Positions 1-64,000 of a stretch of DNA of 64,000 nt are shown here, in pieces; the first letter of the stretch is position 1, and each line of letters begins with the position of its first letter. The notes under the pieces are model-generated. The model saw nothing but the letters and a program-made list of their open reading frames with translations. It was not told the DNA's origin and did not search any database. The stretch covers positions 1-64,000 of the forward strand of contig NZ_FQZU01000004.1 in NCBI RefSeq assembly GCF_900142135.1. Direction: 5' to 3'. A program made the position numbers and the translations under genes. This DNA comes from Desulfatibacillum alkenivorans DSM 16219. GTDB lineage: Bacteria > Desulfobacterota > Desulfobacteria > Desulfobacterales > Desulfatibacillaceae.

Positions 1-254
1 ACAGCAAGATCCGCTGCCATCTCCTGACCTGCCTTTTGGCGCTCACCTGCCTGCGGCTTTTGGAAATCAAGGTGAAAGGGAAGTACAGCGGCGGAACCAT
101 CATGGAAGAAATGCAGAACCTGAACTGCGTCCTCACCTGGAATAAGGGGGAAAAGTCCCCCAAGGTGCGGATTGAAGATCCCAACCCCATCCAGGAGGAG
201 GTCCTGAAGGCCCTGGGATACGCCATCAAAGACGGTTGGGTTCTACAGATATAG
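1..254 (+). CDS. IS4/IS1634-like transposase, C-terminal fragment (cut by window edge)
   Basis: The reading frame is open from the first bases of the window and ends at the TAG at 252-254, so only about 83 C-terminal residues are present. The segment reading RCHLLTCLLALTCLRLLE resembles the 'H-hydrophobic-LALL-RLLE' stretch that closes the catalytic core of IS1634/IS4-type DDE transposases. After it comes a short charged tail ending GWVLQI. The part carrying the DDE residues lies outside the window, so I cannot say whether the element is intact. The terminal inverted repeat should lie just downstream but cannot be identified without the other end. An internal TTG at 36 is an unlikely true start. 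The family call is by motif recognition only. Confidence 0.55.
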   Translation, partial: SKIRCHLLTCLLALTCLRLLEIKVKGKYSGGTIMEEMQNLNCVLTWNKGEKSPKVRIEDPNPIQEEVLKALGYAIKDGWVLQI

Positions 255-366
255 CTGAAATATCGTCCATTATATCAAATCATTAGGATGCATATAGGCC
301 ATTAACTCTGAAAGTCCTGTCCAAGACGAGAGATTCATTTTAGGAGTTAATGTTACCGCTTTTGTG

Positions 367-420
367 CAAGCCGCCAAACAAGGACTTATGTTACAATTAT
401 GCAGGAATGAAGGCGGCTTG
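367..420. repeat. Inverted repeat upstream of the Nif11-like gene
   Basis: A perfect 9-bp inverted repeat (CAAGCCGCC at 367-375, GGCGGCTTG at 412-420) with a 36-base loop lies just before the ribosome binding site of the gene at 448. It is followed by an A-rich run rather than a T run, so it is not a normal plus-strand terminator. It could be a leader structure or part of the border of the neighbouring insertion element. Confidence 0.35.
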
Positions 421-447
421 TTTGGATAAAAAAAAGGGAGAAAAATA

Positions 448-696
448 ATGACCGTGGCAAATGCGCAAAAATTCATAAAACGGGGGCTGACAGACAGCGA
501 ACTCAGGGCCCGCTTGAACAGGGCGGCGGATCCGGGTGAGATTCAACAAATTTTGGAGGAGGAAGACCTGGGCTTCACTCCCGGCGAGTTCGATGAAGCC
601 TATCATCATGCCCTCACAGAGTGCCAGACAAACGACGCCGCAAACCAAATCAAGGAATTCGAAGGCTGGTGGGATCTTTTGTTCCGGACATTTTAA
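448..696 (+). CDS. Nif11-like leader-type small protein
   Basis: An 82-residue protein. Residues about 6-55 fit the Nif11 domain: an N-terminal FIKRGLTDSELRARL helix, an ADPGEI turn, and an amphipathic helix followed by GFTPGEFDEA. In other bacteria this domain is either the leader of ribosomally made peptides (Nif11-type precursors) or a free-standing small protein of unknown role. The C-terminal part has one Cys and a WWDLLF stretch. No GG/GA cleavage site followed by a Cys/Ser/Thr-rich core is visible, and no maturation enzyme lies nearby, so a peptide-natural-product role is unproven. The start is supported by an AAGGGAG purine run 7-8 bases before the ATG. It stands alone between a transposase remnant and a regulator gene. 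Confidence 0.65.
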   Translation: MTVANAQKFIKRGLTDSELRARLNRAADPGEIQQILEEEDLGFTPGEFDEAYHHALTECQTNDAANQIKEFEGWWDLLFRTF

Positions 697-723
697 GTTT
701 GGGGCGCCTTACACGCCTCAAAT

Positions 724-1071
724 TCACTTTGCGTCACTATTCGATGTTCTTAGCGCCCACTTTTCCGCCCAGTCATTCAATGGCGCCAGCATAACGAACA
801 ACTCCTCTCCGTCCTGGGTCAGCCGGTAGCCTTCCTCGGTCAATTCCACGGCCCCCGCCTCCCTGAGCTCCCTCAAACGTTGATTTAAAAGCGTGGGCGA
901 CAAGCCCCCGCTGGCCTCCTGCAAGCCCCGAAACCGAAAAGGGCCGTCCCTCAGCTCCCATATGATCCTCAACGCCCAACGGCGTCCCAGCAGATCCAGC
1001 AAGGCCATGATCGGACGGCCCGACTCGGAGCTGCGCACCTTTTTTCCCGGTTTTGGAAGGGATTTTGCCAT
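724..1071 (-). CDS. HxlR-family winged-helix transcriptional regulator
   Basis: A 115-residue protein with the HxlR (DUF24) winged-helix pattern: MALLDLLGRRWALRIIWELRDGPFRFRGLQ, then GLSPTLLNQRLRELREAG (recognition helix) and the wing region EEGYRLTQDGEEL. These proteins bind palindromes as dimers and often control the gene next door. It is divergent from the carboxymuconolactone-decarboxylase-like gene at 1161, and a perfect palindrome lies between the two. The conserved N-terminal Cys used for redox sensing in some HxlR members is absent, so the signal is probably not a thiol switch. The ATG at 1071 follows an AGGAAAAAG stretch. Confidence 0.85.
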   Translation of the reverse strand: MAKSLPKPGKKVRSSESGRPIMALLDLLGRRWALRIIWELRDGPFRFRGLQEASGGLSPTLLNQRLRELREAGAVELTEEGYRLTQDGEELFVMLAPLNDWAEKWALRTSNSDAK

Positions 1072-1105
1072 AATTTTTCACTTTTTCCTGGCGCTATTAA
1101 AAACG

Positions 1106-1121
1106 TAGCACTATAGTGCTA
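1106..1121. promoter_or_regulatory. Palindromic operator between HxlR and CMD genes
   Basis: TAGCACTATAGTGCTA is a perfect 16-bp palindrome in the 89-bp divergent spacer. The half site recurs as TAGCAC at 1131-1136, and a GCGCTATT variant lies at 1091. A dyad in the shared spacer is what an HxlR dimer repressing both genes would need. This is inferred from symmetry and context. Confidence 0.6.
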
Positions 1122-1160
1122 TTTAATTTGTAGCACCTCAACCCAAAGGAGGCAAGAAAA

Positions 1161-1715
1161 ATGACCCAACAACGCATAGCCATGGTAAATCCGCCCTATG
1201 AACAGGAAACAAAGGAAGAGCTGGAAAAGATAATGCCCCCGGGCATAGAGCCTTTGAAGCTGTTTAAAACCCTCGCCCAAAATCCGAGGGTGTTGAAAAA
1301 GTTTCGCCGCGGGAATCTGTTGGACAGGGGCTCCCTGGAGCGCCGCGACCGGGAAATCGTGATCCTGCGCACCTGCGCCCGATGTGGATCGGAATATGAA
1401 TGGGGCGTGCACACGGCCTATTTCGCCGAACGATTCGGCATTTTCCAAGAGCAGATCGCCGCTACGGTGCATGGCGACGGCCAAAGCCCATGCTGGGGGG
1501 ATAAGGATCGCCTGTTAATCCGCATGGTGGACGAGTTGCACGATTCAGCCCAAATTTCCGACGGCCTTTGGGATGGGCTCGCCGCCGCCTGGAATCCTGA
1601 CCAGTTGGTGGAGTTGATTGTTCTGACGGGTTTTTACCACACGGTCTCATTTGTTACGAACGGGGCGAAAGTGGAGTTGGAGGCGTTCGCCGCCCGATTT
1701 CCCGACGAGGCATGA
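1161..1715 (+). CDS. Carboxymuconolactone decarboxylase (AhpD-like) family protein
   Basis: A 184-residue protein of the CMD/AhpD-like alpha-helical family. The core motif LRTCARCGSEYEWGVH (around residues 70-85) matches the family's R-x-x-C-x-YEW-x-x-H signature. The YEW and His are the typical active-site positions, and the CARC is an additional CxxC. Members include gamma-carboxymuconolactone decarboxylases, AhpD-type disulfide reductants and many uncharacterised oxidoreductase-like proteins. The substrate cannot be told. The ATG at 1161 has a strong AAAGGAGG site 8 bases upstream. It is divergent from the HxlR gene at 724-1071 and is probably controlled by it through the palindrome at 1106. 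Confidence 0.85.
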   Translation: MTQQRIAMVNPPYEQETKEELEKIMPPGIEPLKLFKTLAQNPRVLKKFRRGNLLDRGSLERRDREIVILRTCARCGSEYEWGVHTAYFAERFGIFQEQIAATVHGDGQSPCWGDKDRLLIRMVDELHDSAQISDGLWDGLAAAWNPDQLVELIVLTGFYHTVSFVTNGAKVELEAFAARFPDEA

Positions 1716-1717
1716 TT

Positions 1718-1757
1718 AAAAAAGGCCGGACAGCCCCAAAACGGACGTCCGGCCTTT
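1718..1757. terminator. Bidirectional intrinsic terminator (CMD / Pmp3)
   Basis: An 11-bp perfect stem (AAAGGCCGGAC 1721-1731, GTCCGGCCTTT 1747-1757) with a 15-base loop lies right after the CMD stop. The six A's at 1718-1723 give a U-run on the minus strand, so it also serves the convergent gene at 1836-2000. It is weaker in the plus direction. Confidence 0.7.
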
Positions 1758-1835
1758 CTGCTTTGTGAACGTATTGTTACGCCTAAAGAGCAGGCTTTCC
1801 GGCGAGCGCCTGAAAGAACCGTCCCGCCGGCGACC

Positions 1836-2000
1836 TTACTTGAAGCTAACCCACAAGGCGTGGACAATGCCCGGCACATAAAAGAAAATGCACAGGATGA
1901 TGTTTATGATCAACGGCGTTCCCACGCCGCTTTTCAAAAATACAGCCACCGGGGGAAGAAGCAAGCAAAGAATGAGCATGATAATTGTGTTGTCTTTCAT
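1836..2000 (-). CDS. Pmp3/YqaE (UPF0057) family small membrane protein
   Basis: A 54-residue protein made almost entirely of two hydrophobic helices, with the family pattern LLLPPVAVFLKSG then IILCIFFYVPGIVHALWV. Pmp3/YqaE proteins are stress-induced inner-membrane proteolipids thought to affect membrane potential; the exact molecular role is unknown. I chose the ATG at 2000 rather than the upstream in-frame start at 2069. A GAGGAGGC site sits about 10 bases before it, and the family normally starts a few residues before the first helix. It is monocistronic, convergent with the CMD gene across the terminator at 1718. Confidence 0.85.
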   Translation of the reverse strand: MKDNTIIMLILCLLLPPVAVFLKSGVGTPLIINIILCIFFYVPGIVHALWVSFK

Positions 2001-2098
2001 CGCGTAAAAAGCCTCCTCGTGCAATATTAGCATCCTAACAAGTCCCGGATAAACTTCATGTTTGAACACTGTACAAAAAGCCGCCTGCTATTGTCCAT

Positions 2099-2133
2099 AA
2101 AAAAGCCGCCGGAAGAGAGGCTCCGGCGGCTTT
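2099..2133 (-). terminator. Intrinsic terminator of the liv operon
   Basis: Perfect 11-bp stem (AAAGCCGCCGG 2102-2112, CCGGCGGCTTT 2123-2133) with a 10-base loop. On the minus strand it ends in a run of U from the A's at 2099-2104. It lies 77 bp past the livF stop. Confidence 0.8.
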
Positions 2134-2209
2134 GATTTGTCAAATTTATGCGGCGGGTTAACCGATTAGCTGGATTTTGGAAGCGGAAAACTTCTTAGCG
2201 CCCCGGTCC

Positions 2210-2922
<713 letters not shown>

Positions 2923-2923
<1 letters not shown>

Positions 2924-3693
2924 CAGTATTCAATCTCCTTGCCCAGGTACGCCTCGATCACCTGGGGGTGGTTTCGGATTTCCTCGGGCTCGCCTTCCGC
3001 GATCACTTCGCCGAAAACCAAAGCCTGGATTCTTTCGCACAATTCCATGACGAACTTCAATCGGTGCTCAATCAACAGAATGGCCATTTTATATTCCCCG
3101 TGGACCAGGCGGATGATTTCCATAATCTGGTCCAGTTCCTCGGGGTTCATGCCGGCCGTGGGCTCGTCCAGCAACAGAATCTTGGGGTCCGTGGCCAGCG
3201 CCCGGGCGATTTCCATCCTGCGTTGGGCGCCGTAAGGCAAATTGCCCACAAGCTGGTCCGCAAACTGATCCAATTTCACCAGGGCCAGCAGGTCCATGGC
3301 CTTGTTGGTCATCTGGGTTTCTTCTCTTTTCCTGCGGGCGCCGCCGAAAAAAGCCCCGAACAGGCCGTAGGTTATTTTGGAGTAACACGCCATTTTAACG
3401 TGTTCCAAAACCGTCATATGGCGCCACAGGCAAAGGTTCTGAAAGGTGCGCCCGATGCCCCTGGCCGCAATCTGGTAGGGCTGAAACCCTTCGATGCTCC
3501 AGTTGTTCAGCAAAACCTGGCCTTCCGTGGGCGTCAGGATGCCGGTCATCATGTTGAACACGGTGGTCTTGCCCGCGCCGTTGGGACCGATCAACCCCCG
3601 GATGTCCCCGGGATTCATGGTGAGATTGTAATTTTTTACCGCCTGAAGCCCTCCGAATCGAATGCTCAGGTCTTTAATTTCCAATAAAGGCAT
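2923..3693 (-). CDS. livG: Branched-chain amino acid-type ABC transporter ATPase LivG
   Basis: A 256-residue ABC ATPase. Walker [10 protein letters not shown] is near residue 35. [19 protein letters not shown] is a variant signature (PYGxQRR, typical of LivG), followed by Walker [16 protein letters not shown]. The extended stretch between Walker A and the signature is usual for LivG, which lowers any doubt about LivG versus LivF. It works with LivF on the cytoplasmic face of the LivHM permease. The livM stop lies about 40 bases upstream, and its own stop overlaps the livF start. Confidence 0.93.
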
Positions 3694-3733
3694 AATATCC
3701 TCGCCGGTTGCTTGGCCTTTTCAATATCAAGGC

Positions 3734-5038
3734 TTAATTTCTCGGCCTGACCAGTTGCTTGACGTTAAACTCCTTGAATGCAATCAGCCCCGTGGGCCTG
3801 AAAATCATGACAAGGATGAGCAGCAGAGGAATAATGATCCACTTGAACAGCTCCAGGGGGCGCAAGGCCTCGCCCAGAAGGCTGATGCTCACTGCGCCCA
3901 CAATGGACCCGTGCACGGAATTGAGGCCGCCGAAATAAACCATGGCCAGAATTTCGGCCAGCCTTTGGAGCCCGAAAGAAGCCGGGTTTACGTAGCGCAG
4001 GATGTGGGCGAAAAGCCCGCCCGCCGCTCCGGCCCAAAAAGCCCCGAATAAAAATCCCACCATTTTGGTGCGCCTGGTGTTGACCGTCATGGCGTCCGCA
4101 GCGGACTCATCGTCTCGGACTGCGTTCAACGCCTTGCCCAAGGTGGACCGGACGAAATTGTTAATGACCCAGATGCACAGGACCGTCCAGCCGAAGACCA
4201 TGGGAAGGCTGGCGTAGTTGGGCTGACTTCCCAAGCCTCTGGGGCCGCCGACCACTTCCAGGTTTTCGATCAGGCTTTTGACGATGAACATGAAGGCCAG
4301 GGATATGATGGCCAAATAGTCGCCCCTGGTCCTGAATGACGGTATGGCTATAACCAAGGCTCCTAAAGCGGCGGCGAAGCCTCCAAGAATAATGGCCACG
4401 GGAAAAAAGTAGACGCCCATGCTGGGGGAAAGCAACGCCTCGCCGAAAAAACGGTCGTTGGTGAACAGGACCAGGGTGAACACCGAAGCTGCATAGGCCC
4501 CAAGAGCCATGAATCCGGGATGGGAGCAGGAAAACTCCCCCATGTATCCGTTGATTACATTTAGGCTTAACGTCAGCATGACAGCCACCAGCGTGAATTT
4601 GAGCGTCATCAACCGGTATGCGCTGAGGTCCGCCCACAAATGCAGCGCCAGGTACAACAAGGCCAAATGCAAAACCACGGAAAACATGGGCGAAATCTTG
4701 TAGATCATTCCTGCAAGCCCGTTGAATACCGGGGCCAGGGCCCTTCCAACAAGAAGGATCGGAATGAAATATACGCCTACAAGAAAAGCCAGGGCGCTGG
4801 GAATCAGGCTAAAGTCCTTGAGCATGATCATGCAGCCGAACAAAACGGGGATCTTGGGAAGCCCGAGCAATTCGGAAATCTGATCCCCCAAAAAACGTTC
4901 AAACAGGACCGCCGCAATTATTCCTGCAAGCCAACCCAACATAGGGACGCAGGAAAAGTAGCTCCTGAAAGCCTTAAAATAGCCTTTTCCGCCTTTGGAC
5001 GGGCCGTTGCTTTGAATTTCTGGTTGCTGGTTAGTCAT
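3734..5038 (-). CDS. livM: Branched-chain amino acid-type ABC transporter permease LivM
   Basis: A 434-residue permease with about ten hydrophobic segments. The conserved stretches LTLKFTLVAVMLTLSLNVIN and RTRGDYLAIISLAF are typical of LivM, as is the loop VGGPRGLGS. The N-terminal extension of about 125 residues, with extra membrane segments before the conserved core, is as in E. coli-type long LivM. I prefer the ATG at 5038, which has AGGG 8 bases upstream. A GTG at 5047 would add three residues. It forms the membrane channel with LivH, whose stop is only 15 bases upstream. Confidence 0.92.
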   Translation of the reverse strand: MTNQQPEIQSNGPSKGGKGYFKAFRSYFSCVPMLGWLAGIIAAVLFERFLGDQISELLGLPKIPVLFGCMIMLKDFSLIPSALAFLVGVYFIPILLVGRALAPVFNGLAGMIYKISPMFSVVLHLALLYLALHLWADLSAYRLMTLKFTLVAVMLTLSLNVINGYMGEFSCSHPGFMALGAYAASVFTLVLFTNDRFFGEALLSPSMGVYFFPVAIILGGFAAALGALVIAIPSFRTRGDYLAIISLAFMFIVKSLIENLEVVGGPRGLGSQPNYASLPMVFGWTVLCIWVINNFVRSTLGKALNAVRDDESAADAMTVNTRRTKMVGFLFGAFWAGAAGGLFAHILRYVNPASFGLQRLAEILAMVYFGGLNSVHGSIVGAVSISLLGEALRPLELFKWIIIPLLLILVMIFRPTGLIAFKEFNVKQLVRPRN

Positions 5039-5053
5039 TGATAACACCCTGTC

Positions 5054-5977
5054 CTATAATCTAAGCCTTGCACTGTGGGGTTCGCCGAAAAAGCCGTGAG
5101 GCCTGAAGGTGAGAATGAGCAAAATAATGGAGTAGGCGATAAAATCGCGCATGGTGGACGGGAATATAAGGGCCACGAAGATTTCGATGAACCCTAACAA
5201 AAAGCCCGCCAGGGTGGCGCCTAAGATGGAGCCGCGCCCTCCAAGAATTGCAGCCACAAAGGCTTTCCAGCCGAACACAATGCCCATGTACGGATCAAGC
5301 ACCGGATAGGCGACCCCGAACAGGCACCCGGCCGAAGCGGCCAGCCCCGAGCCGATGGCGAAGGTCAGCGCCGCAATGACATTGGCGGGCACCCCCATCA
5401 ACGGAACCACAGTGTAGTCAAAAGCCATGGCCCGCATGGCCATGCCCCACTTGGTCTTTTTTACGAACTGATCCAAGGCCAGCATCAGGACGATGGAAAC
5501 CAGCACGATCATGATTTTTTTGTTCGTAATAAAGACTCCGCCCACGTCATAGGTGACGGATTGGATCAGAGAGGGAAACTTGGCCCGCTGCGCGCCCATG
5601 ATGGCCAGCACGCCGGTTTCCAGTATAATGCCTATCATGAGGCCGGTGATGGCGGCCGAAGCGCGGGGGGCTTCCCTTAAAGGCCGATAGCCCACGCGTT
5701 CGATGATGATCCCCACAATGGCGTTCAGCATCATGGCGCATACAATGGTCAACAACAGGACGACCCAGCCGGGAATGGCGATGGTTCCGGCGGCGGCAAG
5801 GGCGGTCAGGGCGGTGGCGACGATGAAGCTGATGTATGCTCCCACCATGAACACGTCCCCGTGGGCGAAATTAAAAAGCATTAACACGCCGTACACCATG
5901 GAGTATCCCAAGGCGATCAGCGCGTAAAAACTCCCCCATTGCAAGGCGTTTACCAGGCTTTGAAAAAAGACGGTCAT
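5054..5977 (-). CDS. livH: Branched-chain amino acid-type ABC transporter permease LivH
   Basis: A 307-residue permease. It starts with the classic LivH N-terminus (LVNALQWGSFYALIALGYSMV, shortened here) and contains the conserved NFAHGDVFMVGAY and the late motif VFGWKAFVAAILGGRGSI. About eight membrane helices are visible. The ATG at 5977 is preceded by AGGAAG. It partners LivM in the inner membrane. A 111-bp spacer with a strong hairpin separates it from the binding-protein gene, which may lower permease relative to binding-protein expression. Confidence 0.93.
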   Translation of the reverse strand: MTVFFQSLVNALQWGSFYALIALGYSMVYGVLMLFNFAHGDVFMVGAYISFIVATALTALAAAGTIAIPGWVVLLLTIVCAMMLNAIVGIIIERVGYRPLREAPRASAAITGLMIGIILETGVLAIMGAQRAKFPSLIQSVTYDVGGVFITNKKIMIVLVSIVLMLALDQFVKKTKWGMAMRAMAFDYTVVPLMGVPANVIAALTFAIGSGLAASAGCLFGVAYPVLDPYMGIVFGWKAFVAAILGGRGSILGATLAGFLLGFIEIFVALIFPSTMRDFIAYSIILLILTFRPHGFFGEPHSARLRL

Positions 5978-6004
5978 AAGATTGCTTCCTGGCTTGCGTA
6001 AGAA

Positions 6005-6038
6005 TGCGGACCCGGCGGTTAAAACCTCCGGGCCCGCA
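6005..6038 (-). promoter_or_regulatory. Stem-loop between livK and livH
   Basis: Two 16-base arms (starting at 6005 and 6023) pair with only two mismatches around a 2-4 base loop. There is no U-run after it on the minus strand. Such hairpins downstream of binding-protein genes commonly stabilise the upstream mRNA or attenuate downstream transcription, giving excess binding protein. Confidence 0.6.
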
Positions 6039-6088
6039 TACTGTCGGTTGGCAAGGTTCCGGCCTGGAATCAGCCGGGAATGATTTTA

Positions 6089-7261
6089 TTACGGACAAAC
6101 GGACTTATAGAACTCGAATTCCCCTTTGTCGTTAATCTTGACGATGACGGCGCACTTGATGGGATCGCCGTCTTCCGTAAAGGTCATTTTACCGGTGATG
6201 CCTTCAAAATCCTTGACCTTGGCCAAGGCGTTGCGCACTGCGGTGCGGTCCTTCTCAATGTTGCCGGTCATTTTGCCCATGGATTCGATGGCCTTTTGGA
6301 CGATTCCCAAAGAGTCCCAGGTCAGCGCGGCGACGTCGTCAGGCACGTAGCCGTATTTTTTCTCGTATCTGTCGATGAAAGCCTTGGTGCTGCCAGTGGC
6401 GCCGGCGGCTGCGTAGTGAGAGCTGAAGAACAGGCCGTAGCAGTCAGGGCCGCACAGGTTGACGGTTTCGGCGGACCCCCAGGAATCGCTTCCTACGATG
6501 GGCTTCTGCCAACCCAGTTCATGAGCCTGCTGCACAATCAGAGCCACTTCGTTGTAATACTGCGGGGTGAAGATGACTTCGGCGCCGGACTGAATGATCT
6601 TGGTCAACTGGGAAGAGAAGTCGGCGTCCTTGGTGGTGAAGCTCTCAAAAGCAACCACGGAGCCGGGGCCGTGGATTTTTTCCCAGGCGATTTTAAAGAA
6701 CTCGGCCAGGCCTTTGGGGTAGTCGCTGGCCACGTCATACAGCACGGCGGCTTTGGCGGCCCCGAATTCTTCGGTGATGAAATTGGCGACGACAGGACCC
6801 TGGAAAGGATCGAGAAAGCAGCCGCGGAAGACGTAAGGACGGTCTTTCGTGGAGTCGGGGTTGGTGGACCAGGGCGTGATCATGGGGGTGGCCCAGTCAT
6901 TAGCCACGCCGCCGGCCGGGACGGCCTGCTTGGAGGACTGGGGGCCGACAATGGCGAGCACTTCGTCCTGGGTGATCATCTTGGTGTTGGCTTTAACCGC
7001 AGACTCGGCTTTGGCCTCGTTGTCCTCGATTACCAGTTCCACCTTGTACTTCTGGCCGCCAACTTCCAGGCCGCCGGCGGCTTCCACATCTTCCAGCCAC
7101 ATCTGTGCTGCGTACTTGCTTCCTTCTCCCACTTTGGGGATGTCCCCGGTTATGGGCGCGTTAATGCCAATCTTGATGGTTTTGGACTTTGCCCAGGCGC
7201 AGGGCGTCAAAGCGAGCGCAATAACCAAACAGCCGATAACAAGTGATAAAGATCTTTTCAT
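6089..7261 (-). CDS. livK: ABC transporter periplasmic substrate-binding protein (LivK-type)
   Basis: A 390-residue type I periplasmic binding protein of the Leu/Ile/Val (Peripla_BP_6) family. A Sec signal peptide (MKRSLSLVIGCLVIALAL, cleaved after CAWA) is followed by IKIGINAPITGDIPKVGEG, the usual first strand and ligand loop. Later come AIVGPQSSKQAVPAGGVAND and DVAALTWDSL, typical of the two lobes. I chose the ATG at 7261; a longer frame to 7405 would bury the signal peptide behind 48 residues. It is first in livKHMGF. The ligand is unknown: family members bind branched-chain, aromatic or other small carboxylates. Confidence 0.92.
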   Translation of the reverse strand: MKRSLSLVIGCLVIALALTPCAWAKSKTIKIGINAPITGDIPKVGEGSKYAAQMWLEDVEAAGGLEVGGQKYKVELVIEDNEAKAESAVKANTKMITQDEVLAIVGPQSSKQAVPAGGVANDWATPMITPWSTNPDSTKDRPYVFRGCFLDPFQGPVVANFITEEFGAAKAAVLYDVASDYPKGLAEFFKIAWEKIHGPGSVVAFESFTTKDADFSSQLTKIIQSGAEVIFTPQYYNEVALIVQQAHELGWQKPIVGSDSWGSAETVNLCGPDCYGLFFSSHYAAAGATGSTKAFIDRYEKKYGYVPDDVAALTWDSLGIVQKAIESMGKMTGNIEKDRTAVRNALAKVKDFEGITGKMTFTEDGDPIKCAVIVKINDKGEFEFYKSVCP

Positions 7262-7885
7262 AGGGCCCCCATAAAGGCTAAAAAAGTTAGTATTTGGGAA
7301 GAATTCAATACTGGCGCGCATTCGATCCAGTCGCAACAATGCCCTAACATAAAACCTGTTTTTTTTCACCTGAAAAAAATTACTGTTAAGCCCTATCTCA
7401 GCCAAATCTTAGCATATTCCCCCGCCCCTGAGGGAAAATCACCCCATTCCGACAGTGCAACCGATATACAGCCCGCTTACCTTTTTCAACAATCGGAACC
7501 TTAATTTCATCCGGGTCCGGTGAACAAAAATTTCAGGCCCGGCCGCCGCGAGATTTTCCGGCCAGGCTATTTCCGGCGGCAAGCCCTTCCATCCGCCTTT
7601 CACTGGCCTCCGTTAGGGCAAGTTCCGCGTTCCATCCGCCTCAAAAAACAGCCGGAACCGGAAGGGACGTCAGTCTATATTATGACGCCCCGCCGGCAAA
7701 TGGATGTCAAAAGCCATAAGGCCTCCCATATTTAGCTCGGATGTGGTATTTTCCGGCCAAATAGCACTTGAAAGGTTGCGCAGTGTAGATAGTCCTGCGG
7801 ACGCTCAATATTGCATATACTGCAGCTTCGGAGGCGCCAGCCTCCCTCACCTACGAACATCCGTGGAAAAAATGGAGGAGGCCTC
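7262..7885. other. Divergent intergenic region, no gene recognised
   Basis: This 624-bp spacer separates the minus-strand livK from the plus-strand acetyltransferase. Short ORFs in it lack ribosome sites and family features. A 6-bp hairpin (GGAGGC/GCCTCC at 7830-7845) lies in the acetyltransferase leader. A TATGTT -10-like box for livK is at 7346-7351 without a convincing -35. I see no clear operator or sigma-54 site. Confidence 0.5.
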
Positions 7886-8515
7886 ATGGAATTGGTTCTG
7901 GCTACGGAAAAGCACGTTGCATCCTATGGGGAACAGATCCTTGATCTAATCCACAGCACTGGCCAGGCGGCCTTCGGCTACCAGTTTGTCAGCCGGGCAT
8001 ATTTTGACCTGATTGTAGGCGCCTCTTTGGCTTCGCCCGGAACATTGTTCGGATACGACAAGATCACCCTTGCCATGGATGGAGGTCGACTGCTTGGCAT
8101 GGAGGCGGGCTTTGCAGGTCCTGAATTCCATTTGCGTAAAAAGGCAATGGCGTCCATTTTTCCTGAACTGATTGAATCAGGCGCTTTACCTGAGGATGCG
8201 GTCAGCGAGATGGGAAAGCGGGGCTATCAATGCAGCTACCTCAATCCCAGCATCCCGAAAAATGTGTATTATGTTCTGACTCTCGCCGTTGACGAGCGGA
8301 ACAGGGGAAAAAAGATCGGCTCCGGCCTGCTTTGCAGTGCCATGGACAAAGCCAAGGCCGCGGGCTATCGGGGCCTGCATCTGGACGTTTTTGCGGATAA
8401 TCCGGCCGTGGACTTTTACAAGTACATAGGGCTTGCGTGCTTGGTTGAAACCCTGGCGCCCGCGCCCAGCCACAACGGCGTTCCCAAAGGCTTGCGCATG
8501 GCCATGGATTTTTAG
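7886..8515 (+). CDS. GNAT-family N-acetyltransferase
   Basis: A 209-residue protein. The C-terminal half carries the GNAT acetyl-CoA fold: the strand YYVLTLAVDERNRGKKIGSGLL contains the R/Q-x-x-G-x-G/A pyrophosphate loop (RGKKIGSG), followed by LHLDVFADNPAVDFYKYIGL, the usual motif B with N-x-x-A-x-x-F/Y-Y. The N-terminal half is less conserved and probably binds the acceptor, which is unknown. I chose the ATG at 7886 with GGAGGAG at 7874-7880. The longer in-frame start at 7811 has no ribosome site. Confidence 0.85.
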   Translation: MELVLATEKHVASYGEQILDLIHSTGQAAFGYQFVSRAYFDLIVGASLASPGTLFGYDKITLAMDGGRLLGMEAGFAGPEFHLRKKAMASIFPELIESGALPEDAVSEMGKRGYQCSYLNPSIPKNVYYVLTLAVDERNRGKKIGSGLLCSAMDKAKAAGYRGLHLDVFADNPAVDFYKYIGLACLVETLAPAPSHNGVPKGLRMAMDF

Positions 8516-8544
8516 AGGAATACGCAACCGGTTCACCAAAGAAC

Positions 8545-8571
8545 GCCGCCGAAAAGGGGGAAATCGGCGGC
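8545..8571 (+). terminator. Probable terminator after acetyltransferase gene
   Basis: An 8-bp perfect stem (GCCGCCGA 8545-8552, TCGGCGGC 8564-8571) with an 11-base loop lies 30 bp after the stop and is followed by CTGCTTTCC. The T-run is weak. Confidence 0.5.
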
Positions 8572-9117
8572 CTGCTTTCCCTGGGATTCTCCTATTCGTC
8601 CTCCCCGAGCGCTCATGGACCGCGTAGGGGCGCTGCTTGCCGCGCCCGCGCCGTTATTCCGGAGCGCCCATGGCCGCGTAGGGGCGAGGTCTCCCAGCCC
8701 GTCAATCCCGAGAGCCCTGGCTTTTGTAGCGACAGGCCCCCGTGTCTGTCCTTGCTTTTTGCCCGTCATTCCCGAGCGTGCTTATCGGGAATCCAGAGTC
8801 TTTGCCCTTGTTTTTTGGGGAAGTCGGCAGAGTAAAGTCATCGGTGATCGCTGCGGCGCCTAAAAAACAATTGGGTGGCCCAGGCAGAGCAGTACCCTGC
8901 CTGGGTTGCAAAGCAACAGTAGGTGCAACCAGGATGGATACTCAAATCCGGTGACTACCTGCGTCCCAGAGGGGACGCTATTCAATGGATGCTCCCAAGA
9001 ACTACAAGAACATGATAGAGTTACTAACTTATTAAGGGATGTCCCCAAGAATAAACGGAGGCATACTGTGTCAAGAACCTGCCGAGCATTTGTTCGAAAT
9101 CAATCTATATGCAGAAC
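8572..9117. repeat. Gene-free segment made of degenerate dispersed repeats
   Basis: No convincing gene. A CGCGTAGGGGCG unit occurs twice (near 8620 and 8675). An inverted unit ATTCCCGA/TCGGGAAT (8768-8792), with flanking GTCATT and CCAGAG, matches the widespread 'CGTCATTCCCG...GGGAATCCAG' type of intergenic repeat. A CCCAGGCA/TGCCTGGG hairpin (8879-8905) is shared with the dispersed repeats at 32.4 and 43.1 kb. A CGTCCC/GGGACG hairpin follows near 8964. The segment looks like a sink for short palindromic elements. Confidence 0.5.
8877..8906. repeat. Hairpin core related to the 32.4/43.1-kb dispersed repeat
   Basis: GGCCCAGGCA and TGCCTGGGT flank a short loop. The same two arms, with a T-rich loop, begin the longer repeats at 32356 and 43133. 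Similarity does not extend past the hairpin, so it is a partial or independent copy. Confidence 0.4.
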
Positions 9118-10305
9118 TCAGGAGATTTTGGCCATACAACATTTTTTGAATTTTTTTCCGCTGCCGCAAGGGCAGGGATCGTTGCGGCCCGCTTTCGCCC
9201 GCACGTCCCGGGCGTGCTGCTTCCTGGCTTCCCGGGCCTTGGCGGCCACGTCCACGGGGTGGGACTCCAAATGGTCGAAAAGCATGGTCCACGCCTCGCA
9301 AAGCATACTGGGGCCGTCGATCCTGTGGCGCGTGCAGTCGCCCTGGCAAAGGGCGGAGTACCGGCATGCGCGGCATTTCCCGGGCCACTCCGCCTTGGCG
9401 GCTGCGAACTTTTTTCGCAGGGGCGAGTTCATGATGGCGGGCAGGTCGTCCCGGACGACATTGCCCAGCCTGTACTGTTCGTACACGTAGAAGTCGCAGG
9501 GGTAGACGTCGCCGTTATGCTCCACCACCAGGTAGGAATCGCAATGGGGAAGCCATTGGCATGAAGCCCGGACTCCGTCCAGCATATATATAAGGATATC
9601 TTCGAACAGGCGGATGGAAATGCGGCCGAATCCGTCTTGCAGCCAGAGGTCGAACAGGCGGACGTAAAACTCCCCCAGGGCTTTTCCCGAAACCGCTCTT
9701 GGCGCGGGCGCCCCGGATTCGGGGTCCGCGTCCACGCACGGGATGAACTGAAGATACTCAAAACCCTGCTTCACAAAAAAATTATACAGTTCTTCAGGCC
9801 GGTCCACGTTGCCGGGTGTCAGGAGGGTGAGGATGTTGAATTCCGCCCCATGGCGGGAAAGGGTTTGGGCGGTTTGCATCACCCTGGACAAGGTCCTGCG
9901 CCCTTGGTGGTCAATCCGGTTTTTATCGTGGATTTCCTTGGGGCCGTCCAGGCTCAGGCCTGTCAGGATGTTATTTTCCGCCAGAAATTTCGCCCATTTG
10001 TCGTCAATGAGAATTCCGTTGGTCTGGATGGAATTTTCCACAACCTGGCCGGGAGCGGCGGCCTTTTTCTGCAATCTGACTACGTTCCGGAAAAAATCCA
10101 GGCCCATGAGCGTGGGCTCCCCGCCCTGCCAGCAGAACCCGTTCATGGGATGGCCGAGGGCCAGGGTTTTTTCGATCATGGCCTGAGCGGTTTCCAGATC
10201 CATCATGGTTTGGGAGGCAGGATAGACCTCCTCAGCCCTTTTGTAAAAGCAATAGACGCAATCCAGGTTGCAGCGATAGGACGCTGGTTTGATCAACAAG
10301 TTCAT
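9118..10305 (-). CDS. Anaerobic sulfatase-maturating enzyme (radical SAM/SPASM) with SEC-C tail
   Basis: A 395-residue radical-SAM enzyme that would oxidise an active-site Cys (or Ser) of a sulfatase to formylglycine. The CxxxCxxC cluster motif is C12-x3-C16-x2-C19, followed by the GGEPT SAM-binding stretch (WQGGEPTLMGLDFF). The SPASM region contains CDSYLVVEHNGDVYPCDFYV and CRACRYSALCQGDC, as in anSMEs, for two auxiliary clusters. Residues about 373-391 add a SEC-C zinc motif (NDPCPCGSGKKFKKCC), common in bacterial anSMEs. It is the third gene of an operon that begins with a Cys-type sulfatase (10881-12254), its likely client. The assignment is therefore supported by both motifs and context. 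Confidence 0.9.
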   Translation of the reverse strand: MNLLIKPASYRCNLDCVYCFYKRAEEVYPASQTMMDLETAQAMIEKTLALGHPMNGFCWQGGEPTLMGLDFFRNVVRLQKKAAAPGQVVENSIQTNGILIDDKWAKFLAENNILTGLSLDGPKEIHDKNRIDHQGRRTLSRVMQTAQTLSRHGAEFNILTLLTPGNVDRPEELYNFFVKQGFEYLQFIPCVDADPESGAPAPRAVSGKALGEFYVRLFDLWLQDGFGRISIRLFEDILIYMLDGVRASCQWLPHCDSYLVVEHNGDVYPCDFYVYEQYRLGNVVRDDLPAIMNSPLRKKFAAAKAEWPGKCRACRYSALCQGDCTRHRIDGPSMLCEAWTMLFDHLESHPVDVAAKAREARKQHARDVRAKAGRNDPCPCGSGKKFKKCCMAKIS

Positions 10306-10326
10306 GGCAGAGAAGGGTTTCCTTTT

Positions 10327-10884
10327 TTAAAACAACGCCCGGTATCCACTTTGGTAAATGTAGAACCAGCTCTGGCCCAAGTTCCAGAACATAACCACAT
10401 ACAGAAGCGCCAAGCCGGCCAGGGCGGTCAGGACCGGCCCCATCAGCCCAGGCCCGCCTTCTTTTTTTTCCTTTTTGCGGAAATAGGCTTCCCATGCGCC
10501 CATTTCGGAAATCCCGGCGAGGACGGCGGCGATGAACACGGAATTCAGGCCGTAATACAAAGATTCGCCTATGGTGAAGAATTCCGTGACGCGGTACACC
10601 TCCCAGGCGTCCCAGATCAATAGGGTCAGAAAAGAAACAAGAACCAGCAAAGGGCCGGAAGCCCCGCGTTTTCTTCCTATAGGATAGACTATGGCCGGCG
10701 CCAGGGCAAGGACTGCGAACAAGAGGACGCCCGCCACGAAGGTCACGGGCTTGTGCATGCCCGGGGCGAATTCGTACCAGGCGATATTATACATGATTTT
10801 GCAGGCCGCCATGAAGCCGCAAGCCCAGAGAAAGGCTATCCAGGCGAATTTAAAACCGTTTCCGTTTTCTTGGGCGTTGCTCAT
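10327..10884 (-). CDS. Polytopic membrane protein of unknown function in sulfatase operon
   Basis: A 185-residue protein with about five hydrophobic segments (around residues 12-30, 45-70, 80-95, 108-128 and 147-168), and a lysine-rich cytoplasmic loop (YFRKKEKKEGG) before the last. I do not recognise a family. Its ATG overlaps the sulfatase stop by four bases (ATGA), and the maturase gene follows 21 bases later, so the three are almost certainly cotranscribed. By context it could help export or anchor the sulfatase or move its substrate or product, but nothing in the sequence shows this. Confidence 0.75.
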   Translation of the reverse strand: MSNAQENGNGFKFAWIAFLWACGFMAACKIMYNIAWYEFAPGMHKPVTFVAGVLLFAVLALAPAIVYPIGRKRGASGPLLVLVSFLTLLIWDAWEVYRVTEFFTIGESLYYGLNSVFIAAVLAGISEMGAWEAYFRKKEKKEGGPGLMGPVLTALAGLALLYVVMFWNLGQSWFYIYQSGYRALF

Positions 10885-12254
10885 AGCCTACCCTCCTTTG
10901 CAAGAGCGGCGATCATTTGCTGGTAGCGGGAAATGTCCGCGGCGTCCAACTGGTCGTAGAGGTTATGTTTTTCCTTGGGATCGGCTTTCAGGTCGTAATA
11001 CTCGGGCTTTCTGCTGCTGTCATATTCGATGTAGATGTTGTTTTGCGTCCGAATCGCCTGAATCGCCGGAACGTTGTACGGGTAGTCCTTAAAATATTCG
11101 TAGAGCCAAGCCTCCCTGCCGGGCGTCCGGCCGTTTTTCAGGATGGGCGCCAGGCTTTGGCCCTCCATGCCCGCGTGAGGCTCAATTCCAGCCAGATCGA
11201 ACAAGGTGGGGGCCAGGTCGATGTTCAAAGCCATTTGGTTGGCCTTTCTGCCCGGATCGGGAACGACTCCGGGAGCGCGAATCATAAAAGGCACCCGGAT
11301 GGATTCCTCGTACGCCCATCTTTTGTCAATCTTGCGGTGCTCCCCCCAAAAATAGCCGTTGTCCCCGGCGTAGACCACAATGGTATTGTCCGCCAGGCCT
11401 TTGTCGTCCAAGAGCTTAAGCAGCCGCCCCACCTGCCTGTCCACGGAGGTGACCACCCGGCAGTAATTCCGGTAATGATACTGCAAGGTTCCGGTGGTCC
11501 CGCAGAATACGGCCCCGTTGGTCATGGTTACCCAGGTGTCCGCCTCCTCGGCCAGCGGAAGCTCTTCGTCGCTGTACAGGTCTTTCAGGTCCGTGGGCGG
11601 CTTCCAGTCGTGATGGGCGGCTTTCAAGGATAGATACAGGCAAAAGGGATTGTCGCTATCCCTGTCTATGAAGTTGATGGCCCGGTCGGTCAATTCTTCG
11701 GTGATGTAACGCTTGTTGGGCATGGCGTCCTCGCCGTTGACGATGAGCGGGCAGTCCCAATACTGGCCCTGGCCGCCCCGGACCGTAAAGGTCACGAACT
11801 CGTCCACGCCCCGCAGCTTGGGCAATTCGCCCGGCATATGCCACTTGCCTAAAAAGGCGGTGTCGTAGCCCGCTTGCTTGAAGCGCTCCAAAAAGGTGAC
11901 GTTGTCGTTGTTCCAGGGCGTCAGATTGTTTTGCACCCCGTGGGTGTGGGCGTACTGGCCGGTTAAAAAACTGGCCCGGCTGGGGCTGCACAACGAGGAG
12001 GTTACAAAGGAGTTGTTGAAGTAAACCCCCTGGGTCGCCAGACGGTCGAGATTGGGCGTCTGTATGAACGGATGCCCGGCGCAGCCCATGTGATCGTAAC
12101 GATGGTCGTCCGTCAGGATGAATAGGACGTTGGGCTTCTTTCCGTTGGTTGGAGCGCTGAACAGGCTCCTGGGAAAGCCGCCCGCGGCCCCGGCAACGGA
12201 CGCAGCCGCCATTAGCCTGAGCGCGCCGCGTCTGGAAATGTTTTTTTCCGCCAT
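10881..12254 (-). CDS. Tat-exported type I sulfatase (Cys-type)
   Basis: A 457-residue alkaline-phosphatase-superfamily sulfatase. The N-terminus has a twin-arginine signal (SRRGALRLMAAASVAGA), so the protein is folded before export to the periplasm. ILTDDHRYDHMG provides the first metal-binding Asp pair (D49, D50). SSLCSPSRASFLTG carries the C-x-P-x-R signature with Cys89 as the residue converted to formylglycine. Later, YAGDNGYFWGEH supplies the remaining metal ligands. Because Cys89 would be modified in the cytoplasm before Tat export, the maturase encoded two genes downstream is the logical partner. The substrate (aryl, carbohydrate or other sulfate ester) cannot be told. The ATG at 12254 has GGAGGGG upstream. 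Confidence 0.92.
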   Translation of the reverse strand: MAEKNISRRGALRLMAAASVAGAAGGFPRSLFSAPTNGKKPNVLFILTDDHRYDHMGCAGHPFIQTPNLDRLATQGVYFNNSFVTSSLCSPSRASFLTGQYAHTHGVQNNLTPWNNDNVTFLERFKQAGYDTAFLGKWHMPGELPKLRGVDEFVTFTVRGGQGQYWDCPLIVNGEDAMPNKRYITEELTDRAINFIDRDSDNPFCLYLSLKAAHHDWKPPTDLKDLYSDEELPLAEEADTWVTMTNGAVFCGTTGTLQYHYRNYCRVVTSVDRQVGRLLKLLDDKGLADNTIVVYAGDNGYFWGEHRKIDKRWAYEESIRVPFMIRAPGVVPDPGRKANQMALNIDLAPTLFDLAGIEPHAGMEGQSLAPILKNGRTPGREAWLYEYFKDYPYNVPAIQAIRTQNNIYIEYDSSRKPEYYDLKADPKEKHNLYDQLDAADISRYQQMIAALAKEGRL

Positions 12255-12890
12255 ATCTCCCCTCCTTTAAGCATTGGACAAAGTGCGCAGAAATAGTGCT
12301 ATGCGGTTTATCAACGGCGCTTATCGCCGGATATCAAGACTACGTGGTGAATGGAGTTGTTAAAATTAGGAAATGTCAGGCCGCAAAAATGATTGAATGG
12401 CATTTTAGCCTTTTTTCAAAAATATTGAAAGGGCGTTTGTGGAGAATCAGGAATAATTGAACATGCACCCGCGCGATTTAAATCAAAGATGGTCGCAACT
12501 CCCCCCTAAGGCTAGCCGCGGCATGCAATCGGGGTTAGCGGGATAATATGCGCGGCCGGGGAGTTTATGAATTTGCCGAGGTTTTACGGCCGGAAATTCT
12601 CATTCGAAGCCGTTTTTCTGTCGTTGCGAGGTCCCCGCGCTCCATTGCAGTGCAGCGGCCCTGCATTGACATGCGTTGGACAGGCTGTTCGCTCATGCCA
12701 TGGTTTGGGGATTTTGTTAACGCATCGGTTTGCACTACCTGTGCTATCGCCCCCCGGCAGGATACTGCTATGCCGGGGCTGCCCATCCTCGGCGGCCCTT
12801 ATTGCGCTGGCGCGTTTTGGAAGCAAAGAACGCTGCCACGGCTGGCCTATTCAGGATTTTCCTGCGCCCTTGACAGGCATTAATTTACAG
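12255..12890. other. Long intergenic region, no gene recognised
   Basis: About 640 bp between the sulfatase start and the SDR terminator. ORFs here show no family features or ribosome sites. A perfect 8-bp hairpin (CCCCGGCA 12752-12759, TGCCGGGG 12771-12778) is the clearest structure. It has no T-run and resembles the short palindromes of the 8.6-8.9-kb repeat region. No convincing promoter for the sulfatase was found by eye. Confidence 0.45.
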
Positions 12891-12928
12891 AAAAAAGCGC
12901 CGGTCCCTTGCTGTAACGAGCCCGGCGC
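12891..12928 (-). terminator. Intrinsic terminator of SDR gene
   Basis: Arms GCGCCGG (12897-12903) and CCGGCGC (12922-12928) form the stem. Six A's at 12891-12896 give the U-run on the minus strand, 29 bp after the SDR stop. Confidence 0.7.
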
Positions 12929-12956
12929 CTTGAAATTCCGTCTTTTGCCGGCTTGT

Positions 12957-13754
12957 TTAGAACTTCATGCCGGGCAGGTTGAGGGAGGCGGTGTTGCCGC
13001 CGTCCACGGCCAGGTGTTGGCCGGTCACGTAGCTGGACTCGTCGCTGGCCAGGAACAGGATGGCGAAGGCGATTTCGTGCGGGAGGCCGTAGCGTTTCAT
13101 TTCGCAGCGGCTGCCCAGCTTGGCTTCCTTACCCGTATCCCGGGCGTAGTCAAAGACCATTTTGGTCATGCCGGTTTCGATGAGGCCGGGGCAGACCGCG
13201 TTGACGCGCACGTTGAACGAGCCCAGGTCGCAGGCCGCGGTTTTGGTGAAGTTGATGAGGGCGGCCTTGCTGGCGCTGTATGCATTGGAGCCTGCGCCCG
13301 CCCGGATGCCGGCCACGGAGGCGGTGTTCACGATGGATCCGCAGCCCTTTTCCTTCATGTGGGGGGCGGCGTATTTGGTCAACAGCACGGGGCCGATCAG
13401 ATTGACGGCCAGGACCTTTTTCCAGTTTTCCTGATCTTCGGAGTTCATGTCCGTAAAATCGCCGGTGATGCCCGCGTTATTGCAAAGGACGTCTATCTGG
13501 CCGTAGGTTTCCAGCGCCAGGTCCACCAGGGCCTTCACCTGTTCTTCGTCGGACACGTCCGTGGTTTTGTATACCACCTTGGCGCCTTTTTCCTCAGCCT
13601 TGGCGGCGACGGCCGCAAGCGCCTCCTCCACTACGTCGGCCAGGACCAGGGATGCTCCGTGCTCGGCGAATAGCGTGGCTGTGGCGGCTCCAATTCCGCT
13701 GGCTGCTCCGGTGATAATGGCGGTTTTTCCTTGCAAACGGGGTCCGGTGCTCAT
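12957..13754 (-). CDS. Short-chain dehydrogenase/reductase (SDR)
   Basis: A 265-residue classical SDR. The nucleotide-binding TGAASGIG is at residues 15-22, an Asp after the second strand (LADVV) suggests NAD preference, NNAG is near residue 91, the catalytic Ser is in NTASVAG, and YSASK provides the catalytic Tyr and Lys. The C-terminal half has PGLIETGM and ends with YVTGQHLAVDGG, as in FabG-like enzymes. It probably oxidises a hydroxyl or reduces a keto group on an unknown substrate. A near-consensus promoter lies upstream at 13784-13812, and a divergent alpha/beta hydrolase gene follows at 14008. The two may be co-regulated. Confidence 0.9.
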   Translation of the reverse strand: MSTGPRLQGKTAIITGAASGIGAATATLFAEHGASLVLADVVEEALAAVAAKAEEKGAKVVYKTTDVSDEEQVKALVDLALETYGQIDVLCNNAGITGDFTDMNSEDQENWKKVLAVNLIGPVLLTKYAAPHMKEKGCGSIVNTASVAGIRAGAGSNAYSASKAALINFTKTAACDLGSFNVRVNAVCPGLIETGMTKMVFDYARDTGKEAKLGSRCEMKRYGLPHEIAFAILFLASDESSYVTGQHLAVDGGNTASLNLPGMKF

Positions 13755-13783
13755 GACGACTCCTCCTTGAACAAAATTTGTTT

Positions 13784-13812
13784 GTTATAATATCAGAATA
13801 TCATCGGTTTAA
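13784..13812 (-). promoter_or_regulatory. Candidate sigma-70 promoter of SDR gene
   Basis: On the minus strand, TTAAAC (13807-13812) and TATAAC (13784-13789) are 17 bp apart, with the start codon 30 bp downstream at 13754. The -10 is close to consensus; the -35 is weak. Confidence 0.4.
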
Positions 13813-13933
13813 GACAGGTTCAAGCTCCGGGGCGAATTTATCCGTCCCGCATCTGGGGAGCGGCCTGTAAAAACCTGGCTTTGGCCGCGCAAAATTTGCT
13901 GCAAAATCGATAACCAGGGCGCGCAGCCAAGGC

Positions 13934-13962
13934 TTGACGATGCCGGCTCAATGGCCTATCAT
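13934..13962 (+). promoter_or_regulatory. Sigma-70 promoter of alpha/beta hydrolase gene
   Basis: TTGACG (13934-13939), a 17-bp spacer, then TATCAT (13957-13962) each match the consensus at five of six positions. The start codon is at 14008. The upstream in-frame ATG at 13951 falls inside the spacer, which argues against it as the true start. Confidence 0.65.
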
Positions 13963-13963
13963 A

Positions 13964-13983
13964 CACGAATTGGCACATTCGTG
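13964..13983. promoter_or_regulatory. Dyad-symmetric operator over the hydrolase transcription start
   Basis: CACGAAT (13964-13970) and ATTCGTG (13977-13983) are perfect inverted arms around a 6-base centre. The dyad begins one base after the -10 box, so it covers the expected +1. This is a classic repressor position. No regulator gene is adjacent. Confidence 0.55.
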
Positions 13984-14007
13984 AAAAATAAAAATCGGAG
14001 AAAACCC

Positions 14008-14901
14008 ATGCCCCAAGCTCAAGTTAACGGAATTACCTTGTATTACGAAACCCACGGCGACCCGAAAAATCCGCCTCTCGTCCTGATTATGGGCCTAGCG
14101 AGCCAACTGGTCCGGTGGCCGCTGGAGTTTTGCGAGCTGCTTACGGCTCAGGGGCTGTACGTAATCCGGTTTGACAATCGCGACATTGGCCTTTCCACCC
14201 AATGCGACGAGACAGGAGCTGAGGAAATCGCCGCCATCACCAAGAAGTTTCTTTCCGGCGAGCCTGCGGAGCTGCCTTATTCCATTTCCGACATGGCCAG
14301 CGACGCGGTCGGGCTCATGGATCATCTGGGCTTGGCCAAGGCTCACATTTGCGGCCTTTCCATGGGCGGGATGATCGCCCAGGCCGCGGCCATTGAGCAC
14401 CCGGGCAGGGTTTTGTCCCTGACCTCCATGCATTCGTCTCCGTCCAATCCCCAGGATCCGTCCTTGCCACGCACCACGCCTGAGGCCACGGAACGGCTGC
14501 TGGCCCAGCCCCCGGAGGAACGGGAGGGGTACATCAGGCATACGGTGGACTCTTTTCGGATTTTTGCGTCAAACAGCCCCGTCTACGACCCGGAATGCGA
14601 AGCTCAAATGGCGGCGGATCAATTTGACCGGGGCCTCCATCCGATGGGCGTCTCCCGGCAATTTCTGGCCGCCACTTTTTCCAGGGGACGCCTGGAGAAA
14701 TTGCGCGGGCTTAAGGTTCCGGCCCTGGTCATCCATGGAGACGCAGACGCGCTCATCCCGCCCGAGCATGGCAAGGTTACGGCCGAAGCCATTCCCGGCG
14801 CGCGCCTGATCATGATGAAAGGCGTGGGGCACGGCATGGCCTTTCCGTCCACCTGGGAGGAAACGGCTCGGGAAATTGCAGCCCTTGTGAAGTCCGTTTA
14901 G
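14008..14901 (+). CDS. Alpha/beta hydrolase
   Basis: A 297-residue alpha/beta-hydrolase-fold protein. The oxyanion region is PPLVLIMGLASQ, the nucleophile elbow is GLSMGG (Ser near residue 116), the acid is in IHGDADALIPPEHG, and the catalytic His is in GVGHGMAFPS. RFDNRDIGLS is the conserved strand-4 loop of this subfamily. Substrates vary widely (esters, lactones, epoxides) and cannot be told here. The start at 14008 is chosen because the longer ORF begins upstream of the promoter's -10. A promoter and operator lie just upstream. It is divergent from an SDR, so the two may act in one catabolic step pair. Confidence 0.85.
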   Translation: MPQAQVNGITLYYETHGDPKNPPLVLIMGLASQLVRWPLEFCELLTAQGLYVIRFDNRDIGLSTQCDETGAEEIAAITKKFLSGEPAELPYSISDMASDAVGLMDHLGLAKAHICGLSMGGMIAQAAAIEHPGRVLSLTSMHSSPSNPQDPSLPRTTPEATERLLAQPPEEREGYIRHTVDSFRIFASNSPVYDPECEAQMAADQFDRGLHPMGVSRQFLAATFSRGRLEKLRGLKVPALVIHGDADALIPPEHGKVTAEAIPGARLIMMKGVGHGMAFPSTWEETAREIAALVKSV

Positions 14902-15075
14902 GAAAAATCCCAAATTTGCTGGCATTCGGCCTTGGATAAATTGCAGGCGGCGGCACGATACGTGCATAAGTGAGGCGTGCACGCCGGATTGCATCCATCG
15001 ATTGGCGTTCCACCCAAATTAATATTTTCGAATAATCCGGCATGCTTTTGTTTAATCCTTTAAACGGGAAGCGTC

Positions 15076-16824
15076 ATGCCGGGTTATATCGGACAATATC
15101 AGATTCTGGAAAAAATCGGGGCCGGAGGCATGGCCACGGTGTATAAGGGTCTCCAGCCCTCCCTGGACCGCCTGGTGGCCATCAAGATACTTGCGCGCCA
15201 GCTTTCAGGCCGGGAAAGCATGATCAAGCGGTTCAACCGCGAATCCACCATCGTGGCCCGCCTGGCTCATCCCAACATCATCCACATTATAGACCGGGGA
15301 ACCACGGCGGACGGCCTGTCCTATTTTGTCATGGATTTCGTCCAGGGCACGGACCTGCAAAAGGAGATCAAAAAGGGCTCGTACACCCTGACTGAGAAGA
15401 TGGAGATTATGGTCCAGGTGTGCAAGGCCCTGGACTACGCGCACAAAAACGGCGTGGTGCACCGGGACATCAAACCGGCCAACATTCTTATAGATGGGCA
15501 GGGGCACGCCATGGTGGCGGATTTCGGCATCGCCCAGCTTGTGGACGAACACATGACCGGCGCGACCCTCACCCGGGAAGGCATGGTGCTCGGCACCCTG
15601 GCCTACATGTCGCCCGAGCAGTCGGCCAGCGCCAAGAATCTCACCCCGGCCAGCGACATATACTCCTTGGGCGTGGTTATGTACGAGTTGTTCACCGGAG
15701 CCCGGCCCACGGGATATTTCAAAGCCCCCATGGAGCATGATCCCAACATCCCGCGAGCCTTGGATGAAATCATCCTCCAATGCCTCTCTCCCGAGCCGGA
15801 GGACCGGGTGAAGTCCGCCGACGCCATCAAGGAAGTCCTGTTGAACGAACTCAAGGGCGCCCACCTCGGCGGCGACGCCAAGGTCCAGGCTCAGGGCATT
15901 GGGGGCGATGACGACAGCTTGGTGCTGCTGGACATCATCAAGGAGCACAAATTCGGGGCGGTGTATTTGTTCCGCCGCAAGCAGAGCGGCAAGCTCATGG
16001 TGGTAAAGAAGTACACCGCGTCCGTGGGCGGCTTGCCCGAAGCCCAGGCATTTCTCAAGCTCAAGCACAAGAACATCGTGAACGTGGCCGGCGCCTCGGG
16101 AAACAACGAAATTTACATCGCGGCCATGGAATACATCCGGGGCGGCAGCCTGGAGGAGCGCATGGCCAGGCCCTACGAATGGCGGGATGCTCTGGCCGTT
16201 GTCCGGCAAATTTGCGAAGGCCTGGCCTTTGCTTACAGCCATAAGGTCTTGCACGGGAACCTGCGGCCTTCCAACATCATGATATCCAACAAAGGGGTGG
16301 TTAAACTCACGGATTTCGGGCTGAAAGAGCATTACGGCAAGGAATCCTCCAACGAGAACTGGTACAATCCCTTTAAAGAGCCCAAGTCCCATCTGACGGA
16401 TATTTATTCCACAGGCGCCATTCTGCATAAAATGATCACCGGCATTTTGCCCATCTGGCGGCAGGGGCAGTTGATCATCCCCCATTCCCTGGACTCAACT
16501 CCCAGAGAGGTGCGCGATCTGGTTAGAAGAATGCTCTCCAGGAAAGCCGAAGAAAATTTCAGGAGCGCCGGCCAGGTTATTAACGCCATAGACGGGATTC
16601 TGGCCGCCGATGAAAAAACCCGCTTGCAGGAGCAGGAGGCGGCCGCATCCAAGCCGGCCCCTTCTCCGGCGCCCAAGCGGAAAACCCAAACGAAACGGCA
16701 GATAATGAGGCTGCTTTTGTTTCTGCTTTTTGTGGAGGCCTTGATTTATTATCTGTTTTCCACGGGCCAGGCTTCACGGATCATGTCCTTTTGGATGGAT
16801 CTGATCCAAAAAATTCCGATTTAG
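15076..16824 (+). CDS. Ser/Thr protein kinase with a second, degenerate kinase domain and C-terminal membrane anchor
   Basis: A 582-residue protein with two kinase domains. The first (about 8-260) is complete: GAGGMATVY glycine loop, VAIK with Lys37, HRDIKPAN with catalytic Asp131, DFG 149-151 and AYMSPE. The second (about 285-510) has no glycine loop. Its catalytic loop reads HGNLRPSN (393-400), so the catalytic Asp is replaced by Asn, but it keeps VVKK and DFG 413-415. It is therefore a probable pseudokinase. A proline/lysine-rich linker leads to a single membrane helix (about 544-562) and a 20-residue tail. The kinase thus faces the cytoplasm without an obvious extracellular sensor. It stands upstream of an HDOD gene that has its own promoter. 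Confidence 0.9.
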   Translation: MPGYIGQYQILEKIGAGGMATVYKGLQPSLDRLVAIKILARQLSGRESMIKRFNRESTIVARLAHPNIIHIIDRGTTADGLSYFVMDFVQGTDLQKEIKKGSYTLTEKMEIMVQVCKALDYAHKNGVVHRDIKPANILIDGQGHAMVADFGIAQLVDEHMTGATLTREGMVLGTLAYMSPEQSASAKNLTPASDIYSLGVVMYELFTGARPTGYFKAPMEHDPNIPRALDEIILQCLSPEPEDRVKSADAIKEVLLNELKGAHLGGDAKVQAQGIGGDDDSLVLLDIIKEHKFGAVYLFRRKQSGKLMVVKKYTASVGGLPEAQAFLKLKHKNIVNVAGASGNNEIYIAAMEYIRGGSLEERMARPYEWRDALAVVRQICEGLAFAYSHKVLHGNLRPSNIMISNKGVVKLTDFGLKEHYGKESSNENWYNPFKEPKSHLTDIYSTGAILHKMITGILPIWRQGQLIIPHSLDSTPREVRDLVRRMLSRKAEENFRSAGQVINAIDGILAADEKTRLQEQEAAASKPAPSPAPKRKTQTKRQIMRLLLFLLFVEALIYYLFSTGQASRIMSFWMDLIQKIPI

Positions 16825-16843
16825 CGGCCTGAAAAACTCCCAA

Positions 16844-16860
16844 TTGGCGCGGTATTTGCT
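16844..16860 (+). promoter_or_regulatory. Sigma-54 promoter of HDOD gene
   Basis: TTGGCGCGGTATTTGCT matches the -24/-12 consensus YTGGCACGN4TTGCW with one mismatch. The invariant GG (16846-16847) and GC (16858-16859) are exactly 10 bases apart. It lies in the intergenic space 135 bp before the ATG at 16995, leaving room for a leader. Confidence 0.7.
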
Positions 16861-16994
16861 CTATACAATGTCGACGCGCCGCTCCTAAACAAATGGAACG
16901 ACCCCGCGCCATATTAGGGGCTGGAGATTGATCCTGACGTCCGTGCGTTGACGGAAGATGACAAGTTTTTGACTCTGGGAAGGAAAATGCAGAG

Positions 16995-17996
16995 ATGAAG
17001 ATAGAGTGCTCAAGTTGCCATAAAAAATATAATATTCCTGATGAGAAGCTCCCCAAGGATAAATCCATTAGCTTAAAGTGTCCGGCCTGCCAAAATCTCA
17101 TAACCATCAATCCTCCGGCGCAGGCGCCGCCCATAAACACGCTGCCGGAAGGGGAAGCCCTGAAAAAGGCCATTGTCAAAGGGGTTAAGGATCTGCCGCC
17201 CATGCCCCAGGTTATCCACAAAGCCCGGAAAGTCATGGCCGACCCCAATTCCAGCTTTCAGGATTTGGCCATTGTCCTGGTGACGGACCAGGCCATCGCC
17301 GCCAAGGTGCTTAAAATCGCCAATTCGCCGTTTTACGGGCTTTCCGGCACGGTTTCCACCATTCAGCAGGCTTCAGTGGTTTTGGGGCAAAAGACTCTGA
17401 ACGAAATTCTGACCATGGCTTCCGCCTCCCAGCTTTTGGACAAGCCCATGCCGGGATACGGCATGGACCCCGGCGAATTTTGGAGGCACTCCCTGCTGGT
17501 GGCCTTTGGCGCCCGCATCATTACAGGCCGCGCCAAGCCCCATTTGGCCGAGGACGCTTTCGCCGCCGGCCTGACCCATGACGCAGGCAAGATGGCCCTG
17601 GAACCCTATGTTGCGGAGCGCAAGGAAATGTTTCGGCGTTTGGCAGCCAGAGGCATGAGCTTTTTGGAGGCGGAAAAGACCATTTTGGGATTCGACCATT
17701 GCGAAATCGCCGGCGAAGTTTGCAAGTCATGGAAAATGCCGGAAAATATAACCACAGCCATCCGATTTCACCATTATCCGTCCAAGTCGGACGGCGATTT
17801 CCTGTCCTACGCCCTGCATATCGCCGACACCTTGGCTCTGAATTGCAGCCTGGATTTTTCCTTTGACGAAGTGGAAACCTCGTTCGAGGACGGCGCTTTG
17901 GAATTTCTGGATCTCACCCAGGAGGAAGCCCTGAAAATTGAGGCTCTTATGCTGGAATCCGTCCAGAAAACCACCGAAACCATTCAAGCTGAATAA
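16995..17996 (+). CDS. Zinc-ribbon HDOD-domain signalling protein
   Basis: A 333-residue protein. Residues 5-32 form a zinc ribbon with C5-x2-C8 and C29-x2-C32 (MJ0042/zinc_ribbon_5 type). Residues about 65-255 form an HDOD domain: LPPMPQVIHKARKVM, then VLVTDQAIAAKVLKIANSPFYG, and AGLTHDAGKMAL, where the HD pair is followed by G/K as in HDOD proteins. HDOD proteins act in signalling, motility and post-transcriptional control, usually without phosphodiesterase activity. A probable sigma-54 promoter precedes it, which suggests control by an NtrC-type activator, for example the one at 28557 or another in the genome. Confidence 0.85.
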   Translation: MKIECSSCHKKYNIPDEKLPKDKSISLKCPACQNLITINPPAQAPPINTLPEGEALKKAIVKGVKDLPPMPQVIHKARKVMADPNSSFQDLAIVLVTDQAIAAKVLKIANSPFYGLSGTVSTIQQASVVLGQKTLNEILTMASASQLLDKPMPGYGMDPGEFWRHSLLVAFGARIITGRAKPHLAEDAFAAGLTHDAGKMALEPYVAERKEMFRRLAARGMSFLEAEKTILGFDHCEIAGEVCKSWKMPENITTAIRFHHYPSKSDGDFLSYALHIADTLALNCSLDFSFDEVETSFEDGALEFLDLTQEEALKIEALMLESVQKTTETIQAE

Positions 17997-18003
17997 CCGC
18001 AAT

Positions 18004-18033
18004 GGGGGCCGTCCAATGGGACCGGCCTCCTTT
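18004..18033 (+). terminator. Possible terminator after HDOD gene
   Basis: GGCCG/CGGCC arms with TCC/GGA closing a 4-base loop and one bulge lie 10 bp after the stop and are followed by TTTCCC. The T-run is weak. Confidence 0.35.
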
Positions 18034-18264
18034 CCCGCCCTCTGCCTTTTTACATGCCCCTGGCTTTGATCTTCTGGTTGTGCTATTTTTTCCTATCCTT
18101 TACGTTAGTTGCGCCTTGCTTCAAATAATCGGGGCGAGAACGGATTTTTAGAGGGGACATGAACTTATCTCTGCAAAGCGTAAATATACTATGCATGACG
18201 ATTGAGACAAGTATCGTGTCCCCCCGCATTCCTGGACAATCGGGATGAATACGGACAGGCGGCC

Positions 18265-19380
18265 ATGAAAATCTGCTACATCGGAAATCCGAACGACGCG
18301 CATGCCTGGCGCTGGGCGAGAAACCTGGCCGCCTGGGGATATGACGTCCACTTTGTGGGCTGCGAAAAACGCGGCGTGGAAATTCCTCCGGGCGTGGCGT
18401 TTTATGACCTGGCCGGGCGCTTCAACCTGCCTAAAATCCGGTTCGCAGCCTACGGCGCGGCGTTATTCGCCTTGGTGAGAAAATTGAAGCCCGACGTGCT
18501 CCACGCCCACACGGCCTTTGGAGCGGGCTGGCCCACGCCCATGGCGCTTTGGCGGCCCACGGCTCTTTCCGTGCACGGATCGGATTTATTTTTGCTGGAG
18601 CAGACCTCCGTATTTCATCAGACGCTCACAAAAGCGGCCCTTAACCGGGCGGACAAAATCCTTTGCGTTTGCGACGAGCTAAAAAACAAGGCCCTGGAGC
18701 TTGGCGTGCCCGAGTCCAAGCTGGAGGTCATTTATCTGGGGGTGGACACGGACGCGTTCCGGCCGGATGAGCCTGACGAATCCTTTAGGCGAAAACTGGA
18801 CCTGGGGGAGGGGCCGGTTTTTTACCTGTGCCGCATGTTGGAGCCTTTGTATCATCCCATGACTGCGGCCCAGGCCTTTGGCGAGGTCCATAAAAAAAAT
18901 CCAAACGCGCGTCTGCTCGTCCCCTTGACTCGAGCCAGGAAAGACCTGCTGGCCGAGTTCAAGGACTGCCTGGCCGAGAGCGGAGCGCTTGAAGCCGTTC
19001 GTTTTTTGGACAACGTGGAGGACGACCGGCAAATGGCCAACCGGTATCAAATTTCCCTGGCGTCCATATCCCTGGCTGGATCGGACAGCGTGTCCCAGTC
19101 GGTCCGGGAATCCATGGCCTGTGCAACGCCCGTTATTGCGGGGGACATCCCGGCCATGCGCGCTTCGGTGAAGGACGGCCATGACAGCCTGTTGGTCCCC
19201 ATGAACGATCCCGGCGCCCTGGCCGAGGCCATGCTGAGATTGGCGGAGGACAAAACCCTGCACCAAAAGTTGAGCCACAACGCCCTGACGTTCGTACAGG
19301 AGAACTGCTCCATGGAAGTGCAAAAAAAACGGCTGGAACTTTTTTATAATGAATTAGCGGCGAAAAAGGCGGCCAAATGA
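18265..19380 (+). CDS. GT4-family glycosyltransferase
   Basis: A 371-residue GT-B glycosyltransferase. The N-terminal Rossmann half starts MKICYIGNPNDAHAWRWARN and includes LKPDVLHAHTAFGAGW and LSVHGSDL, which suggest an acceptor/donor cleft. The C-terminal half has VIYLGVDTDAFRP and the E-x7-E-like VRESMACATPVIAGDIPA, typical of retaining GT4 enzymes. I chose the ATG at 18265; the ORF extends to 18202 but without a ribosome site. Its stop overlaps the start of the next glycosyltransferase (ATGA), so they likely act in the same glycan assembly step series, such as LPS or exopolysaccharide, which cannot be specified. Confidence 0.87.
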   Translation: MKICYIGNPNDAHAWRWARNLAAWGYDVHFVGCEKRGVEIPPGVAFYDLAGRFNLPKIRFAAYGAALFALVRKLKPDVLHAHTAFGAGWPTPMALWRPTALSVHGSDLFLLEQTSVFHQTLTKAALNRADKILCVCDELKNKALELGVPESKLEVIYLGVDTDAFRPDEPDESFRRKLDLGEGPVFYLCRMLEPLYHPMTAAQAFGEVHKKNPNARLLVPLTRARKDLLAEFKDCLAESGALEAVRFLDNVEDDRQMANRYQISLASISLAGSDSVSQSVRESMACATPVIAGDIPAMRASVKDGHDSLLVPMNDPGALAEAMLRLAEDKTLHQKLSHNALTFVQENCSMEVQKKRLELFYNELAAKKAAK

Positions 19381-20498
19381 AGCATGCAGTCCATCTGACA
19401 TCCGTAAATACGCCCTTTGACACAAGAATCTTCATGAAGGAATGCCGGTCCCTGGCTCGGGCGGGATACAAAGTGTCCCTGGTCGCCCAGGCGGAAAAGG
19501 GCGGGGTGCATGACGGCGTGACTATCGTTCCCGTCCAGCCCTGCCCAAATCGCAAAGAGCGCCTAACCCGCGTGGTCCCGGACGTTTTTAAAACCGCGCT
19601 CAGCCTGAACGCGGACCTGTATCATTTTCACAACATCGAGCTGCTGCCCGTGGGGATTCTGCTGAGAGTGTTCACCCGGGCCAAGGTGGTGTACGACGCT
19701 CACGAAAATCACCCGGACAAAGTGGCGGGCAAGGCTTATATTCCGGCGCCCATTCGCAAGCTCACGGCCAGGTCCGTGGGCGCCCTGGAGCAAATCACGG
19801 TTTTTTGCATCGACGCCATCGTCACAAGCATCGGCTCCCGTCTGGCGGCCCGCTTTCCGGCGGACAAAACCGTGATCCTGGAAAACTTCGCCCTGGAAGA
19901 CATGGCCGACCTGTTCGGCAAAATTCCCCGCACCTTTGAAGGCAATACAAAAATTTTGTACACCGGAGGCCTGCGGGATCACATCGGGTCGTATCAGGTG
20001 GTGCAGGCCATGGAGCACGTTAGAACTCCCGGCGCGCACCTGACTATCATCGGCCAGGAGATCGACACCCCGGAGACCCGGGCGATAAAGCAGCTTCCCG
20101 CCTACGGAAAAAACGCCGAGTTCCTGGGCATGACGGATTTGAAAGGCGTGTACGAACACATGCACTCGGCAGCCGTGGGCTTAATGTGCCTCCAGCCCTT
20201 GTTCGGGTACGCCGACACCTCGCCCAACAAGCTCTACGAGTACATGTCCGCCGGCCTGCCCATGGTCGCCTCGGATTTTCCCTTGTGGAAAGACCTTTTG
20301 GTCAGGGATAACACCGGTCTGGCCGTGGACGCAACCGATCCCAAAGCCATTGCAAAGGCCATTGATTATCTTTTGGAAAATCCGGATGTTTGCAGAAAAA
20401 TGAGCGAAAGCGGCAAACGCCTTTTCAGGGAAAAATATTCCTGGACCTCCCAGGAAGCCAAACTGCTGGATTTGTATGAACGGCTTTTGTCGGAATAA
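19377..20498 (+). CDS. GT4-family glycosyltransferase
   Basis: A 373-residue GT-B enzyme. It starts KHAVHLTSVNTPFDTRIFMK, a form common in capsule and LPS GT4 enzymes, with LYHFHNIELLPVG and VVYDAHENHPD in the first domain. The second domain has ILYTGGLRDHIGSYQVVQAM and SPNKLYEYMSAGLPMVASDF, whose two glutamates resemble the E-x7-E donor-binding motif. It is translationally coupled to the preceding glycosyltransferase by a four-base overlap. The product is unknown. A short CCCC/GGGG hairpin and then a dispersed palindromic element follow it. Confidence 0.88.
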   Translation: MKHAVHLTSVNTPFDTRIFMKECRSLARAGYKVSLVAQAEKGGVHDGVTIVPVQPCPNRKERLTRVVPDVFKTALSLNADLYHFHNIELLPVGILLRVFTRAKVVYDAHENHPDKVAGKAYIPAPIRKLTARSVGALEQITVFCIDAIVTSIGSRLAARFPADKTVILENFALEDMADLFGKIPRTFEGNTKILYTGGLRDHIGSYQVVQAMEHVRTPGAHLTIIGQEIDTPETRAIKQLPAYGKNAEFLGMTDLKGVYEHMHSAAVGLMCLQPLFGYADTSPNKLYEYMSAGLPMVASDFPLWKDLLVRDNTGLAVDATDPKAIAKAIDYLLENPDVCRKMSESGKRLFREKYSWTSQEAKLLDLYERLLSE

Positions 20499-20551
20499 GT
20501 AGAGCCCCTCCACGGGGGTGACGAACAGCGGCGGCCCTATGAGCCTCTTTG

Positions 20552-20704
20552 TTTTGTTGGGTTTCGCGGCGTGATATCAGCCCTTTAATGCGTTTGATCA
20601 ATACGCATTTTCTGTGAGTTCCGTATTCGTCCCCGATGCTCTACCCAACCTACGTCTCACCCTGCGCGACGTAGGTTGGGTTGAGCTTGCGAAACCCAAC
20701 AAAA
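20552..20704. repeat. 153-bp palindromic element with 16-bp terminal inverted repeats
   Basis: Ends TTTTGTTGGGTTTCGC (20552-20567) and its exact complement (20689-20704). Inside, a 14-bp perfect hairpin (ACCCAACCTACGTC 20643-20656, GACGTAGGTTGGGT 20668-20681) lies near the right end. The GTAGGTTGGGTT...GCGAAACCCAAC sequence is a widespread intergenic repeat in bacteria. It has no coding capacity and is MITE-like in form. Confidence 0.75.
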
Positions 20705-20734
20705 TCAAGACTTAATGCCTCTTTGCATACTTGT

Positions 20735-21247
20735 TCATTCTCGCCTTAGTTTAGAAAGATCAAGCGAATAGCCGCCGTCGCCGGGAAAGTTGGTTCCAAT
20801 CCCTTCGGAGAAAAGAAATCCTGTGGTCGTTTGAAAAGCATCGTCAAATTCATTCAATTTTTCGCTGACCGAAAAGATATCATAGGACAATGAATCGGCG
20901 GTTTCGTGGAACCATTCCAAAAATGGCTCCAATAATTGGGCGTCCATAAAAAAAATCCCGCCGGTATCCACATATATTGGCCCTTCGGAATTACTTTGTA
21001 TGGCGGAGTAGGGGACAATATACTTACCCGGCGCAAAGTCTGGGATGGAAAAGACTGCCGGGTCATTGGCCGGATCAACGGCGGAAAGCCGGTTTGTTTT
21101 GAGCATGACAATGGTTTCTGTTTCCACTGTTATGCAGCCTTCGGCGCCTTCCTGCTTTCCGCGACGGTTTGATCGTTTTTTGAACAGAAATAGTGCAATA
21201 CCCAGTACAGCGAAAATCGACGCCCCGAACATAACAAGATTTGCCAT
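20735..21247 (-). CDS. Membrane-anchored protein of unknown function
   Basis: A 170-residue protein with one N-terminal membrane helix (ANLVMFGASIFAVLGIALFLF), followed by a basic stop-transfer KKRSNRRGKQ. The rest (about 30-170) is a soluble, probably cytoplasmic, acidic domain with no motif I recognise (DTGGIFFMDAQLLEPFLEWF is distinctive). I chose the ATG at 21247, which has a GGAGGGA site. A start at 21277 would put 10 residues before the helix and overlap the yebC terminator. It lies downstream of yebC on the same strand but behind a terminator, so it is probably a separate unit. Confidence 0.65.
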   Translation of the reverse strand: MANLVMFGASIFAVLGIALFLFKKRSNRRGKQEGAEGCITVETETIVMLKTNRLSAVDPANDPAVFSIPDFAPGKYIVPYSAIQSNSEGPIYVDTGGIFFMDAQLLEPFLEWFHETADSLSYDIFSVSEKLNEFDDAFQTTTGFLFSEGIGTNFPGDGGYSLDLSKLRRE

Positions 21248-21275
21248 TGCTCCCTCCAGGCAGTCTATTTCAAAC

Positions 21276-21314
21276 AAAAGGGAAAACCCGTCATCAACAG
21301 GTTTTCCCCTTTTA
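21276..21314 (-). terminator. Terminator after yebC
   Basis: Arms built on AAAAGGGAAAACC and GGTTTTCCCCTTTT pair with one bulged base around a short loop, 48 bp past the yebC stop. The minus strand runs TTTTG after the stem. Confidence 0.6.
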
Positions 21315-21361
21315 CATCAAATATATGAAACCTGGGCGACTGATCCGCCCGGAACAGCTTT

Positions 21362-22105
21362 TTAGTCTTCCCCGAAGGCGTCGTCCGGGATGTCCGCGCT
21401 GGTGTAGACGTTTTGCACGTCGTCGCAGTCATCCAGGGTCTGAAGCAGACGGACCATTTGTTCGGCTTCCTTGCCGGTGACTTCCACCGTGTTCTGGGGG
21501 AGTTTGGTGACCGAGGCGTCTTCGGTTTCGATGCCGGCTGCGTCAATGGCTTCCTTGACCGCATCGTAATCATCGGGCAGGGTGATTACTTCAAATACAT
21601 CGCCGGCTTCCCGCACGTCTTCTGCGCCGGCTTCCAGGGCGATTTCCATGAGGGTGTCTTCGTCCGTCACGCTTTTGTTGACGACAATGTAGCCTTTTTT
21701 ATCGAACATCCAGGCCACGCAGCCGGCTTCGCCCAGGCTGCCGCCGCACTTGGAGAATATGTGGCGGATTTCCGCGGCCGCGCGGTTTTTGTTGTCGGTC
21801 AGGGATTCCACCAGAACGGCGCCGCCGCCGGGGCCGTAGCCTTCGTACTGGAATTCCTCGTAGTTCACGCCTTCCAGTTCGCCGGTGCCTTTTTTAATGG
21901 CGCGCTCCCAGTTGTCCTTGGGCATGTTTTCAGACTTGGCGGCGTTGATGGCCGTGCGAAGGCGGGGGTTTGCGTCCGGATCGCCGCCCCCCATGCGGGC
22001 GGCTATGGTGATTTCCTTGATCAGCTTGGAGAAGACCTTGCCGCGCTTGGCGTCGGCTGCGCCCTTCTTATGTTTGATGGTTGACCATTTATTATGTCCT
22101 GACAT
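21362..22105 (-). CDS. yebC: YebC/PmpR-family regulator (translation/transcription factor)
   Basis: A 247-residue protein of full family length with the universal start [20 protein letters not shown] and the later motifs [26 protein letters not shown] and [17 protein letters not shown]. YebC proteins have been described as DNA-binding regulators. More recent work on homologues points to relief of ribosome stalling at proline stretches. The gene overlaps rlmE by 14 bases, so both are made from one message. Confidence 0.93.
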
Positions 22106-22715
22106 GGGATCCTCCTTTTTTGCTCCAGCCCACTACGTAGATCTCCCGGCTTTGTTTGCGGGTGCTTTCGGGCTTGAAAATTTTATGTTTGGTAAAATAT
22201 TTTTTTACATCCTTTATAAACGCATCAAATCCTTCGCCCTGGAAAATCTTGCAGACAAACGAGCCTCCGGGCTTGAGGACGGTGATCGCCGTGGCCAGCG
22301 CCGATTCGCACAAGGCCGCGGACTTGAGGGCGTCCACGTTCTTGATGCCCGTGGTGTTGGGCGCCATGTCGCTCAGCACCACGTCAAAATCCCTGCCGAT
22401 TTCGTCCAGGAATTCCTGGGTCAGTTCAAACGCGTCGCCCTGAATAAATTGGGCGTTCGGCTTGTCCGGTTGATCCATGGGCTTGAGATCCAGGCCGATG
22501 ACCCGGCCTGAGTCGCCCACTATTTGGGAAGCGTATTTGAGCCACGACCCCGGAGCGCAGCCAAGGTCCAGGACCTTCTGGCCGGGCCGGAGGATCTTCC
22601 ACCGTTTTTGCATTTCCTCCAGTTTAAACACAGAGCGGGCGGGAAAGCCGGCCTTTTGGGCTTTGTCTGTGTAATGATCCCGCCAAAGGTTTTTGCCCTT
22701 TTTCTTTGATTTCAT
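22092..22715 (-). CDS. rlmE: 23S rRNA (uridine-2'-O) methyltransferase RlmE/FtsJ
   Basis: A 207-residue SAM-dependent methyltransferase that modifies U2552 of 23S rRNA. It has [13 protein letters not shown], the SAM-binding [14 protein letters not shown], and the catalytic tetrad K-D-K-E pattern: Lys in RSVFKLEE, Asp in [11 protein letters not shown], Lys in [11 protein letters not shown], and Glu in a late strand (SREIYVV). The overlap with yebC gives a ribosome-related operon. The start at 22715 is the only ATG before the conserved DHYTDKAQK segment. Confidence 0.93.
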
Positions 22716-22845
22716 ATAAGAAAAAACTCCTTGAAAGTCAATATGCTCCGGTTTTCTACTTGGGAATTGTCACAGTTTCACCCGGCTTTCAACCAAAACC
22801 GGCTTTTTGTAAAAAATAAACCATCCAACCGGACTCTGATTGGGG

Positions 22846-24216
22846 CTAAAACAAGTGCTCCAAGGCCTGACTGACGGATTTTACGCCCACCACCTTCACC
22901 CCGGAGGGCGGCCGCAGGTTGCGCAGGCTGGAGGCGGGGGCCAGGCATTGCTCAAAGCCCATTTTGGCGGCTTCCTTGATGCGGGTTTCCATCTGCCCCA
23001 CGCCGCGGATTTCTCCGGTCAGGCCCACCTCCCCCATGAGGACCGTATCCCGGGGCACGGGCCTGTCCAAAAAGCTGGAAGCCACGGCGCCCACCATGGC
23101 AAGGTCCACGGCCGGCTCCGTCACCCGGACTCCGCCGGCCACGTTCATGAACACGTCCTGATCCATCAAGGGCATGCCGACTTTTTTTTCCAGGACGGCC
23201 ACCAAAAGCGCCACCTTGTTGGAGTCCAGGCCCAGAACGGTGCGGCGCGGGCTGGCGAAGCTGGATGTGCTGGCAAGCGCCTGGATTTCCAGCAGGATAG
23301 GGCGGGAGCCCTCCAGGCTGGCCGTGACCGCCGAACCCGAGGCGTGCTCCGGCCTTTCGGATAAAAACACGGCGCTGGGGTTGCTCACTTCCATAAGGCC
23401 GTGTTCGGCCATTTCAAAAACCCCGATTTCGTTTGTGGAGCCGAACCGGTTTTTAACGGCCCGCAACACCCGGTAAATATGATTCCGCTCCCCTTCAAAA
23501 TAAAGCACCGTGTCCACCATGTGCTCCAGAAGGCGCGGCCCGGCAATGGCCCCGTCCTTGGTCACATGGCCCACAAGAAAGGTGGGGATGCCGGTTTTCT
23601 TGGCGTGCATGGCCAGTTTAAAAGTGACTTCCCGAACCTGGCTGACCGAACCCGGGGCCGAGGTCAGGTCCTGGCTGTACAAGGTCTGGACCGAGTCCAA
23701 AACCACGGCCTGGGGCTTTTCCTGATCCAACACGTCCAGAATCTGCTCCAGGACGATTTCACTGTATACAAACAGGTTGGGATTGGCCGACCCGGTGCGC
23801 TGGCTTCTCAGTTTGATCTGCCTGACGGACTCCTCGCCGGATACGTACAAAACTTTCATGCCCGCATAAGCCAGGGACTGCATGGTCTGCAGCATCAAAG
23901 TAGACTTGCCGATGCCCGGATCTCCGCCGATTAGCACCATGGACCCGGCCACAAGCCCCCCGCCCAGAACCCGGTCCAACTCCATGATGCCCGTGGCCAG
24001 GCGATCCTCCACAATCCCGTCCACGGAGTCAATGGGCACGGGCCGCGATTCCGGCCCTGACAGGTCAAAGTGGGCCTTGGCTGCCGATGATGGAGCCTTG
24101 GGCTTGCCTTCCACCATGCTGTGCCACTGGCCGCAATCCGGGCACTTGCCCATCCACTTTGGGGTGGTGTATCCACAATCCTGACAGGTGAATACTGTTT
24201 TTTGAGCTTTTTTCAT
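22846..24216 (-). CDS. radA: DNA repair protein RadA
   Basis: A 456-residue RadA, a RecA-like helicase that promotes branch migration during recombination. The N-terminal zinc finger is C-x2-C...C-x2-C (CQDCGYTTPKWMGKCPDCG). Walker A is GGDPGIGKST, the RadA-specific motif is KNRFGSTNE, and the C-terminal half is the Lon-protease-like domain (VAGGVRVTEPAVDLAMVGA). I chose the ATG at 24216 with AGGAGA upstream; the frame extends to 24273 without support. Confidence 0.94.
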   Translation of the reverse strand: MKKAQKTVFTCQDCGYTTPKWMGKCPDCGQWHSMVEGKPKAPSSAAKAHFDLSGPESRPVPIDSVDGIVEDRLATGIMELDRVLGGGLVAGSMVLIGGDPGIGKSTLMLQTMQSLAYAGMKVLYVSGEESVRQIKLRSQRTGSANPNLFVYSEIVLEQILDVLDQEKPQAVVLDSVQTLYSQDLTSAPGSVSQVREVTFKLAMHAKKTGIPTFLVGHVTKDGAIAGPRLLEHMVDTVLYFEGERNHIYRVLRAVKNRFGSTNEIGVFEMAEHGLMEVSNPSAVFLSERPEHASGSAVTASLEGSRPILLEIQALASTSSFASPRRTVLGLDSNKVALLVAVLEKKVGMPLMDQDVFMNVAGGVRVTEPAVDLAMVGAVASSFLDRPVPRDTVLMGEVGLTGEIRGVGQMETRIKEAAKMGFEQCLAPASSLRNLRPPSGVKVVGVKSVSQALEHLF

Positions 24217-24413
24217 GGAATAATCTCCTGGCTGAAGCGTCTCAAAGCATGCATTTGGGGTTGTTTTAACCACAACAAGGGGCTATTATTACCCCCTGAA
24301 GAAAAAATTGGGTAAAATACTCCCATTATGTGCTTGAGACCGTGCTCCGGTTCTGGTACACTTTACCGTCGTATTATTCTCCGGTCAAAAATTTTCACCG
24401 GGAGCAGTTAGGC

Positions 24414-24437
24414 ATGGCGGTACAGAGTCCGATATGA
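24414..24437 (+). CDS. Seven-codon upstream ORF coupled to PHP gene
   Basis: ATG GCG GTA CAG AGT CCG ATA TGA starts 9 bases after GGGAG, and its TGA overlaps the ATG of the PHP gene (ATGA at 24434-24437). The PHP gene lacks its own clear Shine-Dalgarno site, so translation through this leader peptide may deliver ribosomes to it. The sequence supports only the arrangement. Confidence 0.3.
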   Translation: MAVQSPI

Positions 24438-25234
24438 GTTTGATTGATTATCATGTGCACACCTCCTTGTGCAACCACGCCAAAGGGGAAATGGAAGCCT
24501 ATGTGCAACAAGCGGTCAAGTTGGGGCTTGCGGAGATTTGCTTTCTGGACCACCTGACCCTGAGGCCGGACGGCAGTTTTTTGTCCATGAGCCCAGGGGA
24601 GGTTCCTTTGTATCACCGGGCCGTAAAAAGGCTGGCGGCGAAATACGAAGACCGCATCCGGGTCAAGGCGGGCCTGGAAGTGGACTTTGACCTGGAAACC
24701 ATGGAGCAGGCCATGGAGATCGTGGATTCCCATTCCTTTGACGCCATTGGCGGGTCGGTGCATTTTATCGGGGAATGGAACATGGTTTCCCATAAGGAAC
24801 GGGATAATTGCCCTTTCCGGGAATGCGAGGACATGTTCGCCGAGTATCTGGATCATCTGGAGACCATGGCCGAGCATTCCTTTTTTGACTTTTTATGCCA
24901 TCTGGACGTGGTGGGCAAGTTCGGAGACAGCCCCCAAGACCGGATGGAAGGCCGTTGGGACCAGGTGATTGCCGTAATCGCCGGCAAAGGCCTTGCGGTG
25001 GAGATCAACACCAGCGGCAAGCGCCACCCCAAAGGGGAGATTTATCCCAGCCTGTGGCTGCTGAAAAAGCTGAACCAGGCGGGAGTCCCCGTCACCCTGG
25101 GGAGCGACGCCCATTCCCCCAAGCAGGTGGGCATGGATTTTGACGAGGCCGTTTCCCTGGCCCGGGAAGCGGGATACCATAGTTTGGCGACTTTCTCCCA
25201 TCGCATTCGGGGAGAAGTCAGCCTGAGCCCTTAA
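24434..25234 (+). CDS. PHP-domain histidinol-phosphatase (HisK type)
   Basis: A 266-residue PHP metallophosphoesterase. The first metal motif YHVHTSLCNHAKG is at residues 6-18. Others are DHLTL (near 38), GLEVDF (near 78), GSVHF (near 105), CHLDVV (near 156) and the last, TLGSDAHSPKQVG (near 222). These together give the trinuclear site of HisK-like histidinol phosphatases (TIGR01856 type). This is the non-orthologous alternative to HisB/HisN in histidine synthesis, but PHP proteins of this size can act on other phosphoesters. No his genes are nearby. See the coupled mini-ORF at 24414. Confidence 0.82.
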   Translation: MSLIDYHVHTSLCNHAKGEMEAYVQQAVKLGLAEICFLDHLTLRPDGSFLSMSPGEVPLYHRAVKRLAAKYEDRIRVKAGLEVDFDLETMEQAMEIVDSHSFDAIGGSVHFIGEWNMVSHKERDNCPFRECEDMFAEYLDHLETMAEHSFFDFLCHLDVVGKFGDSPQDRMEGRWDQVIAVIAGKGLAVEINTSGKRHPKGEIYPSLWLLKKLNQAGVPVTLGSDAHSPKQVGMDFDEAVSLAREAGYHSLATFSHRIRGEVSLSP

Positions 25235-25314
25235 CAGGGCTTGATTTTTAAACGGAGGGCGAACCCGGGCGGCTTGCGGCGCCGAGTTCGCCGAAATGTG
25301 TTGGGAGCGTGTTT

Positions 25315-26184
25315 GTGTTAAACCGGTTTGTTGGATTGTTCGCAGCCCTTATTCTGGCTTGTTTGTCCGCAGCCCCGGCAATGGCGTCCGAGCCTGCGCC
25401 GCCTCCTTTTGAAGCCTTGAAGAAAAGGTTGATCCGGGACGGCTTCACCGAGGCCCAACTGGATAAAATTTACGGCGCGGAGAACGTAAAGCTGGACTTA
25501 TCCGTGGCGACGGTGTACTTCCGCCACAATGAATCCAAGCTGAATTACGACCAGTTTTTAAAGGACAAACCCATCGCCGGCGCCCGGGCTTACATGAAGG
25601 AGCACCAGGCCGACCTGGACGCGGCGGAAAAATCTTACGGCGTGGACAAGGAGGTCATCACCGCCATTCTGATGGTGGAGACCCGCCTGGGCGGATACGT
25701 GGGGACAAAGCCGGTTATCAACACCTTATCCACCCTGGCCGCTTTATCCGAGCAGGAGAAAAAGGATCAATTGTTTGACGCCGTGTCCCAAAAGAAAAAG
25801 ACGACCAAGAAAAAGGTGGAGTCCTGGGCCGATAGAAAATCCTCCTGGGCTTACAAGGAGTTAAAGGCCTTTCTCAGGCATCTGGACCCGGAGGAAGCCG
25901 ATCCGGCCAGGATCAAAGGCTCCTTTGCCGGCGCCATGGGGTATTCCCAGTTTATGCCCTCCAATATTTCCGTGCACGGAGCGGACGGAAGCGGAGACGG
26001 CAAGGTGGATTTGTTCACCCATTCCGACGCGATAGCCAGCATAGGGAAGTACTTGAAAAACCATGGCTGGAAGCCGGGAATGGATGCCGAGAACATGAAG
26101 AAAGTATTATTATCATACAATAATAGCACGTATTACGCCAACACGCTGTTGAGAATACGGGCGGTCCTGAAGGGGGCGTCTTGA
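25315..26184 (+). CDS. Lytic murein transglycosylase (MltB/GH103-like)
   Basis: A 289-residue exported enzyme that cleaves peptidoglycan between MurNAc and GlcNAc. The signal peptide LFAALILACLSAAPAMAS is followed directly by the catalytic region. ILMVETRLGGYVG holds the catalytic Glu, and FAGAMGYSQFMPSN and DAIASIGKYLKNHGW are typical MltB motifs. There is no lipobox, so it is probably soluble and periplasmic. The GTG at 25315 (7 bases after GGGAG) is a better start than the GTG at 25309. The next gene starts within its stop codon. Confidence 0.88.
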   Translation: MLNRFVGLFAALILACLSAAPAMASEPAPPPFEALKKRLIRDGFTEAQLDKIYGAENVKLDLSVATVYFRHNESKLNYDQFLKDKPIAGARAYMKEHQADLDAAEKSYGVDKEVITAILMVETRLGGYVGTKPVINTLSTLAALSEQEKKDQLFDAVSQKKKTTKKKVESWADRKSSWAYKELKAFLRHLDPEEADPARIKGSFAGAMGYSQFMPSNISVHGADGSGDGKVDLFTHSDAIASIGKYLKNHGWKPGMDAENMKKVLLSYNNSTYYANTLLRIRAVLKGAS

Positions 26185-26420
26185 ATTTTACGATAACTGT
26201 CATAAGCCTGGGAACCGTGTTTTTAATTTTAACCTGGCTGGCCATTTTTCATATCATGGCCCGGGATTTCGGCTCTCCGGTCAGGAAGACCGTCTGGGGC
26301 CTTGTGGTGGTTGGTCTCCCTTTTTTGGGCGTGCTGTTGTACATAATTTGGGGGCGCAGGCAAGGCGTGCGGCCTTCCTTGGAAGAAATTACGGAATTGG
26401 AAGATGGCGTTCAAAAATGA
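26181..26420 (+). CDS. PLDc_N-domain small membrane protein
   Basis: A 79-residue protein with two membrane helices, matching the phospholipase D N-terminal (PLDc_N) domain: HIMARDFGSPVRKTVWGLVVVGLP, then GVLLYIIWGRR. Free-standing copies are common and uncharacterised. It starts at a TTG (26181) whose last bases overlap the TGA of the lytic transglycosylase, so it depends on coupled translation. The role may be envelope-related by context. Confidence 0.75.
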   Translation: MNFTITVISLGTVFLILTWLAIFHIMARDFGSPVRKTVWGLVVVGLPFLGVLLYIIWGRRQGVRPSLEEITELEDGVQK

Positions 26421-26421
26421 T

Positions 26422-26450
26422 TTGACAAGGCGGCTTCATTTTTGTAATAA
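26422..26450 (+). promoter_or_regulatory. Promoter of tRNA-Glu
   Basis: TTGACA (26422-26427) is a perfect -35, with TAATAA (26445-26450) as -10 at 17-bp spacing and the tRNA 42 bp downstream. The -10 is weak. Confidence 0.5.
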
Positions 26451-26492
26451 GACCATCTTGTCCGCCACTGGCGGGCTGTCAACAAAGAGTGT

Positions 26493-26568
26493 GGTCCCAT
26501 CGTCTAGCGGTTTAGGATATCGCCCTCTCACGGCGAAGACAGGGGTTCGATTCCCCTTGGGACTACCA
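26493..26568 (+). tRNA. tRNA-Glu (anticodon CTC)
   Basis: A 76-base cloverleaf. The acceptor arm GGTCCCA pairs with TGGGACT (the first pair is G-U), the D-arm region is CGTCTAGCGGTTTAGGA, the anticodon stem TCGCC/GGCGA encloses loop CTCTCAC with anticodon CTC at 26527-26529, the T-arm is AGGGGTTCGATTCCCCT, and CCA is encoded at 26566-26568. The CGTCTAG start is characteristic of bacterial tRNA-Glu. No integrase or att duplication is visible beside it. Confidence 0.93.
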
Positions 26569-26669
26569 CTTCTTTCCTTTTCTGCATTCTTCCAAGACAT
26601 TTCAAATACAATAAACAGTTCCGCCGGCCTTTTGCGTCCGCCGATGCAAGCCGGAGGATTGGGGTAGTC

Positions 26670-28154
26670 ATGGATACATTTATGGAGATGTTCCGGCATC
26701 ATCCGGACCCGGCTTTTTTGGCCGATAAATCCGGAAAGATCATCGGCTGGAACGCCCCTGCGGACGAGATGCTCGGTCTGCCTTACAGCCCGGAAAATGT
26801 GGATTTGGTCGCAAATAAAGGCGTACACAGGTTTCACCCTTCTTTGAACGAACTGTTCGCCCAATGCATTCAAAGGGGCGCGGGGTCGGAGCAATGGGTG
26901 CTGCCTCTGCCCGGAGACATGGGCAAGCCCCATATCCGTTTTATAGTGACCCCCATCCAAAAAAGCACGGGGGTTTCCGGCGCCTGGGCGGTCTGCCCCA
27001 GAAGCCATGAAGACCGGGACGGCGTGTGCTTTACGCCGGAAAACCCGGTGGTCCGCATGCTTTCGTTTTTGACCAATATGATCGAAAGCACGGTCAACGG
27101 CATTGTGGTTATGGATCCCAGGGGCAAGGTCCTCATGTTCAATAAAAGCATGGAGATCATGACAGGGTTCGCCTCGGAAGACGTGGTGGGCATTCCCGGC
27201 GGCGTGGACCTGTTTTACGGCTGGGAAACCGCCAAGCGCAACATGAAGCTCATGCGGAGCAAGCAGTACGGCCGGCCCGGCATTCTGAACATGGTGAAAA
27301 CCGAACTCAAGGACAAGGACGGCAATCCCTTTCCCGTCACCTTGTCGGCGGGAATCATGTTTGAAGACGGCCACGAAACCGGCAGCGTAGGCATTTTCGG
27401 CGATTTGCGGGAAAGCGAGCGCCTTGCCAGGGAGCTGCGCTCCGCCCAGGAAAGGCTGATCCAGGCGGACAGAAACGCGGCCTTGGGCAGGCTGTCCGCC
27501 AGCGTGGCCCACGAAATCAACAATCCGCTTTCCGGCATCTTGATGTTTGCGGAAATCATGCAGCGAAGCCTGAAGGACGATCCGGTTTACAGGGACGACC
27601 TGAAGGAGATTATCGACCAGACCCTTCGCTGCAAGGCCATTGTCCGCAATTTGCTGGGATTCTCCCGGAAGTCGGATAACGGCAACGAGCCTTTTGACAT
27701 CCCCGAGGCTTTTCGCCAATGCCTGGACATTGTACTGCCCCAGGCGAAATTTCAGGGCATTGAGGTGAAATGCGACTTTCAGCCCGACATGCCCAAAATG
27801 CAGGCCGACCGCGTTCAGATGCAGCAGGTGTTCACCAATTTGGTGCTAAACGCCGCGGACGCCCTGGAAGGCAAAGGCCTGATTTGCATCAAAGCGCGGC
27901 ACGATTTTGAATCCGGTTATTTTTTTATGGAATTCCGGGATAACGGGCCGGGAGTGGCCCAGGGGGAGCTGGAAAAGATTTTCGAAAGCTTTTATACGAC
28001 CAAACCCGTGGGATACGGCACGGGCCTCGGCCTGTCCATCACCCAGGACATTATTCACAATCATGGCGGAAGCATTGGCGTGGAAAATCATCCGGAAGGC
28101 GGAACCATATTCACCATCCGCCTGCCGGGCCCCAAAATCAAGAAAGAATCATGA
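26670..28154 (+). CDS. PAS-domain sensor histidine kinase, cytoplasmic
   Basis: A 494-residue kinase without membrane helices. Two PAS domains are visible (about 1-110, starting FRHHPDPAFLADKSGKIIGW, and about 125-250, NMIESTVNGIVVMDPRGKVL). Then come a coiled linker and HisKA with the phospho-acceptor His281 in VAHEINNPLSGIL. The ATPase domain has VFTNLVLNAADAL (N box), DNGPGV and GTGLGLSI. The ATG at 26670 has GGAGGA 11 bases upstream. It overlaps the next gene, a stand-alone receiver, by four bases (ATGA), and an NtrC-type regulator follows. A soluble input points to a cytoplasmic or redox/ligand signal. Confidence 0.92.
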   Translation: MDTFMEMFRHHPDPAFLADKSGKIIGWNAPADEMLGLPYSPENVDLVANKGVHRFHPSLNELFAQCIQRGAGSEQWVLPLPGDMGKPHIRFIVTPIQKSTGVSGAWAVCPRSHEDRDGVCFTPENPVVRMLSFLTNMIESTVNGIVVMDPRGKVLMFNKSMEIMTGFASEDVVGIPGGVDLFYGWETAKRNMKLMRSKQYGRPGILNMVKTELKDKDGNPFPVTLSAGIMFEDGHETGSVGIFGDLRESERLARELRSAQERLIQADRNAALGRLSASVAHEINNPLSGILMFAEIMQRSLKDDPVYRDDLKEIIDQTLRCKAIVRNLLGFSRKSDNGNEPFDIPEAFRQCLDIVLPQAKFQGIEVKCDFQPDMPKMQADRVQMQQVFTNLVLNAADALEGKGLICIKARHDFESGYFFMEFRDNGPGVAQGELEKIFESFYTTKPVGYGTGLGLSITQDIIHNHGGSIGVENHPEGGTIFTIRLPGPKIKKES

Positions 28155-28516
28155 GTTTGAAACAATACGTAGTTCTTGTAGTGGACGATGAGAGAGTCGT
28201 CCGGGAAGGGTGCCGCAGGATCCTGGAGGCGGAGGGCTACCGGATCCTGATTGCCAAGGATGGGGAGGAGGCCATGGAGATTGTGCAAAGCAATCACGTG
28301 GACCTTGTTCTTGCAGACCTGAAAATGCCGGGAATAGGGGGGTTGGAACTGCTCGCATGGATTAAAAGCAATTACCCGGGCCTGCCTGCCATTATCATTA
28401 CAGGGCACGGCAGCCGGCAGCTTGAATCCCAATGCGAAGACGCAGGAGCATTAGGTTTGATAAGCAAACCATTTATGGCCAGGGAAGTCGTTGACGCGGT
28501 AAAAAGCGCCTTGTAA
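28151..28516 (+). CDS. Single-domain response regulator
   Basis: A 121-residue CheY-like receiver with the acidic pair D12-D13, phospho-acceptor D56 in LVLADLKMPG, Thr in IITGHG and Lys in ISKPF. There is no output domain, so it probably shuttles phosphate or acts by protein contact. Coupled to the preceding kinase (ATGA overlap), it is followed 40 bases later by an NtrC-family regulator. Kinase, free receiver and sigma-54 activator together suggest a branched or sink-type relay. Confidence 0.92.
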   Translation: MSLKQYVVLVVDDERVVREGCRRILEAEGYRILIAKDGEEAMEIVQSNHVDLVLADLKMPGIGGLELLAWIKSNYPGLPAIIITGHGSRQLESQCEDAGALGLISKPFMAREVVDAVKSAL

Positions 28517-28556
28517 CCATGCAAGAAGGCAGCACGTCTAGGAAGGACTGGGATAG

Positions 28557-29918
28557 ATGGAGGAGCAAACCAAGCTGAAAACCGCCTTGATTGTGGACGA
28601 TGAGCCCGTCGTCCGTTCAGGCATCAGTAGGATTGTCACCCATATGGGCCTCAAGCCCGATGACGCCGCAGATGGCAAGGAAGCCATCTCCAAAATGTCG
28701 GATTCCTATTTCGACATTATTTTTCTGGATGTCCGCATGCAGGGCATGGGCGGCATGGAAGTCCTGGGATGGATCAAGGATAACAACATAAGCTCCCTGG
28801 TGGTCATGATCACCGGCGTCACCGAGCCGGACATAATCATTCAGGCCATGAAAATGGGGGCCTTTGACTATCTGGCCAAACCCTTTGGCGTGGATGACAT
28901 AGAAAACATCATCCAAAGGGCCGAAAAAGCCTCCGCCCCTCCGGCGCAAACCATTGGCATTCCCAAAAGCAAGGGGCTGCAGGCGGGGCCGGACAGGATC
29001 ATGCTGGGCTCCAGCCCGGTCATGCAAAGCCTGTTCACCCGCATGCTTAAGGTGGCGCCCACGGACGGCACGGTGCTTATCACCGGAGAAAGCGGCACCG
29101 GCAAGGAGCTGGTCGCCCGGGCCATTCACTATCACAGCCGCCGGCGCGAAAACGAATTCGTGCCTGTGGACTGCTCCGCCCTGGTGGAAAACCTCTTGGA
29201 AAGCGAGTTGTTCGGCCACGTTAAAGGCTCGTTCACCGGCGCCCTGCAAAGCAAAAAGGGCCTGTTCGAACTGGCCAACCACGGCACCTTCTTTTTCGAC
29301 GAAATCTCCAATCTGTCCATGGACATCCAGGCCAAGCTGCTAAGGGTCATCCAGGAGCGGGAATTCACCCAGGTGGGCGGGGCCGTCCGCATCAAAGTGG
29401 ATTTGCGGATTATGGTGGCCTCCAACCGGGATTTGCGGGCCGCCATCGCTGAAAACAAGTTCAGGGAGGACCTGTTCTACCGCCTGCACGTCATCCCCAT
29501 CCATCTGCCGCCCTTAAGGGAAAGAGGCAAGGACATCGAGGAACTGGTCAATTATTTTGTGCTTCACATGTCCCGGAAAATCGGCAGGGAAGCTCCCAGG
29601 GTCTCCCGCGAGGCCATGGACGTGCTCCTTTCCTACGCCTGGCCGGGCAATGTGCGGGAGTTGGAGAACACCATCGAGCGCACCCTGATCCTGAAGGACG
29701 ACGCCGTTATCAAGCCCGAGCACCTGCCCCAGGACATCCGCCAGCAGCCGCCCGATCTCCGGTCCTTTTCCGATAAAATGGTCAGCCTCAAGGACCTGGA
29801 AAGGGATTACATCCGGTTTGTGCTGTCCCGCACCAACGGGGGCATTCAAAAGGCGGCCGGCATTCTGGGCATCAACCGCAAGACCCTGTCCATGAAAATG
29901 AAAAAATACGGATTGTAA
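28557..29918 (+). CDS. Sigma-54-dependent response regulator (NtrC family)
   Basis: A 453-residue regulator. The receiver is at 1-120 with D58 in IIFLDVRMQG. The AAA+ domain is at about 150-385, with Walker A GESGTGKE near 177, the sigma-54 contact loop GSFTGA near 224 (the consensus is GAFTGA), Walker B FFFDEISNL and FREDLFYRL. A Fis-type helix-turn-helix is at about 410-453 (NGGIQKAAGILGINRKTL). It activates sigma-54 promoters after phosphorylation. Candidate sigma-54 promoters in this window are at 16844, 45125 and 57505, but none is next to this gene, so targets are unproven. The Ala-to-Ser change in GAFTGA is conservative but worth noting. Confidence 0.93.
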   Translation: MEEQTKLKTALIVDDEPVVRSGISRIVTHMGLKPDDAADGKEAISKMSDSYFDIIFLDVRMQGMGGMEVLGWIKDNNISSLVVMITGVTEPDIIIQAMKMGAFDYLAKPFGVDDIENIIQRAEKASAPPAQTIGIPKSKGLQAGPDRIMLGSSPVMQSLFTRMLKVAPTDGTVLITGESGTGKELVARAIHYHSRRRENEFVPVDCSALVENLLESELFGHVKGSFTGALQSKKGLFELANHGTFFFDEISNLSMDIQAKLLRVIQEREFTQVGGAVRIKVDLRIMVASNRDLRAAIAENKFREDLFYRLHVIPIHLPPLRERGKDIEELVNYFVLHMSRKIGREAPRVSREAMDVLLSYAWPGNVRELENTIERTLILKDDAVIKPEHLPQDIRQQPPDLRSFSDKMVSLKDLERDYIRFVLSRTNGGIQKAAGILGINRKTLSMKMKKYGL

Positions 29919-29928
29919 ACCAGGCAAA

Positions 29929-29966
29929 GCCATTGGGCGGCCCGGCGCAGCTTGCCGTCCAATGGC
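29929..29966 (+). terminator. Possible terminator hairpin after NtrC-family gene
   Basis: GCCATTGG (29929-29936) and CCAATGGC (29959-29966) are perfect arms around a GC-rich 22-base loop, 10 bp past the stop. There is no T-run, so it could instead be an mRNA-stabilising structure. Confidence 0.35.
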
Positions 29967-30079
29967 GCTGCAGGACCGGTGTTTTCCCCTTGTCGTATCT
30001 CTGAAAGAGGTTTAAAATATTCGTAGTTTTCTGCAGTCGAAGCAGAGTTCTTTTGCCGATTTCCCCATGAGAGGCGCCA

Positions 30080-32209
30080 ATGCTGAAAAGAGTTCCCATT
30101 GCCGGTCTGCTGGTTTGTTGTCTTGTCCACTTATGTCTCATAACCTCTTCCCGGGCGGAGGAGACGGTCAACAGCATCCTGCCCTTTCCCACCGCCAACA
30201 GTCTTTTCGACTCCTGGACTCCCGACGGAAGCACTTTTTACTTTGTGGGCGATTCAGGAACCATCCTCAAATACGATGGGACTAACTACGAGTTCATGGA
30301 CTCCCCCACGAATTCGCCTTTATTCTGCATCCATGGAACCTCGGAAACGGACATCTGGGCCGCCGGCGGAGACGATTACAACACCAACAACCTGGAAAAA
30401 GCCGTTTACCTCCACTACGACGGCTCCACCTGGTCCTCCGTCCCCGCCCCGGTTTATTCAGGATCGGCCACCTATCCGCCGGATGACATCCACGCCATCG
30501 CCCCCGACAACGTATGGGCGGCGGACGAACGCTCCGCCTATTTGTACCATTGGGACGGAAATTCCTGGAGCGTGGACTATGTCAGCGGCCTGTATTTGGG
30601 TGTCGGCCTGGACTCCATCCATGCCTTTGCGGCGGACGATATCTACGCCGTGGGATGGTACGGGCAGATCATCCATTATGACGGCGGCGCATGGACCATT
30701 CAAAAGCAAGAAGGAGAGCCGCCCTTCAATTTCAGCACGAACTTCTTGGACGACGTCTGGGGGCCGGACGCGGACAATGTGTTCGTCTGCGGCAATTACG
30801 GCCAGGTGTACAAATTGGACAAGGATGAAGAAAGGTGGATTGAGATATCCAATCCCATAACCTACACCGTGCCCGTTTCCATGCGGAATACGCAATTGAC
30901 CTCAATAGCCGGAACTTCGGCCAATGATATGTATTTCACATCCGTGGGGGGCGCCGTGTATCATTGGAACGGATCGGGCTTTACGGAAATCTCTCCGTCC
31001 GAATACTGGAGGCAGAACGTCATTCGCAAGAAGGCGGACGGCTCCTATCTCATCGCAGGGGATAACGGACGCCTGGAAACCTATAGCCCTGTAACCGGCT
31101 GGCATGAGGAATCCCGGATTCCCACGGTCAAAAAGGATTTCACCAAGGTTTCCTGGGGAGAGGATTTATGGTTCGCCCCAGGGTGGATCAATTCCGGGGA
31201 AGGGGTGTTTGCCTGGAACAAAGGCTCCATGACCGAGCATCCCCTGCCTATCGGCGAAAATAAGCAGGCCCATGTCACAGGTTTGAAAGCCTTTGCAAAG
31301 GACGATGTGTGGGTGGGCCTGCAGCCCATGGACGGCAGCTACTCCTATGGCGCTTTTCATTACGATGGAGAGTCCTGGACCTCCTGGAAACCGAATAATG
31401 CCGGCGTTCCATTGGCTATGACCGATGTTCTGCATACGGAGTCCGGGGATACGTTCGCCATTTTGGGAGGGTTGGACGGCGGATTGCCAAGAAAGATCGT
31501 CAACGGGGATCAGGTCGACGTCTATAATGACCCGGACTATGACTCGTATTATTGCTTGGCCCAGGGCTCGGACGGTAAAGTCTACGCCGTGGGACAAAAC
31601 GGAAAAATCATTTCTTATTCAGGCGGCGCTTGGATGGAAGAAGACTCCGGCGTGACCGCCAAACTGGTATCCGTCGCAGCAGGTGCAGGGTGCGTTTACG
31701 CCGTGGGAGAATCTTCCGCCATATACAAAGCAGACGGCGGGGCCTGGACTCCGGTGTCCGCTAAGGGGATTAACTCCTACGACACCTATAGCATGGTTTC
31801 CTACTTGGGCGCCGGCAAGTTCATTGCCAGCCTCAATACATACAGCGGCTACATAGGCGGGGACCGAGGATATTTGTATCAGTTTGAAAACGGCCAGGCC
31901 GTCCTGATCGACGGCTGGATGTCCCAAAATCTATGCGGAGTAGTCGCTACGGATTCCGGCCAATGGTATGCGTCAGGGGATGGTGCGGTAGTCCTTTCCT
32001 CAGGAGTGATCCAAAAGGGGGATATTGACATGAACGCCTCCCTGGATGTGGGGGACGCCATTATTTCCCTGCAGTTGCCCGGCATGAGCGCCGGCTCCTT
32101 TTCAAGGGCCAGTTGGGCGTTCGAGGCCACGGACCCGGACGGAGACGAAAAAGTCACCGTCAAGGACACCCTGTTTGTGCTTCAACGCATAGCAGGCGTG
32201 AGGGAATAA
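30080..32209 (+). CDS. Secreted beta-propeller protein with C-terminal dockerin-like domain
   Basis: A 709-residue exported protein. The signal peptide is IAGLLVCCLVHLCLITSSRA. The body (about 30-640) is a series of repeats of the form 'D-I-W-A-x-G...H-Y-D-G-x-x-W', for example ETDIWAAGG, DDIYAVGWYGQIIHYDGGAW, DNVFVCGNYGQVYKLD and GKVYAVGQNGKIISYSGGAW, a propeller-like fold. The last 65 residues (GDIDMNASLDVGDAIISLQ and PDGDEKVTVKDTLFVLQRIAG) form a dockerin type I-like pair of calcium loops. No cohesin is visible in the window. It may be a surface binding or matrix protein. The function is unknown. Confidence 0.75.
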   Translation: MLKRVPIAGLLVCCLVHLCLITSSRAEETVNSILPFPTANSLFDSWTPDGSTFYFVGDSGTILKYDGTNYEFMDSPTNSPLFCIHGTSETDIWAAGGDDYNTNNLEKAVYLHYDGSTWSSVPAPVYSGSATYPPDDIHAIAPDNVWAADERSAYLYHWDGNSWSVDYVSGLYLGVGLDSIHAFAADDIYAVGWYGQIIHYDGGAWTIQKQEGEPPFNFSTNFLDDVWGPDADNVFVCGNYGQVYKLDKDEERWIEISNPITYTVPVSMRNTQLTSIAGTSANDMYFTSVGGAVYHWNGSGFTEISPSEYWRQNVIRKKADGSYLIAGDNGRLETYSPVTGWHEESRIPTVKKDFTKVSWGEDLWFAPGWINSGEGVFAWNKGSMTEHPLPIGENKQAHVTGLKAFAKDDVWVGLQPMDGSYSYGAFHYDGESWTSWKPNNAGVPLAMTDVLHTESGDTFAILGGLDGGLPRKIVNGDQVDVYNDPDYDSYYCLAQGSDGKVYAVGQNGKIISYSGGAWMEEDSGVTAKLVSVAAGAGCVYAVGESSAIYKADGGAWTPVSAKGINSYDTYSMVSYLGAGKFIASLNTYSGYIGGDRGYLYQFENGQAVLIDGWMSQNLCGVVATDSGQWYASGDGAVVLSSGVIQKGDIDMNASLDVGDAIISLQLPGMSAGSFSRASWAFEATDPDGDEKVTVKDTLFVLQRIAGVRE

Positions 32210-32355
32210 TCGGGCGGTCTGCGCCCTTTCTATAAATACGCAAGACGCTGGGTCCCTGTTTCCGGGAGTGGGTCATTATGATTGCAAAACTGCCGCAATC
32301 ATACCGCCGCATCCCTCCATGGGGATGACAGAGAGCCTTGGCCGTCGTTGTGGGC

Positions 32356-32502
32356 GGCCCAGGCAAGGCTTTTTTTGCCTGGGTTCGAAAGAACAAAAGG
32401 CGCGGCCGGGAAAGAATGCAGAAATTGGGTATGGTTGGCGGGCGCACGGACCTGCTCGAATTCATGCTTTTGTTTGGTTTTGGAAAGGGCGCTCGTCCGC
32501 AG
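32356..32502. repeat. Dispersed repeat, copy A
   Basis: A 147-bp segment nearly matching 43133-43280 over its whole length. It opens with a CCCAGGCAA/TTGCCTGGG hairpin with a T-rich loop, then a conserved ACAAAAGGCGCGGCCG block and AATTGGGT, and ends in AAAGGGCGCTCGTCCGCAG. It lies in the non-coding gap between convergent genes (32209 and 32592) and has no coding capacity. Confidence 0.8.
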
Positions 32503-32526
32503 AAAATTGGTGATTTCTATCAAACC

Positions 32527-32566
32527 AAAGGCCGATTACGGAAGTTTTTTCCATAATCGGCCTTTT
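32527..32566. terminator. Bidirectional terminator between propeller-dockerin and OmpW-like genes
   Basis: A perfect 12-bp stem AAAGGCCGATTA (32527-32538) and TAATCGGCCTTT (32554-32565), with T's after it on the plus strand and TTTGGTTT on the minus strand. It lies 26 bp beyond the minus-strand gene's stop. Confidence 0.7.
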
Positions 32567-32591
32567 AAATGTTACAGAGATTGGCCCCGGT

Positions 32592-33248
32592 TTAGAAATA
32601 CACTTTCATGCCTGCTCCGATGGAAAAGGAGTTCAATTCCACGTCCTCTTCTCGGTCGCGTCTTCCGGGAGATCTAATGAGAAATTCCTCTTCGTACCAG
32701 GTGTATTTGCCGTCAATGTCAAAGGACAGATTGTCCGTCACATCAATTTCCACGCCCAGGTTGGCGTGAAATCCAAGTCCGTCGTCCGGGTCGATGGATG
32801 TTCCTTTGGCCAGGTTTCGGGAATAGAAATCGGACATGTCAAAGTCGTTGAAGAAGTAGCTCAGGCCCGCGCCGATGTACGGGCTGAATCCGCCCTCGGA
32901 AGGCATGTGAGCCCGAAAGGTGAGCAATAGCGGAACCTGCTCCAGTTCCCCTTGTTCGATCTTTGCTCCCGGAACGTCCAGCTCCATTTCGTATTTGGCG
33001 TAGGCCAGGGTCAGTTCCGTGGAAAAATACTGGTTGAAAAAGAAGGTCATGTTGACGCCGGGCATGGCCGCACCATCAAAGGTCTGCTCGGTGTCCACCA
33101 CGTCGTCTACGTCATAGTTTAAAGTTTTTAAGAAAGAAACTTCCGCGCCGACCCCGAACTTCCAGGCGCGCCCGTCTTCGGCGTAGGCCCCTGCGCTTAA
33201 GGAAAAAAAGCAAATGGCGCAAACAGCTATTAAGAGTGTCTTCTTCAA
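32592..33248 (-). CDS. OmpW-like outer-membrane beta-barrel protein
   Basis: A 218-residue exported protein. The signal peptide is MKKTLLIAVCAICFFSLSAGAYA. Alternating beta strands follow, with GVGAEVSFL, MTFFFNQYFSTELTLAYA, SPYIGAGLSYFFN and GFHANLGVEIDVTDNLSFDIDGKY; this is the OmpW pattern, in which the last conserved strand before the C-terminus includes 'N-L-G-x-D/E'. It ends in Phe as Bam-assembled barrels do. OmpW forms a narrow hydrophobic channel in the outer membrane. It has its own good promoter at 33301-33329. Confidence 0.8.
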   Translation of the reverse strand: MKKTLLIAVCAICFFSLSAGAYAEDGRAWKFGVGAEVSFLKTLNYDVDDVVDTEQTFDGAAMPGVNMTFFFNQYFSTELTLAYAKYEMELDVPGAKIEQGELEQVPLLLTFRAHMPSEGGFSPYIGAGLSYFFNDFDMSDFYSRNLAKGTSIDPDDGLGFHANLGVEIDVTDNLSFDIDGKYTWYEEEFLIRSPGRRDREEDVELNSFSIGAGMKVYF

Positions 33249-33300
33249 GTTATCCTCCTGTCATTACTTATGCTTGAATTGAATGCAGCGATTGAAGAAT

Positions 33301-33329
33301 ATTAAAAACAAAAGCCCCTAAAGAGTCAA
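33301..33329 (-). promoter_or_regulatory. Sigma-70 promoter of OmpW-like gene
   Basis: On the minus strand, TTGACT (33324-33329), 17 bp, TTTAAT (33301-33306). Both match the consensus at five of six bases. The predicted +1 is about 45 bases before the ATG. Confidence 0.65.
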
Positions 33330-33465
33330 GAAATAATGCTTAACGCGCAAGCCCCGGAGCAGGGCGGGGGCCCCGAATGGATTGGGCATACGAAATCAAG
33401 TGGATAAAGCATTTGAGGGGGACGGGATCATCCATTTTGATCCAGGCCCGAAACCGGCAAAGCCC

Positions 33466-33494
33466 TTGACAAAAACAGGGCTAAAATATAGATA
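33466..33494 (+). promoter_or_regulatory. Sigma-70 promoter immediately before pgpA
   Basis: A perfect TTGACA (33466-33471) with TAGATA (33489-33494) at 17-bp spacing. TATAGA at 33487 is an alternative -10. The expected +1 is within a base or two of the pgpA ATG at 33502. Confidence 0.5.
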
Positions 33495-33501
33495 AACCCG
33501 G

Positions 33502-33969
33502 ATGGATACAGGAAAAAAATGGCCGGTGACTCTGGCCACAGGCTTTTATGTGGGGCTTATTCCAAAAGGCCCCGGCACCTTCGGGACCTTATGGGGAATT
33601 CCCCTTGCCTGGATCATGTGGCGGGCCTGGCAATGGCAATGGCTTATAGCGGCGGTCCTGGCGGCCGCGTTTATCGCCGTTTCCGTGTCTATAGCGGATA
33701 AAGCCGCCAAAGCCATGGGCGCCAAGGATCCGGGCGCCATCGTGATTGACGAGATCGCGGGATACATGGTGACTCTGTTCGCCGCGCCGTTTTCGTTCAA
33801 GGCGGCTGTCGCGGGTTTTATCCTGTTCCGGATATTCGATATTTTCAAGCCGCCTCCGGTCAGCACATTGGACAAAAAATTGACCGGCGGGCTGGGCATT
33901 GTTGCGGACGATTTGGCGGCCGGGGTGTACGCTCATATTTTATTAAGGATTTTTCTCCATTATTTTTAA
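33502..33969 (+). CDS. pgpA: Phosphatidylglycerophosphatase A
   Basis: A 155-residue membrane phosphatase that dephosphorylates phosphatidylglycerophosphate in phospholipid synthesis. The family motifs GLIPKGPGTFGTLWGIP, GAKDPGAIVIDEIAGYM (the acidic DE site) and FRIFDIFKPPPV are all present, with four hydrophobic helices. The ATG has no Shine-Dalgarno sequence, and a promoter lies so close that the message would be nearly leaderless. It starts the pgpA-thpR-recA-alaS block, an order seen in related deltaproteobacteria, usually with cinA, which is missing here. Confidence 0.92.
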   Translation: MDTGKKWPVTLATGFYVGLIPKGPGTFGTLWGIPLAWIMWRAWQWQWLIAAVLAAAFIAVSVSIADKAAKAMGAKDPGAIVIDEIAGYMVTLFAAPFSFKAAVAGFILFRIFDIFKPPPVSTLDKKLTGGLGIVADDLAAGVYAHILLRIFLHYF

Positions 33970-33996
33970 TGGATTAGTTGTTTGATTAAGGCCTGT

Positions 33997-34575
33997 ATGA
34001 CCCGGAAGCTCCGTACATTCATTGCCGTGGAAATCCCCGAAGAGGTGAAGCAGGCCGTAAGCCGGGCTCAGGGAGGGTTCAAGGCTTCGGGGCTTCCTTT
34101 TCGCTGGGTCAATCCCAAAGGCATGCACCTGACCCTGAAGTTTTTAGGCGGCGTCCTGCAATCCGATATTGACGGAGTCGTGCAGGTCATGAAAGAATGC
34201 ACGGCCGGGTTTGCGCCAATGACCTTGACTGCAAAAGGCTTTGGGGCGTTCCCGAATTTTTCAAAAGCCCGGGTTTTCTGGACCGGCCTGGCAGGGGATG
34301 CGGCCGGCCTGGGCAGGCTGGCCTCCTGTTTGGAGCAGGGCCTGGAGCCTTTGGGCTTTGAAGCGGAAAACAAACGGTTCAGCGCCCACATCACGCTGGG
34401 AAGGGCCAGGGGACGGATCGACCCCAAGGCTCTGCTGCAGGCCGTGGAAAAAGCCGGATCATTTGAAACCCAAAAATTTACTGTGGACCGCATCACTCTG
34501 TTTAAGAGCGACTTGCGCCCCACAGGCGCGGTGTATACGGCGCTTGCCCATGCTCCTTTTGGACGAAACGGCTAA
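33997..34575 (+). CDS. thpR: RNA 2',3'-cyclic phosphodiesterase (ThpR/LigT)
   Basis: A 192-residue member of the 2H phosphoesterase family. Its two H-x-T-x motifs are HLTLKFLG (near residue 45) and HITLGRARG (near 127), and it has the usual start RTFIAVEIPEEVK. These enzymes hydrolyse 2',3'-cyclic phosphate RNA ends and, as first described, can ligate tRNA halves. I chose the ATG at 33997; the TTG at 33982 gives a longer frame with no better ribosome site. It sits between pgpA and recA. Confidence 0.9.
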   Translation: MTRKLRTFIAVEIPEEVKQAVSRAQGGFKASGLPFRWVNPKGMHLTLKFLGGVLQSDIDGVVQVMKECTAGFAPMTLTAKGFGAFPNFSKARVFWTGLAGDAAGLGRLASCLEQGLEPLGFEAENKRFSAHITLGRARGRIDPKALLQAVEKAGSFETQKFTVDRITLFKSDLRPTGAVYTALAHAPFGRNG

Positions 34576-34660
34576 TGCCGATTAAATAGCTAAAGCGGAC
34601 AGGGACGGCCCAATTCTCGACTACTGAAAATCTTATCGTTCAAAGGGACGGAGGAAAAAT

Positions 34661-35722
34661 ATGGCAATCACTGAGGACAAAACCAAAGCCCTGGATACAG
34701 CCATAAGCCAGATTGAACGCCAGTTCGGCAAAGGGTCGGTCATGAAGCTGGGCGACCAGGTCGCCATGAAAGTGCCGGTCATCCCCACGGGATCCATTGC
34801 ATTGGATCTTGCGTTGGGAATCGGCGGGCTTCCCAGAGGCCGGATTGTGGAAATCTACGGCCCGGAATCTTCCGGTAAAACCACCCTGGCCCTCCATGCC
34901 GTGGCCGAGGCCCAGGCAAGGGGCGGCGTGGCCGCCTTTGTAGACGCCGAGCACGCCCTGGACGTGAGCTACGCCAAGAAACTGGGCGTCAATTGCGACG
35001 AGCTGCTGGTTTCCCAGCCCGACACGGGCGAGCAGGCCCTGGAAATCGCCGACATGCTGGTGCGCAGCGGCGCCGTGGACATCCTGGTCATCGACTCGGT
35101 GGCGGCCCTGACCCCCAAGGCGGAAATCGAAGGCGACATGGGAGACTCCCACATGGGGCTCCAGGCCCGCCTCATGAGCCAGGCTTTGCGCAAGCTCACG
35201 GCCACCATCAACAAAACCCGCACATGCCTGATTTTCATCAACCAGATCCGTATGAAAATCGGCGTGATGTTCGGCAACCCGGAAACCACGACAGGCGGCA
35301 ACGCCCTTAAGTTCTATTCCTCCGTGCGCCTGGACATCCGCAGGATCGGCGCCATCAAGGAAGGAACCGAATCCGTGGGCAACCGGGCCAAGGTGCGCGT
35401 GGTCAAAAACAAGATGGCGCCTCCGTTCAGGGAAGCCGAGTTCGACGTCATGTACGGCGAGGGCATTTCCAAGACCGGCGACTTGCTGGACGCGGGCGTC
35501 AATCTGGAAATCATCGATAAAAGCGGCGCGTGGTACTCTTTTGACGGAGAACGCATCGGCCAGGGCCGGGAAAACGTAAAGCGCTTTTTCAAGGAAAACC
35601 CGGACGTCTACGACAAAGCCTTGAAAATGATCAGAAACAAACTGGGCATCGGCGACGATGCGCCCGAAGAAGCCCCGGAAGCCGCGCCGGAAGAAAATGG
35701 CGGCGGCAAAAAGAAAAAATAG
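34661..35722 (+). CDS. recA: Recombinase RecA
   Basis: A 353-residue RecA. Walker A is GPESSGKTT near residue 67, with [29 protein letters not shown] (Walker B and loop L1 region), [22 protein letters not shown] (L2) and SSVRLDIRR. The acidic/lysine-rich C-terminal tail ([13 protein letters not shown]...KKKK) is usual. It catalyses homologous pairing and LexA co-cleavage. The ATG follows GGAGG. I see no obvious LexA box in the 85-bp upstream spacer, and no recX follows, as alaS is next. Confidence 0.97.
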
Positions 35723-35856
35723 CGAAATTGGTGCAGCAATAAATCTGCATTGAAATAGGAAAAACATTAACAACATGCCAGTGTGTGAGCAGCTCCGGTG
35801 CAGGCCTTGTCTAAAAAGGCGGCAAGGCCGCGGGTCTGCCGGAGGCGGGAGAAATC

Positions 35857-38484
35857 ATGACCGGTAACGAAGTCCGCTCCGCGTTTTTGGAGTATTTCAA
35901 AAAAAATGACCACAGAGTGGTCAAAAGCTCGTCCCTGGTTCCCCAGGACGACCCCACTCTTCTTTTTACCAATGCAGGCATGGTGCAGTTCAAACGCACC
36001 TTCCTGGGCGAAGAAAAACGCGACTACACCCGGGCCGCCACATCCCAGAAATGCGTCCGGGCGGGCGGAAAGCACAACGACCTGGAAAACGTGGGCTACA
36101 CGGCCCGCCATCATACCTTTTTCGAGATGCTGGGCAACTTTTCCTTTGGAGATTACTTCAAGGAACTGGCCGTTGAGCTTTCCTGGGATCTGTTGGTCAA
36201 CAAGTTCGGCCTGCCCGCGGACAAGCTCTGGGTCTCCATCTACCTGGACGACGATGAGGCCGGGCTTCTCTGGCGCGATAAAATCGGCGTGCCCGAAGAA
36301 CGCATCGTGCGTTTGGGCGAAAAGGACAACTTCTGGTCCATGGGCGACACCGGCCCCTGCGGTCCGTGCAGCGAAATTCATATCGACCGGGGCGAGGCCT
36401 TTGGCTGCGACAGCCCGGATTGCGCGGTGGGCTGCGATTGCGACAGGTACCTGGAAATCTGGAACCTGGTGTTCATGCAGTACAACCGGGACGAAACCGG
36501 CAAGATGACTCCCCTGCCCAGGCCGAGCATCGACACCGGCATGGGCCTGGAGCGCATCTGCTCCATCCTGCAAAACGCCGACACCAACTACGGCACCGAC
36601 CTGTTCACGCCCATTTTCAACCGCATCGGCGAGCTTTCCGGCAAAAAGCTGGGCGACTCCAAAACCGACGACGTATGCATGAAGGTCATCGCCGACCACA
36701 GCCGGGCCGCCGCATTTCTCGTTGGCGACGGCATTCTGCCCTCCAACGAAGGCAGGGGCTATGTGCTCAGGCGCATCATGCGCCGGGCCATCCGCTACGG
36801 CCGCCAGTTGGGCTTTAACAAGTCCTTCCTGCACGAGACCGTGGCCGCGGTCTGCGACTCCATGGGCGGCGCCTACCCGGATTTGGTGGAAGGCCGGAGC
36901 TTTATCACCAACGTCATCGTGAACGAAGAAAGCCGTTTTTCCGAAACCCTGGATAAGGGCCTGAGCGTTCTGAACGACGCCCTGGGCGAGATGGAAGCCA
37001 AGGGCGAAAAGGAAATCAGCGGCGAAGTTATATTCAAGCTGTACGACACCTACGGATTTCCCGTGGATATCGTGGAAGACGTGGTTCGGGACAAGGGCAT
37101 TGTCCTGGATCGGGACGGCTTTCAAACCCGGATGAAGGAGCAAAAGGAAAAATCCCGCTCCACCGTGGCCTTTGAAGGCGCCGGGGAGGCCTTCGCCAGT
37201 CTTTCCAGTCAGGGAATCAAATGCGAGTTCCAGGGCTACCACGGAACCTCCGGCTGCTCCAAGGTCATCCTGGTTGTCAAGGACGGCAAGGAAGTCCAGG
37301 AAGCCCAGGCCGGCGATGCGGTTTCCGTGGTTACGGAGGCCACGCCTTTTTACGGCGAGTCCGGCGGCCAGATGGGCGACCTTGGCGTGATTATGGCGGA
37401 CGGCCTGGAAATGGAAGTGGCCAGGACCTTGAAAGACCCCACAGGCCTGATCATCCATGAAGGCAAGGTGGTCAAAGGCAAAATCGCCAAAGGCCAGGAC
37501 GTGGACCTGAAAGTGGATGAAGCCGCCCGCCAGGCCACGGCCCGGAACCACACAGCCACCCATTTGCTGCACGCAGCCCTGCGCGAGGTGGTGGGGGATC
37601 ATGTCAAGCAGGCGGGCTCGTTGGTGGGGCCGGAACGTCTGCGTTTCGACTTCACCCATTTCTCTCCGCTGACGCCCGAAGAAACCGCCAAGATCGAAAC
37701 CCTGGTCAATGAGCGCATTCGCGACAACCTGGACGTCAACACCGTGGAAATGGACGCGGACCAGGCCCGGGAATCCGGCGCCATGGCCCTGTTCGAGGAA
37801 AAATACGGAGACACGGTCCGGGTGGTTTCCATGGAAGGTTTCAGCAAGGAGCTTTGCGGCGGCACCCATACCGAGCGTTCCGGCGACGTGGGATTTTTCG
37901 TGATCGCGGGAGAGACCAGCGTGGCCGCCGGCGTGCGCCGCATCGAGGCTCTGACCGGCGCGGCCGCCGTGGAATACGTGCACGGCCTGATGAGCCATTT
38001 GAACAAGGTTTCGGGCCTGTTAAAGGAAAAGCCGGAAACCCTGCCCGATAAAATCGAAAAGCTCCTGGCCCTGAACAAGCAGCAGGAAAAGGAAATCAAC
38101 GCCCTGAAAGCCAAGATTGCAGCCAAGGCGTCCGAGAGCGTGGATGACGAAATCCGGGAAGTCCGCGGCGCCAAGATGATCGCCAAAAAGGTGGAAGTGG
38201 ACTCTCCCGCGGCCATGCGGGACTTGGCCGACAAGTTCAGGGACAAATTGCAGTCAGGCATCGTGGTGCTAGGCAGTGAGGTTAACGGAAAGGCCTTGCT
38301 CATTGTCATGGTAACCAAGGACCTGACCAAGCAGTTCCAGGCCGGAAACATCATCAAACATGTCGCCAAGGAAGTTGGAGGGGGAGGCGGAGGCCGGCCG
38401 GATATGGCTCAGGCAGGAGGCAGCAAGCCCGAAAATCTCTCCCAGGCCATGGAAAAAGCCTATCAGATCGTAGAGGAGATGTAG
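35857..38484 (+). CDS. alaS: Alanyl-tRNA synthetase
   Basis: An 875-residue class II synthetase of normal length. The N-terminal catalytic domain starts NEVRSAFLEYFKKNDH with LLFTNAGMVQFKRTFLG and the GFLG-like MPLPRPSIDTGMGLER class II motif 3 (as TGMGLER). The editing domain has HTATHLLH (zinc His pair), then CGGTHTERSGDVG (Cys and His), and the C-Ala domain ends with GGGGGRPDMAQAGG. It charges tRNA-Ala and clears Ser/Gly mischarging. It follows recA after a 134-bp gap, an order common in proteobacteria. Confidence 0.97.
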   Translation: MTGNEVRSAFLEYFKKNDHRVVKSSSLVPQDDPTLLFTNAGMVQFKRTFLGEEKRDYTRAATSQKCVRAGGKHNDLENVGYTARHHTFFEMLGNFSFGDYFKELAVELSWDLLVNKFGLPADKLWVSIYLDDDEAGLLWRDKIGVPEERIVRLGEKDNFWSMGDTGPCGPCSEIHIDRGEAFGCDSPDCAVGCDCDRYLEIWNLVFMQYNRDETGKMTPLPRPSIDTGMGLERICSILQNADTNYGTDLFTPIFNRIGELSGKKLGDSKTDDVCMKVIADHSRAAAFLVGDGILPSNEGRGYVLRRIMRRAIRYGRQLGFNKSFLHETVAAVCDSMGGAYPDLVEGRSFITNVIVNEESRFSETLDKGLSVLNDALGEMEAKGEKEISGEVIFKLYDTYGFPVDIVEDVVRDKGIVLDRDGFQTRMKEQKEKSRSTVAFEGAGEAFASLSSQGIKCEFQGYHGTSGCSKVILVVKDGKEVQEAQAGDAVSVVTEATPFYGESGGQMGDLGVIMADGLEMEVARTLKDPTGLIIHEGKVVKGKIAKGQDVDLKVDEAARQATARNHTATHLLHAALREVVGDHVKQAGSLVGPERLRFDFTHFSPLTPEETAKIETLVNERIRDNLDVNTVEMDADQARESGAMALFEEKYGDTVRVVSMEGFSKELCGGTHTERSGDVGFFVIAGETSVAAGVRRIEALTGAAAVEYVHGLMSHLNKVSGLLKEKPETLPDKIEKLLALNKQQEKEINALKAKIAAKASESVDDEIREVRGAKMIAKKVEVDSPAAMRDLADKFRDKLQSGIVVLGSEVNGKALLIVMVTKDLTKQFQAGNIIKHVAKEVGGGGGGRPDMAQAGGSKPENLSQAMEKAYQIVEEM

Positions 38485-38509
38485 CGCCCGCGATCGACCG
38501 GAGAGAATT

Positions 38510-39484
38510 TTGGGAATCGACCCGTTTGAAAAGCGTATACTATTCGTAACAGGCAAGGGGGGAGTCGGCAAAACCACAGTCGCTGCGGCCCTGGCTTATG
38601 CAGCCAGGGACCGGGGCATGAACGTCTGTTTGGTGGAGGTCGCTCCCTCGCCTAACATGCGCATGATCTTCGAGCGGGAGATTCCCGTTTATAAGGAAGT
38701 CGAGGTGGACCGCGACCTTACGGTCCTCAGCATCGAACCTTTCCGGGCCTTGCATGAGTACGTGGGCCTGCAACTGAAGATCGGCGGCGCCGCCCGATTG
38801 ATCCTGAACAACCGGCTGCTCAATTACTTCCTCAACACCGCTCCCGGCTGGCGCGAACTCATTACCGTAGGAAAAATCTGGCACTTGTACGACATGAAGG
38901 TCAAGTGGTCCAACAGGCCGCGTTTCGACCTGATTGTGGTGGACTCCCCGGCCACTGGCCACGGCCTGAGCTTTTTAAAGGCGCCCTCCGTGTTCATGAA
39001 CATCATCAAGATGGGCAGGATGCAGGGCCAGACCGACGACGTCCAGAACATGCTCACGGATCCGAAGATTTCGTTGTTGAACGTGGTCACTTTGCCCGAG
39101 GAAATGCCGGTCAACGAGTCCATAACCTTGCTGAAGACCGCCAAGGAGGAACTGGGGATTCCCACCGGGATCACCTTTGTGAACAGCGTGTATCCGCCCT
39201 TGTTCGACGAAGAATCGCAAGCCTCCTATGATGAACTGCAAAAGGACGGCAAGGCCATGGAGCGGCTGAAGGAGGTCTTTCCCGACCGGGCGAAAGGCCT
39301 TTTGACAGCTTTGGAAAGCAGGCAGGCGCGGGTGGATCAAAGCGAATTTTATAAAAACATGGTGCTGGACAAAATCGGGCCTCCCATCGTCTCCATCCCC
39401 CATCTTTTTCCCGGAAGGGTGGATAAGGAAGGCGTGCAAAAGGTGGCGGAGATCATCAATCGCAGCATAAAGGAGGGCGTCTGA
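38510..39484 (+). CDS. ArsA/GET3-like ATPase, first of a pair
   Basis: A 324-residue deviant-Walker ATPase of the ArsA/GET3 (SIMIBI) class. KGGVGKTT (near residue 15, with the intradimer 'signature' Lys), VVDSPATGHGLSFL (switch II, DSPATGH as in ArsA-type proteins) and GITFVNSVYPP are visible. The conserved switch I Asp is replaced by APSPN in VEVAPSPNM, so this partner may be catalytically weaker. A TTG start at 38510 is used because GGAGAG precedes it and the P-loop follows in register. Its stop overlaps the start of the second ATPase (TGATG), suggesting a heterodimer. No arsenic genes are nearby, so arsenite export is unlikely. Confidence 0.85.
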   Translation: MGIDPFEKRILFVTGKGGVGKTTVAAALAYAARDRGMNVCLVEVAPSPNMRMIFEREIPVYKEVEVDRDLTVLSIEPFRALHEYVGLQLKIGGAARLILNNRLLNYFLNTAPGWRELITVGKIWHLYDMKVKWSNRPRFDLIVVDSPATGHGLSFLKAPSVFMNIIKMGRMQGQTDDVQNMLTDPKISLLNVVTLPEEMPVNESITLLKTAKEELGIPTGITFVNSVYPPLFDEESQASYDELQKDGKAMERLKEVFPDRAKGLLTALESRQARVDQSEFYKNMVLDKIGPPIVSIPHLFPGRVDKEGVQKVAEIINRSIKEGV

Positions 39485-40629
39485 TGCAGCTTTCCGACCT
39501 GGTCGCCGAAAAACACATCCTGGTTTGCTGCGGCTCCGGCGGCGTGGGCAAAACCACTATCAGCGCCTCTTTGGCCCTGTCCGCCGCTATGGCCGGACGC
39601 AAGGTTCTGGTCTGCACCATCGACCCGGCCAAAAGACTGGCGGACTCCCTGGGCTTGAAAGAACTGGGCAACGAAGAAGCGCGCATACCGGACGAAGCCT
39701 TTGACAAGGCGGGCGTCAAACCCAAAGGAGAGCTTTGGGGCATGATGCTGGACTCCAAGCGCACCTTTGACGATCTCATTGAACGCATTTCGCCCAATGA
39801 GGAAACCAGCCGCAAAATTCTGGAAAACGGATTCTATCAAAACATAACCACCGCCCTGGCCGGCAGCCAGGAGTTTTCCGCCATGGAAAAACTGTATGAG
39901 CTCGCCGCCAGCGGAAAATACGATTTGATCGTCCTGGACACGCCGCCTTCGCGCCACGCCCTGGATTTTTTGGACGCGCCCAATAAAATGACGGCCTTTT
40001 TGGACGCCAAGGTCATCCAATGGGTGCTTAAACCCTATCTCACGGCCGGCAAGATGGGGTTCAAATTCGTCAACCGCACGGCCAAGGCCATGTTTTCCAT
40101 TTTGGAAAAGGCCACGGGCAAGGAGACCCTCGCCGACATTGCGGATTTTTTTCTGGTGTTCGAAGGCCTGTACGACGGCTTCAAAGCCCGGGCCGCCAGG
40201 GTGCGGGAGCTGATGGAAGAGGACGGGACCGCCTTCTTACTGGTCACGTCTCCTCAATCCGGGTCTTTAAGCGAGGCGGATTTTTTTGTGGAGAGGATCG
40301 AACAGGACGGCATGGCCCTGGGCGGAGTGATTTTCAACCGCGTGCATACGCCTCCCACGGACCTGACTTCCAGGGAGGCGGCGGCCCTGGGCGAAAAAGC
40401 GGCTTCTTCGCTTAAAAAATACCAGCCGGCCGTGGAAGCCCTGGTCGCCAACCTGCGTTTGTTCATCCTGCTGGCCGAGGCGGACAAACGCGCCATAGAT
40501 TCTTTTTTAACGCGCCTTCAAAAGGGCGTGGGAAGCGTCCGCGTGCCTTATTTACTGCATGACGTGCATGACATCGCCACGTTGTTGGATGTGGCCTCCT
40601 ATCTTAAATTGCGGGTGTTAAGAGTGTAA
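39484..40629 (+). CDS. ArsA/GET3-like ATPase, second of a pair
   Basis: A 381-residue ArsA-like ATPase. The P-loop is GSGGVGKTT near residue 18, switch I is CTIDPAKRLADSLG (Asp kept) and switch II is LDTPPSRHALDFLDAP. The rest is helical, with GMALGGVIFNRVHTPP near 280. It lacks the CxxC of eukaryotic GET3, which binds tail-anchored proteins. Translational coupling to the first ATPase indicates a two-subunit complex. A similar ArsA-type pair exists in mycobacteria (Rv3679/Rv3680). The substrate or client is unknown, possibly a membrane or lipid-anchored protein. Confidence 0.85.
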   Translation: MQLSDLVAEKHILVCCGSGGVGKTTISASLALSAAMAGRKVLVCTIDPAKRLADSLGLKELGNEEARIPDEAFDKAGVKPKGELWGMMLDSKRTFDDLIERISPNEETSRKILENGFYQNITTALAGSQEFSAMEKLYELAASGKYDLIVLDTPPSRHALDFLDAPNKMTAFLDAKVIQWVLKPYLTAGKMGFKFVNRTAKAMFSILEKATGKETLADIADFFLVFEGLYDGFKARAARVRELMEEDGTAFLLVTSPQSGSLSEADFFVERIEQDGMALGGVIFNRVHTPPTDLTSREAAALGEKAASSLKKYQPAVEALVANLRLFILLAEADKRAIDSFLTRLQKGVGSVRVPYLLHDVHDIATLLDVASYLKLRVLRV

Positions 40630-40668
40630 TTCGCCTGGAGGACGGGGGGCGATCTTGGCAGGTGACCC

Positions 40669-43095
40669 ATGGATTTGGAACGTCATTCAGTTCTCCTTGT
40701 TGTCTTTTCTGCAATCTTGGGCGTCATAAGCATTGCAGCCTTGGACGGGTATTATCTCGCCCTCAGCCTTTTTCTGATTTGCTTAATAGCCGCCGTCTCC
40801 CTGCATCTCCGCCAAAGAATTCTTTATCATTATTGGGAAATTATTGACGCTTTAGAAAGCTTGGCCAATGGAAGCCATGAGCGCCGCCTGGACCCTGACG
40901 CGGGGCCGGGGCCTTGGACAAGGCTGGCTGGCGAGTTTAACAAGGTTTTGGACTCTTTGGCTGTCTCAAAGGAGCTGGACGCCGGACGCCTTGCCGACGC
41001 GGAATCCAAAATGCAGCAGAAGACCCGGGAGTTGCTGGGCAAAACCGCCCAACTGGAAAAAACGCTTCTTTTGCAGCAAGAGGAAATCAACCGCTATACA
41101 ACTAAGATCAAAGAACTGCAGGCGAGCGAAGAGCGGTTCAGGCGCATGACTCAATCGGCGCCCATAGGCATCTTTCTAGTCAATGAGCATGGGGTGACAA
41201 CCTATGTCAATCCCGCCCTTAAAAGCATTTTTGAGCTGGAAGGGGACTGGGACCTGGAAAGAAGCCAGCAAGGCGCCTTGCCCCCCCTGGAGGCCATCTC
41301 CACCGTGGAAAGCTGGCTTCAAGGCGTTTTGGAGGGGGAAGAGTATTCCCACGAAACCCAGATCTGGACCAACCGGGGCGCCATGCGCTGGATCAGCTTC
41401 GGCGCAACCCGCATTTTGGATCAGGCAGGCAATGTGCTTGGCTACGTGGGCGCCGTCGAGGATATCACCGCGCTTAAGCTGACGGAGCAGGCCCTGCGGG
41501 AAAGCGAATTGCGCTACCGGGAGGTGGTGGAAAACGCCAATGAAGGCATTGTGGTGGTCCAGAACAACTATCCCGCCTTTTGGAACAAACAGGTGAGCGA
41601 ATTATACGGCTACTCCCGGGAGGAGTTCAAAGGGTGGGATTTCGACTCCCATATCCATCCGGACGACCGCCGCAAGGTGCTGCAAAAGCAGCATGAGTTG
41701 GTGGAAAGCGGAAAAAGGACTGCAGTCCAGGCCTTCCGCATCATCTCCCGGGATGGAAATGAGCGCTGGGTGGAGCAAAGCAGCATAAAAATAATTTGGG
41801 ACTCGGCCCCCGCTTTGCTGTGCTTCCAGAGCGACGTTTCGGAGCGGAAAAAAGCGGAAGAGGCCTTGCAGCGCGCCCACGACGCTTTGGAGATGGAGGT
41901 CGCCGGCCGTACAAGCGAGTTGTTGGCCGCAAACTATAAGCTGACGAACGAAATTGAAGAGCGAAAACGCGGGGAAGCCGCTCTGCTGGAGCACGAAAAA
42001 TTGCTGCGCGCCACCATTGAGTCCACGGCGGACGGCATACTGGTTGTGGACGAAAACGGCCGAATAACCCATTTCAACAACTTGTTTAAAAAAATATTCC
42101 GGATTCCTATTTCTTTGATGGCCGCCAGGGACAACGCAAAGATTCTGGATCATATGGCGGGCCAGATAGAAAACTCCCATAACTTTAAACAGACCGTTTA
42201 TGAGACGTTTAAAACCGCCCAAACCACCCACGGCGCCCTGGTGCTTAAAGACGGCCGGGTGATCGAGGAGTACTCCAGCCCGCTTTCCAGGCATAAGCCG
42301 GACGGCGGCAGGGTGTGGAGCTTCCGGGACGTCACCGCCACCAAGGAGTTGGAAAGCCAGCTGATCCGCTCCGAAAGGCTGGCCGCAACCGGGCAGTTGG
42401 CCGCCTCGGTCGCCCATGAAATCAATTCCCCTTTGCAGGCCATCACCATGATGCTGGGCGCCATAAAACGCGAGTATGCGGATGACCGTGAGTTGTGCAG
42501 CCGGATAGATCTGTTAAAAGGGGCGTTTTTAAATATTCGGGACACGGTGAAAAACCTCCTGGACCTGAACAGACCGGGCAAGGAAAAACGCCAAAAAACC
42601 AATATCAATCGGATTATTGAGGGTTCCGTAGGCCTGGGGGCCAGCTACCTCAAGAAGAGCCGTGTGGAGGTGATCCTGGATCTGGATGAAAGCATCCCGG
42701 ACATCCTGGCCTCGCCCCAGCAGATGAGCCAGGTGGTGCTCAACCTGGTGAACAATGCCGTGGAGGCCGTCTCGGCGAATGCCGATGATGCTGGGCCGGG
42801 CTTAAAAGGCTGCATTGTCGTCAAGACGCTGCGGAGGAACTCCAGCCTTGTCATGCAAGTCATGGATGACGGGCCGGGCATCGCCCCGGAAGATTTGAAC
42901 AATGTGTTCGATCCGTTTTACACCAGAAAGAAAAAAATGGGCATGGGAGTGGGGCTGTCCATCTGCCTGGGCATTATTGAGGAGCACAGGGGCTCCATTT
43001 CCGTGGCGAACAATGCTGAGGGAGGCGCAATTTTTACCATTACCCTGCCTATAGAAGACCCGCAGAGTCAGAATCCGGCGCCCTATCCTTTGTAA
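40669..43095 (+). CDS. Membrane-anchored multi-PAS sensor histidine kinase
   Basis: An 808-residue kinase. Two closely spaced N-terminal membrane helices (about 6-24 and 27-43) with almost no periplasmic loop are followed by a HAMP-like/coiled region to about 150. Then three PAS domains are visible (about 155-275, 280-405 and 440-560; the last is FNNLFKKIFRIPISLM). HisKA has His582 in VAHEINSPLQAI, and the ATPase domain has NLVNNAVEAV, DDGPGI and GMGVGLSI. With no periplasmic sensor, the signal is probably cytoplasmic or in the membrane. No regulator is adjacent, so it is an orphan kinase. A weak GACCC precedes the ATG. Confidence 0.92.
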   Translation: MDLERHSVLLVVFSAILGVISIAALDGYYLALSLFLICLIAAVSLHLRQRILYHYWEIIDALESLANGSHERRLDPDAGPGPWTRLAGEFNKVLDSLAVSKELDAGRLADAESKMQQKTRELLGKTAQLEKTLLLQQEEINRYTTKIKELQASEERFRRMTQSAPIGIFLVNEHGVTTYVNPALKSIFELEGDWDLERSQQGALPPLEAISTVESWLQGVLEGEEYSHETQIWTNRGAMRWISFGATRILDQAGNVLGYVGAVEDITALKLTEQALRESELRYREVVENANEGIVVVQNNYPAFWNKQVSELYGYSREEFKGWDFDSHIHPDDRRKVLQKQHELVESGKRTAVQAFRIISRDGNERWVEQSSIKIIWDSAPALLCFQSDVSERKKAEEALQRAHDALEMEVAGRTSELLAANYKLTNEIEERKRGEAALLEHEKLLRATIESTADGILVVDENGRITHFNNLFKKIFRIPISLMAARDNAKILDHMAGQIENSHNFKQTVYETFKTAQTTHGALVLKDGRVIEEYSSPLSRHKPDGGRVWSFRDVTATKELESQLIRSERLAATGQLAASVAHEINSPLQAITMMLGAIKREYADDRELCSRIDLLKGAFLNIRDTVKNLLDLNRPGKEKRQKTNINRIIEGSVGLGASYLKKSRVEVILDLDESIPDILASPQQMSQVVLNLVNNAVEAVSANADDAGPGLKGCIVVKTLRRNSSLVMQVMDDGPGIAPEDLNNVFDPFYTRKKKMGMGVGLSICLGIIEEHRGSISVANNAEGGAIFTITLPIEDPQSQNPAPYPL

Positions 43096-43104
43096 AACAG
43101 TTAA

Positions 43105-43125
43105 GGGCAGGCGGGAAGGTAGATG
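43105..43125. repeat. 21-bp direct repeat, left copy
   Basis: An exact copy of 43347-43367. Read on the minus strand, the left copy is followed by T-TAA, so it too would encode the kinase C-terminus ending P-A-C-P-stop. The right copy is the actual 3' end of the kinase gene at 43343. The two copies flank the dispersed repeat at 43133-43280. Confidence 0.85.
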
Positions 43126-43132
43126 GCAGGGT

Positions 43133-43280
43133 GGCCCAGGCAAGGCTTTTTTTTTGCCTGGGTCCGAAGGACAAAAGGCGCGGCCGCAAGAGAATGTAAA
43201 AATTGGGTGCGGTCGGCGGGCGTACGGATCTGCTTAAATGCATGCTTTTATCGGGTTTTGGAAAGGGCGCTCGTCCGCAG
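43133..43280. repeat. Dispersed repeat, copy B
   Basis: A 148-bp copy of the 32356-32502 element: the same opening hairpin CCCAGGCAA/TTGCCTGGG, the ACAAAAGGCGCGGCCG block and the terminal AAAGGGCGCTCGTCCGCAG, with scattered substitutions. It lies between two convergent kinase genes and is flanked by 21-bp direct repeats (43105 and 43347). Confidence 0.8.
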
Positions 43281-43342
43281 GAGTTTGGACGCGCCATGGT
43301 GCAAATCTTTAATCGTGCAGTTAACGCATCATAGGAGGCATG

Positions 43343-44998
43343 CTACGGGCAGGCGGGAAGGTAGATGACCACGCTTACGCCTCCTGCGTTGCGGGGTTTG
43401 ACGGTAATGAAGCCGTCGTGCTTCTTGACCACGGAATAGGCGATGGAAAGGCCAAGGCCCATGCCTTTTTGCTGACCGCGGTCTTTGGTGGAGAAATAAG
43501 GGTCGAAGATTTTCTCCAGGTTTTCCGGGTGAATTCCAACGCCCTGGTCCGAAATCGCGATCTTGATGTATTGTCCCTGGGGTAGTGGAACCTCTTCCTG
43601 ATCCTTTTGGAGCGTCACCGTGGCGTTCTTGGCGCTGACGAAAATCTCGCCGCCCTTTGGCATGGCCTCCTTGGCGTTGGTCAGAATGCTCATAAAAACC
43701 TGCCGCATTTGCCCTTCATCCACCATGGCGTCCCAAAGATCTTCGCTGTAGTTGCGCAGGAACTCCAGGCGGGACCCCATAAGCGCGAAGCTCATGGTAT
43801 CCTGGGTGGACTCCATGATGGCGTCTTCGATGAGTTGGGTGACGGCGGTCCTTCTTCGGACGGGGGAGCCTCCCTGGGAAAACGTGATGAACTTGTTGGT
43901 CAGCCTGAAGGCCCGCACCGCAGCGTCCTTGGCCGCCAGCAGAGCCTGCTTGGAGGAGCCGTCAAGCCCTCCGCTCAACTGGGTCAGCTCCATATTCCCG
44001 ATGATGACCGTAAGCAGGTTGTTAAAGTCGTGGGCAATGCCGCCGGCCAAAATTCCTGTGGCGTCCAGCTTCCGCGTCCGGACCAGTTCCTCTTCCATCT
44101 GCTTTTTATGGGTGACGTCTTCAATTCCGCAAACCACCTTTTCATTGCGCCCCAACTCATCGGTAAGAGCCGAAAAATTGACGTTTGCGTCAAGGAACCT
44201 GCCATCCTGCTTCACAAACAGGAGCTCCACCCCGGAGGTGTGTCCGCATTTTATGGTTTGGTGCAGGGCTTCCTTGAGAGCGGTTGCGCTTCCATGTTGG
44301 GTGAAATCCAAAAGGTTGCAATCCAGGACATCCTGGGGCGAATAGCCTAAATAGGGCGCAATTTTCTGGTTGCAGTCCAGGATCTTTCCTTGAGAGTCCA
44401 GCAGAACGATAAGCGTAGGCGCGTTTTCAAAGGTTTGCCTGTATTTCCGTTCGCTGTCCGCCAGGGCGGCCTCGGCCAGTTTGCGTTTTTCCTCCGCTTC
44501 CATTTCCTTGGTTACTTCCGTAAGACCGCCTATGGAAATGCACATGAAATCGTCCGGGTAGCATTCTATAACCGCCTGATCTTTAAGCCAAACAGTGCTT
44601 CCGCCCGGAGGCGCGACCTTAAAGACCGATTCGGTCTGCCCGGTCAGTTTTCCTTCCTCCCGAATCCTGTTTCGAGCCCCCAAAAGCTCCAGGCGGCTGA
44701 TGGTTTGGTTGTTGAACGTGGAGCTGTATAGCCTCCGGTCAATGATGCTTTCCGGGAAAACTTTGGATAACTCATGGGGCTTGCAGGACATGATATCGCA
44801 AAAACGGGGGGAGGCGAATTCATACCATACCTTGCCGTCAGACTCGCTCCAGGCCGCGATATAAGGGATCATCAGGGCGCCAATGGATTCCAGAGACTGA
44901 AAGACTTGTATGCAGGCGGCGACGCGTTCTTTTAATGCGCGAGATGCGTCCATATTCAGGATGCGGCCTATATATGCGGCATCCAGCGGCTTATCCAT
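43343..44998 (-). CDS. PAS-domain sensor histidine kinase, soluble
   Basis: A 551-residue kinase without membrane segments. Two PAS regions are visible (about 45-165 and 190-315, the second starting RQTFENAPTLIVLLDSQGKILD). HisKA contains His near 333 in GGIAHDFNNLLTVIIGN, the variant typical of hybrid-type and LuxQ-like kinases. The ATPase domain has ILTNAKEAM, DQGVGI and GMGLGLSIAYSVVKKH. There is no receiver or adjacent regulator. The last codons (IYLPACP) lie inside one copy of a 21-bp direct repeat that recurs beyond the gene, marking a rearranged 3' border. Confidence 0.9.
   Translation of the reverse strand: MDKPLDAAYIGRILNMDASRALKERVAACIQVFQSLESIGALMIPYIAAWSESDGKVWYEFASPRFCDIMSCKPHELSKVFPESIIDRRLYSSTFNNQTISRLELLGARNRIREEGKLTGQTESVFKVAPPGGSTVWLKDQAVIECYPDDFMCISIGGLTEVTKEMEAEEKRKLAEAALADSERKYRQTFENAPTLIVLLDSQGKILDCNQKIAPYLGYSPQDVLDCNLLDFTQHGSATALKEALHQTIKCGHTSGVELLFVKQDGRFLDANVNFSALTDELGRNEKVVCGIEDVTHKKQMEEELVRTRKLDATGILAGGIAHDFNNLLTVIIGNMELTQLSGGLDGSSKQALLAAKDAAVRAFRLTNKFITFSQGGSPVRRRTAVTQLIEDAIMESTQDTMSFALMGSRLEFLRNYSEDLWDAMVDEGQMRQVFMSILTNAKEAMPKGGEIFVSAKNATVTLQKDQEEVPLPQGQYIKIAISDQGVGIHPENLEKIFDPYFSTKDRGQQKGMGLGLSIAYSVVKKHDGFITVKPRNAGGVSVVIYLPACP
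43347..43367. repeat. 21-bp direct repeat, right copy (3' end of kinase gene)
   Basis: Identical to 43105-43125. On the minus strand it encodes the last residues of the kinase before its TAG. Confidence 0.85.
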
Positions 44999-45070
44999 GT
45001 TTGGGTGCTTCCGTGAAACTGCACTAAGGGGTTTGTTTAATCGAATTCATATAGATGATCGTTAAACCAG

Positions 45071-45100
45071 AAAATACTCTACTGCACGGGGTGTAGTCAA
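45071..45100 (-). promoter_or_regulatory. Candidate sigma-70 promoter of PAS kinase
   Basis: On the minus strand, TTGACT (45095-45100), 18 bp, TATTTT (45071-45076). The start codon is 73 bp downstream. Confidence 0.4.
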
Positions 45101-45124
45101 ACGATTCTTTTCGGGTTTTCTTAT

Positions 45125-45141
45125 CTGGCCGAATTCTTGCA
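45125..45141 (+). promoter_or_regulatory. Sigma-54 promoter of pRiA4b ORF-3-like gene
   Basis: CTGGCCGAATTCTTGCA keeps the invariant GG (45127-45128) and GC (45139-45140) exactly 10 bases apart, with CTGGC and TTGCA as in the consensus. It is intergenic and points at the gene starting at 45182/45224. Confidence 0.65.
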
Positions 45142-45223
45142 ACATAATGCGTGAGCGCAAAGTCCTCCACCGATTGGGAGGATGACCAATAGCGATTATT
45201 TGAACCGTTTGGAGTTTTTTCGG

Positions 45224-45796
45224 ATGCCTTCTGCCAACAAAGTCACTGAACTGCGCCGCGTCTATGATTTGAAAATCACTCTCATGGGGGCGGATCCCCC
45301 TATTTGGCGGCGGTTGCAGGTTACCAGCGACACCACTTTAAACAAATTGCATCAGATTGTTTTATCCATCATGGGCTGGTCCGGAACCCACCAGCATCGT
45401 TTTTCCATTGGAGGCAAAATTTACGGCATTCCGGCCCCGGATAATGACGCCGGCATGATTGGAGAGCAGGACGTGCGTTTATCTCACGTCGCCGCCAGAC
45501 CCGGCAAGCGTTTTGTCTATGAATACGACCCGGGAGACAACTGGCGCCTGGAGGTGCTGGTGGAGGAAATCAGCGCCCTGGAGCATGAAACCCGCTATCC
45601 TCTGTGCACGGCCGGCGAGCGGGCCAATCCTCCCGAAAACATTGGCGGGATATTCAGGTATTTCGACCTATTGGAAGCGCTTCGGGACGAAAGGCATCCC
45701 GCCCATGAGGTTATGGTGCAATGGGTCGGCAGGGATTTTGATCCCGGTTTTTTCAACCTGGAGGCCGCCAACGCCCGTTTGGCGCGAATCGCCTGA
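45224..45796 (+). CDS. pRiA4b ORF-3-like family protein
   Basis: A 190-residue protein of the plasmid pRiA4b ORF-3-like family (often annotated near mobile elements but widespread on chromosomes). It starts VYDLKITLMGADPPIWRRLQV, with TLNKLHQIVLSIMGWSGTHQHRF, FVYEYDPGDNWRLEV and the late VGRDFDPGFFNLEAAN, the usual order. The molecular function is unknown. The ORF could start at 45182, but there GGGAGG touches the ATG with no spacing; the ATG at 45224 has GGAG 9 bases upstream. A good sigma-54 promoter upstream is unusual for this family and suggests regulated expression. Confidence 0.8.
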   Translation: MPSANKVTELRRVYDLKITLMGADPPIWRRLQVTSDTTLNKLHQIVLSIMGWSGTHQHRFSIGGKIYGIPAPDNDAGMIGEQDVRLSHVAARPGKRFVYEYDPGDNWRLEVLVEEISALEHETRYPLCTAGERANPPENIGGIFRYFDLLEALRDERHPAHEVMVQWVGRDFDPGFFNLEAANARLARIA

Positions 45797-45802
45797 AAAA
45801 TA

Positions 45803-45831
45803 AAGGCCGGCCTCGAAAAAAGGCCGGCCTT
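45803..45831. terminator. Bidirectional terminator between convergent genes
   Basis: AAGGCCGGCCT (45803-45813) and AGGCCGGCCTT (45821-45831) form an 11-bp perfect stem. It is flanked by A's on the left and serves both the pRiA4b-like gene and the btuB operon end at 45851. Confidence 0.7.
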
Positions 45832-45850
45832 ACGCATTGGCGCTTTGGGC

Positions 45851-47512
45851 TTAGAACTTGAGAGACCGGATAAAGCATCCGGAATCGTCGTCATCGCCTC
45901 CGGTGGACTTGGGATCTTCCGGAGCAGTCATGGCGTATCCGCCCGGGTCCACAATGGTCCCGTTGGCGGCCCCGTCCGTATCTCCAATTCCTCCGTCCGT
46001 CAAAGTCAGGATAATGGTGTTGTCGTCCACGATGGTGATTCTATCCGTGGGGAATGCATAAAAGTCGCCTGCAGCGTCAAGTTTGTAATAGACGGCGTCG
46101 GACTGCCTGGGCGTGGGGAAGGTGATGGTTACATCCACGTCCGACCCGGCTGCAACTCCTTCTACGGTCACGCCGATCAAGCCGTCCACAAAGGGCAGGG
46201 AGGGGGCGTTGCCTGCATTGGGAAAGTCGGTTTTTTCATGCGCCGTCATATCCGCAATGGTTCCAATGCTGCTGGACGCGCTTAAGCTTCCTGTTCCGGT
46301 GGCTGCGTTGATTTGGTTGCTGCCTTCCCAGATGGTGGGCGGACAGAAGGCAATGCTGCCGGGGTTCAGGTTGGTGTCCACCTGGTCCTCCACGGAATCG
46401 TCGGCGGGGTCAATAATGAATACGGTGTGATCCGTCCCGCCCGAAGAGAGCCAAACCAGTCCGTTTTCATCCATGGCGGCGCCGGTTTCGTTTCCGGCCA
46501 GGGACTTCCCTTCCAGCCCTGTCACCACGTCGCCCACTGCTCCGGTGGTGGGGTTGAAGGCCTGAAACACATTGTCCCCCCAGCCTTTGTATCCCACAAA
46601 ATAGCCTTTTTCCGGACTTATAACGGCCAGGCCGGAAAAGGCGCCGTAAGGATGGCTGCCGTCCGGGCCGTCGGGACCGTCGTCGATAAGTTTGGTTACG
46701 GTGTAGGCGTCAGGGGCCAGAGCGAAAATTCCCCCTGCATACAGCATGGGGCTGTCGGCGCTGGAGCCGGGGTACTTTCCGGTAGCGGCGATGTAGATAG
46801 TGTCGTTTTCGGGCAGGTATTGAATTACCTGGGGATTGGCGCCATTCAGGACAATGCCATTGGGCGTCAAAGGGTCGCCGTTGGTGTCGATTTCCTGGTC
46901 TGTGGCCGTGTCGATTACGGCGACGTAGGAGGCGCTGTAGGGATCCCAACCGCTGTTGCGATCCAATTGTTGCAGGAGCAAAAACAGCTTGCCGTCCACA
47001 ATCACGCCGGCGTGCATTTCGGGAATGCCGTCGCCGTCATCATAGGCGGAGAGGTCGATTTCTCCCGTTTTAGCGCCGGTCTGGGGATTGATGATCCAGC
47101 ATTTGTCCGTTTCATACATGGGCATGTAGGCTTTTCCCGCGTTCAGGAAAATCATGTCGTGGGGGTTGCCGCTGGCAAGCCCGCCGGGCAGAACCGAAAC
47201 CTGGTAGATGGGATCCTCAGGGGCGTCAACAGCGAACTTGGTCAGGCTGTCCGTGTAGTATCGGCCGATAAGATAAAAATACTGCCCGTAAGAGCGTATG
47301 ATCCAATCGCTGGTGTCGGTGGGAAACAAGTCCACGTCCGCGTCTCTGGCGCCCAGTGCCGGATTGACGTCAATGACGGCGTGAGCAGCGCTGTCCCAGG
47401 TGGAAGCCGTGGTCTGGACCACCGCCTGTTGGCCGGCGGCATAGGCCTGTCCAGCGGCCAATAGCATTAAAACAAAGAACAAACCATGAAACTTGGATAA
47501 AAATTTTTCCAT
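45851..47512 (-). CDS. Secreted propeller protein with choice-of-anchor U domain, B12-regulated operon
   Basis: A 553-residue exported protein. After the signal peptide (LFFVLMLLAAGQAYA) comes a YncE-like propeller (about 40-390), with repeated segments such as YLIGRYYTDSLTKF, ASYVAVIDTATDQEI and TVFIIDPADDSVEDQV. Residues about 400-530 match the choice-of-anchor U pattern (VYYKLDAAGDFYAFP, LTLTDGGIGDTDGAANGTIV). It ends in an Asp-rich GGDDDDSGCFI and only five more residues, a cut-short form of the usual GCFIATAAYGS-type tail. It lies 74 bp after the TonB-receptor gene under a cobalamin riboswitch, so it may be a surface or periplasmic partner in corrinoid uptake. The start at 47512 is set by the signal peptide. 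Confidence 0.78.
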   Translation of the reverse strand: MEKFLSKFHGLFFVLMLLAAGQAYAAGQQAVVQTTASTWDSAAHAVIDVNPALGARDADVDLFPTDTSDWIIRSYGQYFYLIGRYYTDSLTKFAVDAPEDPIYQVSVLPGGLASGNPHDMIFLNAGKAYMPMYETDKCWIINPQTGAKTGEIDLSAYDDGDGIPEMHAGVIVDGKLFLLLQQLDRNSGWDPYSASYVAVIDTATDQEIDTNGDPLTPNGIVLNGANPQVIQYLPENDTIYIAATGKYPGSSADSPMLYAGGIFALAPDAYTVTKLIDDGPDGPDGSHPYGAFSGLAVISPEKGYFVGYKGWGDNVFQAFNPTTGAVGDVVTGLEGKSLAGNETGAAMDENGLVWLSSGGTDHTVFIIDPADDSVEDQVDTNLNPGSIAFCPPTIWEGSNQINAATGTGSLSASSSIGTIADMTAHEKTDFPNAGNAPSLPFVDGLIGVTVEGVAAGSDVDVTITFPTPRQSDAVYYKLDAAGDFYAFPTDRITIVDDNTIILTLTDGGIGDTDGAANGTIVDPGGYAMTAPEDPKSTGGDDDDSGCFIRSLKF

Positions 47513-47586
47513 AATACCCTTCCCCTCATATTTGGTAGGCCTATGGGGCCTGTTAGCGTCACCGCTCCTCATGCCGATATACAAAA

Positions 47587-49695
47587 TCAACCCTCAAACT
47601 TTATGGTCAGGTAATAGGCCCTGCCGGGCAAGGGATAGCCGTTATAATCCTCATAACGCTTGTCCCTTAAGTTTTTGCCTTGCAGTTCAATGGAAAATCC
47701 CTTGAACAGGTATGCCGCGCCGGCGTTCAGTTCCTTTTTTTCAGGCGCTTCCAATAAGTTGGCGGCGTCGTAAAAATTACCCGCCTCGTAAAAGTATTCG
47801 CTGTAGATTTTAAGACCCTTGTAATGGAATTCCACTTTGCCTGAAGTCGCCCATTCGTAACGCCCGGGCAGCTTTTTATTGTTGAAGGTGGAAATCTCGC
47901 TGGTGTTGACCGCGTCCTGCCACGTGGCGCTGCCCGAAACCGTGAACAGGTTCAGGAAATCGGCGGCGGCTTGGCTTTCCACTCCCGTGATTTCGGATTC
48001 GGAAATGTTGACGGATTTACCTACTCCCCGGGAGTCGTAAATGCGGGTGATGAGGTCATCCACGTCGTTTTTAAAGTAGGCGCCGGAAAGATACACGCGA
48101 TTGATGAGCGTCCAGCCCGTCAGGTAATTCACTTCCAACCCCACGTCAAAATTGGTTCCCCGTTCCGCCTCCAACTCTTCGTTTCCGATGAAAAACCCCC
48201 TGTCGCCGAACAATTCGAAAAACGAAGGCTCGCGCACATACTGGGCGGCGTTGGCCTTGAGGCTGATCCACTCCCAGGGCTTGACCTTAAGGCCGCATTG
48301 GGGCATCCAGTATTCGTCCTGGCGTGCGCTTTTTTCCAGTTGGGAGCCCCAAACGGTGGTTCCCGACTCCAGTTCGTCATCCAGCCAGGCGTAGCGCACG
48401 GCGGGGGTTAGAATAACCCGTTGCGAGAGCAGCATCAGGGTGTCCTGGAGAGTGGCCACTATGTAGTCCCGGTTGCTGTCACGAGGGTCATCCGCCTGCA
48501 ACAAATCCTCGGGGCTGTAGTCTTCGTGCTGATATTCCATTTTGGCGGCCAGAATGTTGTATTCGGAGATCCATTCCGCATACAGATCGCCGGTCCAGCG
48601 CTGGGTGTTGTATTTGTTCAACTGCTTGCCGAGCCCCACGGATCCTTCCAGGTCGTCGTATTTTTCCTCCTTGTCGCTGTAGCTGATGCTTGCGGCCGTG
48701 TTGAGCGCCAAAGGCGTGACATTGTCCAAGCCCATGCGAAGGGTGGTGATGTTCCGGGAGGTGGCGAGGTTGGTGGAGGCCGTCTCCAGGTTGATCCAGT
48801 TGGGCAGGTTCTGGTCCTTGAAGAAGTACTGGTTCACCAGGTCGAATCGGAGATTGCGATTGGCGTCCCAGCCGGCCTTGGCCAGAACGTTGTATTGGTA
48901 GAACTCGGCGTTGCGCCTTTTTTGAATCTGGTCATCCACTTTGTTCCAGCCTGTTCCCATGTCGTTTTTGAATTCAAAATCGTTGGCGCTTCCCAAATAG
49001 TCTGCAGACAGCAGGACGTCGGCTTTCCCTGGCTTGTGGTTGATGAATCCAAAGGCCTTTTTGGTGTCGAAGGAGCCGTAGCCGAGCCCTACGTTGTATT
49101 TGGTCCCTTTTTGGGCGCGGAGCGTCTTGATGTTGATTACGCCGCCGATTCCGGCCTTGCCGAAGCCGGCGGGGCTCACTCCCCTATACACATTGATGGA
49201 GGAAACGTCGGCAAGGCTGATATTGGAAAGGTCCACGCCTCCGCCTGAGGCGTCGTTCAGCAGAATGCCGTCCAGGTAGATCATCACCTGGTCGCTGGAA
49301 GATCCCCTGAGAGAGACTGTGGAAAAGCTGCCCAGCCCGCCCGACTGTTTGACCTGGATTCCGGCCTCCTTTTTCAGGACTTGAGCCAGGTTTTCCATTT
49401 TTCCTATAAACTGCTCCCTGGGTATCACGGTGAAAAAAGACGGCGAGTTTTCCTGGTCAACGTCTCCGGTCCGGAAGTCATCCGGCAGCCTTTGCGCGGT
49501 AACTACCAAGTCGTTCAGCACGTAGCCGGCTTCCATTTCCTGTGTTTGCGCGGTCTTTTGCTCTCCCGGCGCCTCTTCGCTCTGGGCCCAAATCAAAGGG
49601 GAAATGCTCATGAAAACAGTAAAAACGATGAAAAAAGTGAGGCGAACAACCCTTTCGGTTCTTCTTTGAATGGTGATATTTCCAAACAACTTCAT
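47587..49695 (-). CDS. btuB: TonB-dependent outer-membrane receptor, BtuB-like (corrinoid uptake)
   Basis: A 702-residue TonB-dependent receptor. The N-terminal export signal is long (LTFFIVFTVFMSISPLIWA). A TonB box-like NDLVVTAQRL is followed by the plug domain (MENLAQVLKKEAGIQVK, SLRGSSSDQVMIYLDGILLN, GVSPAGFGKAGIGGVINIKT). A beta barrel follows, ending in FSIELQGKNLRDKRYEDYNGYPLPG and YYLTIKFEG. The cobalamin riboswitch upstream indicates a vitamin B12 or related corrinoid as substrate. The ATG at 49695 follows AGGAGA and lies just after the riboswitch's terminator. The gene and the downstream propeller form one operon. Confidence 0.9.
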   Translation of the reverse strand: MKLFGNITIQRRTERVVRLTFFIVFTVFMSISPLIWAQSEEAPGEQKTAQTQEMEAGYVLNDLVVTAQRLPDDFRTGDVDQENSPSFFTVIPREQFIGKMENLAQVLKKEAGIQVKQSGGLGSFSTVSLRGSSSDQVMIYLDGILLNDASGGGVDLSNISLADVSSINVYRGVSPAGFGKAGIGGVINIKTLRAQKGTKYNVGLGYGSFDTKKAFGFINHKPGKADVLLSADYLGSANDFEFKNDMGTGWNKVDDQIQKRRNAEFYQYNVLAKAGWDANRNLRFDLVNQYFFKDQNLPNWINLETASTNLATSRNITTLRMGLDNVTPLALNTAASISYSDKEEKYDDLEGSVGLGKQLNKYNTQRWTGDLYAEWISEYNILAAKMEYQHEDYSPEDLLQADDPRDSNRDYIVATLQDTLMLLSQRVILTPAVRYAWLDDELESGTTVWGSQLEKSARQDEYWMPQCGLKVKPWEWISLKANAAQYVREPSFFELFGDRGFFIGNEELEAERGTNFDVGLEVNYLTGWTLINRVYLSGAYFKNDVDDLITRIYDSRGVGKSVNISESEITGVESQAAADFLNLFTVSGSATWQDAVNTSEISTFNNKKLPGRYEWATSGKVEFHYKGLKIYSEYFYEAGNFYDAANLLEAPEKKELNAGAAYLFKGFSIELQGKNLRDKRYEDYNGYPLPGRAYYLTIKFEG

Positions 49696-49714
49696 GGTTT
49701 AATCTCCTGAAAAT

Positions 49715-49746
49715 AAAAAACCCCAACCACTAAAACATGGTTGGGG
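49715..49746 (-). terminator. Riboswitch-controlled intrinsic terminator before btuB
   Basis: On the minus strand, CCCCAACCA and TGGTTGGGG (49738-49746 and 49721-49729) form a 9-bp stem with an 8-base loop followed by six T's (A's at 49715-49720). It is between the B12 aptamer and the btuB start codon, so B12 binding would act by transcription termination. Confidence 0.85.
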
Positions 49747-49825
49747 GACTGCACCCGTCTTCTTCATCACCCGTGGGGAAGCCATGGCGTTATCGAGGCG
49801 CCGTCGATCTCTCGTCGAACAATGC

Positions 49826-49988
49826 ACTTCCCGGCGTTAGGCAGGTTTTCTGACTTTCGGATCGTTCTAATGGCCGCGCCTTCCCATTTCGTTTGAAACA
49901 GTGGCTGATGCGGCGTTCGTCCCCGATTACAGCGGCGGGACCGCGCCGGATTTACACCGGCTTCCCATTTGGAGCCTTGAAGGCACCT
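49826..49988 (-). ncRNA. Cobalamin (B12) riboswitch aptamer
   Basis: On the minus strand the aptamer shows the expected order: an AGGTGCC start, GGGAAGCCGGTG followed by AATCCGGCGCGGTCCCGCC, the invariant GCCACTG core (plus-strand CAGTGGC at 49899-49905), and the B12 box AGTCAGAAAACCTGCC (plus-strand 49840-49855; the consensus has GA where AA is found). A terminator hairpin follows and then a TonB receptor gene. Confidence 0.92.
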
Positions 49989-50004
49989 AACGCACTAGTG
50001 CAAT

Positions 50005-50034
50005 CCTATAAAATACCGCCTCAAGGGGTGTCAA
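50005..50034 (-). promoter_or_regulatory. Sigma-70 promoter of the B12 riboswitch/btuB operon
   Basis: On the minus strand, a perfect TTGACA (50029-50034) with TATAGG (50005-50010) at 18-bp spacing, or TTATAG at 17 bp. The palindrome GCACTAGTGC (49992-50001) sits at the expected +1 region. Confidence 0.65.
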
Positions 50035-50164
50035 GCAGATTCGGCTTAAGTCAGCATAGAACTGAAAAACAATAAAATATCCCGGACAGGACTTGCATCA
50101 AAAGGTGCGGCGGATAAAAGGCGAGAATCCGCTGTCAACAGCGCGGTTGGAAGGAGGGGATTAA

Positions 50165-50202
50165 AAACGCCCCGCGTTGCAAGGCAGTGGGCGGGGCGTT
50201 TT
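50165..50202 (-). terminator. Terminator of the six-gene signalling operon
   Basis: AAACGCCCCGC (50165-50175) and GCGGGGCGTTT (50191-50201) pair perfectly. T's follow on both strands. It lies 12 bp past the stop of the last gene (50214). Confidence 0.8.
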
Positions 50203-50213
50203 TATTAAGCGGT

Positions 50214-50645
50214 TTACCAGCCTTTGGTGAAAACGATTTCGCGGATTTTGTCTTCGTTCTTTTTTTCCACCAAAAGCATTTTTTTCGCCTGGGCTTCCTT
50301 GATTTTTTCCATGAGGGATTGGATTTCGGCGGGCTTTTCCAGGAAATCCATGGCGCCCAGTTTCACCGCTTCAATGCCCTTTTCCAGGGAGGCGTGGCCG
50401 GTCATCAGGATAACCTGAAGCTCGGGATTGGCGGCCAGCATTTTTTTCAAGGTTTCAATTCCGTCCATTCCGGGCATGACCAAGTCCAGGATGACGGCGT
50501 CGTAGGATCCCAGGCTGGGGTTGGCCAGGGCTGCGGTCCCGCTTTCCGCGGTTTCCACCTCAAGCCCTTTGGAGGTGATTCTCTCGGAGAGGATGTCCAA
50601 AAAATCCTCGTTATCATCCACTAACAGCACTTTACCTTGGCTCAT
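50214..50645 (-). CDS. Single-domain response regulator, last gene of operon
   Basis: A 143-residue receiver: acid pair D10-D11, phospho-acceptor D54 in VILDLVMPGMDG, Thr in LMTGHAS and Lys in FLEKPAEI. A lysine-rich C-terminal extension of about 20 residues has no output domain, so the effect is probably through protein contacts. It lies 30 bp downstream of the kinase-like phosphotransferase gene, and AAGGAG precedes the ATG. As the last of six genes on one strand, it is a likely terminal or shuttle receiver of the proposed relay. Confidence 0.92.
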   Translation of the reverse strand: MSQGKVLLVDDNEDFLDILSERITSKGLEVETAESGTAALANPSLGSYDAVILDLVMPGMDGIETLKKMLAANPELQVILMTGHASLEKGIEAVKLGAMDFLEKPAEIQSLMEKIKEAQAKKMLLVEKKNEDKIREIVFTKGW

Positions 50646-50675
50646 TGAATTTGCTCCTTATTATGAAATCTTTAT

Positions 50676-51335
50676 CTATGCCGCCATCAGGGCGGGAATG
50701 ATCAACTCCATGGAGTAGGTATTCCCGGGGACGAGGATTTCCGCTCCCATGCCTTGCAGGGCGCACTGGACAGTCGCCTGGCAAGTGGGAGGAAGTTCCG
50801 GATCATCCTCGCCAGCATCAAATCCTAACATGGCGCCTCCTTCATGAGGTTGGACATGGATGTTCAACTCTCTTCCTTTCCCCAAGCAGTCCAAAAAAAT
50901 CTGCATGCAGGTGATCACTGCAGAGACCAGCCTGAAAGGGTCGGTTTCCACTTGAACGGGATCAGACGGAACATGGGCGTGAAGAAGGATCCCCCGCATC
51001 TGAAACAACCTGTCTATCAATACGATTATAAAACGGATCTCTTCTCCGATGTCCACTGTTTTTTTGCACAGATCCACCGTATGAGCGAACCGGTTCATGC
51101 GTTTGACAATGACGTCAGCCTTTTCAACCTGTTTGACAATCCGGTCCGCCAGGCTTTTCATACGGGCCGGATCCAGGGTGCGGCCGTGCTCTGCAGCCAT
51201 CAGGAGGTCGCCTTGCAGGCCGGCGATTTCTTTAATAATCGCCAGGGAATTCTTGATTTCATGGGAGATGTTAGCTGTTACTTTGCCGAACAGGACTGCG
51301 CTCTCCCTATCCGAGTTATCAGGCATCCTAACCAT
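50676..51335 (-). CDS. Kinase-like phosphotransferase with degenerate ATPase domain (ChpT-like)
   Basis: A 219-residue protein. The HisKA-type dimerisation helix keeps the phospho-acceptor His25 and its context (NISHEIKNSLAII) and the second helix of a four-helix bundle. The C-terminal half has the size and strand order of an ATPase domain (VETDPFRLVSAVITCMQIF resembles the N-box helix) but lacks the N-box Asn, the DxGxG and the GxGLGL lid. It could therefore accept and pass phosphate but probably not bind ATP, as described for the ChpT family of histidine phosphotransferases. It lies between two stand-alone receivers (51338 and 50214), the expected partners. Alternatively it is a decaying kinase. 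Confidence 0.7.
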   Translation of the reverse strand: MVRMPDNSDRESAVLFGKVTANISHEIKNSLAIIKEIAGLQGDLLMAAEHGRTLDPARMKSLADRIVKQVEKADVIVKRMNRFAHTVDLCKKTVDIGEEIRFIIVLIDRLFQMRGILLHAHVPSDPVQVETDPFRLVSAVITCMQIFLDCLGKGRELNIHVQPHEGGAMLGFDAGEDDPELPPTCQATVQCALQGMGAEILVPGNTYSMELIIPALMAA

Positions 51336-51337
51336 CC

Positions 51338-51712
51338 TTATTCAGACAATGTACATGCGGCTTGAGCCGCCGCATCGATTTTTTCCATCAGCAAACTGAT
51401 TTTGACCGGCTTCATCAGGTAGCAATTGGCGCCAGCCGCTTCGCTGGCGGTTTTTTGCTCTTCGGAGCCGTAGCCGGTCAGGAAGACGAAACCCGTGTCC
51501 GGGCTAATTTCCTTGACGAGCTTCATGACTTCTATGCCGTCCATGCCGGGCATTCTCAGGTCGACGACCATCACGTCGTAATGGCATTCCTGGGCCTTTT
51601 CAACGGCGGACTTGCCGCAGGTGACGTAATCCGCATTGACCCCGCGCATGTTCAGGCGTTCAGCCATGGCTGAAACCAGTTCCACTTCGTCATCCACCAG
51701 TAAAATACGCAT
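51338..51712 (-). CDS. Single-domain response regulator
   Basis: A 124-residue CheY-like receiver with D7-D8, phospho-acceptor D51 in MVVDLRMPGMDG, Thr in FLTGYGS and Lys in LMKPVKI. There is no output domain. Two bases separate its stop from the start of the ChpT-like gene, and it follows the sensor kinase by 43 bases, so kinase-to-receiver-to-His relay is the simplest reading. Confidence 0.92.
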   Translation of the reverse strand: MRILLVDDEVELVSAMAERLNMRGVNADYVTCGKSAVEKAQECHYDVMVVDLRMPGMDGIEVMKLVKEISPDTGFVFLTGYGSEEQKTASEAAGANCYLMKPVKISLLMEKIDAAAQAACTLSE

Positions 51713-51755
51713 GATTTTCTCCTGTCAGACAGGTGAATCCTTTGTCTCCCGACAA

Positions 51756-53471
51756 TCAGGCAGGCCTTTTCACAGGCAGGGTTACAACAAAGGTGGTTCC
51801 TATTCCTTCCTGACTGTCTACCTCTATGGAACCTTTCAGTTTTTTGATGATGCCATAGGTTATGGACAAACCCAGTCCGGTTCCCTTTCTTCCTTTGGTG
51901 GAAAAAAAAGGCTCGAAAATTAATTTCATGTGCTCTGGAGGCATGCCGCAACCATTGTCTTCAATCCGAACCGCCACTTGGTCGCCCCCGACGGAGTTGA
52001 TATGGATTTCAATTTTCCCTCCATCCTCAACGGCTGCAAATGCGTTGTTCAAAATATTCAAAAAGACCTGTTGAAGCTGGCCGCGGTCGCTTTCGATGGC
52101 TGGCAGGTTCTCCTCCACCTCCAGCTTGACCTCGATCTCCCGGTAGTGGGACTCTTTTTCCAAAAAGCCCAAGACGTTCTTGACCAGGTTGTCCAGGTAA
52201 ATGGTTTCAAAATTGACGTCTATATGCCTGGCAAAGCCCAAAAGCCGGTGGGTGATGGTGCTGCATCGGTCCACGGATCCCAGGATGGATTGCACGATTT
52301 CGTGGGCCTTTTCCTTTTTGGGGAAATCCGGCGTCAGGTGGATTAAATCCTCCAAAAGCCCGGCCTTTTCGTTGATGATGGCCAGGGGATTGTTGATTTC
52401 ATGGGCCACCCCCGCGGCCAGCCGTCCCAAAGAAGCCAGTTTGTTGGTGTACTCCACCTTGTGGAGGACGGCCTCACGCCGCCTGTCCGCCTCATACACC
52501 GCGGAAACCAGATAGGTGCACACCCCTAAAATCACCACAATCACCACCAGGGTGCTGATGACGAAAAAACCGATCAACTTGCCCCGCAAGGCCAGCCACC
52601 CGGCCAGAAGCCCTTGGGTCTGGTGCACATAAACGAACATGAAGGGCGAATCGTCTATCTGGCGGCTGCCCATGATGATGGCGCGGCCTTCGGGATCATC
52701 CAGCTCCCTCACCGTGGTGTGGAACGACTCCATGTTGGTCGTCCACTCCGCCCTTTGAAGCACGGACCCATAGAAACGGGAAGGCGTTTGCAGCACGCCC
52801 TCCCCATTGACCATGAAGGTGTCCGAACCCGGACCGATGTTCAAGGGTCTGGCCAGGTCGTTAAACACCTGGGTGTCAATGGTCGCCCGGACTATGTAAT
52901 AATCCCCGTCTTCCGTATCGTGCTTGATGGCGATGACGAAATGAGGGTAGCCCCGGAACCCCATAAAGACGTCCGAAATGTGCACGCCGCGAATCATGAC
53001 CTCATGAAACCACGACTGGCGGGAGTAATTCTTCCCCTGCAGATCCAACGGGCCGGCGTAAGATACCTGGATGCCCCGCGAGTTGATGAGGCCGATGTCG
53101 ATAAAGCCGCCAAACACCTGCTTTAAGCGGTACAAAAGCCGCGTCAACTCCCTGCCGTCGGAAAGCTCCTCCAGGGTCCTTTCCCGCACGACAAAGTCCA
53201 GGGCGCTCCGCCGCTCCTCCAAAAAAAAGGAAATGGTGCGGGCTGTATTGGACACCAGCCGGTCGGCGGGCGCGATGTTCTCGCTTTTCAGAACCTCTTG
53301 ATATTGATAGGCGTTTATGACGGTGGTGATGATCAGGGGAAACAGGCAGACGCTGGTCATGACGATGACGCATTGCCACCACATGCGCCGGTAGTTGATA
53401 AAACTGCCGTGCGCCGGGTCTATCTCGAACTGCCTCCAGAATTTGGGCGTTATTCGCAGATTAAAAGGCAT
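51756..53471 (-). CDS. Sensor histidine kinase with periplasmic Cache domain
   Basis: A 571-residue membrane kinase. A first membrane helix (about 33-53) and a second (about 300-323) bracket a dCache-like periplasmic domain (strands such as IDIGLINSRGIQVSYAGP, YSRQSWFHEVMI, VIAIKHDTEDGDYYIVRATI), which in this family binds small organic ligands. No HAMP is evident. HisKA has His357 in VAHEINNPLAIINE, and the ATPase domain has VFLNILNNAFAAV, DNGCGM and GTGLGLSITYGI. It is the only complete kinase of the operon and so the likely phosphate donor for the four nearby receiver domains. Confidence 0.93.
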   Translation of the reverse strand: MPFNLRITPKFWRQFEIDPAHGSFINYRRMWWQCVIVMTSVCLFPLIITTVINAYQYQEVLKSENIAPADRLVSNTARTISFFLEERRSALDFVVRERTLEELSDGRELTRLLYRLKQVFGGFIDIGLINSRGIQVSYAGPLDLQGKNYSRQSWFHEVMIRGVHISDVFMGFRGYPHFVIAIKHDTEDGDYYIVRATIDTQVFNDLARPLNIGPGSDTFMVNGEGVLQTPSRFYGSVLQRAEWTTNMESFHTTVRELDDPEGRAIIMGSRQIDDSPFMFVYVHQTQGLLAGWLALRGKLIGFFVISTLVVIVVILGVCTYLVSAVYEADRRREAVLHKVEYTNKLASLGRLAAGVAHEINNPLAIINEKAGLLEDLIHLTPDFPKKEKAHEIVQSILGSVDRCSTITHRLLGFARHIDVNFETIYLDNLVKNVLGFLEKESHYREIEVKLEVEENLPAIESDRGQLQQVFLNILNNAFAAVEDGGKIEIHINSVGGDQVAVRIEDNGCGMPPEHMKLIFEPFFSTKGRKGTGLGLSITYGIIKKLKGSIEVDSQEGIGTTFVVTLPVKRPA

Positions 53472-53525
53472 GAAAAATATCCCAGTCGGCCATAAACGGC
53501 GGTGCGGCCGCCCGATTTGGCCGGC

Positions 53526-54737
53526 TTAATTCCTGATTTGGGCCTTCTTGTACGCCTCACGCATTTTTTCCGAAAGCACCTCGATATCCACGGGCTTTTC
53601 CAGATAAGCGAAGGCCCCCAGGTCCATGCACAGGTTTTTGTCTTTCTCGCTGCCGTGGCCCGTGAGGATGATCACCTCAATGCCCGGATGGCTCTGCTTG
53701 ACTTTACGAAGCACTTCCATGCCGTCCATGCCGGGCATGTTCAGGTCCAGGACCATGACTTCGGGCTCGTCCTCCTGGATGAAGTCCAAAGCCTGCTGCC
53801 CGTCGTAAACCACGGCGGAGCCCACATCGCGCATCAAGAGCCGGTCAGACAGGGTTTGAACGAATTCCTGCTCGTCGTCCACCAGCAGGACCTTGGACGG
53901 GGCCTCAAAATCGTGCTTCCGGTAAATATCCGCCTTGTAAAAATCAGGTCCGACCTTGGTTTCCACGGAATTGACTCCTGATAAGTTGGAAGCAATGCTT
54001 TTCAGTTCATCCTCCAACTTGTTAAGCATGAGGGAATGCTTGTTGATGGTCAATATTACGTTCTTATCCTTAACCTCAACGCCCACGCTGTGGCCTTCCT
54101 TGACCAGGGCGGTTTCCACATGAGCGGCGAGAACAAAGTCGTTCAGCGCCGCCAGGGATTCCTTGGTCGGCAACAGGACGTTTTTCTTGGCGTTTTTGAC
54201 TATCAATTCAGCCGCTTCATCCACGGAGCTTTTGTCCATGGGCAAAAAGATGTCGTACTGGTCCGGAATCCAAGGCGCGGCGCCGGTGATTTTTTCACAC
54301 CATTTGGTCAGGGCTTCCTCGTCCTTGTGCACCAATTTTTGGGCCTGGGCCTCTGAAACGCCTTCCTTTTGAACCGCATTCTTAATGCGAAAGGAAGCCT
54401 CGCCCAGAATTCCCACGGTCAAAACATGCGATATGTGGGAAGGAATGAGCTTGGCGGATTTACCGTAGACGACCACCCCCTGCTCCCGAATCAACCCGGC
54501 GACCACGGCCTTCAAAAAGGCCATGATCCTTTCCTGCTCATGGGTAAAGGCATTGAACACGGAAACCTTGCCATTCATAGTCCGGATGAAGCGGGAAGCC
54601 GGCACGCCGAACTGTGAAGCGGCTTGCTCAATAACCTCTTTGTCGCTGACAAAGGAATACTTCAGATTTTCGGCCGTTTTACGGGCCACGTCCTCAGCCT
54701 GGCAATAAGCGCCGGCGAAGATGCTGATCGTGGACAT
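53526..54737 (-). CDS. Cytidylate-kinase-like protein fused to BON-like and receiver domains
   Basis: A 403-residue fusion. Residues about 1-190 resemble the Cytidylate_kin2 (PF13189-type) family: a degenerate P-loop region in AGAYCQAEDVARKTAENL, then ASQFGVPASRF, AFTHEQERIM, and a GVVVYGKSAKLI strand. About 200-270 resembles a BON domain (VETALVKEGHSVGVEV...GVNSVETKV). About 282-403 is a receiver with D331 in MVLDLNMPGMDG and Lys in YLEKPVDI. The P-loop looks poor for catalysis, so it may sense rather than phosphorylate nucleotides. The receiver is about 65% identical by eye to that of the upstream SulP protein. It is 13 bp from that gene and 54 bp from the kinase gene. Confidence 0.8.
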   Translation of the reverse strand: MSTISIFAGAYCQAEDVARKTAENLKYSFVSDKEVIEQAASQFGVPASRFIRTMNGKVSVFNAFTHEQERIMAFLKAVVAGLIREQGVVVYGKSAKLIPSHISHVLTVGILGEASFRIKNAVQKEGVSEAQAQKLVHKDEEALTKWCEKITGAAPWIPDQYDIFLPMDKSSVDEAAELIVKNAKKNVLLPTKESLAALNDFVLAAHVETALVKEGHSVGVEVKDKNVILTINKHSLMLNKLEDELKSIASNLSGVNSVETKVGPDFYKADIYRKHDFEAPSKVLLVDDEQEFVQTLSDRLLMRDVGSAVVYDGQQALDFIQEDEPEVMVLDLNMPGMDGMEVLRKVKQSHPGIEVIILTGHGSEKDKNLCMDLGAFAYLEKPVDIEVLSEKMREAYKKAQIRN

Positions 54738-54750
54738 GGTTATTTCTCCA

Positions 54751-57291
54751 TCACTGGTTAGCTGTTTTTCTCCGGTTCACCTTTTCGTAGGCCGATTTCA
54801 TGGCTTTGGTGAGCTCATCTATGTCAATGGGCTTTTCCAGGTAGGCGAAGGCGCCCAGCTTCATGCACCGCTCCTGATCTTCCTGGGAGCCGTGTCCGGT
54901 CAGAATAATCACCTCAACGTAGGGATGGCTTTCCTTGACCTCCTGCAGCACCTGGTATCCGTCCACTTCCGGCATATTGAGATCCAACACCATGACATCC
55001 GGGATTTCCCGATTTACTTGATCCAAGGCCTGTTGACCGTCATAAGCCACATTAGCCCCGAAGTCACGCATTTTCAAACGATCCCGCAGATTTTCCACAA
55101 ACTCCCGCTCGTCATCCACCAGCAGGACCCGGGACAGGCTCTTGAGCTCTTCTTCGTTCAGGGCGCTGCCCCTGCCCAGTTTCACCACCGTGGTCAGGGG
55201 GCAGTCCTTCTCGTCCGAGCCCCTGTGGGCGCGGGCGTGAATGGCTTCCAAAGCCTGCACCTGGAGCGGATAGAAGTTTTCCGGGCCGATGTGCTCGTAC
55301 AGGTGGGTCCTGGTGAGGGAGGCTTTGACGCTGTCCTTCATGCCCGAGAAGGACACTTCCACGCCGCCGCTGCGCAACCGGCTCACCAGCAGGGACAGGG
55401 CTTCCTCGCCTGAGGCGTCGATTTCGTTGATGCCGTTGGCCACAATCAGGATTTCCCGCAATTCCGGCATGCTGTTCCTGCGCTCCGTCACCTGGTCTTC
55501 CAGGTAGCTGGCGTTGGCGAAGAACAGGGGGCCGTCAAAGCGGATCACGGCGATGTGCTTGCACTCCTTCAAGCCGAAATGGGCCGCATCCTGCAGGCTT
55601 TGGTCCGGGTGCAGGGCCAGGGTGGCCACTTTGGGCCGCATGCTCTTGTACAGGAACACGCCGATGGACAGCACCACGCCCACCATGATGCCCTTATCCA
55701 GATGCGGTGCAAAAGCCAGGGTGGCCACAAAGGAGATGACGGAGATGATGCCGTCGTATGGCTGGGCTTTCCAGGCGTGCACAAAGCCGTGCACGTTGAC
55801 CAGGCCGATAACCGCCATCATGATGACTGCCGCCAGAACCGCCTGGGGGAGAAAATACAGCAGCGGCGTGAAAAACAGCAGGGTGATGACAACGGCCAGG
55901 GACGTAATGACCGAGGACAGCCCTGTCGCGGCCCCGGCCTGCAAGTTGACCGCCGACCGCGAGAACGATCCGGAAACCGGATAGCTCCTCCCGAACGCGC
56001 CTAAAATATTGCCCAAGCCCTGGCCGATAAGCTCCTGGTTGGGATCCAGGCGCTGGCCCGTCTTGGCGGCCATGGCCTTGGCGATGGAGATGGCCTCCAT
56101 AAAGCCCAACAAAGAGATGATGATGGCGTAAGGCAAGAATTTAAGGAAAGTGCTGACGCTTAACTGGGGAATGCCTATTTGGGGAAGCCCCTTGGGAATG
56201 GTCCCCACAATGTCGCCGCCGCCGGCCACCGTAATGCTTTCCACGTTCAAAGGCTTGTTGCCCACCTTGACCCGCCAGATGTTGCCGTCGCCTTGCTGCT
56301 CCCCTGTTTTGGGGAGAAAAGCCACGGAACCGTTTTCACGGGTTACGTATGCCAGATGCATGTCCCGGATGGCTTTCCGGGCTTCTGCAATGGCGATTTT
56401 ACTTTCTTCGATTTCCAGGTTCAGCAGGGAGTTTTCGTGTTCAAGCACAAGATACTCCCTGGAATGAACTCCATACTCATGCTTGACTTCAGCCAGCTTG
56501 GAGCCCAACTCCGTGCGCGCCTCGCCCAGCTTGACATTCTCTTCCAGGCCGTGGTTGAAGGCTATGACCTGTTCCTGAATTTCCAGAGGCAGTTGGTTTA
56601 TGGTCGCTTTATAATCGTTGTTGAATCCTGTTGCAAAGGAAAGCACCGTCGTGAATGCAACAGCTACCAGCACGTTGGGGATTTTCGGGTTCCATTTTCG
56701 GAGCCCGTACATAATGCCGAAGGCCAGGGCCCCCATAAACAGCGTGTACCAGTGTATGTATGATGTGGCCGCCACGATCACCCGGATGATTGTCTCGTAA
56801 TGGTGCTCCGCCTTGTCCACATAAACGCCGAACAGCTTGGATAGCTGGGATGTGGCGATGATGATGGCCGCGGCGTTGGTGAAACCGTTGACCACCGGAT
56901 GCGACAGAAAATTGACTACCAGCCCCAATCGCAGCGCGCCCAGTAGAAACTGGAAGATGCCCACAATCAGAGCGAGCACGATCGCGTACTCGATATACTG
57001 CACGCTCCCCGCCGTGGCGAAAGACTCCAAAGTCGCCGCCGTCATCAGCGAAACCACAGCCACAGGGCCCGTGGCCAACTGCAAACTGGAGCCGAACATG
57101 GCAGCCACCATAGGAGGTAGAAAGGCCGCGTACAATCCATAGTAAGGCGGCAGACCCGCCAATTGGGCGTACGCCATGGATTGCGGAATGAGAACCAACG
57201 CCACCGTAATACCGGAAATGGCATCCGCCCTGAACTTGGACGCGTCATAGTTCTTGAACCAACTCAAGAAGGGTAGAAAATTGATACGCAT
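54751..57291 (-). CDS. SulP-family anion transporter fused to STAS and receiver domains
   Basis: An 846-residue fusion. The SulP transporter core starts LSWFKNYDASKFRADAISG, with GLPPYYGLYAAFLPP (the SulP signature region), NPVVNGFTNAAAII-like HPVVNGFTNAAA, and GQGLGNILGAFGRSYPVSGSFSRSA; about ten membrane helices are visible. A charged helical insert of about 110 residues (about 225-340) interrupts the core between helices. STAS is at about 560-690 (VIRFDGPLFFANASYLEDQV, NGINEIDASGEEALSLL). A receiver is at about 722-846 with D770 in MVLDLNMPEVDG. Phosphorylation would then control anion (sulfate, bicarbonate or other) transport. It is the first gene of the operon. Confidence 0.88.
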   Translation of the reverse strand: MRINFLPFLSWFKNYDASKFRADAISGITVALVLIPQSMAYAQLAGLPPYYGLYAAFLPPMVAAMFGSSLQLATGPVAVVSLMTAATLESFATAGSVQYIEYAIVLALIVGIFQFLLGALRLGLVVNFLSHPVVNGFTNAAAIIIATSQLSKLFGVYVDKAEHHYETIIRVIVAATSYIHWYTLFMGALAFGIMYGLRKWNPKIPNVLVAVAFTTVLSFATGFNNDYKATINQLPLEIQEQVIAFNHGLEENVKLGEARTELGSKLAEVKHEYGVHSREYLVLEHENSLLNLEIEESKIAIAEARKAIRDMHLAYVTRENGSVAFLPKTGEQQGDGNIWRVKVGNKPLNVESITVAGGGDIVGTIPKGLPQIGIPQLSVSTFLKFLPYAIIISLLGFMEAISIAKAMAAKTGQRLDPNQELIGQGLGNILGAFGRSYPVSGSFSRSAVNLQAGAATGLSSVITSLAVVITLLFFTPLLYFLPQAVLAAVIMMAVIGLVNVHGFVHAWKAQPYDGIISVISFVATLAFAPHLDKGIMVGVVLSIGVFLYKSMRPKVATLALHPDQSLQDAAHFGLKECKHIAVIRFDGPLFFANASYLEDQVTERRNSMPELREILIVANGINEIDASGEEALSLLVSRLRSGGVEVSFSGMKDSVKASLTRTHLYEHIGPENFYPLQVQALEAIHARAHRGSDEKDCPLTTVVKLGRGSALNEEELKSLSRVLLVDDEREFVENLRDRLKMRDFGANVAYDGQQALDQVNREIPDVMVLDLNMPEVDGYQVLQEVKESHPYVEVIILTGHGSQEDQERCMKLGAFAYLEKPIDIDELTKAMKSAYEKVNRRKTANQ

Positions 57292-57504
57292 GAAAGACTG
57301 CCCCCGCCATAATTAGGTTTGTTGCGGTCCATACAGACCTAACTGGTTAATATTATGTAGGTTATTTCCTCAGTTAAGGGCGTGAAAAGCGCCCGCCCCC
57401 GAGCTTGGGATTCTTTTCACAAGCGTATATATATGTTGGACCAAGTTTAAAAGTCAAGCGCCAATTCCATAGGCGGCAAGGCCTCCAAAGCAAGAGGCAT
57501 GAAC

Positions 57505-57521
57505 ATGGAACCCTTTTTGCA
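57505..57521 (+). promoter_or_regulatory. Candidate sigma-54 promoter of HD-GYP gene
   Basis: ATGGAACCCTTTTTGCA has GG (57507-57508) and GC (57519-57520) exactly 10 bases apart with TTTGCA at the -12 element. The C of TGGC is A. It lies 57 bp before the ATG. Confidence 0.5.
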
Positions 57522-57577
57522 TATTGTTTTTTGAAGAAAATTGAGCGCCGCAGAAAATAGACAACCCTGGGGAAGTT

Positions 57578-59170
57578 ATGAACATTCTTTTTGTCGATGA
57601 TGAACAGCCCATTCTCGATATGGTGCGGGAGTATTTCTCCAGCAAGGATCACGAGGTTTTTCTTGCCCACAACGGCAAGGAAGCCTTGGAGATCATCAAA
57701 AGCCGGAAGATAGAATGCTGTTTTACCGATCTCAACATGCCGGGCATGACCGGCATGGAACTGGCTCATGAAATCCAGAAGCATGACAACACCATCCCGG
57801 TTATCGTTATGACGGGATATCCCAGCTTGGACGCAGCCATTAGCACCCTGAAAAGCGGGGTGGTGGATTTTCTCATTAAACCCATTCAGTTGCGTCAGAT
57901 GGAAATTGTTATGCAAACGGTCATGAAACGCAGCGCCATGGTTCAGGAAAACGTCATGTTGAAAAAGGAGATCAAAGGAAAGGCGGAACTGGAGAGGATT
58001 CACCGGGAGCTTAAGGAAAAAGCCCAAGATTTGAAGATGTTGAATGAAATTATTGAAACTCTGGAATCAGCGGGCTCGGTCAAGGAGATCTTTGAAAAGA
58101 CCATCTCTCTGGCCCTGTTGATATCGGAATTCGATGCAGCTTATCTCTTCTTGACCATAGGCGCTGACCAGAAGCCCGCCTGCGCATTAAAACGAGGCAA
58201 CCCGAACAATATGACAGGCCCGGGCCGGGTGGCGAAATTGCAGGACGCGCAGGAGGAGTTGATCTCCTGGCTGGAAAAAACCTCTTTTGACTCTCTGCCC
58301 GCGGCTCTATCCGGCGTCAAGGCGAATGCCCATGAAATGGGTTTGGTCAGGTCCATTGCGGCGGCCCCTATCTCCTTGAGCAACCGCCCTTTCGGCGTGC
58401 TTGTCGCGGTGAGTTTTTCCCATGACAACACCCTTCCGGCAGAGGTTATATCGCGGCTGGTTTTTGCGGCCGAGAAAGCCGGAATGTCTGTGGAGAACCT
58501 GGGGCTTTACGAAAACATATACGAAAACCTCTTTTCCACCTTGTTCGCCTTTGTGGAAACCCTGGAAGCCAGGGACGCATACACCCGCATGCACTCCCTG
58601 CGGGTCACCGCCATTGCGGAATTGCTGGCTAAGGAGCTGGGGCTTCCTGAGGAGGCGCGGGCGGTTCTTCAAGTCGCTGGAAACCTTCATGATATCGGAA
58701 AAATAGGGATATCAGACAGCATTCTCCTTAAGCCCGGAAAACTGGACAAGGACGAGTTTGAGGAAATCAAAAGGCATCCGGATATCGGGGCCAACATCAT
58801 CGGATACATGGGGTTGTGGGACCTGGAAAAGGAGATTGTCCGCAATCACCACGAAAAATTTGACGGCAGCGGATACCCCAATGGACTGGCAGGGGAGGAT
58901 ATTCCCTTTTTGGCGCGTATCCTGGCGGTGGCAGACGTTTTTGACGCCGTGACCACCAACAGGGCCTACCGCAGGCGTTTGCCCGAGGACGTTTGCCTGA
59001 ACATCATCCGTGAAGGCTCGGGAAACCACTTTGACCCCAAGGTGGTGGATGCATTTTTTTCGTTGTATAACAAAGGCGTTATCCAGAACAGGGTTGAGGA
59101 GCTGCAGCCAAAGTCAACCGACCAGATCCCCTTGTTCCCGGCCGAGAAAACCAAGGAGAGGTCTCCATAA
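57578..59170 (+). CDS. REC-GAF-HD-GYP cyclic-di-GMP phosphodiesterase-type response regulator
   Basis: A 530-residue protein. The receiver (1-120) has D51 in CCFTDLNMPGMTG. A coiled linker follows, then a GAF-like domain (about 160-305) and HD-GYP (about 320-500) with NLHDIGKIGISDSIL (the HD pair), NHHEKFDGSGYPNGL (HHExxDGxGYP) and ILAVADVFDAVTTNRAYR. All HD-GYP metal and GYP residues are present, so it should degrade cyclic-di-GMP. It starts 286 bp from the SulP operon in the opposite direction and could take phosphate from the same kinase. A candidate sigma-54 promoter precedes it. Confidence 0.93.
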   Translation: MNILFVDDEQPILDMVREYFSSKDHEVFLAHNGKEALEIIKSRKIECCFTDLNMPGMTGMELAHEIQKHDNTIPVIVMTGYPSLDAAISTLKSGVVDFLIKPIQLRQMEIVMQTVMKRSAMVQENVMLKKEIKGKAELERIHRELKEKAQDLKMLNEIIETLESAGSVKEIFEKTISLALLISEFDAAYLFLTIGADQKPACALKRGNPNNMTGPGRVAKLQDAQEELISWLEKTSFDSLPAALSGVKANAHEMGLVRSIAAAPISLSNRPFGVLVAVSFSHDNTLPAEVISRLVFAAEKAGMSVENLGLYENIYENLFSTLFAFVETLEARDAYTRMHSLRVTAIAELLAKELGLPEEARAVLQVAGNLHDIGKIGISDSILLKPGKLDKDEFEEIKRHPDIGANIIGYMGLWDLEKEIVRNHHEKFDGSGYPNGLAGEDIPFLARILAVADVFDAVTTNRAYRRRLPEDVCLNIIREGSGNHFDPKVVDAFFSLYNKGVIQNRVEELQPKSTDQIPLFPAEKTKERSP

Positions 59171-59268
59171 TCCCTCCCTGCCGCTCCTTCATGAGGCGCC
59201 GCGACTTTGGTTTTGGCATACCCCGAAAAATCGAATTGATGCTGCATTTTTAATGGCAGACTTATTTG

Positions 59269-60516
59269 CTACCCGTTTTTGGGCTTGGCGTCCCAAACTT
59301 CCAGCAAATACCCTTTCTCCTCCTCAAACATGGCGGCCTGCTCCTCCACCACCTGTTCGGCCTGACTGGAGTTCATTTTTTTGGTCTGATTGATAAATGA
59401 GGCCACTCGGCCCAGGTATAAGGGCGTGACCAATCCCACAAGCTGATCCCGGTTGGCGTCCCAATGGTGGAAAGCCGCAGCGGTTTCGTACAAAACCCGG
59501 ACCCAGGTTTTGACCGGCATACGGAATTTGGTGGGGGACATGGTGGAGCATTTTTTCAGTTCTTCATAGCATTCGGGGCAGAATATTTCCTGATACAGGC
59601 TTTTGAATCTCCGAAATCCCATGCGGTATTCCTGGACAAGCCTTTTCAGGTTCACTGCGATGGGTTCGGGCTCCAAAAACTCTTCCAGGCCGAAAACAGG
59701 CACGGTCCTGCTTCCCTGGATGGACTTCCATTCGTCTTCGTATTCCTCCATGAGGCGGAACAGGGTGTAGATCACCTGTTTGAACATGGGGCCCAAGGAT
59801 TCGGAAGGGTCCTTGGCGTCGTGCACCTTGACTCCCAGATTGGCCTGGCAGATCTTGAAGTTGTTGGTGACGGCGTTGGTGGTCATCCAGATGTCGATGC
59901 CGTACCGGGCCACGTCGGATGCCCACACGTCCTGGTCCATGTAATAGTTCGCCAGGGCGCCGGAAAAGGCGAAATCCCCTCCGATGGGCTGGCGAATCCG
60001 GAGTCCGTACAAGGCGCGGGTGAGGTTGTAGACGATATTGTTGGTGATGGTTCCGTCATATTTATAGCGGGAATAGATGGGGCAGACGTATTGATAGTCT
60101 TTTTCCAGGACCGGCTCCAGGAGGTATTTCACCCAGTCGCTGGTGATGGAGCGCAGGTCCGAATCCACCACCATGCATGTTCTGACCTGAAGCCGCGAGG
60201 CAGCCTCGAATATGGAGCGGAAGGCCGATCCCTTGCCTCCGGGGCCGCGATATATGGAGACGATTTTCTCCTGCCAGGGCTTGATTTCAAATTCTTTGGC
60301 CGACTCCCGCGTATCGTCGGTGGATCCGCCGTCCGCAATCATGATAACCGATTTCTGCTCCTTGTAATGCTTAAAAAGGCCGTGGCTAACCATCTGGATG
60401 ACGTGGGCGATGGTTTCCTGGTTGTTGTAGCAGGGTATGCCCACCAGGATGTCGGCTTTTTCGATTTCCTCCACCCTCTTGGAGGTATAGGCTCGCAATC
60501 CGGTATTGTAACGCAT
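59269..60516 (-). CDS. GT2/GT-A glycosyltransferase (MGS/GpgS-like)
   Basis: A 415-residue GT-A enzyme. ADILVGIPCYNNQETIAHVIQ opens the fold, GGSTDDT and the nucleotide-metal DSD (CMVVDSDLRSITSDW) follow, and GDFAFSGALANYY fits the acceptor helix region. The shape, with a long helical C-terminus, recalls mannosylglycerate synthase (GT78) and glucosyl-3-phosphoglycerate synthase (GT81). A late CPECYEELKKCS has two cysteines. It follows glgA by 16 bases in an operon, so synthesis of a glucosylglycerate-like compatible solute or a glycan primer is plausible but not proven. Confidence 0.8.
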   Translation of the reverse strand: MRYNTGLRAYTSKRVEEIEKADILVGIPCYNNQETIAHVIQMVSHGLFKHYKEQKSVIMIADGGSTDDTRESAKEFEIKPWQEKIVSIYRGPGGKGSAFRSIFEAASRLQVRTCMVVDSDLRSITSDWVKYLLEPVLEKDYQYVCPIYSRYKYDGTITNNIVYNLTRALYGLRIRQPIGGDFAFSGALANYYMDQDVWASDVARYGIDIWMTTNAVTNNFKICQANLGVKVHDAKDPSESLGPMFKQVIYTLFRLMEEYEDEWKSIQGSRTVPVFGLEEFLEPEPIAVNLKRLVQEYRMGFRRFKSLYQEIFCPECYEELKKCSTMSPTKFRMPVKTWVRVLYETAAAFHHWDANRDQLVGLVTPLYLGRVASFINQTKKMNSSQAEQVVEEQAAMFEEEKGYLLEVWDAKPKNG

Positions 60517-60532
60517 GATCGGCCTCCTTTGG

Positions 60533-61984
60533 CTATAATCTTCTTGCTCTTACAGCCCTTTCAAAGATGGAATAATACTGTTCCGCCGCCATGTCCCAAG
60601 TAAACACGCCGGCGCTGGCCATGGCTTTCGCCGTCAGGGCGCTCCACGCTTTTCTGTTTTTGTAGTATCTGCCCGCCCTATCCATGGCGTTGGCGAAGGC
60701 GCCGGGCGAAAATGCGTCAAAGGTGAACCCGTTGCCCTTGCCAGCAAAGGCTTTAATGTCCCGGACCGTGTCAGCCAACCCGCCGGTGGCTCTGGCCACG
60801 GGGATGGTTCCGTACTGCAGGGCGTACATCTGCGTCAGGCCGCACGGCTCGTAAAGGGACGGCACGCACAGCATGTCCGTCCCGGCTATAATCCGGTGCG
60901 CCAGGGGCTCATTAAAGGCTTCTTCAAACCTGAACCGGCCGGGATAGGCCCGGGCCAGCCTGCGCAGGTCCCGGGCGTAGGATTCCTCGCCGTTGCCCAA
61001 CAGGATGAATCCCATGCCGCTTTCCACGATTTCGGGCAAGGCGCCGATAACCAGTTCAATCCCCTTTTGGCTGAACAGCCGGGTGACCATGCCCGCCACC
61101 GGGGCTTTCATGAGCTGCGGGTCCATGCCCATTTCGTTTAGGAGGGCTTTTTTGCACTCTCCTTTACCCGCCATATCCGTTTTGCTGTAATTGCATGGAA
61201 TGTGCTTGTCCGTTTCCGGGCTCCAGACCTGAAAATCCACGCCGTTCAGGATTCCGGCAAGGTCCTGGCTGCGCTTTCGCATGAGCCCGTCCAGGCCGGC
61301 GCCTTGCTCGGTGGTCTGGATTTCACGGGAATAGGTGGGGCTGACCGTCACCAGCTTGTTGGCGTAGGCGATTCCCGCCTTGAGCAGGCTCAACTGCCCG
61401 TAAAACTCCATGCCTTCATAGGTCAGGTAAGTATTGGAAAGCCCCAGCATGGAAGCGTCTTCGGGGGGGACGTATCCCAGATACCCTATGTTGTGAATCA
61501 CGAAAACGCTGGCTGTTTGCGGCATGTGGCCCTGGTCCATAAGCGCGGGAATCAGGCCGGTCTGCCAGTCGTTGGCCAGGATGACGTCCGGGATGTACCG
61601 GGTCGCGCTGCACAGGGCCGGAATGCTCTTTGAAAAGAATATGTAGCGCTTATGGTTGTCCATAAACAGGCCGGCATTGTCTCCGTACACGCCATGCCGT
61701 CCAAACAGGGATTCGTTGCAGACCATGTAGGCCTCCACGCCCGGCGCCGGCTCTACCTTGCGAAGGCCGGCCGTCATGTTGAAATATCCCATGGAGACCC
61801 GAACGTTTTCCGTAATCAGTTCGGCGCCGGGGCAGTTCTCCAGCACATGCCCGTATCCGGGAATGGCGACCTTCACTTCACATCCCAGAGCGTCCAAAGC
61901 CGGGGCAAGGCCAGCCACCGCGTCTCCCAGGCCGCCTTCCTTTGCTATGGGGCTTAGTTCGGATGAAACAATAAGCACTTTCAT
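60533..61984 (-). CDS. glgA: Glycogen synthase GlgA
   Basis: A 483-residue GT5 enzyme that extends alpha-1,4-glucan from ADP-glucose. ELSPIAKEGGLGDAVAGL is the N-terminal substrate-binding KxGGLGD motif (here KEGGLGD), with DVILANDWQTGLIPALM, FVIHNIGYLG and the C-terminal PSLYEPCGLTQMYALQYGT, holding the conserved Glu and Cys region. It is of normal family length. It is cotranscribed with the downstream GT-A gene. A promoter lies at 62031-62060. Confidence 0.93.
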   Translation of the reverse strand: MKVLIVSSELSPIAKEGGLGDAVAGLAPALDALGCEVKVAIPGYGHVLENCPGAELITENVRVSMGYFNMTAGLRKVEPAPGVEAYMVCNESLFGRHGVYGDNAGLFMDNHKRYIFFSKSIPALCSATRYIPDVILANDWQTGLIPALMDQGHMPQTASVFVIHNIGYLGYVPPEDASMLGLSNTYLTYEGMEFYGQLSLLKAGIAYANKLVTVSPTYSREIQTTEQGAGLDGLMRKRSQDLAGILNGVDFQVWSPETDKHIPCNYSKTDMAGKGECKKALLNEMGMDPQLMKAPVAGMVTRLFSQKGIELVIGALPEIVESGMGFILLGNGEESYARDLRRLARAYPGRFRFEEAFNEPLAHRIIAGTDMLCVPSLYEPCGLTQMYALQYGTIPVARATGGLADTVRDIKAFAGKGNGFTFDAFSPGAFANAMDRAGRYYKNRKAWSALTAKAMASAGVFTWDMAAEQYYSIFERAVRARRL

Positions 61985-62030
61985 TTAAAAAACATTTCCG
62001 TTTAAGGGGTTTATGGATTAATCAGGGGAC

Positions 62031-62060
62031 ATTGTAGCGTCCGGCGGCATTTATGGTCAA
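62031..62060 (-). promoter_or_regulatory. Sigma-70 promoter of glgA operon
   Basis: On the minus strand, TTGACC (62055-62060), 18 bp, TACAAT (62031-62036). Each box matches at five of six positions. The ATG at 61984 is about 40 bp past the predicted start. Confidence 0.6.
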
Positions 62061-62223
62061 GATTCGCATTTTGCATGGGCGAAAGCCGCCCGCCCGGATG
62101 ACTTTTCAGCCGCCGCCTTCCAGGGGAACGCTCGCGGCTTCCATTTTTCAAAGTGCGCAAAGACGCCGCCATGCGGCCTTTTGTTGTTTTCTCATTATAC
62201 CGGGCTGCCATCGCATCCGTTTG
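62061..62223. other. Intergenic segment between glgA and cytidylate-kinase-like gene
   Basis: Middle part of a 343-bp divergent spacer whose two ends carry promoters. No gene, clear hairpin or operator is seen here. Confidence 0.5.
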
Positions 62224-62252
62224 TTGACATGGAATGCTATTGCACTTAAGTT
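62224..62252 (+). promoter_or_regulatory. Candidate sigma-70 promoter of cytidylate-kinase-like gene
   Basis: A perfect TTGACA (62224-62229) with TAAGTT (62247-62252) at 17 bp. The -10 is poor. A GG...TTGC pair here has 9-bp spacing, one short of sigma-54. Confidence 0.35.
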
Positions 62253-62327
62253 TAGTCACTAACACTTATTATTTGCACGTGCAGTCTTTTTTTATCTCTT
62301 TTTGGAAATTATGGTTGGGAGGGCATT

Positions 62328-62951
62328 ATGGCAGTGATCACAATAAGCAAGGAATACGGAACCCACAGCAATGAACTCGCCAAAAAACTGGCGGAAAAAC
62401 TGGGGTATGACCAAGTGGGAAAGGGCTTGCTGGCGGACATTGCCAGGGAGTTGAATATTTCGGAAAACGAGGCTGAGGTGTTCAGCAAGGCCTCCAGTTC
62501 CCGCGTGCTCCGGTTCGTCGATAAATATACCTGCTCCATCGTGCAAAAAGTGGTGGACCGCGAACACGGCTGCCTGGACGATGACAATTATTACAACGTC
62601 ACCAAAAAACTGGTGGAAGACCTATACAACGAAGGCAATGTGGTCATCCTAGGATGGGGCGGGCAATGCATCCTTAAAGGCAGGGACAATGTTTTGCACG
62701 TGCGCCTGACCAAAGACATGGGCCTTAAGGTCCGGGAAGTCATGGAAAAGCAAAAGCTGGATGAAGATGCAGCGAGAAAATACGTGGAAAATGAAGAAAA
62801 CGACCTGAAAGCCTACATCAAGCAGTATTACAAAGAAGACTGGAACGATGCGCGTTTGTACGATCTGGTTATCGATATGGGCAAGAACACGGTTGATCAG
62901 GCGGTTCAGGCCATTTGCGACAGCGTGAAGGGCAAGGGGTATATGGACTAA
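62328..62951 (+). CDS. Cytidylate-kinase-like family protein
   Basis: A 207-residue protein of the Cytidylate_kin2 (PF13189-type) family. AVITISKEYGTHSNELAKKLAEKLGYDQ is the P-loop-region strand and helix (the canonical GSGG is replaced by GTHS), with ARELNISENEAEVF, NVVILGWGGQCILKGRDNVLHVRL and DAARKYVENEENDLKAYIKQYYKEDWNDARLYDLVI, the family's LID and late region. Members are of uncertain substrate; the altered P-loop questions true CMP kinase activity. The upstream fused homologue at 53526 shows the family is used in signalling in this organism. An ATG with GGGAGGG precedes. Confidence 0.85.
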   Translation: MAVITISKEYGTHSNELAKKLAEKLGYDQVGKGLLADIARELNISENEAEVFSKASSSRVLRFVDKYTCSIVQKVVDREHGCLDDDNYYNVTKKLVEDLYNEGNVVILGWGGQCILKGRDNVLHVRLTKDMGLKVREVMEKQKLDEDAARKYVENEENDLKAYIKQYYKEDWNDARLYDLVIDMGKNTVDQAVQAICDSVKGKGYMD

Positions 62952-62959
62952 GATGCAAA

Positions 62960-62989
62960 CGGCCGTGCAACCTGATCGTTGCACGGCCG
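62960..62989. terminator. Hairpin between convergent genes
   Basis: CGGCCGTGCAAC (62960-62971) and GTTGCACGGCCG (62978-62989) form a perfect 12-bp stem with a 6-base loop, between genes ending at 62951 and 63061. There is no T-run, so it may act as an mRNA end protector. Confidence 0.5.
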
Positions 62990-63060
62990 GTAAATGAACT
63001 GCACGGGATGTGCTTTTTTTGTTCGGATTAAACGGTCTTCCAGCCCTCGCCGGCGATTTT

Positions 63061-64000
63061 TCAGCCTTCCGCCTTGCGCCGCCGGACCCATTTCTCCGTT
63101 TCAACCACCAGATAGATCAACAGGCTGTTGGCGAACACCATCCCCCACTCGGCCCAGCCCATAGGCGCGCTTTGAAAGATGCTGTTCATGAACGGAGCGT
63201 AGGTGAAGAGCAATTGCAGCGCGGTCATGATCCCGACCCCCGCCCAGAGAAACATGTTGCTAAAGAGCCCCAGAGTCCAAACCGGCCGGGTAATGGATCG
63301 GCAGTTGAACAGGTAGAACATCTCTCCAAATACAAAAACATTGACAGCCAGGGTGCGGGCCAGGCTTTCGTCCCCTCCCATCAAAGCGACTTCCAGCTTG
63401 AACAACCCAAAGGCGCCCAAAACAAGCAGCAGGCTGACCAGCACGATGCGCTCGATCAAGGTGCGGGTAAGGATCGGTTCGGACGGATCCCGGGGCATCC
63501 GCTGCATGATGCCTTCCTCTTTGGGCTCGAAGGCCAGCATCAGCCCCAGCAAAAGCGCCGTGGTCATGTTGATCCACAGGATTTGCAGGGGCAGAATCGG
63601 CAGCGCGGTTCCAAGCAGTATCGCGGTCAAAATGACCAATCCTTCGCCCCCGTTGGTGGGCAGGGTCCAGGTTATGAATTTGACCAGGTTGTCAAAAACC
63701 CCCCGGCCTTCCTCCACGGCGGCCTTGATGGTGGCGAAATTGTCATCGGTCAGGATCATGTCGGAGGATTCCTTGGAAACCTCCGTCCCCGTGATTCCCA
63801 TGGCCACCCCGATGTTAGCCTGGCGCAACGCCGGAGCATCGTTTACGCCGTCTCCGGTCATGGCCACAACGTTGTCCCTTTTCTGCAGGGCTTCCACCAG
63901 CCTGAGCTTCTGCTCCGGAGACACCCGGGCGAAAACCGCCGTGCTGTCGGCCTGCTCCACTAACTCCTGGTCGTCCAGAGCGGCGATATCCTTGCCGGTC
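63061..64000 (-). CDS. P-type cation ATPase, C-terminal part (cut by window edge)
   Basis: The frame runs from the window edge to the stop at 63061, about 312 residues. It begins TGKDIAALDDQEL, a segment of the nucleotide/P domain. It contains VFARVSPEQKLRLVEAL, then the hinge MTGDGVNDAPALRQANIGVAMG with the Mg-binding GDGxNDxPAL, and six C-terminal membrane helices. The helix motif LPLQILWINMTTALLLGLMLAFEP (ILWINMxTD-like, with TA in place of TD) resembles P2-type ATPases of the Ca2+/cation class. The ion is uncertain, since the N-terminal ion-site helices are outside the window. Confidence 0.88.
   Translation of the reverse strand, partial: TGKDIAALDDQELVEQADSTAVFARVSPEQKLRLVEALQKRDNVVAMTGDGVNDAPALRQANIGVAMGITGTEVSKESSDMILTDDNFATIKAAVEEGRGVFDNLVKFITWTLPTNGGEGLVILTAILLGTALPILPLQILWINMTTALLLGLMLAFEPKEEGIMQRMPRDPSEPILTRTLIERIVLVSLLLVLGAFGLFKLEVALMGGDESLARTLAVNVFVFGEMFYLFNCRSITRPVWTLGLFSNMFLWAGVGIMTALQLLFTYAPFMNSIFQSAPMGWAEWGMVFANSLLIYLVVETEKWVRRRKAEG

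Follow-up and report, generated by a model that had tools for sequence, protein, structure and literature searches.

The stretch of Desulfatibacillum alkenivorans DSM 16219 analysed here (contig NZ_FQZU01000004.1, positions 1 to 64,000; 64,000 nucleotides, hereafter the window) carries a compact run of minus-strand genes encoding, in order, a SulP-STAS permease with a C-terminal receiver, a cytidylate-kinase-like/BON-like/receiver protein (CLK-BON-REC), a histidine kinase, a receiver, a 219 aa protein and a further receiver (Table 1), separated by gaps of 13, 54, 43, 2 and 30 bases. A sequence scan found no excess of promoter-like sites (4 vs 4.6 in shuffles), and a terminator scan gave 12 vs 9.6 in shuffles.

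Table 1. Genes of the SulP run and features of the CLK-BON-REC protein, in window positions.
Feature	Position	Strand	Evidence
SulP-STAS permease with C-terminal receiver, 846 aa, directly upstream, 13 bases away	54751..57291	-	Pfam, TIGR00815
CLK-BON-REC protein, 403 aa, ATG start	53526..54737	-	ORF call, Pfam, AlphaFold2
Cytidylate-kinase-like domain (PF13189 fold), residues 1-189	54171..54737	-	Pfam E 3.5e-23; 3hdt_A Z 20.8
Eroded phosphate-binding loop, residues 7-17, FAGAYCQAEDV	54687..54719	-	alignment of relatives
BON-like domain, residues 192-263, alpha-beta-beta-alpha-beta	53949..54164	-	profiles, model of segment alone
Receiver domain, residues 281-396	53550..53897	-	Response_reg, invariant residues
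D331 codon, predicted phospho-acceptor aspartate	53745..53747	-	invariant in 40/40 aligned
Histidine kinase, Cache-like sensor, 571 aa	51756..53471	-	dCache_1 E 2.6e-9 (below cut-off), HisKA, HATPase_c
Free-standing receiver, 124 aa	51338..51712	-	Pfam
219 aa protein with phospho-acceptor-type histidine box, candidate phosphotransfer protein	50676..51335	-	motifs; ATP-binding boxes unrecognisable
Free-standing receiver, 143 aa, final gene of run	50214..50645	-	Pfam

The open reading frame in which the initial annotation had seen a fusion of kinase-like, BON-like and receiver parts is present. A chance reading frame was ruled out, residues 1-275 being matched (E ≤ 0.001) in 227 of 291 genomes of the order, although other PF13189 proteins contribute to this number; among the matches listed, the top rows span residues 1-275 within open frames of about 400-500 aa. 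The AlphaFold2 model of the protein (39 aligned sequences) had a mean pLDDT of 88.4 and a pTM of 0.84, and the structure matches of the whole model in VIA comprised 3hdt_A for residues 1-189, the remaining displayed rows being receivers. Peak hydropathy was 1.44 in the window protein, which to judge from its sequence is probably soluble and cytosolic; since peaks reached 2.21 among 78 relatives, solubility is uncertain across the group as a whole. No DNA-binding output domain of the WalR/OmpR type was detected by a Pfam scan of CLK-BON-REC.

The N-terminal region belongs to the fold first proposed for it. PF13189 (Cytidylate_kin2) covered residues 4-168 above threshold (E 3.5e-23; 83.1 bits vs a cut-off of 28) and matched all 34 members of a receiver-fused alignment at E ≤ 1 (best 2.4e-32), and the structure match agreed, the putative kinase 3hdt_A superposing on model residues 1-189 with a Z of 20.8 and an rmsd of 1.9 Å over 164 aligned residues. 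This fold is common to the solved PF13189 members 3hdt and 3fdi (an uncharacterized protein), but CLK-BON-REC differs from the family in its eroded loop and its attached BON-like and receiver domains. The phosphate-binding loop of the window protein reads ISIFAGAYCQAEDVA and lacks GxxxxGK[ST], which bears out the poor P-loop noted at the outset. At the loop position, PF13189 proteins (L202, L203 and 3hdt) display [FY]-G-[SA]-G-G, the own-genome paralogues L202 and L203 keeping FGAGG, and receiver-fused proteins display F-S-G-x-[FY]-C. A Walker A motif, sought within residues 1-70 of the called frames (a few of which have N-terminal extensions), was found in 0 of 63 receiver-fused and 0 of 29 receiver-less relatives, and a G-K-E-type loop motif in 0 of 63 receiver-fused vs 22 of 29 receiver-less relatives.

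Other parts of the kinase-like domain have been retained. Across 40 aligned receiver-fused sequences, F61, R117 and D162 occur in 40, N62 and Y161 in 39, and G9 and C12 in 37 each, and the motif S-V-F-N-x-F-T-H-E-x-E is strongly conserved. Mean conservation, in a comparison that included one canonical kinase sequence, was 0.58 (loop, residues 4-17), 0.80 (residues 58-70) and 0.56 (whole domain) in receiver-fused proteins (34 sequences), vs 0.90, 0.74 and 0.73, respectively, in 16 receiver-less proteins. Dropping the loop while holding another motif is the pattern expected of a pseudo-enzyme that still binds something, and because S-V-F-N-x-F-T-H-E-x-E was kept as the loop eroded, ligand binding is likelier than turnover. 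On these sequence features CLK-BON-REC is probably not a working kinase; as to its ligand, we would guess at AMP, APS or another nucleotide or sulfur nucleotide. Two cysteines, Cys12 (54702-54704, minus strand; 37 of 40 sequences) and Cys370 (53628-53630, minus strand; 40 of 40), form a possible redox or sulfide handle. The genome contains seven PF13189 matches, and the window also encodes a stand-alone PF13189 protein (62328-62951, plus strand; 207 aa; E 7.2e-53) whose loop, ISKEYGTHSNELA, is devoid of the usual glycines.

Evidence for the middle segment is mixed, and the BON-like assignment made initially is upheld in part. In Pfam, BON (PF04972) aligned with residues 199-230 below threshold (E 0.2; 12.4 bits vs a cut-off of 27), and at E ≤ 1 it was found in 9 of 34 receiver-fused members (best 0.034) and in 8 of 24 sequences of another alignment (best 0.016). 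The receiver having dominated the VIA list for the whole model, residues 185-279 were folded separately and adopted an alpha-beta-beta-alpha-beta arrangement, which is the BON topology according to the accessible text of the DolP paper (PMC7806268). Foldseek returned no match for this segment at E ≤ 0.001, but four of its six top rows are BON proteins (rows 1, 2, 4 and 6: OsmY, DolP/YraP, BonA and gonococcal DolP; E 1.3e-3 to 5.9e-3; TM to query 0.51-0.57), a likeness to the group that comprises OsmY, DolP/YraP, BonA and Kbp. In VIA (Z from 8.9 downwards) BON structures stood level with secretion-ring modules and DUF59, at 8-9. The profile of receiver-less relatives over the BON-like region matched OsmY (E 2e-5) and YraP (E 9e-4), whereas the receiver-fused profile matched no BON structure at E ≤ 1. 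Because the Pfam score is below threshold and the profile and structure matches are mixed, we name the segment BON-like; the BON assignment finds support at the level of the predicted fold only. Unlike the known BON proteins, this segment sits in a signalling protein with no evident signal peptide, and the lipid-binding tryptophan described for DolP in the available part of PMC7806268 has no counterpart, helix 192-213 of the window protein containing no Trp. Table 1 of the same source, as far as accessible, includes CBS+CBS+BON and BON+Mschannel, further architectures in which a BON domain is combined with a sensing or transport part.

The C-terminal receiver also proved to be as first described (Response_reg, residues 283-392, E 8.6e-27), and its signature is complete, D287, D288, D331, T359 and K381 being invariant in 40 of 40 aligned sequences. 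In a tree of 94 rows, rooted at the midpoint and with a bootstrap that had not settled (0.987), all 64 receiver fusions fell on one side of a branch with a support of 100/100, so that a single fusion event suffices to explain them. The SulP permease carries a C-terminal receiver not only in the window but also in L039, L065, L099 and L101, and the window SulP receiver is 60% identical to that of CLK-BON-REC. A small FastTree that sampled free receivers at a handful of loci placed SulP receivers, whose own grouping is weak (0.315), with CLK-BON-REC receivers and apart from the free ones (0.958).

Gene neighbourhoods were compared in two partly overlapping samples, with labels assigned by phmmer against window and locus proteins, not by curated models. 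The named loci are the best 80 of 302 family matches, which favours near relatives, and partly come from the same genomes as the 80 hand-picked loci; the latter comprise 39 chosen for the fusion, one own-genome paralogue stretch, 20 receiver-less or of odd length, and 20 from a phylum search (L099-L118), all of which encode a CLK-BON-REC fusion. Genes cut by a contig end before the receiver (L130 and L172) were nevertheless counted as fusions, and the SulP tally includes a STAS fragment at one contig end. The named set (best 80 of 302) includes two loci assigned to Planctomycetota and Nealsonbacteria (L125 and L149), assignments that may be binning errors. The search for the same architecture elsewhere showed that receiver fusions recur, with 63 in the 80 hand-picked loci.

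The position of the fusion gene behind SulP is strongly conserved. In 77 of the 80 named loci (best 80 of 302) the gene directly preceding the fusion, on the same strand, is SulP; the remaining three show one contig end and two unrelated frames. The gene that directly follows encodes a Cache kinase in 55 loci, and no more than six genes away lie the 219 aa protein in 57 (many contigs end early) and a TetR gene in 49. The gap between SulP and CLK-BON-REC has a median of 16 bases (74 measured). For the 63 fusions of the hand-picked loci, SulP directly precedes the fusion gene in 48 and lies within six genes of it in 49, and was not seen within six genes of 14. A gene of about 196 aa upstream was TetR in all four cases tested (Pfam). 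No TetR was seen beside the window SulP, where the next sizeable gene is divergent; this gene (57578-59170, plus strand) encodes a receiver and HD_5 (HD-GYP-like) protein at the place where many relatives carry TetR. Nearly all same-strand receiver genes within six genes (114 of 116 and 101 of 106) encode proteins of ≤ 190 aa, which is short for the usual DNA-binding output.

Of 44 relatives of the 219 aa protein, 40 have a histidine box and none has an N, G1 or G2 box, and by these motifs alone (histidine box, no N/G1/G2) we liken the protein to the histidine phosphotransferases of the ChpT/Spo0B type, which we take to be dimeric helical hairpins with a histidine and a degenerate ATPase fold. 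The window SulP contains a charged insert of about 110 residues (residues ~225-355 of the gene at 54751-57291, minus strand) between two PF00916 stretches, the best PF00916 stretch covering residues 20-238 and the best TIGR00815 stretch beginning at 358. The insert may be general in the clade, for the median length of the 68 complete SulP proteins counted beside the fusion in the named loci (best 80 of 302) is 713.5 aa. Further along the window, a 579 aa protein (45851-47590, minus strand) contains a choice-of-anchor U domain and a CFI-box putative sorting motif and adjoins a TonB-dependent receptor gene (47587-49695).

The initial annotation lacked this gene context, namely the SulP cluster with its phosphorelay-like gene set, as well as the receiver-less relatives that occur beside other transporters; the SulP permease and phosphorelay-like genes nearby give a direction for the function of CLK-BON-REC. 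One such relative is a CLK-BON paralogue of the same genome, on C5 (L058:9760-14540), in the order CitMHS/Na_sulph_symp/TrkA_C permease, receiver-less CLK-BON, separate receiver and HAMP histidine kinase. An SLC13-type transporter lies within four genes of 17 of the 29 receiver-less copies from the hand-picked loci, a second CLK-BON gene accompanying 15 of them, a receiver gene 24 and a kinase 22. Seven further receiver-less copies occur in the named loci (best 80 of 302), five with SulP within four genes. Other receiver-less relatives adjoin TauE/SafE (L086 and L098) or Na_H_antiport_3 (L093). The receiver-fused copy of L116, for which no SulP was seen, has CBS, Na_sulph_symp and CitMHS genes as neighbours, which shows that SulP is not the sole partner of CLK-BON-REC. 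That CLK-BON, alone or receiver-fused, occurs beside several ion transporter families argues more strongly than anything else for transporters as the target of control.

Several of these loci have peculiarities of their own. Tandem pairs of receiver-less CLK-BON genes follow an SLC13-type permease in L079 (14114-15799), L080, L081, L082, L084 and L089, the second copies forming their own clade; several of them have lost the loop motif, which suggests kinase/pseudokinase pairs. The CLK-BON protein of L098 (6063-7625), 520 aa long, is extended at its C terminus by about 250 residues that end in hydrophobic segments, and its gene immediately precedes TauE/SafE. In L116 (8706-12406), L114, L115 and L117, CLK-BON-REC and a receiver are followed by CBS, Na_sulph_symp and CitMHS-type permeases (Pfam on L116 only); this variant cluster is perhaps of the DASS/CBS kind reported in the accessible part of PMC11887813.

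The link to sulfate was approached through the permease and through aprA. TIGR00815 (sulP) scored 443 bits on the window SulP vs a cut-off of 380, and the DauA and BicA models stayed far under their cut-offs. In the same genome one SulP gene was found and aprA is present. Within a phylum sample in which 163 of 395 genomes have aprA, the gene was detected in 46 of 50 fusion genomes, classed by hand from open-frame length and coverage, vs 117 of 345 others (Fisher p 1.3e-15, shared ancestry ignored), leaving four fusion genomes in which it was undetected. It was likewise present in 73 of 79 genomes with a CLK-BON-type match (E ≤ 1e-20) vs 90 of 316 others, shared ancestry again being ignored.

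A cluster of this kind is already known. In the text available to us, PMC11887813 (Sci Adv 2025) presents a cluster from Desulfobacteraceae in which SulP is accompanied by two-component genes and TetR, and also a DASS cluster that includes CBS proteins. Its proposal comprises Cache kinases as sulfate sensors, WalR-type (transcriptional) regulators and possible APS sensing; an operator palindrome for TetR is reported as well, and SulP in a cluster of this type is regarded as a sulfate transporter. The likeness extends to the SulP, the Cache-type kinase and the response regulators of the window and to the TetR of most relatives, and Desulfosarcina alkanivorans (L192) shows the order TetR, SulP, CLK-BON-REC, Cache kinase, 219-type protein and receiver. 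In contrast to the published model, as far as its text is accessible, the regulators here have no DNA-binding domains, one of them being fused to kinase-like and BON-like domains, and the window lacks TetR beside SulP. Neither 'cytidylate' nor 'BON' is present in the accessible main text of PMC11887813. According to the available portion of PMC5840216, no study had identified the uptake proteins of these organisms, and that portion makes no mention of cytidylate, response regulator, histidine kinase, receiver or two-component. The BON survey PMC7806268 contains PF13189 and cytidylate kinase once each in its searchable text, where the kinase-like/BON pairing has probably been mentioned before. 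Searches of open-access full text, which omits most subscription papers, gave no match for a cytidylate kinase-like protein with a receiver domain, nor for a BON domain with a response regulator and a sulfate permease, and no description of the architecture or role of CLK-BON-REC was found in the open-access literature searched. The initial annotation had called the proposed role undescribed; within the open-access text searched, this still applies to the architecture and the role but not to the SulP/TetR/two-component cluster, which has been published (PMC11887813, accessible part). As far as we have seen, what is new is the protein, the loss of its loop, the fusion, and the recurrence of CLK-BON beside several ion transporter families, the kind of cluster being known.

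With moderate confidence, we propose that CLK-BON-REC is a response regulator whose pseudo-kinase/BON-like output controls the activity of SulP. The protein would be a cytosolic response regulator with an output other than DNA binding, in keeping with the soluble and regulatory role suggested for it at first, which is probably right on both counts. Its receiver would obtain phosphate from the histidine kinase of the cluster, probably via a short receiver and the 219 aa histidine protein, and phosphorylation would alter the action of the kinase-like/BON part on the neighbouring SulP permease, in which case sulfate import would be adjusted through the activity of the transporter. The kinase-like domain itself may be a pseudo-enzyme, likelier a ligand binder than a catalyst. 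A conserved neighbourhood indicates a shared pathway, not physical contact, and CLK-BON-REC could act instead on the kinase, on the TetR repressor or on a partner elsewhere. AMP and APS are products of spending ATP on sulfate, and an extension of the proposal that we put forward only tentatively, and regard as rather doubtful, is a switch with two inputs, in which the dead kinase would read AMP or APS and the phosphorelay would report on the outside, so that the permease could be gated within seconds without transcription; receiver-less relatives would do likewise for SLC13/DASS and TauE/SafE transporters and for antiporters.

An ordinary two-component output on gene expression, with CLK-BON-REC relieving TetR or steering another regulator and SulP merely a regulated gene, would account for the TetR gene found within six genes in 49 of the 80 named loci (best 80 of 302), and agrees with the operator palindrome and the regulators termed WalR-type in the accessible text of PMC11887813. 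We consider it unlikely, however, given that CLK-BON-REC has no DNA-binding domain, that 114 of 116 nearby receivers are ≤ 190 aa long, that no TetR gene lies beside the window SulP, and that SulP bears a receiver of its own in the window and in some relatives. The kinase-like domain might instead still be a catalyst with an unusual loop, a nucleotide or sulfonucleotide kinase that produces or removes a small signalling molecule close to the permease and is turned on and off by the receiver. Its clear PF13189 fold, the conservation of R117, Y161 and D162 in 39-40 of 40 sequences and the loop motif kept in 22 of 29 receiver-less relatives would suit such an enzyme; yet the motif is missing from 63 of 63 receiver-fused proteins, where the replacement pattern has Cys12 in 37 of 40, and the low conservation of residues 4-17 relative to residues 58-70 (0.58 vs 0.80 in the fused group; 0.90 vs 0.74 in 16 receiver-less proteins) makes continued catalysis distinctly improbable.

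The cysteine that replaces the loop residue could also serve redox or sulfide sensing, signalling a build-up of sulfide to the uptake system. The host group produces sulfide, and the presence of Cys12 in 37 of 40 and of Cys370 in 40 of 40 sequences is compatible with such a sensor, but Ser or Thr stands in place of Cys12 in L054, L072, L078, L113, L114 and L116, nothing further points to a redox switch, and we give this reading very little weight. Nor do we think it at all likely that the cluster serves another anion (bicarbonate or dicarboxylate) and is unconnected with sulfate respiration. SulP proteins transport several anions, and aprA was undetected in 4 of 50 fusion genomes; against this, the sulP model scored above its cut-off with BicA and DauA far below, aprA is associated with the fusion genomes, and the SulP of such a cluster is treated as a sulfate transporter in PMC11887813, as far as accessible.

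Control of SulP activity by CLK-BON-REC thus remains the reading that we prefer. Dissimilatory sulfate reduction begins with the uptake of sulfate, and a protein encoded directly after the permease in 77 of the 80 named loci (best 80 of 302) is a candidate for matching uptake to demand; as its cluster is conserved beside a predicted sulfate permease, CLK-BON-REC may help to set the rate of sulfate uptake. If this is true, response regulators would possess an additional output module. The receiver-less relatives carry the idea over to several ion transporter families. The transporter-regulatory domains RCK/TrkA_C, CBS and STAS are likewise cytosolic and attached to or encoded beside transporters, but the kinase-like/BON pair with its receiver is a different module; if the switch with two inputs were to hold, CLK-BON would be a general transporter-regulating module comparable to RCK, CBS and STAS.
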